Assembly (NCBI RefSeq): GCF_009938015.1
Contig: NZ_AP021884.1
Span: 1,475,501-1,539,500, forward strand
DNA length: 64,000 bases
Direction of reading: 5' to 3'
Source: Sulfuriferula plumbiphila
Lineage (GTDB): Bacteria > Pseudomonadota > Gammaproteobacteria > Burkholderiales > Sulfuriferulaceae
In this document: positions 1-64,000 of the stretch, one piece after another
How the letters are laid out: the number at the start of each line of letters is the position of its first letter
How positions within the stretch are numbered: the stretch's first letter is position 1
Position numbers and translations under genes: made by a program
The notes under the pieces: generated by a model
The model's input: the letters and a program-made list of their open reading frames with translations, nothing else
What the model was told of the DNA's origin: nothing
Database searches by the model: none

Positions 1-320
1 TTTTCCCAGGCGGCGCCGATAAAAGCGCGCCAGTCCACCCCCGAGTGTTGATAAAAACGTTTGTCCTCCGACACGATCAGCGCATGCCGCATTGCCGGCG
101 ACAGTTCGCGCAGCGGCACCCACGGCAGGCGGCGCACCTTGGGATCGAGGTTCAGGGTGTCGAGCGGCGCGCCATTGCGATCGACCAGCCACGCTTCGGA
201 AGGGCGATGCGCGGCCTCGACTTGCCGGAAACTGGGGAGGGTGTCGGAGAATGCGCTGCCCACGCTGTTCCAGGCAAGCAACAGCCAGAGAAGAAGATGT
301 GCAAACGCTTTGTTGCTCAT
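1..320 (-). CDS. pbpC: Penicillin-binding protein 1C, N-terminal part (runs off window)
   Basis: N-terminal ~106 residues of a bifunctional peptidoglycan glycosyltransferase/transpeptidase of the PBP1C type; the rest lies outside the window. Seen: a hydrophobic N-terminal anchor (LLLWLLLAW), then VDRNGAPLDTLNLD and the start of the GT51 glycosyltransferase domain with SEDKRFYQHSGVDW, which holds the catalytic Glu region of this family (EDxxFxxHxGxD). Start chosen at 320 because AAGGA lies 8 nt upstream. Established: PBP1C polymerises glycan strands at the inner membrane. The gene reads away from pyrD's 3' end in the same direction, 81 bp downstream of it. PBP1A/1B are less likely because the leader before the GT51 motif is short. 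Confidence 0.8.
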   Translation of the reverse strand, partial: MSNKAFAHLLLWLLLAWNSVGSAFSDTLPSFRQVEAAHRPSEAWLVDRNGAPLDTLNLDPKVRRLPWVPLRELSPAMRHALIVSEDKRFYQHSGVDWRAFIGAAWE

Positions 321-401
321 GAGCGTGTCCTTGCCGCCTTCACTCCGACCTCACCATGCGTTTATTGTTCTTGGCTGTGCCGGAAATATCCGGCGGCATT
401 T

Positions 402-1424
402 TCAGCGTATCGCGCCGCATAGTGCCTGCACGCATTCACTCACCAGCGCCGGACCGCGATAAATGAGTCCGCTATAGAGTTGTACCAGGCTGGCACCGGC
501 AATGATTTTTTCACGGGCATCGGCTGCCGAGAGAATGCCGCCCACGCCGATAATGGGCACTTCGCCCGCCAGGGCGGTGGCCAGTTTGCTGATAACGCGG
601 CTGGCGGCATCGCGCACCGGTGCGCCGGATAGCCCGCCTGCCTGGTTGCCGTGGGGCAGGTGTTCCACGCCGCGACGCGCCAGGGTGGTGTTGGTGGCGA
701 TGACGCCGTCGAGGTGGTGCTCGCGCAGCAGTCGGGCGATCTCGGCTATCTGCGCATCGTCCAGGTCAGGGGCGATTTTTACCGCCAGCGGCACGTGGCG
801 GCCATGCTGCTCAGCCAGTCGGGTCTGCCCGGCTTTCAGCTTGCCTAACAGATCGGACAGTGCCGCGCCGGATTGCAGGTCGCGCAGATTTTTGGTGTTG
901 GGCGATGAGATGTTCACCGCGACATAGCTGGCATGCGGGTACACCGCTTGCAAACAGCTCAGATAATCGTCAGCGGCGCGTGCTATCGGCGTGTCGAAAT
1001 TCTTGCCGATGTTGATACCGAGCACGCCGCGGAATTTTGCGGCGCGTACGTTGGCGGTGAGTGCATCCACACCGTCATTGTTAAAGCCCATGCGGTTGAT
1101 GATGGCCTGGGCTTGCGGCAGCCGGAACAGACGCGGTTTGGGGTTGCCCGGCTGCGGGCGCGGGGTGACCGTACCGATTTCGATGAAGCCGAAACCGAGC
1201 GCGGCGAATGCGTCGATATAGGCGCCGTTCTTGTCCAGTCCGGCGGCCAGACCCACCGCATTGGGGAAGGTGATACCCATGCAGGCGACCGGTTTTCCAC
1301 TCGCATGCGGCGCAATCAGCCGCGATAAACCGAGGCGGTATGCGGCCTGCAGCGAAGACAGGGTGAGGTGATGGGCAGTCTCGGCGTCGAGCCGGAACAG
1401 CAGGGGGCGGAGTAGGGTATACAT
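402..1424 (-). CDS. pyrD: Dihydroorotate dehydrogenase (quinone), class 2
   Basis: Oxidises dihydroorotate to orotate with FMN and membrane quinone, the fourth step of de novo pyrimidine synthesis. The 340 residues match class 2 length, and the N-terminal helical extension ([20 protein letters not shown]) marks the membrane-bound, quinone-linked class. Visible motifs: AAGLDKNG and [20 protein letters not shown] near the N-terminus, [24 protein letters not shown] (substrate loop), [10 protein letters not shown], and the FMN phosphate-binding IIGVGGI near the C-terminus. No strong ribosome binding site is visible, but the start fits the family. It is a single gene between pbpC and the mer region, with no odd features. 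Confidence 0.97.
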
Positions 1425-1508
1425 GCGGGCATTTTAACCCGGCGTCCGCTTCATTCCCATTTCAACCTGAAACGGCCAATTTCACCACCGGTCACGGAGG
1501 GAGGGATG

Positions 1509-1565
1509 AAGGCAAAAGGCAAAAGGCAAACCCGGGAAAGCGTCTTGAATTTTGCCTTTTGCCTT
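1509..1565. repeat. GGCAAAA heptamer repeat with inverted arm
   Basis: Three tandem GGCAAAA-type units (1509-1530) are followed 20 nt later by the reverse complement TTTTGCCTTTTGCCTT (1550-1565), so the RNA could fold into a stem of about 16 bp. It lies between pyrD and the 3' end of merR. A second member of the same family is at 8950-9028, so this is a dispersed intergenic repeat rather than a gene-specific terminator, although it could also end merR transcription. Confidence 0.7.
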
Positions 1566-1575
1566 AATTGTTTTC

Positions 1576-1977
1576 TCAACTCTCCAGCAACGAGGCGATT
1601 AAGGGGCAGCACACGTTGCCCTTCTGGGTTGCGCACTCGGTAACCAGCGTTTGCAGGGTTTGTTCGATACCACGCAGGCCCTCCAGCCGTTTTCTTACAT
1701 CGGCCAGTTTTTCGGCCGCTATGACGCGCGCTTCGGTGCAGTGGGCGCCATCCTCCAGCTTGAGCAGCGCGCCTACCTCTTCCAGTGAAAAGCCAAGATG
1801 TTGTGCGCGCTTGATGAATTTGATGCGCGTCACATCCATATCGCTGTAGCGGCGGATGCCGCCGAGCGGTTTGGCAGGCTCGGCCAGCAGCCCGCGGCGC
1901 TGATAGTAGCGGATCGTTTCCAGATTGACGCCCGCTTGGCGGGCGAGCACTCCGATCGTCATGTCCTGCCTGCGCAT
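1576..1977 (-). CDS. merR: MerR, Hg(II)-responsive transcriptional regulator
   Basis: Dimeric repressor/activator of the mer operon. The 133 residues start at MRRQDMTIGVLARQAGVN, with AAGGAA 4 nt before the ATG; an in-frame ATG at 2106 would add 43 residues running through the operator region and is rejected. The winged-helix part (TIRYYQRRGLL, IRRYSDMDVTRIKFIKRAQ) is followed by the dimer helix and metal loop. The three mercury ligands of Tn501 MerR have equivalents: Cys80 (GAHC), Cys115 (TECATQKGN) and Cys124 (CCPLIASL). The extra Cys123 beside it is seen directly. Divergent from merTPA, with two MerR-type operators in the gap. Confidence 0.96.
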   Translation of the reverse strand: MRRQDMTIGVLARQAGVNLETIRYYQRRGLLAEPAKPLGGIRRYSDMDVTRIKFIKRAQHLGFSLEEVGALLKLEDGAHCTEARVIAAEKLADVRKRLEGLRGIEQTLQTLVTECATQKGNVCCPLIASLLES

Positions 1978-2001
1978 GGTTTCCTTCCGATTTAAACCTA
2001 C

Positions 2002-2033
2002 TTGACTCCGTACCATGGTACGGAATTTATCCT
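2002..2033 (+). promoter_or_regulatory. MerR-type operator/promoter, distal copy
   Basis: TTGACT (2002-2007) is followed by the perfect palindrome CCGTACCATGGTACGG (2008-2023) and a -10-like TATCCT (2028-2033). The spacer is 19-20 bp, the stretched length that MerR needs to twist. It points towards merT although it sits only 25 bp ahead of the merR ATG, so it may mainly be a MerR autoregulation site. Confidence 0.75.
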
Positions 2034-2068
2034 GAATCATCCAGCCGGGTATGTGAACAAAAAACCGC

Positions 2069-2100
2069 TTGACACCGTACCCAGGTACGGAATCGATACT
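2069..2100 (+). promoter_or_regulatory. merTPA operator/promoter, proximal copy
   Basis: TTGACA (2069-2074), dyad CCGTACCCAGGTACGG (2075-2090) and -10-like GATACT (2095-2100), with a spacer of about 20 bp. This is the usual PmerT layout: a MerR dimer bound between -35 and -10 of an overlong promoter. It lies 35 bp before the merT start and is the best candidate for the inducible promoter of the operon. It is 67 bp downstream of the related distal copy. Confidence 0.88.
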
Positions 2101-2135
2101 GATCATACACCTGATAAATTATGAAGGAGAAGCTC

Positions 2136-2495
2136 ATGTCTCAAGGTAAACCAGCGAATAGCTGGCCGCTGATTGGCGGTGTTGCCGCCGCTATTGCCGC
2201 TTCCCTGTGTTGCGTCGGGCCGCTGGTGCTGGTCATGCTGGGTATTGGTGGCGCGTGGATAGGCAGTCTTGCGGTGCTGGAGCCTTATCGGCCCTTGTTT
2301 CTCGGCATCGGCGTGGTGTTCATGGTGCTCGCCTACCGGAAAATTTATCGCGCGCCCGCAACCCAGGACTGTACCCCTGGAGCGCTGTGCGCGCTGCCGC
2401 AAACCAACCGCGTATACAAAATGCTGTTCTGGATGGTGGCCGTGCTGATGGTGCTGGCCATTGCTTTCCCGTATATCGCCCCATTGTTTTATTAA
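2136..2495 (+). CDS. merT: MerT, mercuric ion inner-membrane transporter
   Basis: Moves Hg(II) from periplasmic MerP across the inner membrane to MerA. The 119 residues show three hydrophobic segments (VAAAIAASLCCVGPLVLVML; the LFLGIGVVFMVLAY region; MLFWMVAVLMVLAIAFPYIA). The vicinal pair Cys25-Cys26 in the first membrane segment and the cytoplasmic-loop pair Cys79/Cys85 are the known mercury relay residues. Start set at 2136 because AAGGAG ends 6 nt upstream; the ATG at 2121 overlaps that site. First gene of merTPA, 18 bp before merP. No merC, merD or merE is present. Confidence 0.95.
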   Translation: MSQGKPANSWPLIGGVAAAIAASLCCVGPLVLVMLGIGGAWIGSLAVLEPYRPLFLGIGVVFMVLAYRKIYRAPATQDCTPGALCALPQTNRVYKMLFWMVAVLMVLAIAFPYIAPLFY

Positions 2496-2513
2496 TCCAA
2501 AAGGAGTCTGACC

Positions 2514-4441
<1,928 letters not shown>

Positions 4442-4614
4442 ACCGCGCCGCTTGGAAATGGATGGCTTATTTGAAGCCCCCATTGCGCTATGCCGCACAA
4501 CTGGACTGATCGGCCCGGCTTGGAACTGCTCAGACAGTGCGGAAGGATGGATGTAGGCCCGGCCTTGCACTTCCTGAATTCCCCAGCATGGTCAGCGGGC
4601 GGACAACTGCTGCT

Positions 4615-5766
4615 TCACAACTTGGCGCGGATGACGTTCCACCAGTGGCCAAGCCAGCCTGCCTTTTCCACGGATTTCAGCGCGACCAGGGGCACTCGGG
4701 CAACTTCCCGGCTGCCTTCACTCAATATCAGCGTGCCGACCTGCTGCCCGCGCTTCAGCGGCAGGGACATTTGTGCGGCCAGGCTCACGCCGGGCTTGAG
4801 CAGCGCATAGCGCCCGATCGGCAAGCTTACCCAGACGTCGCTGGCGGTTCCGATGGGCACCTGGGCGGGGTTCGCCTGATTATTGCGCACGGTGCTGATG
4901 ATTTGACCAGCGCGGTACGCACGCCGGGTTTCGAAAAAGTGGTAACCGTAATCCAGCAGCGCTTCGGCGGCATGGGCGCTGCCCTTGCGCGTGGTGGAAC
5001 CGAGCACCACCGCGATCAGCGGGCGTCCCTTGCGCACCGCTGTGGCGTCAAGGCAATAGCCAGCTTCGTCAGTGTGGCCGGTTTTCATCCCGGTCACCGT
5101 GGCGTCGCTGAATACCAGCGGGTTCCAGTTGTTCTGGGTGACATGGTTATAGGTGAAAGTTTTTTCGCCGAAATAGTGCAGGTACTGCGGATACTGGCGC
5201 ATGATGGCTTCGGTCAGTATGCCGATGTCGTGCGCGCTGACCCGATGAGTGGGCGTGGGCAGTCCGTCCACGTTATCGAAATGGGTGTTGGCCATGCCAA
5301 GCTGGCGCGCGGTGGCGTTCATCATCTGCACGAAACTATCGGTGTTGCCGGCGATGGCTTCAGCCAGCGCCACGGCCGCGTCGTTCCCGGATACCACCAC
5401 CATGCCCTGGATCATCTGCTCCACCGTTGCCGGCAAATCGGGCTGCAGGAACATGGTCGAGCCGCCTGCCTTCCATGCGGCCACACTGACCGGGATAGTC
5501 TGGTCGAGCTTCAGACTGCCGCGCGCCGCCGCCTGGAAGGTCAGGTAGGTAGTCATCAGCTTGGTCAGGCTGGCTGGCGGCGCCTTTTGATCCGCCGCGC
5601 GCGCGGCCAGCACCTGTCCGGAAGCCGGGTCAATCAGCACGTAATTGCGGGCGTCCACATTGGGCGCATCGGGGATGGCCGGCACGGGTGCGGCGACGGC
5701 GCCTGCCTCGAACAGGGCGGCCAGCAACAGCACGCCGAGGGCACGCGACGGGAATGGTAACGGCAT
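4615..5766 (-). CDS. dacA: D-alanyl-D-alanine carboxypeptidase (PBP5/6 type, S11)
   Basis: Trims the terminal D-Ala from peptidoglycan pentapeptides on the periplasmic face of the inner membrane. Motifs: SLTK (nucleophile Ser66, Lys69), SGN (126-128) and KTG (228-230), all intact. An N-terminal signal peptide is present, and the C-terminal PBP5-like domain ends in an amphipathic segment (KAGWLGHWWNVIRAKL) that would anchor it to the membrane. The 383 residues are typical. Start set at 5766 because AAGGAG lies 7 nt upstream; a longer reading from 5862 would bury the signal peptide. Convergent with merA, alone in its transcription unit. Confidence 0.95.
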   Translation of the reverse strand: MPLPFPSRALGVLLLAALFEAGAVAAPVPAIPDAPNVDARNYVLIDPASGQVLAARAADQKAPPASLTKLMTTYLTFQAAARGSLKLDQTIPVSVAAWKAGGSTMFLQPDLPATVEQMIQGMVVVSGNDAAVALAEAIAGNTDSFVQMMNATARQLGMANTHFDNVDGLPTPTHRVSAHDIGILTEAIMRQYPQYLHYFGEKTFTYNHVTQNNWNPLVFSDATVTGMKTGHTDEAGYCLDATAVRKGRPLIAVVLGSTTRKGSAHAAEALLDYGYHFFETRRAYRAGQIISTVRNNQANPAQVPIGTASDVWVSLPIGRYALLKPGVSLAAQMSLPLKRGQQVGTLILSEGSREVARVPLVALKSVEKAGWLGHWWNVIRAKL

Positions 5767-5975
5767 GGATAACTCCTTAAGGACGGTCAAGCCAGGGGCT
5801 GGGTATCGGATGGTATTCTGATCGTATCGGGCGCTGGCACCGCGGTAAGATGCGGCGCGCACTGAGGAGTTCCCGGAGAATCATGGTGACGGACTTTGTG
5901 GAATGGTTCGGGCCGGGCGGCAGCAAGGCACACAACAATCCGATGTGCGCCCGGGTCTTCAACAAAAACCCTGGC

Positions 5976-8915
5976 TCAGTGTTTGGCCGTCCTGCGCAGG
6001 CGCGACATCAGGCGCCGCGCCAGTTCGCCAAACAGCTCGGTCTGGGTCGGATGCGGATGAATCGCCTGGGCGACCTGTTTCAGGGTCATCCCGGCTGACA
6101 CCATCATCACCGCTTCGCCAATCAGGGTGTCGGTGTGTTCGGCCAGGAAATGCACGCCGATGATCTTCTGCGTGGCCTTGTCTGCGACCAGTTTGATCAT
6201 GCCGTGGGTCTCGCCGCTGATCATCGCCTTGGCGTCGATGCTCATCGGCATCTTGGCTTCCACCGCGTCGATGCCCCTGGCCTTGGCCTGCGCCACGGAC
6301 AGGCCGACGAAACCGGCCTGCGGGCGGCTGAAGGTGACGCCGCAGTCCAGGTCCTGGTTGTACACGTGGTCTTCGCCCAGCAGGTTGCTGGCCGCCACGC
6401 GCCCCTGGGTGGCGGCGGTGTGGGCCAGCATGTAGCCGCCCACCACATCGCCGACCGCGTAAATGTGCGGCACGCTGGTACGGCCACGGGTATCGGCCCT
6501 GATCGCAGCGCCATCCAGCTGCACGCCTGCTGCTTCCAGGTTGAGCTTGCTGGTGTCGGGGCGCTTGCCGGTGGCCATCAGCACGTAGTCGCAATCGAAG
6601 CTGGCGGTTTTGCCTTCGGCGTCAGTGTAGTCGAGCTTCATCTTGCCCGGCGTGCCAGCAATGCTGCCGATTTTGGCGCTGGTGACGACGCTGAATTCCT
6701 GCTTGAGAAGTTCGGTAAGCTGCTTGGCGATTTCCTCTTCCACCTCGGCCAGGATACGGTCCCTGGCTTCCAGCATCAGAATCTCGGTGCCGAAGTCGCG
6801 AAAAATCTGCGCCATTTCCACGCCGATCACGCCGCCACCGACAATGGCCATTTTCTTCGGCGGCGCGGGCAGGTTCCAGATGGTGTCGGAAGTAATCACG
6901 CCGCCGCTGGCCAGACCTTCCAGTGCGCCCGGGATGGGTGGCACGAACGGCGGCGCGCCCGGTGCAATTACTGCGGCACCGAAACGCAGGGTGTAGGTTT
7001 CGCCTCCGGCTGGCTGCACCCTGATGGTGTGGTTGTCGACGAAGGAGGCAAAGCCTTCGCGCACATCAATCTTGACGCCCCTGTCGGTTTTCAGCGCCAG
7101 TTCGCCACGGGTTTGCAGGATGGCTTTGCGGCGCGTTTCCAGTGTTGCCCAGTCGAGCCTGGGGGTGCTGGTGCCGGCGATGCCTTTTTCCGCGTCGTGG
7201 GCGCGATCGCGAATCAGGTCGGCATTGTGACGCCAGGCCTTGGACGGGATGCAGCCGCGCCACAGGCATTCGCCGCCAGGCAGCGGCGCGTTGTTGATCA
7301 TCGCCACCTTGACGCCATGCTCGACCAGGTCACGCGCGCAGTCCTCGCCGCCGGGACCGCCGCCGATGATGATGACCGGAAAGTCCCAGTCGCCCTCAGG
7401 AATCGGCGCGGTGGCGGTCGCTTCCAGCCAGCTATCCGGGTTTTCAATGATTTTCTTCAAATCAGCCAGGTAGGCGGCGACATGCGCGCCGTTCACCACG
7501 CGGTGGTCAGCAGTGATGTTGACCGGCATGCCGTCCGGCCCGGTAGCGGAGATGGCCATGATGGCGGCGATGCCGGGGGTGGGGATGGCGGTGAAGTGGG
7601 TGACGCCGAACATCCCCATGTTGGAGATGGTGAAAGTAGGGCTGGCGTATTCGTTGGGCGACAGCTTGCGTGCGCGCGCGCGCGGCATCAGCTCGTTCCA
7701 TTCGGCCTGCAATTGCTCCAGGGATTTCTGTTCGATGTTGTGCAGGATCGGCACCACCAGCCCGCCACCCTCCGCTGCGACGGCCACGCCGAAATCGTGG
7801 TTGCTGCGCTCGACGATTTTGTCCACCGGCTGGTAGCAGTTGTTCAGCATCGGGTGCTTGAGCATCGCCACCGAGCAGGCCTTGGCGATGGCTACCGTCA
7901 CCGAAACCTTGCGCGCCTTGGCGGCAGCGATGAGTTTCTCGGGTTTGATGTTGAAGGTGACATCGAAGGTGGGCAAGGTCAGCGCCGCCGTCATCGCGTG
8001 CGCCACGGCTTTTTCCATCGAGGACATGGGGCGGCCAGTGCCGGGCACTTCGACCTGCGGCAGGGAGTGGGCGACTTGCGCCATGCTCGGGCGCGCGCGC
8101 GCCACGTCCTGGGCGACAATCACGCCGGCCGGGCCGGAGCCTGCCAGCTGGTTCAAGTCAACGCCTGTTTCGCCAGCCATCTTGCGCGCGTAAGGGCTGG
8201 CCTGACGCCCGGCAGGGCGGGCCACCGGCCTGGCACCGGGGTACGCAACGCTGGCAGGTTTGGCCGCTGTTGCGGGAATCGAAGTATGGTTTTTCTGGTG
8301 ATGGGATTCCACCACTTTGTGTTCGGCAGAGAGCGTCACTTCGGTGTCGTTCACCTGCGTGGCGTCGCTGACGATGAAGGCCATCGGGTGGGCCACTTGC
8401 ACCGTGCTGCCCACACCTGCGAGAGGGCCGGACAGGAAACCTTCCTGGAACACCTCCACGTCCATGATGGCCTTGTCGGTTTCCACCGTAGCCACGATGT
8501 CACCGCGCTTGATGGGTGCACCGATGGCTTTTTCCCAGGTCACCACGATGCCTTCGGTCATGGTGTCGGACAGCTGTGGCATGACAATCGGCATACCGGC
8601 GTGGTGCGGGATCATCCCGGTGGCCGCCAGTTCCGTCACGACTTCTCCGGCGCCAATGGCCAGATCGCCCAGAGTATCGGTGATATAGCCCAGCGCGCCG
8701 CTGACAGCAACGGTGGCGCCGACTTCCGCCAGGGGGCCGGCCAGATAACCGGCCTTGAATACTTCCACGTCCATGATGGCTTTGTCGGTTTCGACCGTGG
8801 CGACAATATCGCCACGCTCGACTTTGTCGCCGACCTGTTTCTCCCAGGTCACCACAACCCCTTCGGTCATGGTGTCGGACAGCTGCGGCATGGTGATGAC
8901 GTAATGTGATGACAT
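5976..8915 (-). CDS. Fused pyruvate dehydrogenase E2-E3 (acetyltransferase + lipoamide dehydrogenase)
   Basis: One 979-residue chain with two enzymes of the pyruvate dehydrogenase complex. Order: two lipoyl domains, each with VETDKAIMDV (lipoyl-Lys45 and Lys148); a proline/alanine linker; the peripheral subunit-binding domain (~238-275, SPYARKMAGETGVDL); the E2 catalytic domain ending in ADHRVVNGAH; a ~20-residue linker; then a full E3 from ~513 with FAD motif IIIGGGPGG, redox disulfide GGECLWRGCIPSK (Cys550, Cys555), HIYAVGDVVGG and C-terminal HPHPTQTE. The E2 catalytic HxxxDG motif reads HRVVNG (Asn475 for Asp). Start chosen at M of MSSHYVITMPQ, 9 nt after AGGA; ATG at 8921 is possible. Downstream of pdhA and pdhB in the same operon. 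Separate E2 and E3 genes are the norm. Confidence 0.93.
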   Translation of the reverse strand: MSSHYVITMPQLSDTMTEGVVVTWEKQVGDKVERGDIVATVETDKAIMDVEVFKAGYLAGPLAEVGATVAVSGALGYITDTLGDLAIGAGEVVTELAATGMIPHHAGMPIVMPQLSDTMTEGIVVTWEKAIGAPIKRGDIVATVETDKAIMDVEVFQEGFLSGPLAGVGSTVQVAHPMAFIVSDATQVNDTEVTLSAEHKVVESHHQKNHTSIPATAAKPASVAYPGARPVARPAGRQASPYARKMAGETGVDLNQLAGSGPAGVIVAQDVARARPSMAQVAHSLPQVEVPGTGRPMSSMEKAVAHAMTAALTLPTFDVTFNIKPEKLIAAAKARKVSVTVAIAKACSVAMLKHPMLNNCYQPVDKIVERSNHDFGVAVAAEGGGLVVPILHNIEQKSLEQLQAEWNELMPRARARKLSPNEYASPTFTISNMGMFGVTHFTAIPTPGIAAIMAISATGPDGMPVNITADHRVVNGAHVAAYLADLKKIIENPDSWLEATATAPIPEGDWDFPVIIIGGGPGGEDCARDLVEHGVKVAMINNAPLPGGECLWRGCIPSKAWRHNADLIRDRAHDAEKGIAGTSTPRLDWATLETRRKAILQTRGELALKTDRGVKIDVREGFASFVDNHTIRVQPAGGETYTLRFGAAVIAPGAPPFVPPIPGALEGLASGGVITSDTIWNLPAPPKKMAIVGGGVIGVEMAQIFRDFGTEILMLEARDRILAEVEEEIAKQLTELLKQEFSVVTSAKIGSIAGTPGKMKLDYTDAEGKTASFDCDYVLMATGKRPDTSKLNLEAAGVQLDGAAIRADTRGRTSVPHIYAVGDVVGGYMLAHTAATQGRVAASNLLGEDHVYNQDLDCGVTFSRPQAGFVGLSVAQAKARGIDAVEAKMPMSIDAKAMISGETHGMIKLVADKATQKIIGVHFLAEHTDTLIGEAVMMVSAGMTLKQVAQAIHPHPTQTELFGELARRLMSRLRRTAKH

Positions 8916-8949
8916 GGGCATTGTTCCTGCAACGAGTATTTTTAAACCA

Positions 8950-9028
8950 CGGGGGATGAGAAGGCAAAAGGCAAAAATCAAAAGGCAAAATTAAAAGCCA
9001 AACCGCGCAGCTCCGAGGTTTTGCCTTC
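8950..9028. repeat. GGCAAAA repeat, second copy
   Basis: Starts with GGGGGATGAGAAGGCAAAAG, very like the start of the copy at 1502-1520, and carries several GGCAAAA units up to 8989. TTTTGCCTTC (9019-9028) pairs with GAAGGCAAAA (8960-8969). It fills the gap between pdhB and the E2-E3 gene, so it is transcribed within the pdh operon and may act as an intercistronic stem. Confidence 0.65.
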
Positions 9029-9044
9029 CCGCGGCTAAGTTTTT

Positions 9045-10028
9045 CTACGCCTTGCCGAACATCTTGAGCACGGCGTTGACCACGTCCTCGTGGTCGGGAA
9101 TAGCGGCTTTTTCCAGCTTGTGGTTATAGGGTTGCGGCACCAGCGCGGAATGTACGCGCACCGGGGCGGCGTCGAGTTCAAAGAAGCATTCCTCGTTGAG
9201 GATGGCGATGACTTCGGAACCGACACCTACAGGGGCTTCGTCTTCTTCGGCGATTACCGCACGATGGGTTTTGCATACCGACTTTTTGATCCCGGCGCGA
9301 TCCAGCGGAGCGAGCGCATACAGGTCCACCACTTCGGCGGAAATGCCATATTGCTTGTCCAGAATCTCGGCGGCCCTGAGGCACCAGTGTACCGAGATAT
9401 TGTAGCCGAACAGCGTGACGTCGTTGCCGGAGCGGCTGATTTCCGAACCTTCCAGCGGGTGGAAGTATTCTTCGTCCGGCACTTCGCCTTTCATGTTGTA
9501 CATGAGTTCGTGCTCGTTGATGAACACCGGGTCATCGCTGCGCACCGCGGATTTCAGCAAGCCGTAAGCCTGCCTGGGACTGGAAGGCGTGACCACGCGC
9601 AGACCGGCAATACCCATGAACACTTTTTCCATGCGTGCCGAGTGCTGGGCGCCAAGCTGATGGGCAGCACCACCCGCTGCGCGGAACACGCTTGGGGAGG
9701 TGAGCTGGCCGCCGGACATATAGCGTACCTTGGCAGCAGAATTGAACATCTGGTCCATTGCCAGCCAGGCAAAGTTCACCGACATGATCTCGATGATGGG
9801 ACGGATGCCAAGAAATGATGCCCCGATACCCAGGCCGGTATAGCCGCCTTCGGAGATGGGGGTATCCATCACCCGCAACGGGCCGTATTTTTCGTACAGA
9901 CCCTTGGTGGCCTTGTAGGTCCCACCGGCCACGCCGATGTCTTCACCCATACAGATGACCAGCGGGTCATGCGCCATTTCTTCGTCGTGGGCGCGCTGCA
10001 GCGCTTCCCAGTACATTATTTCAGCCAT
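9045..10028 (-). CDS. pdhB: Pyruvate dehydrogenase E1 component, beta subunit
   Basis: Beta chain of the alpha2beta2 thiamine-diphosphate E1 that decarboxylates pyruvate and acetylates the lipoyl groups of E2. The 327 residues start at MAEIMYWEALQRAHDEEM, with AAGGAA upstream; the in-frame extension to 10082 lacks a ribosome site. Family marks: ICMGEDIGVAGGTYKATKGL, DTPISEGGYTGLGIGAS, GGAAHQLGAQHS, and EDEAPVGVGSEV near the C-terminal transketolase domain. Lies between pdhA and the fused E2-E3 gene, all on the minus strand, so E1 and E2-E3 form one operon. A 2-oxoisovalerate or acetoin dehydrogenase role cannot be excluded from sequence alone. Confidence 0.93.
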   Translation of the reverse strand: MAEIMYWEALQRAHDEEMAHDPLVICMGEDIGVAGGTYKATKGLYEKYGPLRVMDTPISEGGYTGLGIGASFLGIRPIIEIMSVNFAWLAMDQMFNSAAKVRYMSGGQLTSPSVFRAAGGAAHQLGAQHSARMEKVFMGIAGLRVVTPSSPRQAYGLLKSAVRSDDPVFINEHELMYNMKGEVPDEEYFHPLEGSEISRSGNDVTLFGYNISVHWCLRAAEILDKQYGISAEVVDLYALAPLDRAGIKKSVCKTHRAVIAEEDEAPVGVGSEVIAILNEECFFELDAAPVRVHSALVPQPYNHKLEKAAIPDHEDVVNAVLKMFGKA

Positions 10029-10059
10029 GTTGATCTTCCTTAATTCTCGAATCTTTTTT

Positions 10060-10141
10060 GCCGCAGAGGGCACAGAGTTCACAGCGATGTCCGGAGGCGC
10101 TGCAGGGAGGATTTCTCCGTGGGCTCTGTGATCTCTGTGGC
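10060..10141. repeat. CAGAG-type palindromic repeat between pdhA and pdhB
   Basis: The ends GCCGCAGAGGGCACAGAG (from 10060) and CTCTGTGATCTCTGTGGC (to 10141) are near-perfect inverted repeats around ~45 bp of other sequence. The same style of CAGAG/CACGGAG palindrome recurs at 45493-45610 and 49312-49421, so this is probably another short mobile or REP-like intergenic element. It would form a stem inside the pdh mRNA. Confidence 0.6.
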
Positions 10142-10150
10142 TATATGTGT

Positions 10151-11110
10151 TTAAGCCAGAACGTATTTTTCCAGATCGGCCACGTTCGGTTCAGGCGATT
10201 CCTCGGCGAACTTGATGACTTCGTTCTCGATATAGGCGTCGGTTTCCTTTTCGATTGCGGTGAATTCATCCATGCTTATGACGCTGGCTTCAATCAGGCG
10301 GTCGCGCAGGATGTTGATGGGGTCGCGCTGCTTCCATTGCTCTTCTTCCTCGCGCGTGCGGTAGCCGCGCGAATCGGACATGGAGTGGCCGCGGTAGCGA
10401 TAGGTCATCAACTCCAGGAAATACGGCCCCTTGCGGCTGCGCACATATTCTACGGCCTTGACCGCGTGCTCATGCACCACTTCCACGTCCTGTCCGTCGC
10501 ACTGGGCGGATTCGATACCGTAGCCGCACACGCGCTTGTACTGGTCGAGCACGGCGGTGGAGCGGTCAATCGAGGTGCCGATGCCATACTGGTTGTTTTC
10601 ACACACGAACAGCACCGGCAGTTTCCATAATGCGGCCATATTGAGGGTTTCGTGAAACACGCCCTGGTTGTTGGCGGCGTCACCCAGAAAGCAGATGGAT
10701 ATCTCGTCCCCGCCCTTCAGCTGGATACCTTTGGCGATGCCGGCGGCGAGCGGGAACGGGCCGCCGACCAACGCGTAACCGCCCATGAAGCGATGCGCCA
10801 CATCAAATATGTGCATGGAGCCGCCGCGCCCTTTGGAACAGCCGGTTTCCTTGCCGTACAGCTCGGCCATGACGGCCTTGGGATCGGCGCCGCACTTGAT
10901 GGCGTGGATATGGTCGCGGTAACCGGTGATGACGTAATCATGGCCGGGGCGGGCTGCTTCCATCACGCCGTTGCAACAGGCTTCCTGGCCGGGGTAGAGG
11001 TGCAGAAAACCGCCGATTTTGCGTTCGATATAGGCCTGATAGCAGCGCTCTTCAAAGCGGCGGTGCAGCACCATTTCGCGCAGCACGCGCTTTTTGTCTT
11101 CCAGTTTCAT
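10151..11110 (-). CDS. pdhA: Pyruvate dehydrogenase E1 component, alpha subunit
   Basis: Alpha chain of the thiamine-diphosphate E1 of the pyruvate dehydrogenase complex. The 319 residues start at MKLEDKKRVLREMVLHRRFEE, after AAGGA; the reading from 11161 is longer but has no ribosome site. Marks: GFLHLYPGQEACCNGVMEA, ITGYRDHIHAIKCGADP, GRGGSMHIFD, then the ThDP motif reading LGDAANNQG...ENNQYGIGT, and the phosphorylation-loop-like YRYRGHSMSDSRGYRTREEE. In the ThDP motif the usual GDG reads GDA. First gene of the pdhA-pdhB-E2E3 operon; divergent from the aminopeptidase gene with 115 bp between the starts, where the promoters must lie. Confidence 0.94.
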   Translation of the reverse strand: MKLEDKKRVLREMVLHRRFEERCYQAYIERKIGGFLHLYPGQEACCNGVMEAARPGHDYVITGYRDHIHAIKCGADPKAVMAELYGKETGCSKGRGGSMHIFDVAHRFMGGYALVGGPFPLAAGIAKGIQLKGGDEISICFLGDAANNQGVFHETLNMAALWKLPVLFVCENNQYGIGTSIDRSTAVLDQYKRVCGYGIESAQCDGQDVEVVHEHAVKAVEYVRSRKGPYFLELMTYRYRGHSMSDSRGYRTREEEEQWKQRDPINILRDRLIEASVISMDEFTAIEKETDAYIENEVIKFAEESPEPNVADLEKYVLA

Positions 11111-11225
11111 GTATTTCTTCCTTGCAAGAGCTTGAGCCCGGACTGATTTTGGGCAACACAAACTCTGCTATCATCGGTTAAAACACCCTATCCGGTCAAG
11201 CCAAAACCCCACGTCAAGGTTGAAT

Positions 11226-12695
11226 ATGCTCGCAAAACTGATTGAAAACAAAAAACAAATTCCCGCAGCGCAGATGGACAAAAGCGGCCATATTTTGATG
11301 GTTTTGCCGAAAACCGCCGCCTTGCCCAAAGCTGACGACCTGCCCGGCCTCGCGCAACTTGCTGCCGCATTGCGCCGCCGCGACAAGAAACCGGCCGAGC
11401 TGGCGAAAACGCCGGTCGCAGTGGAAACGGCACACGGCGGGTTAATAGTATGGGTCATGCTGGACACCGACCAGCCCCCATTCAGCCAGCACACCGTATT
11501 GCGCCAGGCCTTGCATATCCTGCTGGAAGAATCGCCCCGAGAAATCAGTCTGGCGATCAGTGGCGATGCGGCTTTTCGCGCTCAGGCCGCGGCTGCCGCG
11601 GTGTATGTGGCGTGGGTCAACGGCGCCGCTCTGCCCAGCCTGAAAAGCAAGGATAAGCCCAAGCCGTTGCAGACCATGCGCCTGTTTGGTCACGCCTCGG
11701 CGGATGGTTTTGCTGCCCAGCGCGCAGCGGCGGAAGGCAATACCCTGTGCCGCAGTCTCACGGTCACGCCACCCAACCAGCTTACCCCCGGTATTTACCG
11801 CGAACGGGTGCGCAAACTGGCTAAAGACAACGGCTGGAAACACACCGAATACGACATGAAAAAACTGCGCAAACTCGGCGCCGGCGCGTTCGTCGCGGTG
11901 GCGCAAGGCTCAGACCCGCAGGATGCCGCCATTGTGCATCTGCGCCGCCGTCATCCCGAGGCCGGGCAGACCATCGCGCTGGTGGGCAAGGGCATCTGCT
12001 TCGACACCGGCGGTCACAACCTCAAGCCCGCCAGATACATGCAGGGCATGCACGAGGACATGAATGGTTCGGCGGTGGCGCTGGGCATCCTGCTGGCGGC
12101 CACGCGGCTGGATTTGCCGGTGAACATCGATTGCTGGCTGGCGATCGCGCAAAACCACATCAGCCCGAAAGCCTACAAGCAGAACGACGTGGTCAGCGCG
12201 CTCAACGGCACCACCATCGAAGTGGTGCACACCGATGCCGAAGGCCGCATGGTGCTGGCTGACACGCTCGCCCTGGCAGCGCGCGCGAAACCCGACGTTA
12301 TTGTCGATTTCGCCACGCTGACCGGCAGCATGGGTGCCGCGCTGGGCGAGCGTTACAGCGGCGTGTTGTCCAACCGCGATGAATTGCTTGCGCAGGCGGT
12401 CGCGGCCGGCAAGGTCAGCGGCGAGCGCATGTGCGCCTTCCCGATGGATGAAGACTACGAACCCGCGCTTGATTCCGCTATTGCCGATATCAAGCAATGC
12501 ACCCTTGACGGTGATGCCGACCATATTCTCGCTGCGCGCTTTCTCAACCATTTCGTGGACAAGCGTCCCTGGCTGCATGTGGATTTGTCGTCGAGCAACT
12601 GCGACGACGGACTGGGTGCGGTGGGCACCGACGTGACCGGCTTCGGCGTGGCCTGGGGAATCAGGCTGCTGGCTGAGCTGCAGGTCGGCAAGTAA
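11226..12695 (+). CDS. M17 leucyl aminopeptidase family protein
   Basis: Cytosolic two-metal aminopeptidase that removes N-terminal residues from peptides. The 489 residues carry the M17 catalytic block: VGKGICFDTGGHNLKP (metal-binding Lys and Asp), HEDMNGSAVALG, and HTDAEGRMVLADTLALA (NTDAEGR signature with His for Asn), which holds the catalytic Arg and metal-binding Asp/Glu. The N-terminal domain is diverged, so this is a PepA/PepB-like paralogue rather than clearly PepA. ATG at 11226 is preferred over the TTG at 11220; AAGG lies 7 nt upstream. Followed after 47 bp by aroC in the same direction. Confidence 0.9.
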   Translation: MLAKLIENKKQIPAAQMDKSGHILMVLPKTAALPKADDLPGLAQLAAALRRRDKKPAELAKTPVAVETAHGGLIVWVMLDTDQPPFSQHTVLRQALHILLEESPREISLAISGDAAFRAQAAAAAVYVAWVNGAALPSLKSKDKPKPLQTMRLFGHASADGFAAQRAAAEGNTLCRSLTVTPPNQLTPGIYRERVRKLAKDNGWKHTEYDMKKLRKLGAGAFVAVAQGSDPQDAAIVHLRRRHPEAGQTIALVGKGICFDTGGHNLKPARYMQGMHEDMNGSAVALGILLAATRLDLPVNIDCWLAIAQNHISPKAYKQNDVVSALNGTTIEVVHTDAEGRMVLADTLALAARAKPDVIVDFATLTGSMGAALGERYSGVLSNRDELLAQAVAAGKVSGERMCAFPMDEDYEPALDSAIADIKQCTLDGDADHILAARFLNHFVDKRPWLHVDLSSSNCDDGLGAVGTDVTGFGVAWGIRLLAELQVGK

Positions 12696-12742
12696 GCCTG
12701 CCATGTTAAACTCGCCACTTTGAAATCTGAGCGAGCACGACC

Positions 12743-13849
12743 ATGTCCGGCAGCAGCATAGGCAAATTATTTTGTGTCACCACCTTCGGTGAATCCCATG
12801 GTCCGGCCATCGGCTGCGTGGTGGATGGTTGCCCGCCGGGTATGGCATTGTGCGCCGAGGATATCCAGGCGCAACTGGATCGGCGCAAGCCCGGCACCTC
12901 GCGCCACGTCACCCAGCGGCGCGAATCGGACACGGTGGAAATCCTCTCCGGCCTCTTTGAGGGACACACCACCGGCGCACCCATTGCGCTGCTGATCCGC
13001 AACGAAGACCAGCGCAGCAAGGATTACGGCAACATCGCCGATACCTTCCGCCCCGGCCACGCCGACTACACCTACTGGCACAAATACGGCATCCGCGATT
13101 ACCGTGGCGGCGGGCGCTCCTCCGCACGGCTCACTGCGCCGCTGGTCGGCGCCGGCGCCATCGCCAAAAAATGGCTAGCGCAAAAATACGGTATCCGGGT
13201 GCGCGGCCACATGTCGGCGCTGGGGCCGATTGATTTGGCTTTCAAAAGCTGGGAGGCCGTCAGTGAAAACGCTTTCTTCAGCCCCGATCCCGACAGCGTG
13301 GCGGCGCTGGAAGCCTACATGGACGAACTGCGCAAATCCGGCGACTCAGCCGGCGCAAAAATCACCGTGGTGGCCGAGAATGTACCGGCAGGCTGGGGCG
13401 AGCCGCTCTACGACCGCATCGACGCCGACCTCGCCCATGCCCTGATGGGGCTCAACGCCGTCAAAGGCGTGGAAATCGGCGACGGCTTTGCATCCGCCCG
13501 CCAGAAAGGCACCGAACACCGCGACGAGCTCACTCCGCAAGGCTTCTTGTCCAATCACGCCGGCGGCGTGCTGGGCGGCATCTCCAGCGGCCAGAACATT
13601 GTCGCCCACATCGCCATCAAGCCCACCTCCTCAATACGGCTACCCGGACGCTCCATCGACAAACAGGGGAATCCCATCGAAGTCGTCACCCATGGCCGCC
13701 ACGACCCTTGTGTCGGCATCCGCGCCACCCCGATTGCCGAAGCGCTGATGGCGATTGTGCTGATGGATCATGCGTTAAGGCACCGCGCGCAATGCGCGGA
13801 TGTGGTGATGGAGACGCCGCAGATTGCGGGGAATGTTGAGCAGGAGTAA
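12743..13849 (+). CDS. aroC: Chorismate synthase
   Basis: Converts EPSP to chorismate with reduced FMN, the last step of the shikimate pathway. The 368 residues are full length. Signatures: [18 protein letters not shown] (first), [40 protein letters not shown] (second), and a C-terminal block [20 protein letters not shown] (third); the conserved His residues of the family (SHG, RHD) are present. It follows the aminopeptidase by 47 bp and may share its transcript. Nothing unusual is seen. Confidence 0.98.
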
Positions 13850-13984
13850 GACACGCGGAGGGAAGGCTTATACGGCATTGTGGCAGCGATGCTTGTACAG
13901 CCTTCAAACCCGGTGCTGACATCGGCTACAGATGGGCAAGGCCCCTGCGCTACGCGGTTGATGCGTGGTTTACGGCTGGATGTT

Positions 13985-15844
13985 TTATCGGTCCAGGATT
14001 TTGTCGCGGATATCCTGAAAAAACTGCACATTGTTGCGCCCGGCGCTTTTGGCGTGAAACATGGTGTGATCCGCCATGCTCATGAGTGTTTCCGGGCTGT
14101 CTGCGTCATCCGGATAAATCGCCAGACCGATGCTGAGCGTGAGCTTGGTTTCAATGCCGCCCAGGTCGATACTTTCCCGCGCTGCATCGCGCAGGCGTTC
14201 GGCAATTCTGCGGATGTCTTCTTCACAGTTGGCGTCGGGCAACAACACCACAAATTCGTCGCCTCCCCAGCGCGAGAGCGTGTCCATTTCCCTGAGCACG
14301 GATTGCAGGCGCTTGCTTAATGTGACGAGTACTGTATCGCCCGCTTTGTGTCCCAGGGTATCGTTGATGTGTTTGAAATGATCCACGTCGATAAAGCCCA
14401 ATGCGACTTTGCCCTTTCGCCGCTGCGCACGGGCGATGGACTGGTGCAGGTGTTCTTCCAGCAGAATGCGGTTGGGCAGTTGGGTCAATGCGTCGTGCAA
14501 TGCCATCTGGGTAATGCGTCGCTCCTGTAAATAGCTGGAGGTAATGTCGCGCAGAACGCCGCGCAGTGTGGTGACTTGTCCTTGAAGAGAGCGGTGCGCA
14601 AGCAGGTGCGCTTCGATCCAGATAGATCCCTTGCCGTGCAGCAGACGGAAGCGAACCACATCGGAATGCATCGTGCCGGAGGCCAGTTGCTGAATAACTG
14701 AAATAAGCGCAGGGCGGTCGTCCGGGTAAACGAAATCGGTCAAGGGTTTTCCGGGATGCCCGTTGGTATGCTCGCAGGGCAAATCCAGCAATTTGCTCCA
14801 GGCGGCGCTAAAATTGAGCAGCAAGCCATCCAGGGAAAGATCGATAATGGCTTCTTCAAGCAGATTGAGCGTTTCCAGCATGGACAGGCGTTGTGCTTCT
14901 TCCTGCATCAGTTCGGTGACGTCGCGTATCAACGCCACCATGTTCCTGGCCTGGCCTGTTTCGGAAGGCAGCATTTGCAGTCTGCCCAGAAAAAAACGGT
15001 CTGTGTCGCCGATATTCAGAGTGAATTCAAACGTTTCGCGATTGCTGCCGGCAAGTAGCTTTGGTGTGGCTAGCTGAATTGCCTGGGCCATGTCGTTGGG
15101 CAGAACCTGTTCCAATGCCAGCCCGGTAATGTTGGAATCGAGACCGATGGAAAAGGTGTGGTTGTCGGTCCAGGCATTGAGGATGTGGCCGCCGAGGTCA
15201 TATTCGATGATCATGTCTTCGGTTGCGCCGACCAGCGCCTTAAGCCGCTGGGTGCTCGCTTCAAGGTTTTGTTCGGCACGTTTGCGTACCAGCGCGAGTG
15301 CCAGACTGTTGGTGATGGCGCACAGCACGTTAACCTCTACCGGTTGCCAGCTGCGGGTTTCATCCCGGCTGAACAGACCGAGAAAACCTTCCATTTCGCC
15401 CTGCATCAGGAGCGGTATGCACAGCACAGTATGAATTTTTTGCGTGGCAAAAAGCATCGCTTCCGCTTGCGGTAATTCCGCGATATTTTTGGAAAACACC
15501 ATGCCCGCATGCAGGGTATCGAAAAGCAGCGGGTATTTTTGGTAATCAATTTCCCGGAACTGCATGAAATCCGATAGGCGGCTGACCGCTTCGGAAGAAG
15601 ACCAGGTGCAGTACAGGTTGGCACCATGGGCGTTTTTTTCGGGTTTGTTCAGGAATAGGGCGCAACAACTGATTCCTGTGGTTGCGACCAACAGCTGTAA
15701 CACCTCGGTCAGGTTCTGTTCGCTGGTCTCTTCCAGCAAAAGCTCGGCGACGCTGCCGAGCGCTTTGAGATATCGTTTGTACAAATCCAGCTCCTCGGCA
15801 ATGGGAACCGGAATTGCCCCTGCCAGATTGCCTGCCGTACGCAT
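13985..15844 (-). CDS. Diguanylate cyclase with GAF and PAS sensor domains
   Basis: Makes cyclic di-GMP from two GTP in response to a signal read by its N-terminal part. 619 residues: a GAF domain (~60-190), a first PAS-like segment (LKALVGATEDMIIEYDLGGHI onward), a second PAS/PAC segment (~315-440) and a GGDEF domain. The active site RWGGDEF is intact near residue 525, and the inhibitory I-site REMD sits five residues before it. No EAL domain is present. No membrane segment is seen, so it is probably a soluble sensor. GGAG lies 10 nt before the ATG. It stands alone, convergent with aroC; the ligand is not evident. Confidence 0.93.
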   Translation of the reverse strand: MRTAGNLAGAIPVPIAEELDLYKRYLKALGSVAELLLEETSEQNLTEVLQLLVATTGISCCALFLNKPEKNAHGANLYCTWSSSEAVSRLSDFMQFREIDYQKYPLLFDTLHAGMVFSKNIAELPQAEAMLFATQKIHTVLCIPLLMQGEMEGFLGLFSRDETRSWQPVEVNVLCAITNSLALALVRKRAEQNLEASTQRLKALVGATEDMIIEYDLGGHILNAWTDNHTFSIGLDSNITGLALEQVLPNDMAQAIQLATPKLLAGSNRETFEFTLNIGDTDRFFLGRLQMLPSETGQARNMVALIRDVTELMQEEAQRLSMLETLNLLEEAIIDLSLDGLLLNFSAAWSKLLDLPCEHTNGHPGKPLTDFVYPDDRPALISVIQQLASGTMHSDVVRFRLLHGKGSIWIEAHLLAHRSLQGQVTTLRGVLRDITSSYLQERRITQMALHDALTQLPNRILLEEHLHQSIARAQRRKGKVALGFIDVDHFKHINDTLGHKAGDTVLVTLSKRLQSVLREMDTLSRWGGDEFVVLLPDANCEEDIRRIAERLRDAARESIDLGGIETKLTLSIGLAIYPDDADSPETLMSMADHTMFHAKSAGRNNVQFFQDIRDKILDR

Positions 15845-16311
15845 GTTGGTCGCGCTCCACTCCAGCCGTTAATTATTGCTTTTATTATTCAGGTCTTGTC
15901 ACGGTTAAGAAGAAGCAGGTTACATCAATACAGCAAAAATGCTAAGTCCACTGCGTGGAGCCAGAAATTCCTAAACTACCAGCTTCCATATATCCAGAAA
16001 CGTTACAAGGCACAAGCCGCAGGCTTGCACCTGCAATTTTAATTTGGAAGATTCAAAATGGCTGCGTGCGCACCTTGATTCCTCACGATATTGGCCTGCT
16101 GGCCCTGCGTTCTTGAGTCCCGCCGCTGAACCGGCTCAGCCGGGAACCCGCGGCGGGAGCCAACCCAGGTCGGTACGTTGTCGCACATGGGGGCCAGCCA
16201 TTGAGGATGGGGCAAGCGCATGACAAGCCAGCAGTGGCAAAGCCACTCGCTGACCTTGAAGCGCAAGTGGCCATGGTGGTCATCACAGGCGATAAGACCT
16301 GCAATTGGGTC

Positions 16312-16386
16312 ATCCCTTTCCGCATGCTGCGTGATCTGCTTGGACAGGAAGGCCTGCACATTGGGCACAAGCACGTTCGCAATTTG
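16312..16386 (+). pseudogene. Fragment of an IS3-family transposase (orfB-like)
   Basis: Translation in the + frame gives FRMLRDLLGQEGLHIGHKHV, which closely follows the orfB stretch usually read as RMLRDLLRQEGxxVGRKHVxTLM in IS3-family elements (remembered consensus, not searched). Only about 25 residues are left, with no start, no DDE residues and no terminal repeats that I could find. It is a decayed scar, lying immediately before the rpsT promoter. Confidence 0.45.
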
Positions 16387-16388
16387 AC

Positions 16389-16417
16389 TTGCCAGAAATG
16401 CGGGTGGTCTTTATAAT
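16389..16417 (+). promoter_or_regulatory. Sigma-70 promoter of rpsT
   Basis: TTGCCA (16389-16394), 17 bp spacer, and a perfect TATAAT (16412-16417), about 36 bp ahead of the rpsT start codon. This is the cleanest vegetative promoter I see in the window, in keeping with a highly expressed ribosomal gene. Confidence 0.75.
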
Positions 16418-16453
16418 CCTGCGTTTAGCAAAATCAGAACAGGAGTTTCATCC

Positions 16454-16717
16454 ATGGCAAACAGCGCACAGGCCAGAAAGCGCGCCAGACAGAATGACAA
16501 ACAGCGCGCCCACAATGCCGCTCTGCGTTCCACCTTGCGTACCGCCATCAAGAAAGTGCAAAAAGCCGTTCTGGCGGGCGATAAAGCTGCTGCCCAATCC
16601 GTATTCGGCGAGTCGATGAAAGCCATTGACAGCATCGCTGACAAACGCATCATCCACAAGAACAAAGCGTCTCGTCACAAGAGCCGCCTGTCCTCTGCTG
16701 TCAAGGCAATGGCCTGA
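16454..16717 (+). CDS. rpsT: 30S ribosomal protein S20
   Basis: Primary-binding protein of the 30S subunit that contacts the 5' domain and helix 44 of 16S rRNA. The 87 residues are typical: [20 protein letters not shown], a Lys/Arg-rich three-helix bundle, then [20 protein letters not shown] at the C-terminus. A ribosome site (AGGAG) lies upstream of the ATG. Monocistronic, as usual, with its own strong promoter. In many betaproteobacteria murJ is nearby; here it is not in the window. Confidence 0.98.
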
Positions 16718-16812
16718 TAGCTCCAACCGCCTGGGGGTATGTCTTCCGGGCGCGTTCCTGTATTGCCCCAATATTTTTGGTTTGATTGTTTGCGGCAAAA
16801 ACTGCGCAATAC

Positions 16813-17109
16813 TTACGGCTGGCTGTCAGTCTGTGCCGGATCCAGCACTTTCAGGTCGTTTTCGCGCGCAAAGCTCATCAGGAAAGAAAACGCCGCCGGT
16901 TGCTCGTGCTGTAGCTGTTTGTCTACCACGACGCATTTCACGCCGTCCAGCGTCATGGGGCGCACGTAGGGTGAATAAGTCATGCGGTGGTCTTCGCCAA
17001 AAGTAGACAGGACACTGGACAGGCGCTCTGCCCAGTCGCTGGGACGGAATGCGCGTCCGGATGTGGTTAAACCCTGGATGATGAGTTCGTTATTGGAAGG
17101 CTCGGACAT
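16813..17109 (-). CDS. DUF3579 family protein
   Basis: Small 98-residue protein of unknown function. The sequence (GLTTSGRAFRPSDWAERLSS, then FGEDHRMTYSPYVRPMTLDG, and VKCVVVDKQL) fits what I know as DUF3579, a family common in betaproteobacteria. No catalytic motif, membrane segment or signal peptide is visible, so it should be cytosolic. It is convergent with rpsT. Its start at 17109 is the only suitable ATG. Family assignment is from memory. Confidence 0.7.
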   Translation of the reverse strand: MSEPSNNELIIQGLTTSGRAFRPSDWAERLSSVLSTFGEDHRMTYSPYVRPMTLDGVKCVVVDKQLQHEQPAAFSFLMSFARENDLKVLDPAQTDSQP

Positions 17110-17457
17110 TATGGTGGTTTTACTGGATGCCTGTTTGGTATTTTACCAGAGTATGGCGCATCGGTTAATGTGCTGTTACGCTTATGTACATTAAATTTGG
17201 TTAAATTTGGGCGGTCTTGAATTGGGTGCAATATAGGCAAGACTGAAATTTTTCGGTTTAGTTGCGTGCCATGCAGCAGGCCATCAAATCCGCGATGCTA
17301 TTCCAATAAGTCTTGAAACATCACCAACAAACACCTGACCGGTTCAAGCGCTTAAAAATTTAGCTCTTGCTGGCAGGCATGGTTTCAGCTAAATATACGG
17401 CTGGTGTAAATTTTTTCCTGCCGCAACCAACAAATTTCCTGAGGAAATATTAGAGCC
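17110..17457. other. 348 bp intergenic stretch
   Basis: AT-rich for this genome, with the direct repeat TTAAATTTGG twice near 17189-17208. It must contain the divergent promoters for the DUF3579 gene and the small membrane peptide / PuuD-like pair, but I see no convincing -35/-10 pair, RNA gene or further ORF. Confidence 0.5.
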
Positions 17458-17553
17458 GTGAAAAATCCATTGGATTCGCTGTGGGGAACGGTCATTTCCG
17501 GTCTGATACTGACGCTGGTGTTGTATGTTTTCATCAAAAACTTTTTATTATAA
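17458..17553 (+). CDS. Putative 31-residue single-pass membrane peptide
   Basis: GTG start, then MKNPLDSLWGTVISGLILTL followed by VLYVFIKNFLL and TAA: one hydrophobic helix of about 20 residues flanked by charged ends. GAGGA lies ~12 nt upstream, somewhat far. It ends 7 bp before the start of the PuuD-like membrane protein, and the ribosome site of that gene overlaps its stop region, so the two are probably co-translated. The setting resembles tiny accessory subunits of membrane oxidases (CydX- or CcoQ-like), but I know no named family for it. Function unknown. Confidence 0.5.
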   Translation: MKNPLDSLWGTVISGLILTLVLYVFIKNFLL

Positions 17554-17560
17554 AGGGGGT

Positions 17561-18052
17561 ATGATGGAATTTGTTCCGGCAATGGCCAGATGGCTACACT
17601 TGATGGCAGGCGTAATGTGGATCGGTCTGTTGTATTACTTCAACTTTGTGCAGGTTGACGCCATGAAAGCGGCAACCGCTGATGGCAGCGCAGGCGGCAT
17701 CAGCAAGCACGTTGCCCCCCGTGCCTTGCTGTTTTTCCGCTGGGCTGCGCTGGTCACCTGGCTGGCCGGGGCTGCATTGTTGGGCCCCTACTTCAAGGCC
17801 GCATTCAGTCTGCAGCCTTCCCATGCCGTGATTGGTATAGGTGCCTGGCTCGGTACCATCATGCTGTTTAATGTCTGGGTGTTAATCTGGCCCAACCAGA
17901 AAAAAATCCTGGGCCTGGCAAGAGCCACCGATACCCAGAAAAATACTGCGCGCAGGGTGGCTTTCCTGGCGTCCCGTACCAATACCATGCTGTCCATCCC
18001 CATGCTGTTTTTCATGGCGGCGGGTGCGCATAGCGGCGTATATGGCTTTTAA
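17561..18052 (+). CDS. PuuD-like (urate hydroxylase N-terminal domain) membrane protein
   Basis: 163-residue integral membrane protein with four hydrophobic segments ([75 protein letters not shown]). It matches, from memory, the transmembrane domain of PuuD-type urate hydroxylase but lacks the C-terminal cytochrome c domain. Conserved-looking His in RWLHLMAG and [10 protein letters not shown] agree with that domain. The truncated form occurs in lithotrophic betaproteobacteria, where a urate role is unproven. Start at 17561 follows GGGGGT. Downstream of a tiny membrane peptide and upstream of sodB (35 bp gap). Confidence 0.7.
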
Positions 18053-18087
18053 GTTCGATTACCTGTGATCTGCTAAAGGAGAAAACG

Positions 18088-18669
18088 ATGATTCATGAAT
18101 TGCCCGCCTTACCCTATGCCAGGGATGCCCTGCAACCGCATATTTCTGCCGAAACGCTCGAGTATCACTACGGCAAGCACCATCAGGCCTATGTGACCAA
18201 TCTGAATAACCTGATCAAGGGCAATGAATTTGAAAACATGAGCCTGGAAGAAATCATCATGAAATCTTCCGGCGGCGTGTTCAACAATGCTGCCCAGGTG
18301 TGGAACCATACCTTTTACTGGCACTGTCTCAGCCCTAACGGCGGGGGTGAGCCGAGCGGTGCGCTGGCCGATGCCATCAAGGCCAAGTGGGGTTCGTTTG
18401 ACGCGTTCAAGGATGCTTTCAGCAAGGCTGCCGTGGGCACATTCGGGTCAGGCTGGGCATGGCTGGTAAAAACTGCCAATGGCCAGCTCGACATCGTCTC
18501 CACCAGCAACGCAGCCACTCCGATGACCAGTGGGCAGAAGGCGCTGATGACCTGCGATGTGTGGGAGCATGCCTATTACATTGACTACCGCAACGCCCGT
18601 CCCAAGTATGTGGAGGTGTTCTGGAATCTGGTAAACTGGAACTTCGTGTCGCAAAATTACGCGGCCTGA
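18088..18669 (+). CDS. sodB: Superoxide dismutase, Fe type
   Basis: Disproportionates superoxide in the cytosol. 193 residues: [20 protein letters not shown] and [14 protein letters not shown] at the N-terminus (metal His), [20 protein letters not shown] (second His), GSGWAWLV, and the signature [13 protein letters not shown] with Asp and His ligands. The AAQVWNHxFYW context and Ala/Gly pattern point to iron rather than manganese, though the metal cannot be settled from sequence. AAGGAG lies 7-8 nt before the ATG. Ends in a strong terminator at 18691. Confidence 0.97.
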
Positions 18670-18690
18670 ACGTAGCAGTTTGTAATGCAC

Positions 18691-18720
18691 CACGGCGGCG
18701 CAAGCCGCCGTGTGCTTTTT
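18691..18720 (+). terminator. Rho-independent terminator of sodB
   Basis: Perfect 9-bp stem CACGGCGGC / GCCGCCGTG with a GCAA tetraloop (18691-18712), followed by TGC and five T residues (18716-18720). It separates sodB from argD. Confidence 0.9.
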
Positions 18721-18737
18721 AACCCTCTCTTAAGTCA

Positions 18738-19922
18738 ATGGCTATGTCTTATTTGATGAATACTTATGCGCGTCAGCCCGTGACGTTTGTCCGTGGCGAA
18801 GGCGTGTGGCTGTGGGACGAAGCCGGTAACAAATATCTGGATGCGCTGGCTGGCGTGGCCGTCAACGGCCTGGGGCACGCGCACCCCAAGCTCTCTGCGG
18901 CGCTCTGTGAGCAGGCGCGCACGCTGATCCACACCTCGAATATCTACGAAATCCGGCGTCAGGAACAACTCGCCGAACGCCTGTGCCGGATATCCGGCAT
19001 GGACAAGGCATTTTTCTGCAACTCCGGGTGCGAGGCGAACGAAGCTGCCATCAAGCTCGCACGTCTGTATGGCCATCACCAGGGCATCACCAGGCCCACC
19101 ATCATCGTCATGGAAAAAGCCTTTCACGGGCGCACCATGGCGACGCTGACCGCGACCGGCAGTCGCAAGGTGCAGGCGGGTTTCGAGCCCCTGCTGACGG
19201 GGTTTGCACGGGTGCCGTATAACGATGTGGAAGCGGTACGCCAGGTGGCTGAGCATAACCACGATGTTGTCGCCATACTGGTCGAGCCGATACAGGGCGA
19301 GGGTGGCATCAAGATTCCCGATGCCGGTTATCTGCTCGCCTTGCGCAAGATTTGCGACGACAAGGGCTGGCTGCTGATGCTGGATGAGGTGCAATCGGGT
19401 ATCGGCCGCACCGGCACCTGGTTTGGCTTTCAGCACACCGGCATATTGCCGGACGTGATGGCGCTGGCCAAAGGGCTGGGCTCGGGTATGCCGATTGGCG
19501 CCTGCCTCGCGCGCGGTGCGGCGGCGGAGGTATTCCGGCCGGGCAATCACGGCTCAACCTTTGGTGGCAATCCGCTGGCCTGCACGGCTGGGCTGATTAC
19601 CTTGCAGACGCTGGAAGATGAAGGCTTGCTGGCCAACGCGACCCGCATTGGCGGTGAAATCGTGTCGGGTCTCAAGCGTGAACTTGAGGGTGTAGCGGGT
19701 ATCAGGCAAATACGCGGCCTGGGCATGATGATCGGCATCGAGCTGGATCGCCCGTGTGGCGAACTGGTCAGGCTGGCGCTGGCGCAGCACCTGTTGATCA
19801 ACGTGACCGCCGATAACGTGGTGCGTCTGGTACCGCCGCTGGTGATGAATCCAGCCGAGGCGGCACTGCTGGTGGCTGGGCTCGCGCCGCTTATCCGCGA
19901 CTTTCTCGGCAGGGCAGCGTGA
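18738..19922 (+). CDS. argD: Acetylornithine aminotransferase
   Basis: PLP enzyme of arginine synthesis; class III aminotransferase of 394 residues. Seen: GNKYLDALAGVAVNGLGHAH, FCNSGCEANEAAIKLARLYG, KAFHGRTMATL, EPIQGEGGI, the segment LLMLDEVQSGIGRTGTWFGF with the PLP-binding Asp, ALAKGLGSGMPIGAC with the catalytic Lys, and GSTFGGNPLACTAGL. Start at 18738 (MAMSYLMNTYAR); 18744 is an alternative, and no strong ribosome site is visible. Its stop overlaps argF by one base (TGATG), and argG follows, giving an argD-argF-argG operon. Confidence 0.95.
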   Translation: MAMSYLMNTYARQPVTFVRGEGVWLWDEAGNKYLDALAGVAVNGLGHAHPKLSAALCEQARTLIHTSNIYEIRRQEQLAERLCRISGMDKAFFCNSGCEANEAAIKLARLYGHHQGITRPTIIVMEKAFHGRTMATLTATGSRKVQAGFEPLLTGFARVPYNDVEAVRQVAEHNHDVVAILVEPIQGEGGIKIPDAGYLLALRKICDDKGWLLMLDEVQSGIGRTGTWFGFQHTGILPDVMALAKGLGSGMPIGACLARGAAAEVFRPGNHGSTFGGNPLACTAGLITLQTLEDEGLLANATRIGGEIVSGLKRELEGVAGIRQIRGLGMMIGIELDRPCGELVRLALAQHLLINVTADNVVRLVPPLVMNPAEAALLVAGLAPLIRDFLGRAA

Positions 19923-20845
19923 TGCAGGCCATCAAACACTTCCTCCAGTTCCAGGATTTAACGCGCGACGAACTCGAATATATTTTTAAACGCGCGAAAA
20001 TCATCAAGGCGCGCTTTAAGGGCTACGAAACCTATCATCCGCTGGTGGATCGCACGCTGGCGATGATTTTCGAGAAGCAATCCACCCGCACACGCCTGTC
20101 ATTTGAAGCGGGCATGCACCAGCTGGGCGGCTCGGCTATTTACCTCAATACCCGTGACACACAGCTGGGGCGCGGCGAGCCGGTGGAAGATGCGGCGCAG
20201 GTGATTTCGCGCATGGTGGATATCGTGATGATCCGCACCTTTGAACAGCACATCATCGAACGCTTCGCTGCCCATTCGCGCGTGCCGGTGATCAACGGGC
20301 TGACCAACGAATACCATCCGTGCCAGATCATGGCCGACATCTTCACCTTTATCGAACATCACGGTTGCATCAGGGGCAAGACAGTGGCCTGGATTGGGGA
20401 CTCCAACAATATGTGCAATACCTGGCTGCAAGCTGCTGTGGTACTGGATTTCAACGTGCATGTGTCGACCCCGCAAGGCTATGAGGTCGAGCCGGAACGC
20501 GCCGGACTGTACGACACCAGTCACTACGAGAGTTTTGCCGACCCCATGGAAGCCTGTCGCGGTGCTGATCTGGTGACCACGGACGTGTGGACCAGCATGG
20601 GTTTCGAGGCGGAAAACGAGGAGCGTGTGCGCGATTTCCAGGACTGGCAGGTCGACGCCGACATGATGCGCGTGGCGGCCAGGGATGCGCTGTTCATGCA
20701 CTGCCTGCCTGCCCACCGGGGCGAGGAAGTGGCGGCCGAGGTCATCGACGGCCCGCAAAGTGTGGTGTGGGATGAAGCCGAGAACCGGCTGCACACGCAG
20801 AAAGCCTTGATGGAATATTTATTGTTGGGAAAAGTAAATGAGTGA
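19922..20845 (+). CDS. argF: Ornithine carbamoyltransferase
   Basis: Forms citrulline from ornithine and carbamoyl phosphate. 307 residues with the carbamoyl-phosphate loop [20 protein letters not shown], the [10 protein letters not shown] region, [33 protein letters not shown], and the ornithine-site [14 protein letters not shown] at 19922 shares its A with the argD stop; the GTG at 19919 is less likely. Anabolic rather than catabolic is inferred from the operon with argD and argG. The 3' end overlaps argG by 8 bp. Confidence 0.97.
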
Positions 20846-22064
20846 CGTAAAAAAAGTCGTGCTTGCCTACTCGGGCGGGCTGGATACCTCGGTGATTTTG
20901 AAGTGGCTGCAGGACAGCTACCAATGCGAAGTAGTGACGTTTACTGCGGATATTGGCCAGGGCGAAGAGCTGGAACCGGCACGCGAAAAAGCCGGAAAAT
21001 TCGGTGTAAAGGAAGTCTTCATCGACGATTTGCGCGAAGAGTTCGTGCGCGATTTCGTGTTCCCCATGTTCCGCGCCAATACCGTGTACGAGGGCGAATA
21101 CCTGCTGGGGACCTCGATCGCCCGCCCGCTGATTGCCAAGCGGCTGATCGAGATTGCCAACCTGACCGGTGCCGACGCCATCTCGCACGGTGCCACCGGC
21201 AAGGGTAACGACCAGGTGCGCTTCGAGCTGGGTGCCTATGCGCTCAAGCCGGACATCAAAATCATTGCTCCGTGGCGCGAGTGGGACTTGCTGTCGCGCG
21301 AAAAGCTGCTGGCCTACGCCGAAACACACGGTATCCCGGTGGAGATGAAGCACAAGGCGGGCGGCAGTCCTTACAGTATGGACGCCAACCTGCTGCACAT
21401 TTCCTATGAGGGCCGCGCGCTGGAAAACCCGGCGGACGAGCCTGAAGAAGACATGTGGCGCTGGACGGTAGCGCCGGAAAAGGCGCCGGACGCCGCCGAA
21501 TATGTCGATCTGGAATTCAGGCATGGTGATATCGTTGGCATCAACGACCAGGCAATGAGTGCCGCCAAGGTATTGGCGGAACTCAATCGTTTGGGCGGCA
21601 AGCACGGCATTGGTCGCCAGGACCTGGTGGAAAACCGCTATGTGGGGATGAAGTCGCGCGGCTGTTATGAAACCCCCGGCGGCACCATCATGCTCAAGGC
21701 ACATCGCGCCATCGAATCCATCACGCTGGATCGTGAGGTAGCGCATCTCAAGGACGATCTCATGCCGCGTTACGCCAGCCTGATTTACAACGGTTACTGG
21801 TGGAGCCCGGAGCGGACCATGCTGCAAACCATGATTGACGCATCGCAGGCCAGCGTGAATGGCTGGGTGCGGGTCAAGCTATACAAGGGCAATGTGATTG
21901 TGGTGGGGCGCGACTCCAGGACCGATTCGCTGTTCGATTCCACCATCGCCACTTTTGAAGACGACGCCGGTGCTTATAACCAGGCCGATGCCGGCGGTTT
22001 CATCAAGCTCAACGCACTGCGTTTGCGGATTGCCGCCAGGCTCAGAAACCGCAGCAGCAACTAA
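20838..22064 (+). CDS. argG: Argininosuccinate synthase
   Basis: Joins citrulline and aspartate using ATP. 408 residues of the type-1 form. Seen: the PP-loop [63 protein letters not shown], and [14 protein letters not shown]. The start overlaps the argF end (8 bp), so translation is probably coupled. A short gap of 14 bp precedes ppnP, which may be read through. argH is not in the window. Confidence 0.98.
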
Positions 22065-22078
22065 CACAGGAACAGGTC

Positions 22079-22390
22079 ATGTCTCAATTCGATAACGTCA
22101 GTGTGGTCAAACAGGCCAATGTGTATTTCGATGGCAAGTGCGTGTCGCATACCGTGGTGTTTGCCGATGGCAGCAAAAAAAGCGTGGGGGTGATTTTCCC
22201 CAGCCAGCTGGTGTTCAACACCCGCGCACCCGAAATCATGGAAATCAACGGCGGTGTATGCAAAGTCAGGCGCGCCGGCGAATCCGGCTGGAAAACATAC
22301 CAAGCGGGCGAGCAATTCTCGGTGCCCGGCAATAGCAGCTTTGAAATTGAAACCCTGGAAACGCTGGATTATGTCTGCCATTTCGGCTGA
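22079..22390 (+). CDS. ppnP: Pyrimidine/purine nucleoside phosphorylase PpnP
   Basis: Small cupin-fold phosphorylase (YaiE, formerly DUF1255) that cleaves several nucleosides with phosphate. 103 residues: [20 protein letters not shown], the conserved [31 protein letters not shown], and [13 protein letters not shown]. Length is right for the family. A ribosome site (AGGAACAGGTC) is visible upstream. It follows argG by 14 bp and precedes the YajQ gene by 32 bp; the pairing with yajQ has no obvious biochemical meaning. Confidence 0.9.
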
Positions 22391-22422
22391 TACACTCGGC
22401 AAATACTGATCTGGAGCCCGAC

Positions 22423-22908
22423 ATGCCCTCATTTGATATCGTCTCGGAAGTGGACAAGCAGGAAGTCAAGAACGCCGTCGAGCAGACCAACAAGGAAGTC
22501 TCGACGCGCTTCGATTTCAAGGGGTCCGACGCGCGCGTGGAGCAGGCGGAATACGTGCTCACCGTTTACGCCGACGATGATTTCAAGCTCGACCAGGTGC
22601 AGGAAATCCTCAATGGCAAACTCATCAAACGAGGTATAGATATCAAGTGCCTGGAGATGGGTAAGCCGGAGAAAGTCACCGGCAACAAGGTCAAGCGTAG
22701 CGCCACGGTGAAAACCGGCGTGGAAAGTGAACTCGCCAAAAAGATCGTCAAGATTATCAAGGACAGCAAGCTCAAGGTGCAAGCCAGCATTCAGGGCGAA
22801 GCGGTGCGCGTGACCGGGGCCAAGCGTGATCTGCTGCAGGAAAGCATCGCGCTGGTGCGCAAGAGCGTAAGCGATTTTCCGCTGCAATTCCAGAATTTCA
22901 GGGATTGA
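22423..22908 (+). CDS. yajQ: YajQ family nucleotide-binding protein
   Basis: 161-residue cytosolic protein with two RNP-like folds. Seen: [34 protein letters not shown], the central [15 protein letters not shown], and [20 protein letters not shown] at the second domain, ending in [13 protein letters not shown]. Members of the family in Xanthomonas and Pseudomonas bind cyclic di-GMP; whether this one does is unknown, though a diguanylate cyclase gene lies at 13985-15844. Full length, good start context (GGAGCCCGAC before ATG). Confidence 0.95.
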
Positions 22909-23025
22909 CCGGCTTTGAAAGCGCACGGGTTGAGCGTTGTTAAAGACGCTTTCAGCTTTCCCGCGTGACAGGCATCTGCTATTCTGTCCGGGTGTTTAAG
23001 CAGGCTTGCCGGGAGCAACGATCAA

Positions 23026-23460
23026 ATGATTATTCGTGAAATTCTGACTATCAAGGGTGGCGACATATTCGCCATCAAGCCTGATCAACTGGTTTCAGAA
23101 GCGGTTGCGGTTATGGTGGAACACGATGTCGGTTCGTTAATCGTGCGTCAGGATGGCACCATGGTCGGGCTACTTACCGAGCGCGATGTTCTGCGCGGAT
23201 TGAACGTGCGCGGCTGCGCACTGATTGCGGTAAAAGTCAGCGAGATGATGGTCACTGAACCCATCATCGGCAACCCGGACGACACAGTGGACTACGTGCG
23301 CGGCGTGATGACAGAAAACCGCATCAGCCATCTGCCGGTGATGGAAGGCGAAACGCTGCTTGGAGTGATTTCTTTCCATGACGTGGCGCGTGCCTGCCTC
23401 AACGCAGCAGACTTTGAAAACCGCCTGCTCAAGCGCTATATCAAGCACTGGCCGGAATAA
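23026..23460 (+). CDS. Tandem CBS-domain protein
   Basis: 144-residue cytosolic protein composed of two CBS domains (about 8-65 and 75-135) and little else. Each has the hydrophobic pattern ending in GLLTERDVLRG and GVISFHDVARA respectively, typical of adenine-nucleotide binding Bateman modules. Such stand-alone proteins are thought to sense AMP/ATP, but the partner cannot be named here. GGGAGC lies upstream of the ATG. It converges with the DsrE-like gene, whose stop is 8 bp away. Confidence 0.88.
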   Translation: MIIREILTIKGGDIFAIKPDQLVSEAVAVMVEHDVGSLIVRQDGTMVGLLTERDVLRGLNVRGCALIAVKVSEMMVTEPIIGNPDDTVDYVRGVMTENRISHLPVMEGETLLGVISFHDVARACLNAADFENRLLKRYIKHWPE

Positions 23461-23468
23461 TCAAAGAC

Positions 23469-23972
23469 TCAACGGATTGCTTCAATCAGAAACTTCTTGT
23501 CCTGTATATTCGGTGTGATCAACGCGTAGCCCTGCATTTGCCAGTGAACCAGCTCGGGTATGGCGCTGGGTACGATCTCAATGAAATCCTGAAAATCCTT
23601 CGCGTTATAGCCGTAATCTTCAGCGGCATAGCCGCATACCTTGAAGCTCACTCCAAGGTCGGCGTAATAGCGCATCCTGTCCACGGCGTCTTTGTATTTT
23701 GCCGCGTTCTTCCTGGCCACCGTGACAATTTCCGTACCATGAATGACCACCTTGATATCCAGCTGCTCAGGTGAGTAGCTGTAGGGTTCGTCCAGCAGCG
23801 GGTTCATCAGGGAGCGAATCCAGTACAAGGCGCTGCCGATTTTTTGCGGATCATCCAGATAAAAATCAAATACGACCTTGGCCGGTTTGTAGGGGGTTTT
23901 GACGATCTTCGCGTTGGCCAGGGCGGGCGTTGCCAACGCCAGCAGCGAAGCAATAAACAGGCGCCTTTTCAT
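23469..23972 (-). CDS. Exported DsrE-family-like protein
   Basis: 167 residues with a signal peptide (MKRRLFIASLLALATPALAN). The mature part, with KVVFDFYLDDPQKIGSALYW, IKVVIHGTEI and FKVCGYAAEDYGYNAKDF, has the pattern of the DsrE/DsrF/YchN-like alpha-beta fold, and the single Cys (KVCGYAA) sits where active cysteines occur in that family. The export signal is the unusual point, since classical DsrE is cytosolic. Function unknown; a role in periplasmic sulfur handling would be inference. Downstream of rsgA (48 bp) on the same strand. Confidence 0.65.
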   Translation of the reverse strand: MKRRLFIASLLALATPALANAKIVKTPYKPAKVVFDFYLDDPQKIGSALYWIRSLMNPLLDEPYSYSPEQLDIKVVIHGTEIVTVARKNAAKYKDAVDRMRYYADLGVSFKVCGYAAEDYGYNAKDFQDFIEIVPSAIPELVHWQMQGYALITPNIQDKKFLIEAIR

Positions 23973-24020
23973 GACTACTCTCCCGATCTGAGGATAGTCT
24001 GTTTATAGACCCTATCCTGT

Positions 24021-24899
24021 TTAAGGATTCAAGCTGCTTAAAATTTGTCGATAAGCCGTTAAGCGTGCCGGCGTTATGCTGCCGGCAGCGGCAGCTTCTG
24101 CCACGGCACAGCCGGGTTCGTGCTGATGGCGGCAATTGCTGAAGCGGCAATGGCCAATATGCGGACGGAACTCGACAAAGTACTGGTCGAGCTGTTCCGG
24201 CTGAATGTGATTTAGTCCGAACTCCTGCATTCCTGGCGAATCAATCAACCTGCCCGACGCGCCCAGTTTATACATGCGTGCGCCGGTGGTGGTGTGGCGG
24301 CCTGAATCCAGCGCCTCGGATATCTCCCCGACAGGGGTGTGTGCTTCAGGTACCAGTGCGTTGATCAGGCTGGATTTACCCATGCCGGATTGACCTACGA
24401 AGACACTGGTTTGCCCTGACAGATAAGGGCGTAACGGGCTTATGTCGTGGTGGGCAGAGAGCGCAAGTACCGGATAGCCCAGCTTTATGTAGGGTTCAAG
24501 ACGGCGCTGTGCCGCATGCGCGGGTTCTCCCAGGTCGTATTTATTCAGACAGATGAGCGCCGGGATGGCGGCTGCTTCAGCAGCAACCAGGCAGCGGTTG
24601 ACCAGCAAATCATAAAAGCTGGGAACCGGGGCTACGACGATGACGATGCGTGACACATTGGCGGCAATCAGCTTGCTGCGATGCGCGACCGAGCGATGCA
24701 GCAGATTTTCGCGTGGCAGAATGGATTCGATGACGCCCTGTGCGGCGCACGTGGGCAGAAAAACAACGCGATCTCCACAGGCGATACCGCTGCGCTTGCC
24801 ACGCGACACGCATGCGATCAGTGTGTTCCCAGCTTCAACCTGGTAGTGCCTGCCGAAGGTGGCGGTAACCAGTCCCTGCATGGGCGTTGAAGTAGTCAT
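24021..24899 (-). CDS. rsgA: Ribosome small subunit-dependent GTPase A
   Basis: Late-stage 30S assembly GTPase. 292 residues with an N-terminal OB fold (VTATFGRHYQVEAGN), then circularly permuted GTPase motifs: NKYD (G4), the P-loop GQSGMGKSSLINAL (G1), and DSPGMQEFGL (G3). A C-terminal zinc motif HCRFSNCRHQHEPGC is complete. The order G4-G1-G3 is diagnostic. Start at 24899 or the Met seven residues later; no clear ribosome site. Part of a minus-strand group M48 / cytochrome c / pterin dehydratase / rsgA. Confidence 0.95.
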   Translation of the reverse strand: MTTSTPMQGLVTATFGRHYQVEAGNTLIACVSRGKRSGIACGDRVVFLPTCAAQGVIESILPRENLLHRSVAHRSKLIAANVSRIVIVVAPVPSFYDLLVNRCLVAAEAAAIPALICLNKYDLGEPAHAAQRRLEPYIKLGYPVLALSAHHDISPLRPYLSGQTSVFVGQSGMGKSSLINALVPEAHTPVGEISEALDSGRHTTTGARMYKLGASGRLIDSPGMQEFGLNHIQPEQLDQYFVEFRPHIGHCRFSNCRHQHEPGCAVAEAAAAGSITPARLTAYRQILSSLNP

Positions 24900-25004
24900 A
24901 GGGGCGGGGGACAGGCATGGCGGATCATGCTCTCTTTCACTTGGCCGTACGGTTGCGGAACAGGGTGCCTTAAAACCTCGGAAATTTTCGTACGGAGTGG
25001 AATG

Positions 25005-25343
25005 CTACAGGTGGAACAGGGCATCTATCTTGGCAGCGCAGATGAAGTCGTTTTCAGACAGGCCGGCCAGTGCATGGGTAGTGTATTGCACACGGCACTG
25101 GTTATAGCCGAGATTGATATCGGGATGATGGTTTTCACGGTGGGATATCCAGGCCACCGCATTCACGAATGCCATGGTTTGGTAGTGGTCCTTGAAACGG
25201 TAGGTTTTTGCGATTAGGACGCCGTTCTGTTCCCAGCCGTCCAGTTGCGCCAACAGCGCGGTGATTTCAGCCTGGCTCAGCGCAGCTGCGCCCCCCTCGC
25301 AGGGCTTGCAGGATTTAGCGGTGAGATCGCATACGCCAGTCAT
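25005..25343 (-). CDS. Pterin-4a-carbinolamine dehydratase
   Basis: 112 residues. Dehydrates 4a-hydroxytetrahydropterin; in bacteria without phenylalanine hydroxylase it may serve folate or molybdopterin side reactions. Seen: ALLAQLDGWEQNGVLIAKTY, AWISHRENHHPDINLGYNQC with the active-site His pair, and TTHALAGLSENDFICAAKID. A Cys-containing N-terminal tail (VCDLTAKSCKPC) is usual in proteobacterial members. Start 6 bp after the cytochrome gene's end, reading in the same direction. No phhA is in the window. Confidence 0.93.
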   Translation of the reverse strand: MTGVCDLTAKSCKPCEGGAAALSQAEITALLAQLDGWEQNGVLIAKTYRFKDHYQTMAFVNAVAWISHRENHHPDINLGYNQCRVQYTTHALAGLSENDFICAAKIDALFHL

Positions 25344-25349
25344 GATGGA

Positions 25350-25658
25350 TTACTTGAACTTGTAATATTGCTGGTTCAGGTAGGCATCCACATGCATCTC
25401 ATCCTGCGGAAACCAGTTGGCGCCGGTATTGGCATTGCATGCGGCTACGCGCGCGGCGAGTTGCTGGGCATTTTTGACCTTGTGATCGGCACGGGTATAG
25501 ATTTTGGAGCCGTCGCCGCCGACCATCGAGGCATGGCAACTCACGCAGGATTTATCCACCAGCATTTTACCGATTTTCGGGTCGCCCTTGTCGAACGGAG
25601 CGGCGTAGAGCGGAGCAGTGGCAAGCAGCAATGCGACAGCAGCAGGCAAAGATTTCAT
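25350..25658 (-). CDS. Small class I c-type cytochrome
   Basis: 102 residues: signal peptide (MKSLPAAVALLLATAPLYA), then one haem-binding CVSCH. A later Met in PQDEMHVDAY could be the sixth haem ligand. The protein would carry electrons in the periplasm; no redox partner is encoded beside it. The GAGTTC/AAGGAG region before the ATG gives a fair ribosome site. It lies between the pterin dehydratase and the M48 protease genes on the minus strand. Confidence 0.88.
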   Translation of the reverse strand: MKSLPAAVALLLATAPLYAAPFDKGDPKIGKMLVDKSCVSCHASMVGGDGSKIYTRADHKVKNAQQLAARVAACNANTGANWFPQDEMHVDAYLNQQYYKFK

Positions 25659-25688
25659 TTAGAACTCCTTGTACAGATTGGATTCAGG

Positions 25689-26936
25689 CTAATTATGCAC
25701 CGCAGTCTGCAAACGCGCTATGCGCTGTTGTGCATCCGGGTGAGAGTTATAAAACATGGCATACAACGGGTCGGGGGTGAGTGTGGAGGCATTGTCCCGA
25801 TACAGCTTGGTCAACGCACTGACCAGGCTTTGCGCGCGCGTTTGCACGGCGGCGTATTGGTCTGCCTCGAACTCATGCTTGCGTGAATACAAACTGGACA
25901 GTGGCTGCAGCAGAAAAGTGAATACCGGCAACACCAGAAAAAACAGCACCAGCGCCATGCCTGTGTCCTGGCTTGTCACATTCAGGCCGCTAAAAAACCA
26001 GGTTTGCGTCATGAGCCAGTTGAGCACCCACAAAAACACCAGGCTGGCTGCAAACACCCACGCCATGCGCTTGACCACGTGACGGCGCTTGAAATGGCCC
26101 AGTTCGTGGGCGAGCACGGCTTCCACCTCGTCCGCCTCCAGGTGTTTCAGCAGGGTATCAAACAGCACAATGCGTTTGGTTTTGCCAAAGCCGGTGAAAT
26201 AGGCATTGCCATGGCTGCTGCGTTTGGAGCCATCCATCACGAATAAACCCTGCGCGGTGAAGCCGCATTTATGCAACAGCTGTTCGATGCGTGATTTCAG
26301 CGTGCCGCCCGGCAGCGGCTCAAAACGGTTGAACAGCGGCGCAATGAAAGTCGGATAGATAGCGAGCAGGGTGAGATTAAAGCCCACCCATACCAGCCAT
26401 GCATATAGCCACCACAGCGCACCCGACGCATGCATCAGCCACAGCACGGCAAACAGCAACGGCAGCCCCAGCAGCAGTCCAAGCGTGGTCTGCATCAACA
26501 GATCCACCAAAAAACGTTTAGGCGTCATGGTGTTAAAGCCGAAGCGGTTTTCGATGACGAACTTGCGGTATAGATCCAGCGGCAGTTCCACGGCAGCGCC
26601 AATCAGCATCACGCCGCCGATGAGCAGGATATTGCGCGCCATATCCGAGGCGAGTATGCCGCCGAGCGTGTCATCCAGCCATTGCAGCCCGCCGCCCAGG
26701 GTAAACGTCAGCAATAATGCGGCTTCCAGCGCAATTTGCAGAAGCGAAAGGCGGGTTTTGATAATCGTGTAGTCTGCTGCTTTATGGTGCTGAGTGAGGG
26801 AAATGGTGTCGGCAAACGCGCTGGGTACCGCGCTACGGTGGGCAGCGACATAACGCAGATGGCGCAGCGCCAGCCAGATCCGTACCGATACGCTGATCGT
26901 CAAGGCGGTGATGAAGATGAGTGTGAATGTATTCAT
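25689..26936 (-). CDS. M48 family membrane metalloprotease (Ste24/CAAX protease 1-like)
   Basis: Integral membrane zinc endopeptidase of about 415 residues. The zinc motif HELGH is in VLAHELGHFKRRH, and the third ligand Glu is in SRKHEFEADQYA near the C-terminus. Seven or so hydrophobic segments flank it, and the N-terminal CAAX_prote1_N-like part (ALEAALLLTFTLGGGLQWLD) is present. In bacteria it is thought to take part in membrane protein quality control. Start put at 26936 (MNTFTLIF); 26954 adds six residues. Divergent from orn with ~38 bp between starts. Confidence 0.93.
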   Translation of the reverse strand: MNTFTLIFITALTISVSVRIWLALRHLRYVAAHRSAVPSAFADTISLTQHHKAADYTIIKTRLSLLQIALEAALLLTFTLGGGLQWLDDTLGGILASDMARNILLIGGVMLIGAAVELPLDLYRKFVIENRFGFNTMTPKRFLVDLLMQTTLGLLLGLPLLFAVLWLMHASGALWWLYAWLVWVGFNLTLLAIYPTFIAPLFNRFEPLPGGTLKSRIEQLLHKCGFTAQGLFVMDGSKRSSHGNAYFTGFGKTKRIVLFDTLLKHLEADEVEAVLAHELGHFKRRHVVKRMAWVFAASLVFLWVLNWLMTQTWFFSGLNVTSQDTGMALVLFFLVLPVFTFLLQPLSSLYSRKHEFEADQYAAVQTRAQSLVSALTKLYRDNASTLTPDPLYAMFYNSHPDAQQRIARLQTAVHN

Positions 26937-26973
26937 GGTGCGATTATGACACAATCGCCTTTTTTAACTTTGA

Positions 26974-27531
26974 ATGAACATGATGGCTCAAGATAACAAC
27001 AACCTGGTCTGGATAGACATGGAAATGTCCGGTTTGCTCCCCGAGAGCGACCGCATTCTCGAAGTGGCGCTGGTGGTGACCGATGCCCAGCTCAACACCG
27101 TGGCTGAAGCGCCGGTGCTGGTAGTGCATCAGTCCGACGCAGTGCTTGACGCTATGGACAGCTGGAACAGGGGCACCCATGGCCGCTCCGGGCTGATTGA
27201 CAAGGTCAAGTCATCCGCCCTGGATGAGGCGGCAGTGGAGAACCAGATGCTTGAATTTTTGGCGCAACATGTGGGAAAAGGCATCTCGCCCATGTGCGGC
27301 AATTCAATCTGCCAGGATCGCCGTTTTCTGGCGCGCTACATGCCCAAACTGGAGGCCTACTTCCACTACCGCAACCTGGATGTGAGCACCCTCAAAGAGC
27401 TGGTCAAACGCTGGAAGCCCGCGGTCGCCAAAGGTTTTGTCAAGGAAAGCAAGCACGAAGCGCTGGCCGACATTTACGATTCCATTGTCGAACTCAAATT
27501 TTACCGCGACAACTTCATTAACCTGGCGTGA
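26974..27531 (+). CDS. orn: Oligoribonuclease
   Basis: 3'-5' exonuclease that degrades 2-5 nt RNAs (including pGpG from c-di-GMP) to mononucleotides. DEDDh fold: WIDMEMSGL (DxE), the second Asp in [17 protein letters not shown], and the [11 protein letters not shown] block (His and Asp). 185 residues from the first ATG; 26980 and 26983 are equal alternatives, and no ribosome site decides. Full length. Followed by the retropepsin-like gene after 3 bp. Confidence 0.97.
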
Positions 27532-27534
27532 AGC

Positions 27535-28050
27535 ATGGCCAATAATCCGCATCGCCGCGGCGGCATCATTATGCTGCTGATCGCCTGGGCGCTATTGTTT
27601 GCCGGGGCTTACTGGTTGTTTGAACTGCGCCTGGCGCACAACGCCAATCCCAATCGTGCCGAAGTGCTGGCACTGCAGCACGGTGAAGTGCGTCTGCAAC
27701 GCAATCAGGATGGGCATTACCTGGCACAGGGGGAGATCAACGGCCATCCGGTCACATTTCTGGTGGACACCGGCGCGACACGCGTTGCCATGTCTCCCGG
27801 CCTTGCGGAAAAACTGGCTTTGGCACACGGCCCGGCGGTCAACGTACAAACCGCCAATGGTGCCACGCGCGCCTACCAGACCCGCCTGCGAACCGTGCGC
27901 CTGGGGGCAATCGAGGTGCGTGATGTGGCGGCATTGATTACCGCAGGTCTGGATGACGACACGGTATTGCTGGGGATGAGCTTCCTCAAACAGCTGGAAT
28001 TCACCCAGCGCGGTTCCGAACTCACGCTCAAGCCGCTGAGCCAGTCTTGA
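27535..28050 (+). CDS. Membrane-anchored retropepsin-like aspartic protease (TIGR02281 type)
   Basis: 171 residues. One N-terminal membrane segment (IIMLLIAWALLFAGAYWLF) places the rest in the periplasm. The catalytic motif FLVDTGATRVAMS is followed by the second hydrophobic-hydrophobic-Gly signature LLGMSFLKQLEF. Families of this type work as dimers with one Asp per subunit. Substrates are unknown. It begins 3 bp after orn and is likely co-transcribed with it. Confidence 0.88.
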   Translation: MANNPHRRGGIIMLLIAWALLFAGAYWLFELRLAHNANPNRAEVLALQHGEVRLQRNQDGHYLAQGEINGHPVTFLVDTGATRVAMSPGLAEKLALAHGPAVNVQTANGATRAYQTRLRTVRLGAIEVRDVAALITAGLDDDTVLLGMSFLKQLEFTQRGSELTLKPLSQS

Positions 28051-28081
28051 CCCCGTATACCATCGTTATTCCGGGTCAAAC

Positions 28082-28885
28082 TCAGAATTTCTCATCCGCA
28101 GCAAGATAGCGCCACTGTCCAACCGGCAACTCCCCCAGTTTCACCCCGCCGATGCGCACGCGCTTCAAGCCCGCCACCTTGAGTCCGACCAATTCGCACA
28201 TGCGGCGAATCTGGCGCTTTTTGCCCTCGCGCAGGATAAAGCTCAGCTGATCCTGGTTCTGCCACGACACCCGCGCCGGGCGTAGCGCCACATCGTCCAG
28301 TTTCAAACCGTGGTTGAGCAATTTGAGCCCTTCTGCGGCGAGTTTTCCCTGTACCCGCACCAGGTATTCCTTGTCCACACTCGAATCATCAGCAATCAGC
28401 TGCTTGGCAATCCGCCCATCCTGCGTCAGCACCAGCAGGCCCGTGGAATCAATATCCAGCCGCCCGGCGGGCGCCAGCCCGCGCGCGTGCTCGTTGGAAA
28501 AACGTATCCCCGAGCGGTCGTCAGCATAATGATTCGCCGCCGTCACCAGCGTGGCAGCGGGCCTGTAACCGTCCTCCGCCTGGGCAGATACAAATCCCAC
28601 CGGCTTGTTCAGCAAGATCGTAACCCGACCGCCTTGCTCGCGCTGCGCTTGCCTGGCGAGCTCGATGGTACAACTGGGCAGCACCTTGCTGCCCAGTTCG
28701 TTGACCAGTATGCCGTCCACCTTCACCCAGCCGCGCTCAATATAGACATCCGCCTCGCGCCGGGAGCACAGACCACGTTCAGACATGAGTTTGGAGAGTC
28801 GAATTGTTTCCACAGGGCAGGCCAGTTCAAAAGCCAGGATTTTACGCGATACCGGGCGCGAAACGCGCAATTTGTTTGACGGCAA
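28082..28885 (-). CDS. rluF: 23S rRNA pseudouridine synthase (RluF/RsuA family)
   Basis: S4-like RNA-binding domain ([20 protein letters not shown] and GWVKVDG) followed by the synthase domain with the catalytic Asp in [18 protein letters not shown] and the late motif [18 protein letters not shown]. RluF modifies U2604 of 23S rRNA, but RluB/RluE/RsuA are close relatives, so the exact target is uncertain. The 267-residue reading has ~30 N-terminal residues before the S4 domain that may not be translated; a GTG at VETIRLS is a plausible later start. Convergent with the retropepsin gene. Confidence 0.88.
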
Positions 28886-28916
28886 AAGCCCGCTGTGATT
28901 AAATGCGCGCCTTGTT

Positions 28917-28991
28917 GGGCGGTTAGCTCAGCGGTAGAGCACTGCCTTCACACGGCAGGGGTCGCAAGTTCAAACCTTGCACCGCCCACCA
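28917..28991 (+). tRNA. tRNA-Val (anticodon CAC)
   Basis: 7-bp acceptor stem GGGCGGT / ACCGCCC, D arm TAGCTCAGCGGTAGAGC, anticodon stem CTGCC / GGCAG with loop TTCACAC giving anticodon CAC (reads GUG, valine), T arm with GTTCAAACC, discriminator A and an encoded CCA. A 7-bp hairpin GAAGATATCGTATCTTC at 29037-29053 lies downstream and may help end transcription, though it has no T-run. Confidence 0.95.
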
Positions 28992-29144
28992 AATCAATGC
29001 TTGTAACGGCACTGGTTTCGAAGTCCGCGTTGTGCAGAAGATATCGTATCTTCCTTGATGCTTCGCTATCTTGAAAATCTTTTTTCTTCGTTCGCTTTAT
29101 CCTATCCGCTTAAGCTTGCGAGACGAAATTCCGGGAGGGAAGGT

Positions 29145-31103
29145 TCAATGCTTCGCCTCATGGATCAGGCGCCCACATTCGCTGTTTTTTCCAGGGCCGG
29201 TGTCAACTAACGGAATGATTGCCAGGAAAGGATTGATGGCAGCCAGGGCAAGCGCACCCGCGCTGCGCAATACCAGCCTGGTTTTATCCAGCGATACCTC
29301 TGGCCTGGCGAATTTGCCACGAATGTAGATCGGACTGCGCAACGCCAGCGGGCTGAAAACTTTGGTATGGGGTTGCAAATCGAGACTCAGGGTTTCTTGT
29401 GCCATATTAATATCACCGCTACCGATGATGGTGGTGATCTGGGTATCCAGCACCATGGTCTTGGTTTGCATGACGCCTTGCTTGACATCGAAATCAGCCA
29501 CAGCGCAGTTCAATTTGATGACTTTGTCGCCGGTCATTTTTAGCTGCAATATCTCCCACAGGTGCAAACCAATTGTCTCCAGCATCAGTTTGCTGATTTC
29601 GCCGCCGTCTATAACCAGCACTACCTTGCCATTGGCGCTGGCGAGCATTTGGCTGACAGCGTTACCCGTGCCACTGAGATCAAAGTCACCGTTAACCTGA
29701 CCAATACTGGTTTTGTTCAGCTTGATGGTTGGGAACAGCTGGTTGAGCAAAATTTTTCGTGCACGAATTTTTAATTTGGCCTGAATCGGGTCGTGCTGGC
29801 CATTGAGCGTAATGGCACCTGCAAGCGTGCCGCCCGCGACACCAAAATCCAGCGGGTCGAGGGTCAATACCGAATTGTTCATTTGCACGCGCGTCACCAG
29901 GTTTTGGATAGGCAGGGCGCGTGCCCGCTGGATGCGTTTCGCCCGGATTTTTACATCGGCATCTACACTGTTCCAGCGTTCGGTGCGGAAAGGCAATTCA
30001 GGCAGTACGTCGCGTTTATTCGAGGCGGAGACAGGCACGGTGTGTGCAGTCTGTCGCGCTGGGTTAACCGGATTAGGAACAGGGGCCTTGCCCTTATTTT
30101 GATTGCTCATACCTATCGGTGATCCCAGGTCGGCCAGATCCAGCATCTGAAATGTTAGATTGCCCTGTAAAAACGGGCGTTTCCCGCCGCTATCGACTTG
30201 CATGTTGCCAGCGACGTCGCTTTTGCCAACGCGTCCCGTGAATTTTTCATAGCGCCATTGCTGTGCGTTGTGCAGCAGGTGTCCCTTGGTCAAATAGACA
30301 GGTGTGCGTGGCATGGCAATGCCTATCAGGGGATACAGCTGATCGAGGCTGGCGCCGCTCAGCGTCATGTTCAAGTCAACAGCGCGAAAGCGGGTCAGGC
30401 TGGTAACGGTGCCTACCGCATGCAGGTGTGTATGCCCGAGAGTCGCCTTGATATTGAGCGGATAGGGCGTGGTTTCATCACTCAGTGCGAGAACTGAGCC
30501 GCCACTGCCGCTGGCCGTTAATGGCAAGCCTTTGTAGTCGCCTTGCGCGGCAAATACAATGTCAGCTGACGCAACGCCATGCGACATGGTTTGACGCGTG
30601 GAAAGGGCCGCCTGAATGTGCGTATTGTGCGCGCGATCGATGTAACTGATATGGCCGTTATCCAGCACGATACGATCAATTTTGACCTGGGCGTTTTCAT
30701 CTTTCTGATTGCGATCCAGCAGCCAATTCCTGCGACCATCCAGGCTTTGTTCGAGAAATACTTGTGGCTGTTCCAGTCTGACCGTAGATACCCCGTAATG
30801 GCGCCTGAGCAGCTGCGGCAAACTGATATCGCCATCCATGCGCTTTACCGTAAACATCAGCGGCTGCCTGGCCCAGGCCGGATTGGCAAAGGTGACATCG
30901 GCAACCTGAATCCGGGTGAGCGGCCAGCCCAGTTTGACGTTGAGGTTTCCGTTGATAATCAGAGCGCGCCCGGTTTTTTCGGTCACGGCACGCTCGATGG
31001 GATGACGCAGCCAATTCCAGTCGAAAAAAATGATGAATACAACAATGACCACGGCTATCGCAGCCACGATGTAGCCCAGCCATCCCAGGATGCGGCGCAA
31101 CAT
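29145..31103 (-). CDS. AsmA family envelope protein
   Basis: 652 residues. One N-terminal membrane anchor (YIVAAIAVVIVVFIIFF) is followed by the AsmA signature (LIINGNLNVKLGWPLTRIQV), long beta-rich periplasmic sequence, and the C-terminal AsmA_2-type block (GDFDLSGTGNAVSQMLASAN, then MAQETLSLDLQPHTKVFSPL). AsmA-like proteins are now viewed as bridge-like phospholipid carriers between inner and outer membranes; that is family knowledge and not shown here. A short hydrophobic stretch lies near the C-terminus (ALALAAINPFLAIIPLVDTG). Single gene after the tRNA. Confidence 0.9.
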   Translation of the reverse strand: MLRRILGWLGYIVAAIAVVIVVFIIFFDWNWLRHPIERAVTEKTGRALIINGNLNVKLGWPLTRIQVADVTFANPAWARQPLMFTVKRMDGDISLPQLLRRHYGVSTVRLEQPQVFLEQSLDGRRNWLLDRNQKDENAQVKIDRIVLDNGHISYIDRAHNTHIQAALSTRQTMSHGVASADIVFAAQGDYKGLPLTASGSGGSVLALSDETTPYPLNIKATLGHTHLHAVGTVTSLTRFRAVDLNMTLSGASLDQLYPLIGIAMPRTPVYLTKGHLLHNAQQWRYEKFTGRVGKSDVAGNMQVDSGGKRPFLQGNLTFQMLDLADLGSPIGMSNQNKGKAPVPNPVNPARQTAHTVPVSASNKRDVLPELPFRTERWNSVDADVKIRAKRIQRARALPIQNLVTRVQMNNSVLTLDPLDFGVAGGTLAGAITLNGQHDPIQAKLKIRARKILLNQLFPTIKLNKTSIGQVNGDFDLSGTGNAVSQMLASANGKVVLVIDGGEISKLMLETIGLHLWEILQLKMTGDKVIKLNCAVADFDVKQGVMQTKTMVLDTQITTIIGSGDINMAQETLSLDLQPHTKVFSPLALRSPIYIRGKFARPEVSLDKTRLVLRSAGALALAAINPFLAIIPLVDTGPGKNSECGRLIHEAKH

Positions 31104-31324
31104 TTTTTAAATTTCCGGCGAGTTCATGTCTGGGAAGTCTTGCATGGGGATAGCTGAAAATCCGTACGCTACCGTACATACGACGCGATTTTTCAATGTG
31201 CAATGTGGTTGCCGGACGTTGCGGGCTGTGAGAGAATCACGTCGCAAAAAGTGAATGCGCCGGGCGCGAACGCTGCTGGTCGTGTTGCAAGCCACCCTTC
31301 CCGGCAAACCATCCTCTCACCATC

Positions 31325-32119
31325 ATGACCATCCTCACCTGGATTATTGCTGCCAGCTTTCTCGGCGGCGCGCTGAGCGTATTGGCCGCGTCGGTGTTTG
31401 CTTATGCGGCCAAGCCCAGTTGGGTGGGCAGGTTGGTGAGTTATGCCATTGGTGCTTTGCTGGGTGCGGTTTTTCTGGAGATACTGCCGCATGCGTTTGA
31501 GGCATCGGGTAACCCTCACACCACCGCAGCCACGGTGCTGGCCGGCATCATGGGTTTTTTCGTGCTGGAAAAACTGGTGTTGTGGCGCCACTGCCACCAC
31601 GAAACCTGCGAGACTCATGGTCTGGAGCAGACCCATAACCATCGCCACGACGGCCACGATCATGGCCGCAGCGGCATGATGATCCTGGTCGGGGATACCT
31701 TCCACAATTTCGTCGATGGTATTCTGATTGCCGCAGCGTTTCTCGCGGATGTGCAGTTGGGCATCATCACTGCGCTGGCGATCATCACGCATGAGATTCC
31801 GCAGGAGGTCGGCGATTTCCTGATTCTGCTGCATTCCGGTTACAGCAAGGCGCGGGCGCTGGCGTATAACCTGCTCTCCAGCGCCGCAACGCTGTTGGGT
31901 GGTTTGCTGGCGTATTATGCACTGCAATCAATGCAGAGCCTGATCCCGGTATTCCTTGGACTGGCGGCGGCGAGCATGATCTACGTTGCGGTTGCGGACC
32001 TCATTCCCGGGCTGCACAAACGGGTTGGGCTGGTGGTGACCGTGGAGCAAGTGCTGCTGATCGGCGCCGGCATCGCTACCATTGCCGTGACGGAAATGCT
32101 GGTGGGCAAATACGCGTAG
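31325..32119 (+). CDS. ZIP family divalent metal transporter
   Basis: 264-residue inner-membrane metal uptake (or release) protein with eight hydrophobic segments. The metal site of the family is clear: HNFVDGILIAAAF in TM4 and HEIPQEVGDFLILLH in TM5. The variable loop is His-rich (HCHHETCETHGLEQTHNHRH), as usual for zinc handling. The HEIPQEVGD form is typical of the bacterial ZupT/gufA-like or SLC39A11/A13-like branch. No ribosome site is obvious before the ATG. It stands alone between AsmA and a small membrane protein; the metal is not determinable from sequence. Confidence 0.92.
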   Translation: MTILTWIIAASFLGGALSVLAASVFAYAAKPSWVGRLVSYAIGALLGAVFLEILPHAFEASGNPHTTAATVLAGIMGFFVLEKLVLWRHCHHETCETHGLEQTHNHRHDGHDHGRSGMMILVGDTFHNFVDGILIAAAFLADVQLGIITALAIITHEIPQEVGDFLILLHSGYSKARALAYNLLSSAATLLGGLLAYYALQSMQSLIPVFLGLAAASMIYVAVADLIPGLHKRVGLVVTVEQVLLIGAGIATIAVTEMLVGKYA

Positions 32120-32151
32120 CGCTTGCCCATAAATTACTCACCGACCAGCGC

Positions 32152-32325
32152 TTAATCTTCTTCAGCCGGTTTGCGGCGTTTGCGTCCCGGCGTGTCGAGG
32201 ATGTAATAGACCAGTGCGATCAGGCTGCCGCCAATGACGAACACGGCAATTGCCTTGAACAACGACGTGGCGGTGACCAGCATCATGATCCAGATATAGG
32301 CGAAGGCAAACAATACGATGTACAT
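32152..32325 (-). CDS. Small two-helix membrane protein, unknown
   Basis: 57 residues, MYIVLFAFAYIWIMMLVTAT then LFKAIAVFVIGGSLIALVYY, with a charged C-terminal tail TPGRKRRKPAEED: two membrane helices and a basic/acidic end. AGG lies 8 nt before the ATG. A longer in-frame reading to 32466 overlaps the start of rimO on the other strand and is not credible. Its start is 37 bp from rimO, so the two are divergent. No family recognised. Confidence 0.6.
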   Translation of the reverse strand: MYIVLFAFAYIWIMMLVTATSLFKAIAVFVIGGSLIALVYYILDTPGRKRRKPAEED

Positions 32326-32362
32326 GGTGAGCCTGGTTCCCGAACACGGATAAAGCGAACAG

Positions 32363-33676
32363 ATGACTAAAATTCCCAAAGTTGGTTTCGTTTCTCTGGG
32401 CTGCCCCAAGGCCACGTCCGACTCCGAACGTATTCTGACCGAGTTGCGTGCCGAAGGGTACCTCATTGCGCCGAATTACAGCGATGCCGATCTGGTGGTG
32501 GTCAACACCTGCGGCTTTATTGACGCCGCCGTGGAAGAATCGCTCGATGCCATCGGCGAGGCGCTGGCGGAAAACGGCAAAGTCATTGTCACCGGCTGCC
32601 TCGGCGCCAAGGGCGATGTGGTGCGCCAGGCGCATCCGCGGGTACTGGCGGTGACGGGCCCGCACGCCACCGAGGCGGTGATGGAAGCCGTCCACGCGCA
32701 TCTGCCCAAGCCGCACGACCCTTACCTCGATCTGGTTCCCGCGCAGGGCATACGCCTGACGCCCGACCACTTCGCCTACCTGAAGATTTCCGAAGGCTGC
32801 AACCACCGCTGCACCTTCTGCATCATCCCCTCCATGCGCGGCGATCTGGTCAGCCGCCCCATCGGCGACGTGATGCAGGAAGCGGAAAATCTGGTCAATG
32901 CCGGCGTGAAAGAACTGCTGGTCATTTCCCAGGATACCAGCGCCTACGGCGTGGACGTGAAGTACCGTACCGGATTCTGGAATGGCCGCCCACTCAGGAC
33001 GCGCATGACCGAACTGGCCGCAGCATTGTCACAATTGGGGGTGTGGGTGCGCCTGCACTACGTTTATCCTTACCCGCACGTGGATGAGGTCATCCCGATG
33101 ATGGCGGCGGGCAAAATCCTGCCCTACCTGGATATTCCGTTTCAGCATGCCAGCCCGAAAGTGCTCAAGGCCATGAAACGCCCTGCTGCCGCCGAAAACA
33201 CCCTGGCGCGCATCATGGCCTGGCGCGAAATCTGCCCGGAACTGGTGATCCGCAGCACCTTCATCGCCGGTTTCCCGGGCGAGACCGAGGCCGATTTCCG
33301 GATGCTGCTGGATTTCATTGAAGCAGCCCAGCTCGACCGCGTCGGTTGCTTCACCTATTCCGCGGTGGAAGGCGCTAGCGCCAACGCGCTGGCGGATCAC
33401 GTCCCCGAACAGCTCAAGGAAGAACGCCGCGCCCGTCTGATGGAATTGCAGGCCGACATCAGCGCCGATCGCCTCGCGGCGCGCGTGGGGCAGAGCATGA
33501 CCGTGCTGGTGGATGAAATTGCGGAGGAGGGTGCAGTGGCACGCTCCTACGCCGATGCGCCGGAGATCGACGGCGTGGTGGTGATCGAAAATCCGGCCGG
33601 GCTGGTGCCGGGTGAATTTGCCAAGGTGCGCATCACCGACAGCGGCGAGCACGACTTGTGGGGTGAGGTGGTTTGA
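32363..33676 (+). CDS. rimO: Ribosomal protein S12 methylthiotransferase RimO
   Basis: Radical-SAM enzyme with two iron-sulfur clusters that methylthiolates Asp89 of ribosomal protein S12. 437 residues: the N-terminal UPF0004 domain ([20 protein letters not shown], with further cluster Cys in VVNTCGF and VTGCLG), the radical-SAM motif [16 protein letters not shown]...[13 protein letters not shown], and the C-terminal TRAM domain. The SLGCPKAxSDSE start is specific to RimO, as opposed to MiaB. sbcB follows after 4 bp. Confidence 0.97.
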
Positions 33677-33680
33677 GCGC

Positions 33681-35108
33681 ATGCATACCTTCCTCTGGCA
33701 CGACTATGAAACCTTTGGCATCGACCCGCGCAGCGATCGTCCCGCCCAGTTTGCCGCCATCCGTACCGATGCGGCGTTAAACGAAATCGGCACGGCGCTG
33801 ATGTCGTACTGCCAGCCCGCGCCGGATTACCTGCCCGATCCGCAATCCTGCCTGATTACCGGCATCACGCCGCAGCTGTGCCTGGAACGCGGCCTGCCAG
33901 AATACCAGTTCGCCAGCGAGATCGAGCAGGCATTCAGCCAGCCCGGCACCATCGGCGCAGGTTACAACACCATCCGTTTCGACGACGAATTCACGCGTTT
34001 TTTGCTGTGGCGCAACCTCATCGATCCCTACGCGCGCGAGTGGCAAAACAACTGCGGGCGCTGGGACCTGCTCGACGTGGTGCGCACAGCCTACGCCCTG
34101 CGTCCGGAAGGCATCGTGTGGCCGACCAAAGAGGATGGCCGCCCGAGTTTCAAGCTCGAACACCTCTGTGCCGCCAATGGCCTTGCCCACGCCGCCGCGC
34201 ACGATGCGCTGTCCGACGTGCGTGCCACCATCGCGCTGGCGCAGCTGCTCCGCCAGCGCCAGCCGCGCCTGTTTGACTTCTGCTTCACCCTGCACAAAAA
34301 AGACGCGGTGGCCGAGCAGATCAGCCTGCACGCGCCGCGCCCATTCCTGCATGTGTCCGGCAGGGTGCCGGCCGAGCGCGGCTGCCTGATGCTGGCGTGG
34401 CCGCTGGCGCTGCATCCCACCAACAAAAATGAGGTCATCGTCTGGGATCTGGCGTTCGATCCCGCCGAACTGTTTGAGCTCGACGCCGCCGGCGTCCGTA
34501 CCCGCCTGTTCACTGCGGCCTCTGCACTGCCGGAAGGTGTGAGCCGCCTGCCGGTCAAGACCATCCATCTCAACAAATCGCCCGTCGTCATCAACAACCT
34601 CAATACCCTGACGCCTGCCATGGCCGAGCGCTGGGGCATGGATATCGCGGCCGGCCTGCAACACGCCAGCCGCTTTGCCGATGCGCCGGATATGCTGGCC
34701 ATCTGGCGCGAAGTATTCCAGCGTCCGGCAGCAGGCGCATCGGATGTGGACGCGGATTTGTATGGCGGCTTCGTCGGCAACAACGACCGCCGCGTGCTGA
34801 ACCGGCTGCGCATTCTGCCGCCCGAACAGCTGGCGCAAGCCCAGCCCGGCTTCGACGACCCGCGTCTGGAAGAACTGCTGTTCCGTTACCGCGCCCGCAA
34901 TTTCCCCGCTACGCTAAGCGATAGCGAAGCGCAGCGCTGGCACGAGCACCGCGCCGCGCGCCTGTTTGAGGGCGCAGGCGGCGCACGCACGCTGGAGCAG
35001 TTGTTCAACGAAATTGATACGCTGGCCGAAGCCGCGGACGAGCGCGGCGAAACGATTCTGGCGGCGCTGTATGACTATGCCGAGGCGATCGCGCCGGAAA
35101 CTGCATGA
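33681..35108 (+). CDS. sbcB: Exodeoxyribonuclease I
   Basis: Processive 3'-5' single-stranded DNA exonuclease used in recombination and mismatch repair. 475 residues, in line with E. coli ExoI. DEDDh residues: HDYETFGIDP (DxE), GYNTIRFDDEFTRFLLWRN, and HAAAHDALSDVRATI. The central SH3-like and C-terminal helical regions are present (the family motif region FVGNNDRRVLNRLR). Start at 33681, 4 bp after rimO; an upstream in-frame ATG inside rimO is rejected. Probably co-transcribed with rimO. Confidence 0.96.
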   Translation: MHTFLWHDYETFGIDPRSDRPAQFAAIRTDAALNEIGTALMSYCQPAPDYLPDPQSCLITGITPQLCLERGLPEYQFASEIEQAFSQPGTIGAGYNTIRFDDEFTRFLLWRNLIDPYAREWQNNCGRWDLLDVVRTAYALRPEGIVWPTKEDGRPSFKLEHLCAANGLAHAAAHDALSDVRATIALAQLLRQRQPRLFDFCFTLHKKDAVAEQISLHAPRPFLHVSGRVPAERGCLMLAWPLALHPTNKNEVIVWDLAFDPAELFELDAAGVRTRLFTAASALPEGVSRLPVKTIHLNKSPVVINNLNTLTPAMAERWGMDIAAGLQHASRFADAPDMLAIWREVFQRPAAGASDVDADLYGGFVGNNDRRVLNRLRILPPEQLAQAQPGFDDPRLEELLFRYRARNFPATLSDSEAQRWHEHRAARLFEGAGGARTLEQLFNEIDTLAEAADERGETILAALYDYAEAIAPETA

Positions 35109-35221
35109 TAGATATCGTAGCCGCTGTTAACGCAGGGCTAAATCGAGTTTGTGATTGAATGGCTCAGATCGACCCGTTGCAGACTCCAAGGCTCAAACAA
35201 AATAGGCAGTGAAATCTGCTT

Positions 35222-35697
35222 TCAGGCATGCACTGTTTGCCTCACCACCTTAGTGATACCGGAGAAATCAACATCCGTCGGCATCTCGAACAGGCAACGT
35301 CCCCCGCTCCGCGATGCCCACACCGTGCCAATCGCGCGCTTCTCTTCCGAATCCACCTTGCTGTAACGATCCTTGCCTTTGTACTCAACCACCAACATGC
35401 GGCCATCCGTCAATTGGCAAACAAAATCGGGATAGAACCAGTCGCTGGAAGTTTGCAGTCGGAATGAAGTGGATTTTTGAGAGAGGTTGCGCACCCAGAA
35501 TTTAACTTCCGGCAACCCATCGAGAAACTGCGCGCATTGAAATTCCTCGGTAAGCTCCCGGTTCTTTTTGAACTCGACGAGTTCGCCGGGTCTTACGCCG
35601 AAGTAATGTTTCTGGAATTGAAAACCGCCTTCATAGAGCCAACTCGGCTCATAACGTGGTTGGAACAGTGAGCGGTTTGGGTCGGTTTTTTGCTTAG
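35222..35697 (-). pseudogene. C-terminal remnant of a type III restriction enzyme Res-like protein
   Basis: About 155 residues that start nowhere: the reading runs straight out of the IS end into QPRYEPSWLYEGGFQFQKHY, then WVRNLSQKSTSFRLQTSSDW, FYPDFVCQLTDGRMLVVEYK and GTVWASRSGGRCLF. The PD-(D/E)xK-type core (PDFV ... VVEYKGKD) and sequence style match the C-terminus of type III R-M Res subunits/DEAD helicase endonucleases. The helicase part and mod gene are missing, so the enzyme is dead. The IS5 element at 35698 marks the break. Confidence 0.7.
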
Positions 35698-36879
35698 GGA
35701 TGCTCTGAACAACCCCGCCCGAAGTACAGCGGCAGGCCATCCTGTTTCAAATCGTAGAATGGGTGCCGTGAAACGCACAAACAATACTGTTTCCGACGCT
35801 GTTTTGGACGTTTTTCGCCCCGTTTAGGGTTTTTGCCCGGTTTTCAGGCGCACTCATCCCTGAGTCTCGATCAACTTGCTTCGTACCATCCACAAGTTGG
35901 ACAGCGCAAACAGCGTGACAAGCTGCGCTGTGTTCTTCTTGAGGCCGCGGTAGCGCACCTTCACGTAGCCAAACTGGCGCTTGATCACCCGGAACGGGTG
36001 CTCTACCTTGGCTCGAATGCCGGCCTTGAGTTTCTCGACCTGGTCAATCAGCGCGTCTGTGGGTTTGTCCTTGTCCAGCGCACGGCGCTTGCCCGGGCGC
36101 ATGGCCACGTGCCAGGTGACGCGGGCTTGGGCATTCGGGCGTTTGTCTGCGCCCTGGTAGCCTGCGTCGGCAAAGACATCCGTCTCCAGGCCCTGCAACA
36201 GGTCGTTGCCTTCGGTCACGTCGTTCACATGCGCGGCAGTGCCGCGCACGGTGTGCACCAGCCCGGACTCGGCATCGGCGCCAATGTGGGCTTTCATGCC
36301 GAAGTACCACTGCCGGCCCTTCTGGGTGGAGTGCATTTCGGGGTCGCGTGCCTTGTCGGCGTTCTTGGTGGAGGTGGGCGCTGCAATCAGGGTGGCGTCT
36401 ACCACAGTGCCCGCTTTGAGCAGCAGGCCACGCTGGATCAGCAGTTCGTTGATGGTGGATAGAATGCGGTCTGCGAGCTGGTGCTTTTCCAGCCGATGGC
36501 GGAAACGCAGGATGGTGCTCTCGTCGGGCAGGCGGGCGTAGTCTTCAAGCCGGGCAAATTCGCGGTATAGAGGGATGTCGAAGAAGGCTTCTTCCATGCC
36601 CGGGTCGGACAAGGTGAACCATTGCTGCATGAAGTGGATGCGCAACATGGTTTCCAGAGAAAACGGTGGGCGGCCATTGGTGCCTTTGGGATAGTACGGG
36701 GCAATCAGCCCGACCAGCGCTGCCCAGGGCACGACTTGTTCCATCTGCTCCAGAAACTCGCGCTTGCGGGTCTTCTTGAGGCTCAGGTTGATATCCAGTG
36801 TGGTTTGTTTCATAGGCTCAATATTGCCATACTTGCCTTGAACAATGCGCTCTGGGTGGGGGAGTTTTGCAGAGTTTCC
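35698..36879 (-). mobile_element. IS5-family insertion sequence (1182 bp)
   Basis: Ends are imperfect inverted repeats: left GGATGCTCTGAACAACCCCG, right (reverse complement) GGAAACTCTGCAAAACTCCC, 16 of 22 identical without gaps. Outside them lie TTAG (left, 35694-35697) and TTAA (right, 36880-36883), close to the YTAR target duplicated by IS5-group elements but differing in the last base. Length is very near that of IS5 (about 1.2 kb). The transposase inside is complete, so the copy may still be active. Confidence 0.85.
35854..36813 (-). CDS. IS5-family transposase
   Basis: DDE transposase of 319 residues, intact. N-terminal MKQTTLDINLSLKKTRKREF and the DUF772-type block (LETMLRIHFMQQWFTLSDPG) are followed by the catalytic domain: VVDATLIAAPTSTKN (first Asp), ADAGYQGADKR (second Asp, DAGYxG) and ARVEHPFRVIKRQFGYVKVR (the Glu with the Y-2-R-3-E-6-K-like spacing). 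The match to E. coli IS5 InsH is close along the whole length. It is the only gene of the element and reads towards the truncated Res fragment. Confidence 0.96.
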   Translation of the reverse strand: MKQTTLDINLSLKKTRKREFLEQMEQVVPWAALVGLIAPYYPKGTNGRPPFSLETMLRIHFMQQWFTLSDPGMEEAFFDIPLYREFARLEDYARLPDESTILRFRHRLEKHQLADRILSTINELLIQRGLLLKAGTVVDATLIAAPTSTKNADKARDPEMHSTQKGRQWYFGMKAHIGADAESGLVHTVRGTAAHVNDVTEGNDLLQGLETDVFADAGYQGADKRPNAQARVTWHVAMRPGKRRALDKDKPTDALIDQVEKLKAGIRAKVEHPFRVIKRQFGYVKVRYRGLKKNTAQLVTLFALSNLWMVRSKLIETQG

Positions 36880-36937
36880 TTAACCCATTAAGACAAGTCA
36901 GCCATAATCTGCCGGGTGAAACCCGGCTCCAAGGATT

Positions 36938-37336
36938 TTACGCTCTCAACACGTCTACTTTTGGCATAGCTCCCAGGCTTTTCGCCAGCTTGCCCAAGGG
37001 CTTGTCGAAGGTGCAGAACCTCTCTTCGTCGGTGCTCTGGGCAAGGTGGAGCGCATCGCCGAAATCCATGCCTTGCTCGAACCATTGAAGCGCATAGCAA
37101 AGCGCCTCGAATTGCCTGGGCTTGAAGTTGGAAAGCCCGAATAACAGTCGCAGTCCCTTGGCGATTTCTTCTCTTGCGCAACCGTTCACCTTGAGCACCC
37201 ACACCAATTCGAGCATGACAGAGAGTGGTGCGGTGAAGGTTTGTTTTTGGGCCAGGAGATGGGCGGCGGCCCTGGCTTGCCCGGCATCGTTGTTAAGAAG
37301 AAAGCGGGCCAGAATGTTGGTGTCCAGCGCGATCAT
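36938..37336 (-). CDS. vapC: VapC-type PIN-domain ribonuclease toxin
   Basis: 132-residue PIN-domain RNase. Acidic residues of the fold: Asp5 in MIALDTNILARFLL, a Glu in LSVMLELVWVL, and DFGDALHLAQ plus CTFDKPLGKLAK towards the end. Such toxins cut initiator tRNA or rRNA. The start overlaps the antitoxin's stop by 4 bp (ATGA). A hairpin GCCGGGTGAAACCCGGC at 36911-36927 lies just past the stop and may end the transcript. Next to the IS and the dead restriction gene, it belongs to a small accessory island. Confidence 0.92.
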   Translation of the reverse strand: MIALDTNILARFLLNNDAGQARAAAHLLAQKQTFTAPLSVMLELVWVLKVNGCAREEIAKGLRLLFGLSNFKPRQFEALCYALQWFEQGMDFGDALHLAQSTDEERFCTFDKPLGKLAKSLGAMPKVDVLRA

Positions 37337-37602
37337 GGTTTGGTCGCTTTGTCCGCCTCTTTGAGCATTTCGCCGATGGCGAACCCGGTTTCCTCATCGC
37401 TCAGCGGCCTTCGCTCTTTTCTGGCGAGGATCCCCATGCCTTCTTCCACGTGAGTGGTCGGAAAAACGGGTATGGGTTTTAGCCGGATTTCATTCCCTAT
37501 GACGGCAATCACGAATTCCGTTCCCGCCGCCAAATGGTGGCTTTCCCGGATGTCTCTCGGGATGACGATCTGCCCTTTGGTCGAGAGTTTGACGGTTTCC
37601 AT
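37333..37602 (-). CDS. vapB: VapB-type antitoxin, AbrB/SpoVT domain
   Basis: 89 residues. The N-terminal AbrB swapped-hairpin DNA-binding domain reads METVKLSTKGQIVIPRDIRE with LAAGTEFVIAV; the C-terminal acidic/basic tail (EETGFAIGEMLKEADKATKP) would wrap the PIN toxin. It precedes vapC in the usual antitoxin-first order with ATGA overlap. The complex normally represses its own promoter, which would lie upstream of 37602. No operator palindrome was picked out with certainty. Confidence 0.92.
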   Translation of the reverse strand: METVKLSTKGQIVIPRDIRESHHLAAGTEFVIAVIGNEIRLKPIPVFPTTHVEEGMGILARKERRPLSDEETGFAIGEMLKEADKATKP

Positions 37603-37745
37603 GGATATTTCCAGAACGGTAAGGCGGGAAGTAAGACAATGTTAAACGGATTAAAGACTGCGGTAAATATGTCTCAGGCACGTAAAGCGTGACTGGAAGA
37701 TTTCATGCTTGAAGATGTCCGGGGTAATTCAAGCATGTCTTTTTT

Positions 37746-37757
37746 GTTGTATACAAC
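37746..37757. promoter_or_regulatory. Candidate GntR-family operator
   Basis: Perfect 12-bp palindrome GTTGTATACAAC, whose core TTGTATACAA is the style of site bound by FCD-type (FadR subfamily) GntR regulators. A GntR/FCD regulator is encoded at 49434-50198 in the same gene cluster. It abuts the NtrC-like site by 2 bp. Link is inference. Confidence 0.45.
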
Positions 37758-37759
37758 GT

Positions 37760-37776
37760 AGCACTATATTGGTGCG
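37760..37776. promoter_or_regulatory. Candidate NtrC enhancer site
   Basis: AGCACTATATTGGTGCG matches the NtrC consensus TGCACYNNNNNGGTGCA at all informative positions except the two outermost. It lies ~130 bp upstream of the sigma-54 promoter, a normal enhancer distance. Confidence 0.65.
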
Positions 37777-37864
37777 GCATCGTCCCTGGATGCCTCATTC
37801 ATGGGCGCTTAGCTTGGCTGGGGCGTATGCCAGCGGAATGAGGGTTTTTAAAATATAACTTTAT

Positions 37865-37880
37865 ATTCAATGCATTGAAT
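37865..37880. promoter_or_regulatory. 16-bp palindrome with IHF-like core
   Basis: ATTCAATGCATTGAAT is a perfect palindrome inside AT-rich DNA; its first 13 bases fit the IHF consensus WATCAANNNNTTR with one mismatch. It lies between the NtrC-like site and the sigma-54 promoter, where IHF normally bends DNA. It could instead bind an unknown dimeric regulator. Confidence 0.45.
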
Positions 37881-37904
37881 TGAATATTTGGATTTAATTG
37901 GAGC

Positions 37905-37920
37905 TGGCACCTTACTTGCT
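37905..37920 (+). promoter_or_regulatory. Sigma-54 promoter of the urt operon
   Basis: TGGCACCTTACTTGCT against consensus TGGCACGNNNNTTGCW: one informative mismatch, with the GG and GC at exactly -24/-12 spacing. Transcription should start ~12 nt after the GC, about 100 nt before urtA. Nitrogen-limitation control of urea uptake genes by NtrC/RpoN is well known. Confidence 0.8.
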
Positions 37921-38032
37921 TTTTGGTTGAGCAGAACAGCTCAGGGACCATAAAAGCGAGGGCATAAAACCCCAACCTCGCTGCGTATGGGGTGCAGTAA
38001 AAATCAAGTTGCCAACTCAAGGAGATAACAGG

Positions 38033-39289
38033 ATGGACAATCAACGTCGCAAGTTTTTGGGCACCATGGGTGCGATCACTGCCGGTGCCATGCTAGCAGG
38101 TAATCGTTTCGCATTTGCCGCAGACAAATCCCCCATCAAGGTAGGGGTGCTGCATTCGCTTTCCGGCACCATGGCAATCTCGGAGAGCGCGCTCAAGGAT
38201 GTGGCGCTGATGACCTTCGAGCAGATCAATGCCAGCGGCGGCGTGATGGGGCGCATGATTGAGCCGGTGGTGGTTGACCCGGCCTCCAACTGGCCGTTGT
38301 TCGCGGAAAAGGCGCGTCAGCTGCTGACCAAGGATAAGGTCGCCGTGGTGTTCGGCTGCTGGACTTCCGTGTCGCGCAAATCGGTGCTGCCGGTATTCGA
38401 GGAGCTCAACGGATTGCTGTTTTATCCGGTGCAGTACGAAGGCGAAGAATTGTCCCAGAATGTGTTCTACACCGGTGCCGCACCTAACCAGCAGGCCATC
38501 CCGGCGGTGGAATACCTGATGAGCAAGGATGGCGGCGGCGCCAAGCGTTTCTTCCTGCTCGGCACGGATTATGTCTATCCGCGTACCACCAATAAAATCC
38601 TGCGCGCGTTCCTCAAATCCAAAGGCGTGAAGGAAGCCGATATTGCGGAGGTGTACACTCCGTTCGGTCACAGCGATTACCAGACCATTGTGGCCAACAT
38701 CAAGAAATTTGCCGGCGGCGGCAAGACGACGGTGATCTCCACCATCAATGGCGATTCCAACGTGCCGTTCTACAAGGAACTCGGCAACCAGGGACTGAAG
38801 GCCACGGATGTGCCGGTCATGGCTTTCTCGGTAGCAGAACAGGAGCTGGCGGGCATGGATGCCAAACCGCTGGTGGGACACCTGGCCGCCTGGAATTACT
38901 TTGAGTCGGTCAAATCGCCAGTCAATATCGCCTTCGTCAAGATGTGGAAGGATTACGTCAAGAAGAAAGGCCTGAAGGATTTTCCGGTTACCGACGACCC
39001 GATGGAAGCCACGTATGTGGGCATCCATATGTGGAAACAGGCGGTCGAAAAAGCGCATTCGGACGCGGTCGACAAAGTCCGCATCGCCATGGCGGGGCAG
39101 ACTTTCAAGGCGCCGTCCGGGTTTACCCTGGAAATGGACAAGACCAATCACCATCTGCATAAGCCGGTCATGATCGGAGAAATCCGCGCCGACGGGCAAT
39201 TCAACGTGGTGTGGAAAACGCCGAAAACCATCCGCGCGCAGCCATGGAGTCCGTACATCGCGGGCAACGAGGGTAAGCAAAAGCTGTAA
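38033..39289 (+). CDS. urtA: Urea ABC transporter, substrate-binding protein
   Basis: Periplasmic receptor for urea feeding UrtBCDE. 418 residues. The N-terminus (MDNQRRKFLGTMGAITAGAM) carries a twin-arginine motif RRKFLG, suggesting Tat export, with cleavage near AFA/AD. The mature part shows the family marks IKVGVLHSLSGTMAISESAL, FGCWTSVSRKSVLPVFEE, and GTDYVYPRTTNKI. AAGGAG lies 8 nt before the chosen ATG; an ATG at 38009 has no such site. First gene of urtABCDE-atzF, behind a sigma-54 promoter. Two hairpins separate it from urtB, which should leave urtA mRNA in excess. Confidence 0.96.
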   Translation: MDNQRRKFLGTMGAITAGAMLAGNRFAFAADKSPIKVGVLHSLSGTMAISESALKDVALMTFEQINASGGVMGRMIEPVVVDPASNWPLFAEKARQLLTKDKVAVVFGCWTSVSRKSVLPVFEELNGLLFYPVQYEGEELSQNVFYTGAAPNQQAIPAVEYLMSKDGGGAKRFFLLGTDYVYPRTTNKILRAFLKSKGVKEADIAEVYTPFGHSDYQTIVANIKKFAGGGKTTVISTINGDSNVPFYKELGNQGLKATDVPVMAFSVAEQELAGMDAKPLVGHLAAWNYFESVKSPVNIAFVKMWKDYVKKKGLKDFPVTDDPMEATYVGIHMWKQAVEKAHSDAVDKVRIAMAGQTFKAPSGFTLEMDKTNHHLHKPVMIGEIRADGQFNVVWKTPKTIRAQPWSPYIAGNEGKQKL

Positions 39290-39296
39290 ATCCATA

Positions 39297-39346
39297 CCGG
39301 GGTAATGCCCCCGGAGACTCTCCCCGCGGGAACCCGGTTCTCGCGG
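39297..39346 (+). promoter_or_regulatory. Tandem hairpins between urtA and urtB
   Basis: Stem 1 is CCGGGG/CCCCGG with a 6-nt loop (39297-39314). Stem 2 pairs CCGCGGGAAC with GTTCTCGCGG around CCG (39324-39346, one G-U pair). Neither has a T-run, so they look like mRNA-protecting or attenuating stems that favour the binding protein over the permeases. Confidence 0.55.
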
Positions 39347-39368
39347 CACCCATTCGGAAAGCCCGCGT

Positions 39369-40970
39369 ATGACACGTAGTGCAATCTACCTGTGTTGCCT
39401 TGTGCTCGCCCTGTTGAGCTTGCCGGCACGCGCTGCACTTGATGCAAGTCAGTTGAGCAAGCTGGCGGCCGATGACAATGATGCCAAAGTGGCGGTGGTG
39501 AAATATCTGGCCAGTCACCCCAGCCCCGAAGCGCAAGCCGTGCTCAATGCCATGAATAATGACGCGCTGTATCAAAATCAGGGACGTCTGCTGATCGTGC
39601 GTGGTGATCAGGCGATTGACGCCGCCACGCTGCAACCTTTGGGTCCAGTACCGGATAGCGCCGAATCCATCATTGTGAATAACCGGCTAAGAGGAGCGGT
39701 TCAGGGTGCCCTGTCTGCTTTCAAACTTCTTTCTTCCAACCTTGCGACGCGGCTCGAGGCAGCCCGCGATGTGAAGCAGGATCCGCGTTCCGAGCAGTTG
39801 CCGCTGATACAACAAGCCTTGGCGAAGGAAACCAATCCTGAAGTTCGTCAGGATTTGCTGCTGGCACAGGCCAGCATCCAGATAGCCAGTACGAATGAAG
39901 CGGAGCGTCTGGCCGCAGTCAAGATACTCGGTGCGACCAATAATCCGGAAGTGCGTACCAAACTGGCTGACATGCTCACCCAGAGCAATGGCCAATACAA
40001 AGAGCCCAGCCCGGTGGTACGTGCTGCGGCGCAGCAGGCATTGAAAAGTATCGATCTGCGCGTCAGCCTGGCACGCGCTGCTGCCAGCCTGTTTTCCGGT
40101 CTAAGCCTGGGCAGCGTGCTATTGCTGGCGGCACTCGGGCTGGCGATCACCTATGGCGTGATGGGCGTCATCAATATGGCGCACGGCGAGCTGCTGATGG
40201 TGGGGGCCTATGCCACCTATTTCGTGCAGGGCTGGTTCAAAACGCACTTCCCCCAGCATTTCGACTGGTATGTACTGGCTGCACTGCCCGTCGCATTTCT
40301 GGCTGCGGCTGGGGTGGGGATGGTGATGGAGCGGCTGGTGATCCGCCGGCTATATGGGCGGCCGCTTGAAACCTTGCTGGCGACCTGGGGTATCAGCCTG
40401 ATCCTGATTCAGCTGGCGCGCGTCAGCTTCGGTGCACAAAACGTTGATGTGGCCAATCCGGGCTGGTTATCCGGCGGGATCGAAATCATCCAGGATGTAG
40501 TGTTGCCGTGGAACCGCATCATCATTCTGGGCTTTTCCATTGCGGTATTGGTATTCATGAGTTTTCTGCTGTCGCGTACCCGGCTGGGTCTGTTCATGCG
40601 CGCCGTGACGCAAAACCGTGCCATGGCCGGGGCGCTGGGCGTGCCCACCGGGAGGGTGGATATGCTGGCGTTTGGACTGGGTGCAGGCATTGCCGGACTG
40701 GGCGGCGTGGCGCTATCGCAAATCAGCAACGTGGGGCCGGACATGGGGCAGGGCTATATTGTGGATTCGTTCATGGTGGTCGTGCTCGGCGGTGTCGGAC
40801 AGATCGCCGGTACGGTTTACGCTGCGCTGGGACTGGGCATCGTCAACAAGCTGCTGGAATCCTGGTCGGGCGCGGTGATCGCGAAAATCGTCGTGCTGGT
40901 GTTCATCATCCTGTTCATACAAAAACGTCCGCAGGGCCTGTTCGCTCTCAAGGGCAGGTCGGTGGATTAA
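39369..40970 (+). CDS. urtB: Urea ABC transporter, permease UrtB
   Basis: 533 residues. A signal peptide and a ~200-residue periplasmic, helical-repeat-like region (SHPSPEAQAVLNAMNNDALY, NPEVRQDLLLAQASIQIAST) precede the LivH-type permease domain, which is the usual layout of UrtB. The permease part starts about residue 240 (LGSVLLLAALGLAITYGVMG; NMAHGELLMVGAYATYFVQG) and shows the EAA-like loop ...FMRAVTQNRAMAGALGVPTG. About eight membrane segments. Works with UrtC as the membrane channel. urtC begins 4 bp after its stop. Confidence 0.95.
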   Translation: MTRSAIYLCCLVLALLSLPARAALDASQLSKLAADDNDAKVAVVKYLASHPSPEAQAVLNAMNNDALYQNQGRLLIVRGDQAIDAATLQPLGPVPDSAESIIVNNRLRGAVQGALSAFKLLSSNLATRLEAARDVKQDPRSEQLPLIQQALAKETNPEVRQDLLLAQASIQIASTNEAERLAAVKILGATNNPEVRTKLADMLTQSNGQYKEPSPVVRAAAQQALKSIDLRVSLARAAASLFSGLSLGSVLLLAALGLAITYGVMGVINMAHGELLMVGAYATYFVQGWFKTHFPQHFDWYVLAALPVAFLAAAGVGMVMERLVIRRLYGRPLETLLATWGISLILIQLARVSFGAQNVDVANPGWLSGGIEIIQDVVLPWNRIIILGFSIAVLVFMSFLLSRTRLGLFMRAVTQNRAMAGALGVPTGRVDMLAFGLGAGIAGLGGVALSQISNVGPDMGQGYIVDSFMVVVLGGVGQIAGTVYAALGLGIVNKLLESWSGAVIAKIVVLVFIILFIQKRPQGLFALKGRSVD

Positions 40971-40974
40971 GGCC

Positions 40975-42075
40975 ATGACAACTACCTTTCGTTACTTTTC
41001 AAAACCGGTCTGGCTGGCGATGGGCGTGCTGGCCGTCGGTTTATTGATCGTTTTGCCAATACTGCATCTGGGCGTGGACAAACACAGCCCGCTGTATGTA
41101 TCCAGTTATGCCATCACGCTGATCGGCAAGATCATGTGCTATGCCATCGTGGCGCTGGCGATGGATCTGGTGTGGGGCTACGCAGGCATACTTTCGCTCG
41201 GCCAAGGGGTGTTTTTCGCGCTGGGCGGTTATGCGTTTGGCATGTATCTGATGCGCGGCATCGGGCAGGACGGCGTTTACCATGCCAACGTACCGGACTT
41301 CATGGTGTTTCTCGACTGGAAGACGCTGCCCTGGTTCTGGCAGGGAACCGAGCATTTCGCCTATAGCCTGCTGCTGGTGATCCTGGTGCCGGGATTGCTG
41401 GCATTGATGTTCGGTTTCTTCGCGTTCCGTTCGCGTATCAAGGGCGTCTATCTGTCCATCATCACCCAGGCACTGACTTTTGCGGCGATGCTGCTGTTCT
41501 TCCGCAATGAAACCGGTTTTGGCGGCAATAACGGCTTTACCGATTTCAAGCGCGTACTGGGCTACTCCATTACCGCGCCGGAAACCCGGGTCGTCATTTA
41601 TGTGCTGACCGGGCTGGTGTTGCTGGCTGCGTTGCTGCTCGGGCGTTATATCGTCACCTCCAAATATGGGCGGGTGCTTGCGGCCATTCGCGATGCCGAA
41701 TCGCGGGTCATGTTTTGCGGCTATAACCCGGTCAGCTACAAGCTCTTCATCTGGACGCTGTCGGCCATTCTGTGCGGCATCGCCGGGGCGCTGTATGTCC
41801 CCCAGGTAGGCATTATCAATCCAAGCGAAATGGCGCCGGCCAACTCGATCGAAATTGCCATCTGGACCGCGGTGGGCGGGCGCGCCACGCTGATCGGCCC
41901 GATCCTCGGCGCGGTGCTGGTGAATGCCGCAAAAAGCTATTTCACGGTAAGTTTTCCAAATTACTGGCTGTTTTTTCTGGGCGCGATTTTCATTGTTGTT
42001 ACGCTCTATCTGCCGCACGGGCTGATGGGGCTGCTGAGCGCATTGCGGCGCAAATTATCGGGCGGCTGGAAATGA
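40975..42075 (+). CDS. urtC: Urea ABC transporter, permease UrtC
   Basis: 366-residue LivM-type permease, partner of UrtB. Nine or so hydrophobic segments; signature stretches include VALAMDLVWGYAGILSLGQG, FGMYLMRGIGQDGVYHANVP, FFRNETGFGGNNGFTDFKRV, the coupling loop VLAAIRDAESRVMFCGYNPV, and IEIAIWTAVGGRATLIGPIL. Its stop overlaps the urtD start (ATGA). No unusual feature. Confidence 0.95.
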   Translation: MTTTFRYFSKPVWLAMGVLAVGLLIVLPILHLGVDKHSPLYVSSYAITLIGKIMCYAIVALAMDLVWGYAGILSLGQGVFFALGGYAFGMYLMRGIGQDGVYHANVPDFMVFLDWKTLPWFWQGTEHFAYSLLLVILVPGLLALMFGFFAFRSRIKGVYLSIITQALTFAAMLLFFRNETGFGGNNGFTDFKRVLGYSITAPETRVVIYVLTGLVLLAALLLGRYIVTSKYGRVLAAIRDAESRVMFCGYNPVSYKLFIWTLSAILCGIAGALYVPQVGIINPSEMAPANSIEIAIWTAVGGRATLIGPILGAVLVNAAKSYFTVSFPNYWLFFLGAIFIVVTLYLPHGLMGLLSALRRKLSGGWK

Positions 42076-42905
42076 ATATCCCGGCCATTGAAAACAACGA
42101 GACGCAGGAGAGCGGCACGCCCACCGGGCTCGCCCACTTTGTGCGGCCGGGCGAGCTGGATACCAGTCACGGTACGGTGTTGTATCTGGAGGATATCACT
42201 GTCAGCTTTGATGGTTTCCGCGCCCTCAACCAGCTCAGCCTGACCATCGATAACGGCGAGTTACGCTGCATCATCGGCCCCAATGGCGCCGGCAAGACCA
42301 CCCTGATGGACGTGATCACCGGCAAGACCCGCGCGGACAGCGGCACGGCATTTTTTGGTCAGACCATGGATCTGACCAGAATGAACGAGGCGGAAATCGT
42401 CCAGAGCGGCATTGGCCGCAAGTTCCAGAAACCCACCGTATTCGAGCATCACAGCGTGTTCGAAAATCTGGAGCTGGCGATGCAGGCGGATCGTGGCGTG
42501 TGGGCGACGCTATTCGCCAGGCTCGATAGCGAAGCACGCGATCGCATCGCCGACACGCTCCAGCTGATTCGCCTGCAGGACAGCGCCGACCGCCCTGCCG
42601 GGCTGCTCTCGCACGGGCAGAAGCAATGGCTGGAAATCGGCATGTTGCTGATGCAGCGTCCCAAATTGCTGCTGCTGGACGAACCGGTGGCGGGCATGAC
42701 CGATGAAGAAACCGATCGTACCGCTGAACTGTTCCTGTCCCTGGCAGGTAAACACTCGCTGATGGTGGTGGAGCATGACATGGCGTTTGTCGCACAGATC
42801 GCCAAAAAGGTGACCGTGCTGCATGAGGGCAGCGTGCTGGCTGAGGGAAGCCTGGATCAGGTGCAAAACAACGAACGCGTGATCGAGGTCTATCTGGGAC
42901 GCTGA
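42072..42905 (+). CDS. urtD: Urea ABC transporter, ATPase UrtD
   Basis: 277-residue ABC ATPase of the LivG type. Walker A GPNGAGKTTLMDVITG, Q-loop region GRKFQKPTVFEHHSVFENL, signature LSHGQKQWLEIGMLL (SHGQ in place of SGGQ, usual in UrtD), Walker B LLLLDEPVAGM, and the switch His in VVEHDMAFV. An N-terminal tail of ~40 residues precedes the domain. ATG at 42072 overlaps the urtC stop; a longer in-frame reading into urtC is rejected. Its own stop overlaps urtE by one base. Confidence 0.95.
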   Translation: MNIPAIENNETQESGTPTGLAHFVRPGELDTSHGTVLYLEDITVSFDGFRALNQLSLTIDNGELRCIIGPNGAGKTTLMDVITGKTRADSGTAFFGQTMDLTRMNEAEIVQSGIGRKFQKPTVFEHHSVFENLELAMQADRGVWATLFARLDSEARDRIADTLQLIRLQDSADRPAGLLSHGQKQWLEIGMLLMQRPKLLLLDEPVAGMTDEETDRTAELFLSLAGKHSLMVVEHDMAFVAQIAKKVTVLHEGSVLAEGSLDQVQNNERVIEVYLGR

Positions 42906-43597
42906 TGTTTAAAGTCGAACAGCTCAATCAATACTACGGCGGCTCGCATATTCTGCGCGATGTCGGGTTTACGCTGGATTCAGGGCGCGTCACCTGCCTG
43001 CTGGGGCGCAACGGCGTCGGCAAAACCACGCTGCTGAAATGCCTGATGGGTTTGCTGCCCGCGCGTTCCGGCCAGATCCAGTTTGCCGGGCGCGACATTA
43101 CCCGCCTGCCGCCGCACGCGCGTGCGCAACTGGGTATCGGTTATGTGCCACAGGGGCGCGAAATATTTCCGCGCCTGACGGTAGCCGAAAATCTGCAAAT
43201 GGGACTGGCCGGTCTGCCGGCCAGGGAGAAATTACCGCCGCTTGTTTTTGAATTATTCCCGGTCTTGAAAGACATGCTGCACCGGCGCGGCGGCGATTTG
43301 TCCGGCGGACAGCAGCAACAGCTCTCGATTGGCCGCGCCCTTGCCATGCGCCCCAAACTGCTGATTCTGGATGAGCCCACCGAGGGTATCCAGCCTTCCA
43401 TCATCAAGGATATCGAGCGTGCCATCCGGCGCCTGGCCGGGGAGGGAGAGATGGCTATTCTGCTGGTCGAGCAGTACTACGATTTTGCCCGCGATCTGGC
43501 GGACCAGTACCTGGTGATGGTGCGCGGTGAGATCATCAAGCGTGGCGAGGGACGCAGCATGGATGCAGACAACGTGCGTGGCTACCTGTCAATTTAA
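42905..43597 (+). CDS. urtE: Urea ABC transporter, ATPase UrtE
   Basis: 230-residue ABC ATPase of the LivF type, pairing with UrtD. Walker A GRNGVGKTTLLKCLMG, signature LSGGQQQQLSIGRALAM, Walker B LILDEPTEGIQPSIIKDI and switch His-loop replaced by VEQYYDFARDL, as is normal for UrtE/LivF (VEQ). Start shares a base with the urtD stop (TGATG). atzF follows after 26 bp. Confidence 0.95.
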   Translation: MFKVEQLNQYYGGSHILRDVGFTLDSGRVTCLLGRNGVGKTTLLKCLMGLLPARSGQIQFAGRDITRLPPHARAQLGIGYVPQGREIFPRLTVAENLQMGLAGLPAREKLPPLVFELFPVLKDMLHRRGGDLSGGQQQQLSIGRALAMRPKLLILDEPTEGIQPSIIKDIERAIRRLAGEGEMAILLVEQYYDFARDLADQYLVMVRGEIIKRGEGRSMDADNVRGYLSI

Positions 43598-43623
43598 AAT
43601 CAACACAGCATCAAAAATCAATA

Positions 43624-45492
43624 ATGCCTGGACAAAACATGAAAATAACCGCACCCGGGATGCCGACCATGGGGTGGACCATCGGCCAGTGGCGTGCTGC
43701 CTACATGGACACACAAGCGGATCCCGGCACCTTGCTGCAGGCGCTGCTGGCAGGTTTGCAGCGCGACGATCCGGCCTGGATCATGATTGTGGATAGCGCC
43801 GCGCTCAAGCAGCAGCTGGATGCCCTGGCCGATGCCCTGGAACGGGTGAATGGCGAGCGCAGCCGCCTGCCGTTGTATGGCATCCCGTTTGCGGTCAAGG
43901 ACAACATGGATGTGGCCGGACTGGCGACCACGGCAGCGTGTCCGGCTTTTTCCCATGTGGCTGAACAGGATGCTGCTGTCGTGGCGCGCTTGCGCGCAGC
44001 GGGGGCCGTCATCGTCGGCAAGACCAATCTGGATCAGTTCGCCACCGGGCTGGTGGGCGTGCGTTCGCCCTATGGCGTGGTGACCAACCCCTTCAACCCG
44101 GCGTATATCGGCGGCGGCTCCAGTTCGGGTTCGGCCTCGGTGGTGGCGCGCGGCATTGTGCCGTTCGCGTTGGGAACGGATACCGCCGGGTCGGGACGCG
44201 TGCCTGCCGCGTTCAACAACCTGGTCGGGCTCAAACCCACGCGCGGTCTAGTCAGCAGCGTTGGCGTCGTACCGGCGTGCCGCACGCTGGATTGCGTATC
44301 CGTGTTTGCGTTGAGCGCGGAGGATGCAGGCAGCGTGCTTGATGTGATCGCCGGCTTCGATGCAGCGGATCCGTACTCGCGCCCGTGTCCGCCAGACCAG
44401 GCCGCCGTGCGCATCGGGCAGACGCCACGTTTCGCCATACCGCAACAGCCGGATTTTTGCGGGGATGTGGTTCAAGCTGCGGCATATAGCGTTGCCCTGG
44501 CACAAATGCGCGCGCTCGGTGTCGTGCTGGAGCCGGTTGATTTCGGCCCGATGCAGGCGCTGGCGGCGTTGCTCTACGATGGCCCATGGGTGGCCGAGCG
44601 CTATGCAGCCATTGCTGAATTCATGGCAGACCACGCGGCGGACATGCACCCGGTAGTGCGCGACATCATCGAACGGGCAGGCCGCTACAGCGCAATCGAC
44701 GCCTTCAAGGCAGAGTACCGGCGCGCCGAGCTCAAGCGCGCACTGGATAGTTTGCTGGCAGATTTTGATGCCTTACTGGTGCCCAGCGCCCCCACGCTGC
44801 CGACGCTGGCGGCGGTTGCTGCGGAGCCGATCGCAGCCAACAGCCAGTTGGGGATTTATACCAATTTCGTCAATCTGGGAGATTGTGCTGCGTTGGCGTT
44901 ACCCGCCGGCTGGCGTAGCGACGGTCTGCCGTTTGGCGTGACGCTGATTGCCCCGGCCTGGCGCGATCACGCCCTGCTCGATTTCGCCCGGCGCTGGCAG
45001 CGTCACGCCCCGTGGAAGCTGGGCGCGACTGGGCTCGATTTGCCAGCCGAGCGTGCCGCTCCGGCGGTGCCTGCTCCCGCACCGGGGTATATTCGCCTTG
45101 CCGTGGTCGGCGCGCATTTGACCGGCATGCCGCTGAATCATCAGCTCACTACCCGCCATGCCCAGTTTGTCGAACGTACCCGGACTGCGGATTGCTATCG
45201 CCTGTATGCCTTGCCCAATACCGCACCGCCCAAGCCCGGGCTGGTGCGCGATGCGCAAAACGGCAGCGCAATCGAGGTGGAGGTTTGGGATGTGCCGCTA
45301 GCCGGGTTTGGATCCTTTGTCGCAGAAGTTCCAGCGCCCCTCGGCATTGGCAGCGTAGAGTTGCGTGAAGGTAGCGTAGTCAAGGGATTTATCTGTGAAC
45401 CGTGTGCGTTACAGGGCGCGACAGAAATCACGGCGCTGGGTGGCTGGCGTGCGTTCCTGGCGCAGTTGAATAACCCTGGAAAAAGCATTTAA
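43624..45492 (+). CDS. atzF: Allophanate hydrolase
   Basis: Splits allophanate to two ammonia and two CO2. 622 residues: the amidase-signature domain (about 1-460) has the Ser-cisSer-Lys triad in AVKDNMDVAGL (Lys), GGGSSSGSASVVARG and GTDTAGSGRVPAA; the C-terminal domain (about 485-620; IRLAVVGAHLTGMPLNHQLT) matches the AtzF C-terminal part that handles the decarboxylation step. Start at 43624 with a weak ribosome site; the Met at MKITAPG is an alternative. Follows urtE. It is the only allophanate hydrolase in the window, so it must serve both carboxylase pathways. Confidence 0.95.
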   Translation: MPGQNMKITAPGMPTMGWTIGQWRAAYMDTQADPGTLLQALLAGLQRDDPAWIMIVDSAALKQQLDALADALERVNGERSRLPLYGIPFAVKDNMDVAGLATTAACPAFSHVAEQDAAVVARLRAAGAVIVGKTNLDQFATGLVGVRSPYGVVTNPFNPAYIGGGSSSGSASVVARGIVPFALGTDTAGSGRVPAAFNNLVGLKPTRGLVSSVGVVPACRTLDCVSVFALSAEDAGSVLDVIAGFDAADPYSRPCPPDQAAVRIGQTPRFAIPQQPDFCGDVVQAAAYSVALAQMRALGVVLEPVDFGPMQALAALLYDGPWVAERYAAIAEFMADHAADMHPVVRDIIERAGRYSAIDAFKAEYRRAELKRALDSLLADFDALLVPSAPTLPTLAAVAAEPIAANSQLGIYTNFVNLGDCAALALPAGWRSDGLPFGVTLIAPAWRDHALLDFARRWQRHAPWKLGATGLDLPAERAAPAVPAPAPGYIRLAVVGAHLTGMPLNHQLTTRHAQFVERTRTADCYRLYALPNTAPPKPGLVRDAQNGSAIEVEVWDVPLAGFGSFVAEVPAPLGIGSVELREGSVVKGFICEPCALQGATEITALGGWRAFLAQLNNPGKSI

Positions 45493-45610
45493 CCACGGAG
45501 TTCACGGGGAACACGGAGCAAAAAACAATGGATTGCAGGTCGCCTGATATTCACCCGTTGGGTGAGGCCATAAAAGCCCCAGGATAGCCTTCCTCCATGC
45601 CCTCCGTGGT
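45493..45610 (+). repeat. MITE-like palindromic element, copy 1
   Basis: 118 bp bounded by ACCACGGAGTTCACGG and CCCTCCGTGGT as terminal inverted repeats. Its inside (ATGGATTGCAGGTCGCCTGA, then TTCACCCGTTGG, GGCCATAAAA, CAGGATAGCCTTCCTCC) is matched in reverse orientation at 49312-49421. No coding capacity. It separates atzF from the carboxylase gene. Confidence 0.8.
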
Positions 45611-45651
45611 TTAGAACTTAAGTTTTTCAGGATCACTAAAACGAGGTTGTC

Positions 45652-48600
45652 ATGTTCCATACCGTACTGGTTGCCAACCGGGGCGAAATTGCCGTTCGCA
45701 CCATCCGCACCTTGAAGAAAATGGGGATACGCAGCGTCGCGATCCATTCCGATGCCGACCGCAATGCGCGCCACGTGGTCGATGCCGATGCGGCGATTGC
45801 GCTGGGCGGTAACAGCCCGGCGGAGAGCTATCTGCGTGCCGACAAGATTATTGAAGCAGCCCAATCAGCCGGGGCGCAAGCGATTATTCCCGGCTACGGT
45901 TTTTTATCCGAGAATGCCGATTTCGCCGAGGCGTGCGAGGCTGCCGGGCTGGTGTTTATCGGGCCTGCGCCAGAGCAGATGCGTCAGTTCGGCCTCAAGC
46001 ACAGCGCGCGTGAAATTGCCGGTGCGGCGGGTGTGCCGCTCACTCCGGGTACCGGACTGCTCGCCGATCTGGCCGAGGCCACCCAGGCTGCTGCGCAGCT
46101 GGGCTACCCGGTGATGCTCAAGAGCACGGCGGGTGGCGGCGGGATCGGCCTGAGCCGGTGTAACAATGAAGCCGAACTGGTGGCCGCGTTTGAATCGGTG
46201 CAGCGCCTCGGGAAAAGTTTCTTCAGCGATGGCAGCGTGTTTCTGGAACGCTTTGTGAAGAATGCGCGCCACGTCGAAGTGCAGATTTTCGGGGATGGCC
46301 AGGGCAAGGTGGCCGCACTGGGCGAGCGCGACTGTTCGCTGCAGCGCCGCAACCAGAAGGTGGTGGAAGAAACGCCGGCCCCTGGATTGCCGCCGGCCAC
46401 GCGCACTCGATTACTCGAGGCCGCAGTCAGGCTGGGCAAGGCGGTCAACTATCGTTCTGCCGGAACAATAGAATTCATCTACGACGCAGCGCGCGACGCG
46501 TTCTATTTTCTGGAGGTCAACACGCGTTTGCAGGTTGAACACCCGATTACCGAAGCGGTCACCGGCATTGATCTGATAGCGTGGATGGTCAGCACCGCAG
46601 CAGGCGAACCGCCTGCGCTGGATGCGCCTATCGTGCCGCAGGGCGCGGCCATCGAAGTGCGCATTTATGCGGAAGACCCGGTGAAAAATTTTCAGCCTTC
46701 CCCGGGCGTGCTGACCGAGGTGGTGTTCCCGGATGACGTACGTGTGGATACCTGGGTGGCCGCCGGGGTGGAAGTCTCTGCGCATTATGATCCGATGCTG
46801 GCCAAGCTGATTGCTTATGGCGCCAACCGCGAGGCGGCATTGGCGAAACTGATTGAAGCCCTCGACGCCACGCGCATTGCAGGGATAGCCACCAACCTGG
46901 ATTATTTGCGCCAGGTGGTGGCGTCAGCGGTGTTTATCAGCGGCAATGTCTCGACCGCTGCACTGGAAGGGTTCCGTTTCCAGCCGTCGGTGATCGAGGT
47001 GGTCGAGGCGGGCACCTATTCCACGGTACAGGATTACCCGGGACGAATCGGCTACTGGGATATCGGGGTGCCGCCGTCCGGCCCGATGGACGATTACGCG
47101 TTCCGTCTGGCTAACCGCATCGTCGGTAATCATCCTGGTGCCGCCGCGCTGGAATGCACGATACTGGGGGCGACGCTCAAATTCCATTGCGCGGCAACCA
47201 TCGCTCTGAGCGGCGCGCCGACGGCCGCAACCCTGGACGGCAAACCGGTCGCATTCTGGCAGGCGATCAGGGTGAAAAGCGGCCAGAAATTGGTGATCGG
47301 CAAGGTATTGAGCGGCTGCCGCACCTATTTTGCTGTGCGTGGCGGGCTGGATGTGCCGGTGTATCTGGGCAGCCGCTCGACTTTTGCGCTGGGGCAGTTT
47401 GGCGGGCATGGCGGACGGCCGCTCAGGGCCGGGGACATGCTGGCGGTCAGCCGCCCGGAATTGCCTGCCTGTACCACGCCCGCGCCACGCTATGCCGAGT
47501 CGGCGGCACCCGCAGCACTGATTCCGGAATACCGCCAGGATTGGGAAATTGGCGTGCTGTATGGTCCGCACGGCGCGCCGGATTTTTTTACCGAAGACGC
47601 GATCGCGATGTTTTTCTCCACTGCCTGGAAAGTACATTACAACTCCAATCGCCTGGGCATACGCCTGAATGGACCCAAACCCACCTGGGCGCGCAGCGAC
47701 GGCGGCGAGGCCGGTTTGCATCCGTCCAATATTCACGATTGCGAGTATGCGATCGGCAGCATTAATTTTACCGGCGACATGCCGGTGATTCTGACGCGTG
47801 ACGGCCCCAGCCTGGGCGGCTTTGTGTGCCCGGCCACGATTGCCCGCGCCGAGTTGTGGAAAGTCGGCCAGGTGAAGCCGGGTGACCGCATCCGCTTCCG
47901 CCCACTCAGTTTCGATGCTGCGCTGGCACTGGAGCGTGCCCAGGACAAGGCGATCGAAACGCTCAGCCCCATGCCGGCGCTGCCGCGTGCCCAGCTGCCC
48001 AGTTTGCAGCCGGCCGCTACCGTATCGGCCTGCGTGCTGCGCGAATTGCCGGCGCAGGACGAACGGCCTGCCGTGGCCTATCGTCAGGCCGGCGATAAAT
48101 ACATCCTGCTGGAGTATGGCGCCAATGTGCTCGATTTGCACCTGCGGCTGCGCATTCATGCGCTGATGGAGGCGCTCAGGGCCAGCCCTGTCAATGGTAT
48201 CCTGGAGCTGTCCCCGGGCGTGCGCTCGCTGCAGATCCATTACGACAGCCGCATCCTGCATCAAACCGCGCTGCTCGATGCGCTGTGCGCGCTGGAGGCG
48301 CAATTGCCGCCCGCCAGGAGCATGCGCGTACCCAGCCGCATCGTGCATCTGCCGCTGGCGTTCGAGGATACGGCCACGCTGGATGCCGTGGCGCGCTATC
48401 GGCAGTCGGTCAGGGACAGCGCGCCGTGGCTGCCCAGTAATGTCGAGTTCATCCGCCGCATCAACGGCCTCGCCAGTCAGGATGAGGTGCGCGATATTGT
48501 GTTCAATGCCAGTTACATGGTGCTGGGGCTGGGTGATGTGTATCTGGGCGCGCCGTGTGCGGTCCCGGTCGATCCGCGCCATCGCCTGCTGACTTCCAAA

Positions 48601-49278
48601 TACAATCCGGCGCGTACTTACACGGCGGAGGGCACGGTCGGTATCGGCGGTGTCTATATGTGCATCTACGGCATGGATTCGCCCGGCGGTTACCAGCTCA
48701 TCGGCCGCACCCTGCCGATCTGGAACAAGTTTCTGAAAAACCCGCAATTCAGACAAGGTGCGCCGTGGCTGTTGCGTTTCTTCGACCAGGTGCGCTATTA
48801 CCCGGTGAGCGAAACGGAGCTGAATCAGCTACGTGAGAATTTCCGCGAAGGGCTGACCAGCATCCGCATTGAAGACGCCGTGTTTGACCTCGCACAATAC
48901 GATGCATTCCTGCACGACAATGCCGACAGCATCGCCAGTTTCCGGGCACGGCAGCAGGCAGCTTTCAACGCAGAAGTTGCGCACTGGCAAACATATGCAA
49001 CGGAAATCGCAGCGCATGATGACGAGCCGGACGTGGCACCACCCGGCGCGGATAGCGCCGGTCATATCGTCGCCTCGGATATCAGCGGCAGTATCTGGAA
49101 ATTGCTGATCGAGGCGGGCGCCGTGGTGAAAGCAGGCGACCCATTGCTGATCGTCGAGGCGATGAAAATGGAGTTTTCCATCTGCGCGCCCATTGACGGA
49201 ACGGTGTGTGCACTGCATTGCCGCGCTGGCAAGCAGGTTGCAGCTGGGGATGCGCTGGTGGTGATTGAACCCGTGTAG
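45652..49278 (+). CDS. uca: Urea carboxylase (urea/guanidine carboxylase family), first paralogue
   Basis: Biotin- and ATP-dependent carboxylase making allophanate from urea. 1208 residues. Order: biotin carboxylase (1-~440; [13 protein letters not shown]-grasp loop, [18 protein letters not shown]), KipA/AHS2-like part of the carboxyltransferase (from ~443; VEAGTYSTVQDYPGRIGYWD, PPSGPMDDY), KipI/AHS1-like part (from ~808; VAYRQAGDKYILLEYG), the UCA-specific tail ([37 protein letters not shown]) and a biotinyl domain with EAMKMEF (biotin-Lys1172). Members of this family are split between urea and guanidine; the setting behind urtABCDE-atzF favours urea. Bracketed by two inverted MITE-like repeats. 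Confidence 0.9.
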   Translation: MFHTVLVANRGEIAVRTIRTLKKMGIRSVAIHSDADRNARHVVDADAAIALGGNSPAESYLRADKIIEAAQSAGAQAIIPGYGFLSENADFAEACEAAGLVFIGPAPEQMRQFGLKHSAREIAGAAGVPLTPGTGLLADLAEATQAAAQLGYPVMLKSTAGGGGIGLSRCNNEAELVAAFESVQRLGKSFFSDGSVFLERFVKNARHVEVQIFGDGQGKVAALGERDCSLQRRNQKVVEETPAPGLPPATRTRLLEAAVRLGKAVNYRSAGTIEFIYDAARDAFYFLEVNTRLQVEHPITEAVTGIDLIAWMVSTAAGEPPALDAPIVPQGAAIEVRIYAEDPVKNFQPSPGVLTEVVFPDDVRVDTWVAAGVEVSAHYDPMLAKLIAYGANREAALAKLIEALDATRIAGIATNLDYLRQVVASAVFISGNVSTAALEGFRFQPSVIEVVEAGTYSTVQDYPGRIGYWDIGVPPSGPMDDYAFRLANRIVGNHPGAAALECTILGATLKFHCAATIALSGAPTAATLDGKPVAFWQAIRVKSGQKLVIGKVLSGCRTYFAVRGGLDVPVYLGSRSTFALGQFGGHGGRPLRAGDMLAVSRPELPACTTPAPRYAESAAPAALIPEYRQDWEIGVLYGPHGAPDFFTEDAIAMFFSTAWKVHYNSNRLGIRLNGPKPTWARSDGGEAGLHPSNIHDCEYAIGSINFTGDMPVILTRDGPSLGGFVCPATIARAELWKVGQVKPGDRIRFRPLSFDAALALERAQDKAIETLSPMPALPRAQLPSLQPAATVSACVLRELPAQDERPAVAYRQAGDKYILLEYGANVLDLHLRLRIHALMEALRASPVNGILELSPGVRSLQIHYDSRILHQTALLDALCALEAQLPPARSMRVPSRIVHLPLAFEDTATLDAVARYRQSVRDSAPWLPSNVEFIRRINGLASQDEVRDIVFNASYMVLGLGDVYLGAPCAVPVDPRHRLLTSKYNPARTYTAEGTVGIGGVYMCIYGMDSPGGYQLIGRTLPIWNKFLKNPQFRQGAPWLLRFFDQVRYYPVSETELNQLRENFREGLTSIRIEDAVFDLAQYDAFLHDNADSIASFRARQQAAFNAEVAHWQTYATEIAAHDDEPDVAPPGADSAGHIVASDISGSIWKLLIEAGAVVKAGDPLLIVEAMKMEFSICAPIDGTVCALHCRAGKQVAAGDALVVIEPV

Positions 49279-49311
49279 CGCTGTTACGTTGAACCTAAAA
49301 AACTTAGTTCT

Positions 49312-49421
49312 AGCCACGGAGTTCACGGAGGAAGGCAATCCTGAGTTTTTTATGGCCACCCCCAACGGGTGAAGGCCAGACGACCTGCAATCTGTTGTGT
49401 TTACTCCGTGAACTCCGTGGT
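49312..49421 (-). repeat. MITE-like palindromic element, copy 2 (inverted)
   Basis: 110 bp from AGCCACGGAGTTCACGGAGG to ACTCCGTGAACTCCGTGGT. Read on the minus strand it lines up with the copy at 45493-45610 over nearly its whole length (GATTGCAGGTCG, TTCACCCGTTGG, GGCCATAAAA, CAGGATTGCCTTCCTCC). The flanks extend the symmetry (GTTGAACCTA ... TAGGTTGAAC, one mismatch). It lies between the convergent uca and gntR genes and could act as a two-way terminator. Confidence 0.8.
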
Positions 49422-49433
49422 TAATTACTTTTT

Positions 49434-50198
49434 CTAGGTTGAACGGGTGCGATTGCCCCCGCGGCGCGCGCGTTCGAGTTGGGTCAGGGTGAGGTTTTTG
49501 ACGAAATTCTCGCTGTAGCTGATATGCGCTTTCATTAGTCTTTGCGCTTCGGCCAGGTCGCGCTGGAGCAGCTGCTGGCAAATCTGGTGATGCTCTTCGT
49601 AGGTGCGGTCGATGCGCGTAGCGTCGGTAAAGTCGAGGCGGCGGACCGCCCGGATACGGCCGTTAATGTCTTCCAGATAATGCCTCAAGGCGATGTTTCC
49701 ACCGCCTTCCGCCAGGGTCATGTGAAATGACTCGTCACGCGCTTCCATTTCTTCCGAGTCGTTGCTGCGTTCTTCCTGCCGGGCAGGATCCCAGGACTGC
49801 GCCAGTTTTTCCAGATCGGTGGTCGGCATGAAGGCGGCGGCCAGTTGCAGGGACAACATTTCCAGCGTGATGCGAACCTGGTAGTAATGCGCGAGTTCCG
49901 CGATATCGAGGTTGCGGATAAAGCATCCCTGCTTCGGCAGAATACGCAGATACCCCTCGGTTTCAAGGCGCTGCAACGCACTCCGGATCGGAGTGCGGCT
50001 GACACCATATTGAACCGCCAGTTCAGACTCGGTAATCCGCGTTCCCGGATAGAGTTCGAAATTGAGGATGCTTTCACGCAACTGGTTGTATACGTCTTTT
50101 GCACTGAGTTTGGCTTCCGACACAGGTACCTCTGGAATGGACTTTACTGCCTGGTTTTGATTGTAGGCTGATGCTGGAAGTCTCCACAACTGCTTCAT
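49434..50198 (-). CDS. GntR-family regulator with FCD ligand domain
   Basis: 254 residues. Winged-helix domain (~30-95: LSAKDVYNQLRESILNFELY, PGTRITESELAVQYGVSRTP, IRSALQRLETEGYLRILPKQ), then an FCD effector domain (RITLEMLSLQLAAAF; DESFHMTLAEGGGNIALRHY; HHQICQQLLQRDLAEA) whose Asp/His residues (D..H..H..H pattern) may hold a metal and a small carboxylate or amide. It converges with uca and diverges from the porin gene, so it probably controls this cluster; the palindrome at 37746-37757 is a candidate site. The first ~25 residues are unusual for the family and an internal start is possible. Confidence 0.9.
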   Translation of the reverse strand: MKQLWRLPASAYNQNQAVKSIPEVPVSEAKLSAKDVYNQLRESILNFELYPGTRITESELAVQYGVSRTPIRSALQRLETEGYLRILPKQGCFIRNLDIAELAHYYQVRITLEMLSLQLAAAFMPTTDLEKLAQSWDPARQEERSNDSEEMEARDESFHMTLAEGGGNIALRHYLEDINGRIRAVRRLDFTDATRIDRTYEEHHQICQQLLQRDLAEAQRLMKAHISYSENFVKNLTLTQLERARRGGNRTRST

Positions 50199-50668
50199 GC
50201 AATATATTTCTTGGGGGGCGCAGGTTACCCATTTATCGGGCGAATCGCCTCATTTCAAGGTGCTGCAAACTATGCAGGCAGCTTCAAATTGCCTGTACGA
50301 CTGGCAGCTTCACACAGTCTCCCCACTGCATTGCCCGCAACTTCCCAACCTGGCTGGAAAATAACAAAGCCAAAAATGGGCAAGAACAACATGCTCCACC
50401 TATCCGATGGCGGAGATGAAGCATATACGCTGGAGAAGCTTTCAGTGCGTTTTTGTGATGTTCCGCACCAATCCAGAGCGCACAAGTATTCATTAATTTT
50501 ACGGAGATATTAAGTAGGCATGGGCTTTAAGAACGTTAATTGTTTTGAGTACAACGAGTTGTTTTAATGTGTTCACAAAGATGGCGCGTTTTATGCTAGA
50601 GCAAGTAAAGCGAGATTATTTATAAGAGGTTTCGCTAAATTCAATTTTCAAGGTTAAGGGAGAAAGCA
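50199..50668. other. 470 bp intergenic stretch between gntR and the porin gene
   Basis: No gene recognised; several short ORF readings are not credible. It contains TTGAGTACAA (50545-50554), 8/10 identical to the GntR-like core at 37747, and the sigma-54-like site at 50582-50597. The 3' 100 bp are AT-rich, with GGGAGAAAGC as ribosome site for the porin. Confidence 0.5.
50582..50597 (+). promoter_or_regulatory. Candidate sigma-54 promoter for the porin gene
   Basis: TGGCGCGTTTTATGCT keeps GG-N10-GC and matches the consensus TGGCACGNNNNTTGCW at all but two informative positions. It lies 72 bp before the porin start codon. No convincing NtrC site was found upstream. Confidence 0.45.
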
Positions 50669-51475
50669 ATGTGGGTCAGTAGCTCGAAAAAAATGTTGAC
50701 GGCAATTTCACTGGTGCTTGCATCGGGAGTAATTTCATCTCCGGCAAGCGCTGATTTTACCGGCCACCTTGATTTGGCTTCTAAATATTATTTGCGTGGC
50801 ATCACCACAACCTATAATCCCGCATCTGTGGGAGCGCTGGGCAATGCCCAGGGGGATGCACCGGAAAACGATGGTCCTGCATTTCAGGGTGGTTTGGATT
50901 ACGCTCATAGCAGTGGCTTTTATGCGGGTTGGTGGTTCTCGACTTTGAGCTATTCATACAAGACCTTCACTGACCAGGGTGTGTCGATGGAGCATGACTT
51001 GTATGCGGGATATGCCAGCAAGGTCGGCGATATTGGATACAAACTTGGATTTACGCGTTATCAATATGTCCCCGGTAAAAATTCCACCGGTTGGGAGACG
51101 TTGGTAGGTGTGAGCTATAAAGGTTTTGGTCTCAATGCACAGACTCTGCTTAATGATGTGACATTCGGTAATAAGGGGGATACCTATTGGACTGCCACCT
51201 ATGCCACGACGCTTCCCATGGATATCGGCTTCAATGCGACCCTTGGTTATTACACCTATGCAAAGACGGGTAAATTCGTCAATCCAGGCAATATTTATGG
51301 GACCACCCCTGGCGATAGCGTAGCCAGTTCCGCTTTTCGTCATGTCACCGTCGGTGTTACTTATCCCTTCGTGAAGAATCTGACAGGAGGTGTGAGTTAC
51401 ATTATTGGAGGTAAAAACCGCTATGACGTTAGCCAGGACAACAAATTTGTTGGAAGTTTGAGTTACACCTTTTAG
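50669..51475 (+). CDS. TorF-family putative outer-membrane porin (Gcw_chp)
   Basis: 268 residues. Signal peptide (MWVSSSKKMLTAISLVLASG ... SPASA), then alternating beta-strand sequence with many Tyr/Gly/Ser and a C-terminal aromatic residue (VGSLSYTF), as expected for an outer-membrane beta-barrel. The start of the mature chain, DFTGHLDLASKYYLRGI, is the mark of the TIGR02001/TorF family found near nitrogen-compound uptake genes. It sits between the gntR regulator and the guanidine riboswitch, so it may let urea, guanidine or related compounds pass the outer membrane; that is inference. Confidence 0.82.
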   Translation: MWVSSSKKMLTAISLVLASGVISSPASADFTGHLDLASKYYLRGITTTYNPASVGALGNAQGDAPENDGPAFQGGLDYAHSSGFYAGWWFSTLSYSYKTFTDQGVSMEHDLYAGYASKVGDIGYKLGFTRYQYVPGKNSTGWETLVGVSYKGFGLNAQTLLNDVTFGNKGDTYWTATYATTLPMDIGFNATLGYYTYAKTGKFVNPGNIYGTTPGDSVASSAFRHVTVGVTYPFVKNLTGGVSYIIGGKNRYDVSQDNKFVGSLSYTF

Positions 51476-51669
51476 TTCTTTCAGGGGCGGGCTTGAACTA
51501 CCCAATTGCCGGATCATTAAGTGCCTTGCTGGGCAACTTCGATATGCGCGCCCTAATTTGATGTGTGAGTGTTTGTACTGCACCACAATGCAGCTTGATT
51601 TTGGATGAAACCCAATGAGTATTGTGTAGTGAATTTCATATGGCTATGAAATAAAAACAAAATATTTTA
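51476..51669. other. Upstream part of the guanidine-operon control region
   Basis: 194 bp with no ORF. TGCACCACAATGCAGCT at 51579-51595 matches the NtrC consensus at its first half-site (TGCACC) but only partly at the second. The stretch 51600-51669 is AT-rich, like the spacer before the urt promoter. Confidence 0.35.
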
Positions 51670-51685
51670 TGGCATAAGATGTGCT
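51670..51685 (+). promoter_or_regulatory. Candidate sigma-54 promoter of the guanidine operon
   Basis: TGGCATAAGATGTGCT has the essential GG-N10-GC and the flanking TGGCA / TGCT, with three mismatches to consensus. Transcription would start near 51696, exactly at the 5' arm of the riboswitch leader, which supports the call. Confidence 0.5.
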
Positions 51686-51697
51686 AATGGTTTTGCA

Positions 51698-51867
51698 GAG
51701 AGGTGCAGTCGTCACTGTATCCTTTGATTTTCAGGGCAACTAGGGTTCCGGTTCCACAATTGTGGGATGTCTGGTCCGAGAGTTGTCCGGCCTCAGCATG
51801 ATAGAGGCTCCACGGAGGGATAAAAGCCCGGGAGGTCGCGACCAGTCGTCGCTTCACCTCTCGCAAG
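51698..51867 (+). ncRNA. Guanidine-I (ykkC) riboswitch leader with terminator
   Basis: The conserved blocks of the guanidine-I aptamer are present in order: CTAGGGTTCCG (51740-51750), GGTCCGAGAG (51773-51782) and ACGG-AGGGATAAAAGCCCGGGAGG (51812-51835). P1-type stem GGGCAAC (51734-51740) pairs with GTTGTCC (51782-51788). Past the aptamer, GGGAGGT (51830-51836) can pair with ACCTCTC (51856-51862) around an inner GCGAC/GTCGC stem, followed by GCAAGTTTTT: a terminator that uses the aptamer's last conserved bases. The leader's 5' GAGAGGTG (51698-51705) can pair perfectly with CACCTCTC (51855-51862) as antiterminator. Established: this class switches guanidine export and degradation genes on when guanidine binds. 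Confidence 0.95.
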
Positions 51868-51897
51868 TTTTTAACTCTTCCTTAAGGAGTATCTGTT

Positions 51898-52890
51898 ATG
51901 TGCTTTAAACGCTTTCTTGGACGCACCCTTGCCGCGCTGTTTCTCTCCCTTGGATTGCTGCTGACGGGTTTGCCTGCCGCACATGCAGAAATCAAGGTCG
52001 GCTTAAGCGACTGGCCTGGCTGGGTGGCCTGGTACGTCGCCGAGCAGCAGGGTTACTTCAAGAAATATGGCGCCGACGTCAAGCTGGTCTGGTTTGCTAA
52101 CTATACCGATTCCATTTCCGCCCTTTCCGCAGGGCAACTTGATGCCAACTCCCAGACCTGGAGCGATACCTTGGCGCCCCTTGCCAAGGGGATTCCACTC
52201 AAGGTCGTACTGGTCAACGACAACTCCGCCGGCAACGATGCGCTCATGGTCGGCCCCAACATCAAGCGCTTCGCCGATCTCAAGGGTAAGACCATTGCGC
52301 TGGAGGAATTCAGTGTTTCGCACTTTCTGCTGGTGACTGCACTGCACAAGAACGGCATGTCGCTCAAGGACGTGAAGGTGGTGAATCTTGCCGCTGGTGA
52401 TGCCGCCGCAGCTTTCCTCAGTGGCCGCGTCGATGCTGCAGTGGTGTGGAATCCGTGGGTGAACAAAATTCAAATTAGCGGCAAGGGGCATGCATTATTC
52501 ACCTCCAAGGAAATCCCCGGTCTGATTCCCGATCTGCTGGTGGCGCAGGAAAAATCCCTGGTGGCGCACCGCAAGGATTTCATCGGCATGATCAAAGCCT
52601 GGTACGACACCGAGAAATTCATCCGCGAACAGCCTGGCGTAGCGGCCAAAATCATGGCCAAGGTGGTGAGCATGCCGCCTGAAGAGTATAGGGTGTTCCT
52701 GTCCGGGACTAAATTTTTTGATCAGAATGGCAATCTGCAAGCCTTCGGCCCCGCTTCCGATCCTACTTCTTTACTGGGAGTAGCACCCACCATAGCAAAA
52801 TTCCTTCTGGAAAATAAACTGATGGAAGGGAAGGTGGATTACGCCAAAGGGCTGGATGGCTCGTTGGTGAAAGAAGTCGCCAGGCGCTAG
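51898..52890 (+). CDS. NitT/TauT-type ABC transporter, substrate-binding protein (probable guanidine)
   Basis: 330-residue periplasmic binding protein with signal peptide (ALFLSLGLLLTGLPAAHA). The mature start EIKVGLSDWPGWVAWYVAEQ and the motifs ALSAGQLDANSQTWSDTL, ALEEFSVSHFLLVTALHKNG, GRVDAAVVWNPWVNKI are those of NMT1/TauA-like receptors. AAGGAG lies 8 nt before the ATG, 30 bp after the riboswitch. Guanidine as ligand is inferred from the riboswitch and the genes behind it; such transporters are known with guanidine carboxylase clusters. Followed by permease and ATPase genes. Confidence 0.9.
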   Translation: MCFKRFLGRTLAALFLSLGLLLTGLPAAHAEIKVGLSDWPGWVAWYVAEQQGYFKKYGADVKLVWFANYTDSISALSAGQLDANSQTWSDTLAPLAKGIPLKVVLVNDNSAGNDALMVGPNIKRFADLKGKTIALEEFSVSHFLLVTALHKNGMSLKDVKVVNLAAGDAAAAFLSGRVDAAVVWNPWVNKIQISGKGHALFTSKEIPGLIPDLLVAQEKSLVAHRKDFIGMIKAWYDTEKFIREQPGVAAKIMAKVVSMPPEEYRVFLSGTKFFDQNGNLQAFGPASDPTSLLGVAPTIAKFLLENKLMEGKVDYAKGLDGSLVKEVARR

Positions 52891-52899
52891 GGAATCAAC

Positions 52900-53763
52900 A
52901 TGCCAACCACCGAACGCAGCCTTTCAAAATCTACAATGCCCAGCGCAGCCGTGATGCCTGTAGCTGTACAGCGCAAACGCAGGTTCTGGACCATCCGGGG
53001 CCGCCTCAGCCGTAAGGAGTACCTGGTCCTGGCTGCTCTGGGTATGGTGCTGCCCTTTGTCGGCTGGTGGTGGCTGGCCAGCAGCGGGTTGATGGACAAA
53101 GTGTTCATGCCCAGCCCGCTGGACGTGATCACGCGCATACACCGCTGGTTCATGGAAGACAACCTGATGGGCGATGCCTCGATCAGTATCTACCGGGTGA
53201 CGGCCGGTTTTATACTCTCGGCGATGTTTGCCTTGCCGCTGGGACTGATGATCGGCACCTACCGCCCGGTTCAGGCCATGCTGGAACCACTGCTCGATTT
53301 CATTCGCTATATGCCGGCGGTCGCATTCATTCCGCTGGTCATGATCTGGGTCGGCATCGATGAAGGCTCCAAGATTGCGATCATTTTTATTGGCACGTTT
53401 TTTCAGATGGTGTTGATGGTGGCGGAAGATGTTCGTCGGGTGCCTCTGGCGCAAATCGAGGCAGCGCAAACCATGGGCGCCAGGCGCGGAGAAATCGTTT
53501 CGCTGGTGATCCTGCAATCGGCCAAGCCTGCGCTTCTGGACACCCTGCGCATCACCATGGGATGGGCTTGGACTTACCTGGTGGTAGCTGAGCTGGTAGC
53601 TGCCAACTCGGGTCTGGGTTACGCCATTCTCAAGGCGCAGCGTTTCCTGCAAACCGACAAGATATTCGCTGGAATTATTTTAATTGGCCTGATCGGCTTG
53701 GTTACCGACCAGCTGTTCCGGCTTGTTCATCGCAAATCCTTCCCCTGGCTTTATCGCAAGTGA
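52900..53763 (+). CDS. NitT/TauT-type ABC transporter, permease
   Basis: 287 residues. A ~45-residue basic N-terminal tail (VQRKRRFWTIRGRLSRKEYL) leads into six membrane helices of the BPD_transp_1 fold. The EAA coupling loop is ADVRRVPLAQIEAAQTMGAR-like (AAQTMGARRGEIVSLVILQS), and the family-typical end PALLDTLRITMGWAWTYLVV and AELVAANSGLGYAILKAQRF are present, as in SsuC/TauC. It starts 9 bp after the binding-protein gene and its last bases touch the ATPase gene's start region. Forms the channel for probable guanidine uptake. Confidence 0.93.
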   Translation: MPTTERSLSKSTMPSAAVMPVAVQRKRRFWTIRGRLSRKEYLVLAALGMVLPFVGWWWLASSGLMDKVFMPSPLDVITRIHRWFMEDNLMGDASISIYRVTAGFILSAMFALPLGLMIGTYRPVQAMLEPLLDFIRYMPAVAFIPLVMIWVGIDEGSKIAIIFIGTFFQMVLMVAEDVRRVPLAQIEAAQTMGARRGEIVSLVILQSAKPALLDTLRITMGWAWTYLVVAELVAANSGLGYAILKAQRFLQTDKIFAGIILIGLIGLVTDQLFRLVHRKSFPWLYRK

Positions 53764-53768
53764 ATATT

Positions 53769-54608
53769 ATGCAAACCAAAATTCAGATTGAGGCAGCAGG
53801 CAAGATCTACACGGATGGCAAGCACAATGTCGAAGCGCTGCGAGCTGTCAACCTCGACATCGCTGCCAACGAATTTGTCACCTTGGTCGGGGCCTCCGGC
53901 TGCGGCAAATCCACCCTGCTGCGCTGCATTGGCGGACTGGAGGAACTGAGTTTGGGTGAAATCCGGGTGGATGGCCGTCCGGTCAGCGGACCCGGTGTAA
54001 ATCGCGCCATGGTATTCCAGCACTACAGCCTGTATCCGTGGCTTACGGTAATGGAAAACATCAAGTTCAGCCGCCGCTTGAAGGTCCATCGTGAGGGGAT
54101 CACTTCATCCGACGTGGAAACGGCCTCGGGGCGCGCAGATGCCCTGCTGTCGCTGATGGGATTGAATCATGCGGCACTTGCCTATCCTGACCAGCTCTCC
54201 GGCGGCATGCAGCAACGCGTAGCAATCGCCCGTGCGCTGTTGCCCAAACCCGACATCCTGTTGCTGGACGAGCCGTTCGGCGCACTTGACGCGCAAACCC
54301 GCGAGGTGATGCACGACCTGATCCTGCATATTTTCAACCTGGAAAAAACCACCAATGTGTTTGTCACCCACGATGTCGAAGAGGCGATCTACCTGGGACA
54401 GCGTGTAGTACTGATGGCGCCGCGCCCAGGGCGTATCGATACCATCTACGAAGTGCCGTTGCCTGCGGAACGGGACCAGGACATGAAGTTGTCGCCGGAA
54501 TTCATCCGTCTCAAGAAGGAAATCCTGCAGCGCATTCGCGAGACTTCCGGCATGCGTACAGACAAAGACATGCTGGATCGGCTGACCCGGCAGACCGAAC
54601 CGGGGTAA
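53769..54608 (+). CDS. NitT/TauT-type ABC transporter, ATPase
   Basis: 279 residues. Walker A GASGCGKSTLLRC, Q-loop VFQHYSLYPWLTVMEN, signature LSGGMQQRVAIARALL, Walker B ILLLDEPFGALDAQT, and switch His VTHDVEEAIYLGQRV: all motifs intact. Closest to SsuB/TauB/NrtD ATPases. ATG at 53769 is preferred to the GTG at 53760, which overlaps the permease stop. Third gene of the guanidine operon; a 64 bp gap leads to cgdA. Confidence 0.94.
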   Translation: MQTKIQIEAAGKIYTDGKHNVEALRAVNLDIAANEFVTLVGASGCGKSTLLRCIGGLEELSLGEIRVDGRPVSGPGVNRAMVFQHYSLYPWLTVMENIKFSRRLKVHREGITSSDVETASGRADALLSLMGLNHAALAYPDQLSGGMQQRVAIARALLPKPDILLLDEPFGALDAQTREVMHDLILHIFNLEKTTNVFVTHDVEEAIYLGQRVVLMAPRPGRIDTIYEVPLPAERDQDMKLSPEFIRLKKEILQRIRETSGMRTDKDMLDRLTRQTEPG

Positions 54609-54672
54609 TTGAACAGGAAAACTACGGCAACACAGCAACATAATTTACGCATACCACAAGCAAGGATCTTCG

Positions 54673-55407
54673 ATGAACAATCAACTCAATACGCTGACTC
54701 CGCACCCCGTATGGGAGGAGGAAATCCCTGGTGGTGCGCACTGGTCCTTCGTCATCAGGCGTGGCATGACCCTGCGCCTGATCGATATGCAAGGCGGCGC
54801 CAACGTCTCGGCGTTGTTCTATAACGCGCAGGAGAAGCTGGAACGCTACAACATGGCGGACACTCTCAAGGCCCAGCACACCGCCCATCTGACCAAAGGC
54901 TTTGTGTGCTATTCCGACATGGGACGGGTATTGTGTTCGCTGGTGGAAGACACCTGCGGCTGGCACGATACCATCTGCGGCATGAGCGATGCCGCGCAAG
55001 TCAAACAGAAATACGGCGAAGCACGCTATCAGGAACACCGCAACGCCATGCACCGCAGCGCCCGCGATGGCTTTCTCATCGAGCTGGGAAAGTGGGGGCT
55101 GGGCAAACGTGACATCGTTGCCAACGTCAATTTTTTCAGCAAGGTGAGTGCGGACGCGCAAGGTAATCTGCTGTTCCAGCCGGGCAATTCCAGCGCCGGA
55201 GATTACGTTGATCTGCGCTTCGAGATGAACACGCTGGTGGTCTTGTCCGCCTGTCAGCATCCGCTCGATCCCAATCCGCAATACGTGCCGAAACCGGTGC
55301 AGCTTACTGCGTGGCACTCCGGCACACCGGGCAATGACGACTACTGCCGCAATTTTCGCCCGGAAAACCAGCGCGGCTTCTACAACACCGAACTTCTGTT
55401 TTGCTGA
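54673..55407 (+). CDS. cgdA: Carboxyguanidine deiminase subunit CgdA (DUF1989, urea-carboxylase-associated protein)
   Basis: 244 residues of the DUF1989 family, once called urea carboxylase-associated protein. With CgdB it removes the imino group of carboxyguanidine, giving allophanate and ammonia. Seen: [78 protein letters not shown] and [15 protein letters not shown]; conserved Cys/His in the DTCGWHDT and ACQHPLDP blocks may bind a metal. AAGGA precedes the ATG. cgdB starts 11 bp after its stop. Riboswitch-controlled setting supports the guanidine role. Confidence 0.93.
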
Positions 55408-55418
55408 AGGGAATGAAC

Positions 55419-56066
55419 ATGGCGATTGTTGAAAGCAAACTTAACCTCAGTGACGCAGTTTATGACTTAACTTTGCCCGCCGGCGAACCCTGGCTGCATG
55501 AAGTGCAACAGGGTCAGGTGTTGCGCATCCTTGACCTGGAAGGTAACCAGGCGGTGGACACGCTGTTCTACAATGCCCGCGAGCCCAGTGAGCGATACAG
55601 CGCGGTGGATACCATACGCGCCCAGGGCAATTTGTACCTCGGTGCCGGTTCGCGCCTGCTCTCGAGCGAGGGCAATGTGCTGGTAAGTATCGTAGCGGAC
55701 ACTTGTGGTCGCCACGACACACTGGGTGGCGCCTGCGCGGCGGAGAGCAACAGCGTGCGCTACGCTATTGACAAGAAATTCATGCACAGCTGCCGCGACA
55801 GTTTTCTGCACGCGCTTGGCCACTGCGACTGTGGCATGGACAAGCGCGATCTCACCAGTAACGTCAATTTTTTTATGAATGTGCCGGTGACGCCAGAGGG
55901 TGAGCTGACTTTTGCCGACGGCATTTCTGCACCCGGAAAATATGTGGAAATGCGTGCTGAAATGGATGTGACAGTGCTGATCTCCAACTGCCCTCAACTC
56001 AACAACCCGTGCAATGCCTACAATCCGACGCCAGTGCGGCTACTGATCTGGAATCCGGCGGCCTGA
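55419..56066 (+). CDS. cgdB: Carboxyguanidine deiminase subunit CgdB (DUF1989)
   Basis: 215 residues, paralogue and partner of CgdA. Shared blocks: [58 protein letters not shown], and [20 protein letters not shown]. The DTCGxHDT motif is kept, and the C-terminus has the NCPQxNNPCNxYNPTP end typical of the B subunit. ATG at 55419 sits 7 nt after AAGGG; earlier in-frame starts overlap cgdA. Between it and the carboxylase, GGACGACCTGC occurs twice (56076-56086, 56105-56115). Confidence 0.93.
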
Positions 56067-56134
56067 ACCCTCGCAGGACGACCTGCAAGGCTGAAAAAGT
56101 GGTGGGACGACCTGCCCTGCAATGGAAATACAGC

Positions 56135-59100
56135 ATGTTTGATAAAGTCCTGATCGCCAACCGCGGTGCCATCGCCTGCCGCATCATCCGCACCCTGAAG
56201 CGGCTTGGCATCCGCTCTGTGGCGGTGTATTCCGAGGCCGATGCCCACTCGCTGCACGTGTCCCAGGCGGACGAAGCGGTGTGTATCGGCGCGGCACCCG
56301 CAGCGGAAAGCTATCTGCGCGCCGAGAAAATTCTCGAAGTTGCCCAGCAGACCGGGGCACAGGCCATTCATCCCGGATATGGTTTTCTCTCCGAGAATGC
56401 CGATTTCGCCGCAGCCTGCGCCCATGCCGGTATTGTATTTATCGGACCCAGCCCGGCGCAAATGCGCGCCTTTGGCCTCAAGCATACGGCGCGCGAGCTG
56501 GCGCAGCAAAATCAGGTTCCTCTGCTGCCAGGCAGCGGTCTTCTGGCGGACGTGGGGCATGCCCAGGCAGAGGCCGCGCGCATAGGATTTCCGCTCATGC
56601 TGAAGAGCACTGCCGGTGGCGGCGGCATCGGCATGCGTTTGATCTGGAGTAGCGACGGACTGGTCGAGGCGTTTGCTTCGGTAGAACGTCTGGCCCGGGC
56701 GAATTTCAAGGATGCCGGCATCTATCTGGAAAAATATGTAGAGCAGGCGCGCCATATCGAGGTGCAGATTTTCGGCGACGGCAAAGGCCAGGTAGTGGCG
56801 CTGGGCGAACGGGATTGTTCGGTACAGCGCCGCAACCAGAAAGTGATTGAGGAAACCCCCGCGCCGGGGCTGACCGGTGTGCAGCGTGCGTGTTTGCGGG
56901 AAACGGCGGTAAAGCTGGGCAAAGCGGTCGATTACCAATCTGCCGGCACGGTGGAATTCGTCTATGACGTCCACAGTGGTGAGTTCTATTTCCTGGAAGT
57001 GAATACCCGGTTGCAGGTGGAGCACGGCGTGACCGAGCAGGTCACCGGCGTTGACCTGGTGGAATGGATGGTGTGCCAGGCGGCAGGCGATCTGGCGCCA
57101 CTGGAGAGCTTCCGCATCGAGCCGCGTGGCGCCTCGATTCAGGTGCGCCTGTATGCGGAAGATCCGGCCAAGAATTTCCAGCCTTGCAGCGGCGTGCTTA
57201 CCGACGCGGTGTTTCCCGAACAGGCGCGGGTGGACACCTGGGTTGAACGCGGCAGTGCCATCCCGTCGTTTTACGACCCGATGGTAGCCAAGATTATTAC
57301 TACTGCTGATAACCGCGACGCGGCACTTGCCAAAATGCAGGCAGCACTGGACGCGACGCATATCGCCGGTATCGAAACCAATCTGGCGTATTTGTGCCAG
57401 GTGCTGCGCGACCGGATATTTGTCGAGGGTCATCAAACCACGCGTTATCTCAACGCTTTTCACTACCAGCCTACCACTGTGGACGTGCTGGAGCCCGGCG
57501 TGCAGAGCAGTATCCAGGATTATCCAGGGCGTGTCGGTTACTGGAATGTGGGCGTGCCGCCTTCGGGTCCGATGGATGCCCTGGCATTCCGCCTTGGCAA
57601 CCGCCTGCTGGGCAACCCGGACCAGGCCGCCGGCCTGGAGCTGACTGTCGCCGGGCCGAGCTTGCGTTTCAATTGCGATGTAGTGATCGCACTAACCGGT
57701 GCCACCATGACGGCGGAGCTGGACGGCGAGCCCATTGCTTTCTGGCGCACACAAGCCGTCAAAGCCGGCAGCGTGTTGCGCCTGGGCAGCGTGCCCGAAA
57801 ATGGCTGCCGCGCCTATCTGACGGTGGCGGGCGGATTCGACGTGCCGGATTACCTCGGCAGCAAAGCCACTTTCACCCTCGGCCAGTTCGGCGGCCACGC
57901 CGGGCGGACATTGAGAGTAGGCGATGTACTCCATCTCGGCAGCGCCCTGACGGGCGTGAACGGCGATGCGGTGCTGGAGCCGGCGCTGATTCCGCATTAT
58001 GAAAGTCACTGGGACATCGGTGTGTTGTATGGCCCTCATGGGGCACCGGATTTCTTCACCGATGCCGACATCGAAATGTTCTTCGCCACCCATTGGGAGG
58101 TGCACTACAACTCCAGCCGCACCGGCGTGCGCCTGATCGGACCCAAGCCACAGTGGGCGCGCACGGATGGAGGCGAGGCAGGGCTGCATCCGTCCAATAT
58201 CCACGACAACGCTTACGCCATCGGCGCGGTGGATTTTACCGGTGACATGCCGGTGATCCTCGGCCCGGACGGTCCTAGCCTGGGCGGTTTTGTGTGTCCG
58301 GCTACCATCGTTCAGGCTGAACTATGGAAGATGGGCCAGTTGCGTCCCGGCAATACGGTTCGCTTCCGCCGCATCACACTGGATCAGGCGATAAAACTTG
58401 AGGCAGAACAGGATGCTGTGATCAACACACTGCAAATTCCTGAAAAATCGGCCGCCATCGCCATGGGCGATGTCATGGCCGTCAGTCCGGTACTGCAACG
58501 CAAGGAAGAACAACCGGGCCAGGTTGCGGTTACCTACCGGCCAGCGGGCGACAAATACCTGTTGGTCGAATATGGCCCGCTGGTGCTGGATCTGAATCTT
58601 CGTTTCCGTGTGCATGCATTGATGCAATGGTTCCAGCAGCAGCACCTGCCTGGCATCATCGACCTGACGCCAGGCATCCGTTCGCTGCAAGTGCATTACG
58701 ATAACCGCGTGCTGCCGCTACAGGCCTTGATGGAAGCGCTGACGGCCGCCGAGACCGAACTGCCTGCGATTGAAGACATGGTGGTGCCGACCCGCATCGT
58801 GCATCTGCCCCTGTCCTGGGACGATCCATCGACCAGATTGGCGATCGAGAAATACATGCAGTCGGTGCGCATGGACGCGCCGTGGTGCCCGAGCAACATC
58901 GAATTCATTCGTCGTATCAATGGACTGGACAGCATCGCCCAGGTGAAGGACATCGTGTTCAACGCCAGCTATCTGGTGATGGGTCTGGGCGACGTGTACC
59001 TGGGCGCGCCGGTGGCGACCCCCCTGGATCCGCGCCACCGGCTGGTCACCACCAAGTACAACCCGGCGCGCACCTGGACCCCGGAAAATGCCGTCGGTAT

Positions 59101-59746
59101 CGGCGGCGCCTACATGTGTGTATACGGCATGGAAGGTCCCGGCGGCTATCAGTTCGTGGGCCGCACCATACAGATGTGGAACCGCTACAAGCAGACCGCA
59201 GATTTCAGGGACGGCAAGCCCTGGCTGCTGCGCTTCTTCGACCAGATACGCTTCTATCCGGTGTCGGAAACCGAGCTGCTCAAGCTGCGCGAGGACTTCA
59301 TTACCGGCAGTTTTCATCTGAAAGTGGAAGAACAGACCTTCAGCCTGCGCGAGTACAACGCATTTTTACAAACCAATGGTGCCGACATCGCCGCTTTCAA
59401 AGCCGCGCAACAGGCCGCATTCGACGCCGAGCGCGAGCGCTGGCAGGCAAGCGGCCAGGCCGATTACGCAACCGATGCCGCCGTGGCGGAAGCCGCGACA
59501 GACAGCGAGCTGGATCTGCCACCCAACAGTCGCGCCGTGGCCAGCCATGTGGCGGGGAATATCTGGCAGATTGCAGTGGCCGAAGGCGACACGGTGCAGG
59601 CAGGTGATACCTTGGTGATCGTTGAATCCATGAAGATGGAGATCAGTGTGACCGCCCCGGTGGCAGGCAAGGTGTTACGCCTGTTCTGCCGGGAAGGCAG
59701 CCAGGTGGCGGCGGGGCAGGATTTGTTGGTCATTCAGGCGGAATAA
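56135..59746 (+). CDS. Guanidine carboxylase (urea carboxylase family), second paralogue
   Basis: Biotin- and ATP-dependent carboxylation of guanidine to carboxyguanidine. 1203 residues, with the same domain order as the enzyme at 45652: biotin carboxylase ([31 protein letters not shown]), KipA-like ([20 protein letters not shown]), KipI-like ([20 protein letters not shown]), carboxyltransferase tail ([39 protein letters not shown]) and biotinyl ESMKMEI (Lys1167). Several differences in the carboxyltransferase (LDS for LAS, MEGPGG for MDSPGG) may reflect substrate choice. Start at 56135 (GGAA upstream), not 56009, which overlaps cgdB. Co-transcribed with cgdAB behind the riboswitch, hence the guanidine call. 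Confidence 0.9.
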
Positions 59747-59775
59747 AAAACAATGACGGAAAACTTAAGCTTGGA

Positions 59776-59799
59776 CATCAGCCGCTTCGGCAGCTGGTG
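59776..59799. terminator. Possible two-way hairpin between convergent operons
   Basis: CATCAGC (59776-59782) pairs with GCTGGTG (59793-59799, one G-U) in the 71 bp between the guanidine carboxylase stop and the end of the minus-strand operon. It is followed by TGCTTATTT, a weak T-run. Low confidence. Confidence 0.35.
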
Positions 59800-59817
59800 T
59801 GCTTATTTGACAAATTT

Positions 59818-60618
59818 TCAGTTGTCAGCGGACCAGCGCCGAGTGACGATCCCATGCGGGGTAGCAAACTGCTGCACCATATTGCCACCCCGCTGGACAA
59901 TCCCAGCCCACTCGGCTTCCGAGAATAGTGCTTGTCCCTCCCGGAACGGCAGGGTGGAAAGTAGAATCTCCCAAGGCGCACGTCCGCCCAAGCGCCGGCC
60001 GAAGGAAATTTCGAAGTCCAGTATGTCGATGATCTGATCCCGGCTCAAGCTGGATTCCGCAAGCAAAGTGGCGAGGGAAGAGGCTTTGGGCAGTATTGCA
60101 GCCCGGTCGCGGGCGAAGATGAAGTAGTCTCCGCTTGCAACCAGATAACCTTTGCGTGGCACAGCGAGGCCACCCGATGCATGCTCTTCCAGAAAATGCA
60201 GGGCGATGGTTTCGCCCATGCCATCGGGCAGCCGTTGCCACACTTCACGATAGCTGCTTTCCAGGCCATCTTCCACGATGCGGTTGGCGTTGAACATCAT
60301 GCGCCCGATATCCCGGCCACCGTTAGGCGGTTGGTAGTCGATATGGCGAGACCACTCGCAAATGTCACCTGCCGCCTGAGTGACGCCGGCAAAGCCCTGC
60401 TGGCGGGCAAGCAGCCTCAGTTCATCGACGGTAAGGTCTTGCAGCCCATGCTTTCCCCTGAAATCCGGCCGGTTGGCGGGTACCCGGATGTCTGCGTGCA
60501 ACAGTGGCGTTTGCAGCCAATAGACGCGGGTGGCGGTGTCGACGCCGGCAGCGTTTTCCAAAGACAGCCGCTGCCACACGCCGAGGTAATGATCCGGTAC
60601 GGGGTCGTATGGTGTCAT
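59818..60618 (-). CDS. Protein of unknown function (HRI1-like?)
   Basis: 266 residues; I do not recognise it with certainty. It is soluble, without signal peptide or membrane segment. Seen: YLGVWQRLSLENAAGVDTAT, RVYWLQTPLLHADIRVPANR, AGDICEWSRHIDYQPPNGGR, IGRMMFNANRIVEDGLESSY, GYLVASGDYFIFARDR and a C-terminal ILDFEISFGRRLGGRAPWEI. The W-x-R...WLQTPxLxADIRxP pattern recalls proteins annotated as HRI1-like, a beta-barrel lipocalin-like fold, which would suit small-molecule binding; this is from memory only. Its ATG overlaps the stop of the upstream MBL gene (ATGA). Last gene of the creatininase operon. Confidence 0.65.
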   Translation of the reverse strand: MTPYDPVPDHYLGVWQRLSLENAAGVDTATRVYWLQTPLLHADIRVPANRPDFRGKHGLQDLTVDELRLLARQQGFAGVTQAAGDICEWSRHIDYQPPNGGRDIGRMMFNANRIVEDGLESSYREVWQRLPDGMGETIALHFLEEHASGGLAVPRKGYLVASGDYFIFARDRAAILPKASSLATLLAESSLSRDQIIDILDFEISFGRRLGGRAPWEILLSTLPFREGQALFSEAEWAGIVQRGGNMVQQFATPHGIVTRRWSADN

Positions 60619-61397
60619 TCGTGGAATTCCGGAAATTGCCTGAGCGTGCGGAAAAACTGGATGTCGTGGTTGGGCCAGATTCGCGCCTGTTCTTCAAGGG
60701 CCAGGTTTTTCAGTTTGCGGATGCTCGCCAGCGCCAGGTCTTCCTGCTCTTGCCAGCACAGGCCGGGCGCGATTTCCTGTTCGATATTTTCACTCAAGTC
60801 GGCGGCGTCGCCCGCCAGAATCACCGGCGCTCCCTTGGGTAGTTCGATCCACAACGACATGTGCCCGGCAGTGTGGCCGGGGGTGGCGACAGCGCGCACA
60901 CCGGGCACCAGATCGTATTCTCCCTGCATGACTTTCCATGGATATTGCCCACTGAAATCGTCCGGGAAATAGGCCGCATCGGTGCCCGCTTGTGCGGCTT
61001 TCAACTCATCCTGCTGCACATGCACTTCCGAGCCGCACACGTCGCACAGCCCGCCGGCATGGTCGAAATGCAGATGGCCGATGAACACCACATCCACGTC
61101 GGCAGGGGTGAGGCCAAGGCGGGCGAGATGGTGAGGCAGGCGCTGTTCCTCCTGCATCCCGGGAGCGCTGAAGGCAAACTTTTGCGGATCATAGTGGCGT
61201 GCGCGCTGCACCGGGTCGGCGATCTTGTTGTAATCGCATCCCGTGTCGTAGAGGATGCGCCCGTTGCTGGTTTCGATCAGATAGGCGAGGATGGGTGCCT
61301 CGATGATCTGCCCAGCTCCCCGGTTGCGGGTGGAAAGGGATTTGTCGTAGCGATGGGTGGCGGTGAGCAGCGGCCACAGGCGTTTGACATGACTCAT
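60615..61397 (-). CDS. Metallo-beta-lactamase-fold hydrolase (lactonase-like)
   Basis: 260 residues. Metal motif HLHFDHAG (HxHxDH), later His in ATPGHTAGHMSLWIELPKG, Asp in ILAGDAADLS and the last His in IWPNHDIQFF. The layout and length are those of N-acyl homoserine lactonase/AttM-type enzymes, which open lactone rings, but the substrate pocket cannot be predicted. ATG at 61397 overlaps the upstream stop (ATGA) and follows GAGG. Within an operon with creatininase, a ring-opening or amide-cleaving step in small-molecule catabolism is as likely as quorum quenching. Confidence 0.87.
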   Translation of the reverse strand: MSHVKRLWPLLTATHRYDKSLSTRNRGAGQIIEAPILAYLIETSNGRILYDTGCDYNKIADPVQRARHYDPQKFAFSAPGMQEEQRLPHHLARLGLTPADVDVVFIGHLHFDHAGGLCDVCGSEVHVQQDELKAAQAGTDAAYFPDDFSGQYPWKVMQGEYDLVPGVRAVATPGHTAGHMSLWIELPKGAPVILAGDAADLSENIEQEIAPGLCWQEQEDLALASIRKLKNLALEEQARIWPNHDIQFFRTLRQFPEFHE

Positions 61398-62083
61398 TGG
61401 CACGCCTCGCTTGCTGGGGGATATTCGAGGCTATACAGCAATTCTGCGGTGGTTTGAACCCTGCCCAGGATGCCGCCTTCTACCTGAATCATTGCCAGCG
61501 ATGTGGCATGCAGTTCAGGATAGGCCGAAGCGCATCCATCCGCCACGGTGATGCATTCGAAGCCACGGTCGACTGCTTCGCGAAGGGTGGACTGGATACA
61601 TATCTCGGTGGTGACGCCGGTGAGAATAAGCCGGTGAATAGCGCGGCTGCGTAACACAATTTCCAGATCGGTCTGGTAAAACGCCCCGTAACCCGGCTTG
61701 TCGATGATGGGTTCGCCGGGTTTTGGAGCCAGTTCATCGACGATACCGTGGCCGTATTCTCCCCGGATCAGCAGCTTGCCGATGGGCCCTTCGGAACCGA
61801 TCGGTGCGCGTGCCTGGCGGCTGCGCGCCATCTTGGTGGGAGCGCAGTCGGATAAATCACGCCGATGCCCTTCGCGCGTATACACAACTAGCATGCCGCA
61901 GCCACGTGCCGTGTTCAGTAAACTGCTGATCGCGGGGATGGGTTCGCGCAGCAGTGAAACCTTGAGCCCGGCCTTTTCTGCGTATCCCCCAGGTGCGCAA
62001 AAATCGCGCTGCATGTCGATCACCAGCAAGGCGGTACGGGCGGGGTTGATATTAACAAGCGTCGGTGTGGATGGGCTATTCAC
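61394..62083 (-). CDS. Isochorismatase-family cysteine amidohydrolase
   Basis: 229 residues. Catalytic triad: Asp in LLVIDMQRDFCAPGG, Lys in IIDKPGYGAFYQTDLE and Cys in TGVTTEICIQSTLREAVDRG. The family includes biuret hydrolase, N-carbamoylsarcosine amidase, ureidoacrylate and nicotinamide amidases; the TTEICIQSTLREA block most resembles biuret/ureido-type enzymes (from memory). Biuret cleavage would give allophanate, which AtzF here could use; N-carbamoylsarcosine would fit creatinine breakdown. Start taken as GTG at 62083, 7 nt after GAGGA; an upstream reading to 62263 overlaps creatininase. Tight operon. Confidence 0.9.
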   Translation of the reverse strand: MNSPSTPTLVNINPARTALLVIDMQRDFCAPGGYAEKAGLKVSLLREPIPAISSLLNTARGCGMLVVYTREGHRRDLSDCAPTKMARSRQARAPIGSEGPIGKLLIRGEYGHGIVDELAPKPGEPIIDKPGYGAFYQTDLEIVLRSRAIHRLILTGVTTEICIQSTLREAVDRGFECITVADGCASAYPELHATSLAMIQVEGGILGRVQTTAELLYSLEYPPASEACQ

Positions 62084-62093
62084 ATTCAGTTCC

Positions 62094-62858
62094 TCAGGCG
62101 AACTCGGCGCGCACTGCATCAGCGATGCGCTGTGCGACTTCCCCGGCCATTTGGCGTCCCTTCTCCGCATCCGCTCCCCGCGCCGAGGACAGTACACCCG
62201 AAGCAGGCACCCAGGCGGGGTTGAGCGGATGGATTTCATAAGGCGGAAAGTCTGCCGGGCCATTGTCCGGAATCAGGTCCAGGCGCACCAAGTCAGGGTG
62301 GTAGTGCAGCATGATGGAAGTTTCAATGACCGCAGCATGTTCCAGCGCGAAACCCGGAAAACCTGCAGGAAATACTGCGGCGAGTGTGGCCTCGGTCATG
62401 AAATCCCAGTATTCCAGCCGCATCACGCGAAGCGGATGATTCGGGCCGAGTTCACGCAGCGCCAGGTCAATGCCCTCGATCAGGAACCACTGGTTTTCGT
62501 AATGGCCGTTGAGCACTACCAGTTTCTTCACGCCGTGGCGCGCGAATTCGCGCACGGCATCGCGTGCCTGGCTGATCAGCGTGTGCGCGTCCAGACTGGT
62601 TGTGCCGCAGAAATGCTGGCCGCCGCCGCATTTGGGCTGGGATTTGTAGCCGTAGCTCAACGCGGGTGCCACGATGCCATCCACTCGACTGGCGGCGCTG
62701 GCGGCCACCGCCGACGCCAGCAGCGCATCGGTACCGAGCGGTAAGTGCGGCCCATGCTGCTCCAGCGCGCCGCAGGGCAGGAATAGCGCCGGGTTGTCAC
62801 GGATGATCTTGTCCCGGTAGACGCTCCAACTCATCTGTTCCATCATCACTGTGCCCAT
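62094..62858 (-). CDS. Creatininase (creatinine amidohydrolase)
   Basis: Interconverts creatinine and creatine by opening the ring; metal-dependent. 254 residues. Agreement with Pseudomonas creatininase is high along the chain: LPCGALEQHGPHLPLGTDAL (metal Glu, His, Asp), YGYKSQPKCGGGQHFCGTTS, LVVLNGHYENQWFLIEGIDL, EYWDFMTEAT, EHAAVIETSIMLHYHPDLV (metal Glu) and FPPYEIHPLNPAWVP. This is closer than the related mycofactocin MftE or formamide amidohydrolases would be. ATG at 62858 is 6 nt after GGAG; ATG at 62861 is equally open. No creatinase (creatine to urea + sarcosine) gene is in the window, so the fate of the product is not settled. Confidence 0.92.
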   Translation of the reverse strand: MGTVMMEQMSWSVYRDKIIRDNPALFLPCGALEQHGPHLPLGTDALLASAVAASAASRVDGIVAPALSYGYKSQPKCGGGQHFCGTTSLDAHTLISQARDAVREFARHGVKKLVVLNGHYENQWFLIEGIDLALRELGPNHPLRVMRLEYWDFMTEATLAAVFPAGFPGFALEHAAVIETSIMLHYHPDLVRLDLIPDNGPADFPPYEIHPLNPAWVPASGVLSSARGADAEKGRQMAGEVAQRIADAVRAEFA

Positions 62859-62877
62859 CATTTTCTCCGGTATAAAA

Positions 62878-63747
62878 CTATTGACTGCGTGCCTCGATCA
62901 GCGCGGCAGAAGCGATCAGGGCACCTCCCAGCCATTCGTGTTGGGAGATTGCCTCGCCGCCAATCAGGACCGCCGACACCAAGGCCGCAATGAGTTCGAA
63001 AATCAGCAGAATGGAAGCCTTGCCCGCCTCCATGTGGGTGACGCCGTATTGTATGGCGAGCGTGGCGAGTAGCAGCCAGGTAAACGCGAACACAAGTATC
63101 AGCCCCCATGTCCCTCCCGCGAGGCTGGGAAAACGGGCACCCTGCAATAGCGCGACGCTGCTCGCCAAAATCGCACAGCCCAGAAAAACCACAAACACCT
63201 TGCTGGTCATTGGAATGCGTTGAGCAGCACGGGTGGTGACGTTGTTGAGAGCAAAGGTGAGTCCGGCAGAAAGCGCCAGCACATCCACCAGATCGAGCGG
63301 GGTGCTAAATGCAGAGACGCCGCCCAGCAGTACAAAAGCGCCCGCCATGGACAAGCCTACGGCGAACCAGCGTTTCGGCGTAATGTGCTCGCGCAGAAAA
63401 ATGCGTCCGCCGAGTACGCCCCACACTGGGGCCAGATAAAACAGCAGCATGACCCGGACGACGTTACCGCTGATCAAGGCGGTAACAAAAGCGATATTCG
63501 ACCATCCGCCCAGCAGCGCTATCAGAACAAGCAAGCCAGTCTGGCTGCGCCAGCGCTGCCGTTGCAGCCATAGGGTGGGCAATGCGAATATCCCCACCAC
63601 ACCATAGCTGGCGACGACCATCAAGGCGCCGCTGAGTCCATGGGCGCCAAAATACTTGAGCGGCCACCAGGATATGCCCCATAGCACTGCTCCGAACAGC
63701 AGTATGCTGACCGTCATGGGCTGCGACCGTATCGACTGGGTAGGCAT
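62878..63747 (-). CDS. EamA/DMT-family transporter
   Basis: 289 residues with ten hydrophobic segments in two EamA repeats (first: ILLFGAVLWGISWWPLKYFG to GRIFLREHITPKRWFAVGLS; second: VLALSAGLTFALNNVTTRAA to VSAVLIGGEAISQHEWLGGA). It is a drug/metabolite-type carrier of the inner membrane; direction and cargo are unknown. Within the operon it may import or export the compound handled by the creatininase and hydrolases. Start at 63747 (MPTQSIRSQ) is 15 bp after the SDR stop; Met at 63717 is an alternative. The next gene, creatininase, starts 20 bp on. Confidence 0.9.
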   Translation of the reverse strand: MPTQSIRSQPMTVSILLFGAVLWGISWWPLKYFGAHGLSGALMVVASYGVVGIFALPTLWLQRQRWRSQTGLLVLIALLGGWSNIAFVTALISGNVVRVMLLFYLAPVWGVLGGRIFLREHITPKRWFAVGLSMAGAFVLLGGVSAFSTPLDLVDVLALSAGLTFALNNVTTRAAQRIPMTSKVFVVFLGCAILASSVALLQGARFPSLAGGTWGLILVFAFTWLLLATLAIQYGVTHMEAGKASILLIFELIAALVSAVLIGGEAISQHEWLGGALIASAALIEARSQ

Positions 63748-63762
63748 GCAGGTATTTACTTT

Positions 63763-64000
63763 CTAGGCCATGAAGGCGCCGCCATTGGGACCGAGGGTCT
63801 GGCCGCAGTAGAAGCTCGCATAATCGGAAGCCAGGAACACCGCGGTATGGGCGATTTCTGCGGGTTGTCCGACACGCCCCATAGGAATTGCGGTTTCCTT
63901 TTCCACCCACTCCTGACTCATCTTTTCCAGGGAAAGCATGTCGGTGTTTACCGGACCGGGGGCGATGGCATTTACCCTGATATGAGGCGCGAACTCACGT
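63763..64000 (-). CDS. Short-chain dehydrogenase/reductase, C-terminal part (runs off window)
   Basis: Last 78 residues of an NAD(P)-dependent SDR. Visible: HIRVNAIAPGPVNTDML (the post-active-site RVNxIxPGxVxT block), EKETAIPMGRVGQPAEIAHT, VFLASDYASFYCGQTLGPNG and the end GGAFMA. The Ser-Tyr-Lys triad lies outside the window. Such FabG-like proteins act on many alcohols and ketones. The stop is 15 bp before the EamA gene on the same strand, so it is probably the upstream member of the creatininase operon. Confidence 0.9.
   Translation of the reverse strand, partial: REFAPHIRVNAIAPGPVNTDMLSLEKMSQEWVEKETAIPMGRVGQPAEIAHTAVFLASDYASFYCGQTLGPNGGAFMA

Follow-up and report, generated by a model that had tools for sequence, protein, structure and literature searches.

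Riboswitch expression platforms are commonly regarded as poorly conserved and are interpreted one case at a time. In riboswitches such as the purine class, the switching strand comes from the P1 closing helix, which competes with a terminator. For the guanidine-I class (ykkC subtype 1, RF00442), reviews give ON switching by prevention of a terminator as the norm (PMC12186494; PMC12508155). The PRPP and ppGpp riboswitches (ykkC subtype 2) possess a helix between the two ends of the aptamer, P0, which the PRPP structure paper ties to the expression platform and states to be absent from guanidine-I (PMC6031431).

Analysis of the window, the whole 64-kb stretch of DNA studied here, revealed a guanidine-I leader followed by an operon (Table 1). 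The RF00442 match is full-length and exceeds the curated threshold, and guanidine metabolism genes (carboxylase, UAAP1/UAAP2, and ABC transporter) lie 3' of the aptamer, as is characteristic of the class. NCBIfam matches in the operon comprised SsuA_fam (204.8 bits), TIGR03425 (376.6 bits), TIGR03424 (343.1 bits), and TIGR02712 (1939 bits); we take the two UAAP (urea-amidolyase-associated) proteins to be what current naming calls carboxyguanidine deaminase subunits. The locus resembles described guanidine-I systems in aptamer sequence and structure, controlled genes, and probable ON logic, and its predicted terminator likewise uses the 3' conserved bases of the aptamer. Unlike them, it has a covarying helix between the transcript 5' end and the 3' strand of the terminator, which is absent from the Rfam model and from the excerpts of published descriptions available to us. 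The class and its ON logic are thus known, and the 5'-end antiterminator helix appears to be new. An earlier description is possible: a search of the open-access literature yielded nothing linking a guanidine riboswitch with sigma-54, RpoN, or NtrC, and the original publications from 2004 and 2017 could hold one.

Several neighbouring features were also recorded. A further gene for a urea/guanidine carboxylase (TIGR02712, 1957 bits) is located at 45652-49278, approximately 2.4 kb upstream of the riboswitch, and between the two the minus strand carries a gene for a GntR-type regulator (49434-50198). The same genome contains a second guanidine-I riboswitch (L002; G000:C1:1542957-1543061) on the opposite strand, approximately 16 kb away and just past the window, in which the complementarity between the 5' end and the 3' side is weaker than in its own relatives.

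Table 1. Features of the guanidine-I leader and its operon, in window coordinates
Feature	Position	Strand	Basis or detail
Sigma-54-type promoter TGGCATAAGATGTGCT (-24 GG, -12 GC)	51670..51685	+	score 14 of 15; start predicted ~51696
Local 5' hairpin sequestering X in free RNA	51696..51726	+	MFE fold; X locally paired with probability 0.87; -14.0 kcal/mol
X: 5' strand of the proposed long-range antiterminator helix, at the start of the predicted transcript (GAGAGGTG)	51698..51705	+	8/8 complement of Z; swap tests
Guanidine-I aptamer (RF00442)	51729..51836	+	87.1 bits vs gathering threshold 63; all 107 model positions
Y: aptamer 3' edge and 5' strand of the terminator stem (CGGGAGGT)	51829..51836	+	Rfam match, folding
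Inner small hairpin GCGAC/GTCGC	51838..51852	+	paired in free and constrained folds; fits both states
Z: strand common to both helices (CACCTCTCG), X:Z being the antiterminator and Y:Z the terminator	51855..51863	+	sequence, folding
U-run TTTTT after CAAG spacer	51868..51872	+	sequence
Shine-Dalgarno AAGGAG of first gene (start 51898)	51884..51889	+	sequence
Controlled operon: ABC substrate-binding protein, permease, ATPase, two UAAP proteins, urea/guanidine carboxylase	51898..59746	+	

The initial annotation had paired GGGAGGT at the end of the aptamer with ACCTCTC as a terminator stem. These strands, at 51830-51836 and 51856-51862, indeed form seven pairs, one of them G-U, and C51829-G51863 lengthens the stem to eight pairs around the inner GCGAC/GTCGC hairpin. 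The hairpin at 51828-51871 reached -19.5 kcal/mol (z = -4.24), which none of 200 shuffles equalled, and its stem (51829-51836/51856-51863) overlaps the 3' edge of the aptamer, as in other guanidine-I leaders. The terminator assignment held for the stem and less well for the tail: the U-run begins 4 nt past the stem, making the structure imperfect as an intrinsic terminator, and a consensus terminator scan did not list the 51828-51871 hairpin with its TTTTT.

At the opposite end of the leader, GAGAGGTG (51698-51705) pairs in eight of eight positions with CACCTCTC (51855-51862), as had been noted for the extreme 5' end. Both strands of the 64-kb window together contain just two copies of GAGAGGTG, which correspond to the paired strands of the proposed helix. 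In the DNA, the complementarity can be extended by TTGC/GCAA beyond a bulged A; this extension is probably absent from the RNA, since it lies at or upstream of the predicted transcription start. Because 1.2 copies of GAGAGGTG are expected by chance in the window, the 8-mer pair alone is weak evidence and the comparison with relatives decides; this comparison strongly favours the helix. If the match were coincidental, the leader would be an ordinary guanidine-I terminator without an antiterminator, and the expected copy number, together with the resemblance of X to Y (GAGAGG versus GGGAGG), which could make partial complementarity to Z incidental, agrees with such an account. The swap tests, run on two independent sets and on a GAGAGG-free subset, contradict it as a general explanation, however, and we consider it highly improbable.

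For these tests, 223 distinct leaders were gathered from the genus, the order, the class, and a named genome collection. Each of 83 non-redundant leaders carrying a sigma-54-type promoter contributed its first 18 transcribed nt, which were paired with the 60-nt stretch behind its own aptamer and with the corresponding stretch of every other leader. A first run on full-length duplexes, in which long multi-loop duplexes diluted the signal, was replaced by this 18-nt segment, which was fixed in advance for the second sample. Native pairs reached -16.9 kcal/mol versus -13.4 kcal/mol for swapped pairs (permutation Z-score -11.7, p = 6e-13). Control segment pairs from the same 83 leaders gave Z-scores of -1.1 (upstream of the promoter), 0.5 (promoter), and -2.2 (+16 to +34), and X against the region 70-130 nt downstream gave -1.5. 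The result was replicated in 21 new leaders unlike the first set (Z-score -7.5; 0 of 5000 permutations as good), with helices including GAGGAATCAAATGGC/GCCATTTGATTCCTC.

Watson-Crick stems of at least seven pairs were found in 45% of native combinations versus 9% of swaps among the 83 leaders, and the longest X:Z stem begins a median of 3 nt past the predicted +1. When all GAGAGG leaders were removed, the energy-based swap test retained a Z-score of -11.8. Within the genus, three leader types carry three different closing helices, namely GAGAGGTG/CACCTCTC, ACGGGA/TCCCGT, and GCAGGTAGAG/CTCAACCTGC. Since the helix sequences differ widely and each leader pairs best with its own flank, X and Z covary across relatives. 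The covariation of this outer stem, on which the initial annotation had staked its proposal beforehand, is strong in both the 83 and the 21 non-redundant leaders. X against its own local hairpin partner passed the swap test moderately (Z-score -5.0), and the X' x Z and inner-hairpin swap tests gave no signal. Aligning 15 near leaders with MAFFT gave no information on covariation, GAGAGG being invariant there and the Z strand out of register.

Leaders without a sigma-54-type promoter gave Z-scores of -0.1, -2.2, and -3.0 in three test windows, the last of which may leave room for some helices among them. The first reading had not recognised that the arrangement belongs to leaders with sigma-54-type promoters and not to the entire class; the others show little of it.

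To compare the two pairings in the window leader, 51696-51871 was folded with ViennaRNA, either free or with the aptamer pairs imposed by hand and the aptamer's GGGAG held; guanidine-binding energy and tertiary contacts lie outside this model. In the free RNA, Y:Z had a probability of about 0.99 and X:Z of about 0, with X sequestered in a local 5' hairpin that the first reading of the sequence had overlooked. With the aptamer pairs imposed and Y held, X:Z rose to 0.92. The X:Z fold (-49.2 kcal/mol) was better by 2.6 kcal/mol than the best fold with Z single-stranded and the 5' hairpin formed (-46.6 kcal/mol), and the forced aptamer fold lay at -49.2 kcal/mol versus -69.6 kcal/mol for the free RNA. 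Terminator and antiterminator exclude each other, as previously claimed: Z is common to both, and the partition calculation with and without the aptamer constraint predicts the flip from Y:Z to X:Z. Across the 83 leaders, withholding Y alone lifted mean X:Z pairing from 0.13 to just 0.32 per nt, so the flip is not predicted everywhere.

We examined strand sharing and the likely output in the same relatives. The X-complement takes in half or more of the Y-complement in 72% of the 83 leaders, and in some relatives, L046 and L228 among them, X:Z reaches past the Y-complement. At least five T within the 10 nt after the Y-complement were found in 34% of leaders versus 10% of the background, a clear U-tract being missing in about two thirds of relatives. 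The median distance from the end of Z to the Shine-Dalgarno sequence is 14 nt, and the two overlap in 12%. With T-rich tails enriched and Z mostly clear of the Shine-Dalgarno sequence, termination is the likeliest output, although in a non-textbook form in most leaders; given the offset or missing U-runs, it may be weak or depend on Rho, or another output may partly take its place. The scarcity of T-rich tails points towards a different output, in which Y:Z would act through Rho, pausing, or translation initiation while X:Z would still be the ON-state partner. Their frequency is nevertheless three times the background, and the spacing of Z makes direct ribosome blocking unlikely in most leaders; we regard a non-intrinsic output as conceivable, albeit rather unlikely.

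Taken together, the leader is likely a guanidine-I riboswitch that turns transcription on through a long-range 5'-end antiterminator. Transcription would start at the sigma-54-type promoter, at approximately 51696. Without guanidine, Y would pair with Z to form the terminator, with X held in its local hairpin. With guanidine, the aptamer would keep Y and leave Z free to pair with X; the X:Z helix would close the whole leader and block the terminator, and the guanidine transport and carboxylase operon would be read. A point against this switch is that X must first escape its own local hairpin, and competition of the aptamer for Y might be enough for switching without X:Z. If the scheme is correct, it explains how proteobacterial guanidine-I switches prevent termination, and the position of the transcription start matters for riboswitch function.

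X:Z shares with P0 of the PRPP and ppGpp riboswitches the joining of two ends in connection with an expression platform. It encloses the whole aptamer, and a helix at the aptamer ends that is involved in the expression platform is known from those riboswitches (PMC6031431), so that X:Z could be a real but structural closing helix stabilising the ligand-bound aptamer. P0, however, is part of those aptamers and extends directly from their ends, whereas here about 24 and 20 nt, including hairpins, separate X and Z from the edges of an aptamer that is guanidine-I by its Rfam match, so that the helix is not stacked on it. Moreover, Z overlaps the Y-complement in most leaders, which would be needless for a purely structural helix, and we consider this role improbable. 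The antiterminator arrangement resembles the purine-class P1 in that an aptamer-closing helix and a terminator compete for a common strand; it differs in that the conserved P1 of guanidine-I leaves the aptamer not wholly closed, the closing helix being an added, distant one.

The sigma-54-type promoter, which would place the transcript start at the helix, had also been overlooked. By sequence score, TGGCATAAGATGTGCT carries the TGGC...GC elements with GG and GC at -24 and -12, its predicted start lies two bases before X, and RpoN (rpoN) is encoded in the same genome. Promoters in the 14-15 score bins were found in 139 of 223 leaders (all phyla, first set) versus 4 of 223 shuffled upstream regions, and a score of at least 13.5 was reached in 50 of 61 leaders of the second set. 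Judged by these scores, most proteobacterial guanidine-I leaders carry sigma-54-type promoters; among the loci of the named genome collection listed by title, all leaders with such promoters were from beta- or gammaproteobacteria. About 100 non-redundant leaders share a single recurring design, tied to a sigma-54-type promoter, that would make the RNA's initial bases the antiterminator. This design suggests that organisms using guanidine as a nitrogen source control the operon jointly by nitrogen status and guanidine.

NtrC-like sites with at most one mismatch within 200 bp upstream occurred in 32% of the first set versus 1.5% of dinucleotide shuffles and, at the same mismatch limit, in 17% of the second set versus 0.6% of mononucleotide shuffles, most of them positioned 70-140 bp before the -24 element. 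Upstream of the window promoter, the best match to TGCAC-N7-GTGCA had three mismatches. The site frequencies suggest nitrogen control of guanidine-I leaders in these bacteria, the window operon apart. The chances are about even that beta- and gammaproteobacterial guanidine-I leaders form a two-input device, in which the start at a sigma-54 (nitrogen-limitation) promoter would fix the antiterminator strand, promoter and platform would have evolved as a unit, and the operon would be read only when nitrogen need and guanidine coincide.

In three Acinetobacter leaders (L070, L105, and L135), the sigma-54-type promoter lies approximately 30 nt before the aptamer, which leaves no room for a 5'-end strand, and the expression platform there must therefore differ. 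The third leader type of the window's genus, represented by L011 and L012, has no U-tract, and the protein encoded 3' of the leader in L012 begins with MELKVFKTYWGWKSDYSAIVDDLLAFGFNGLEAPAP.
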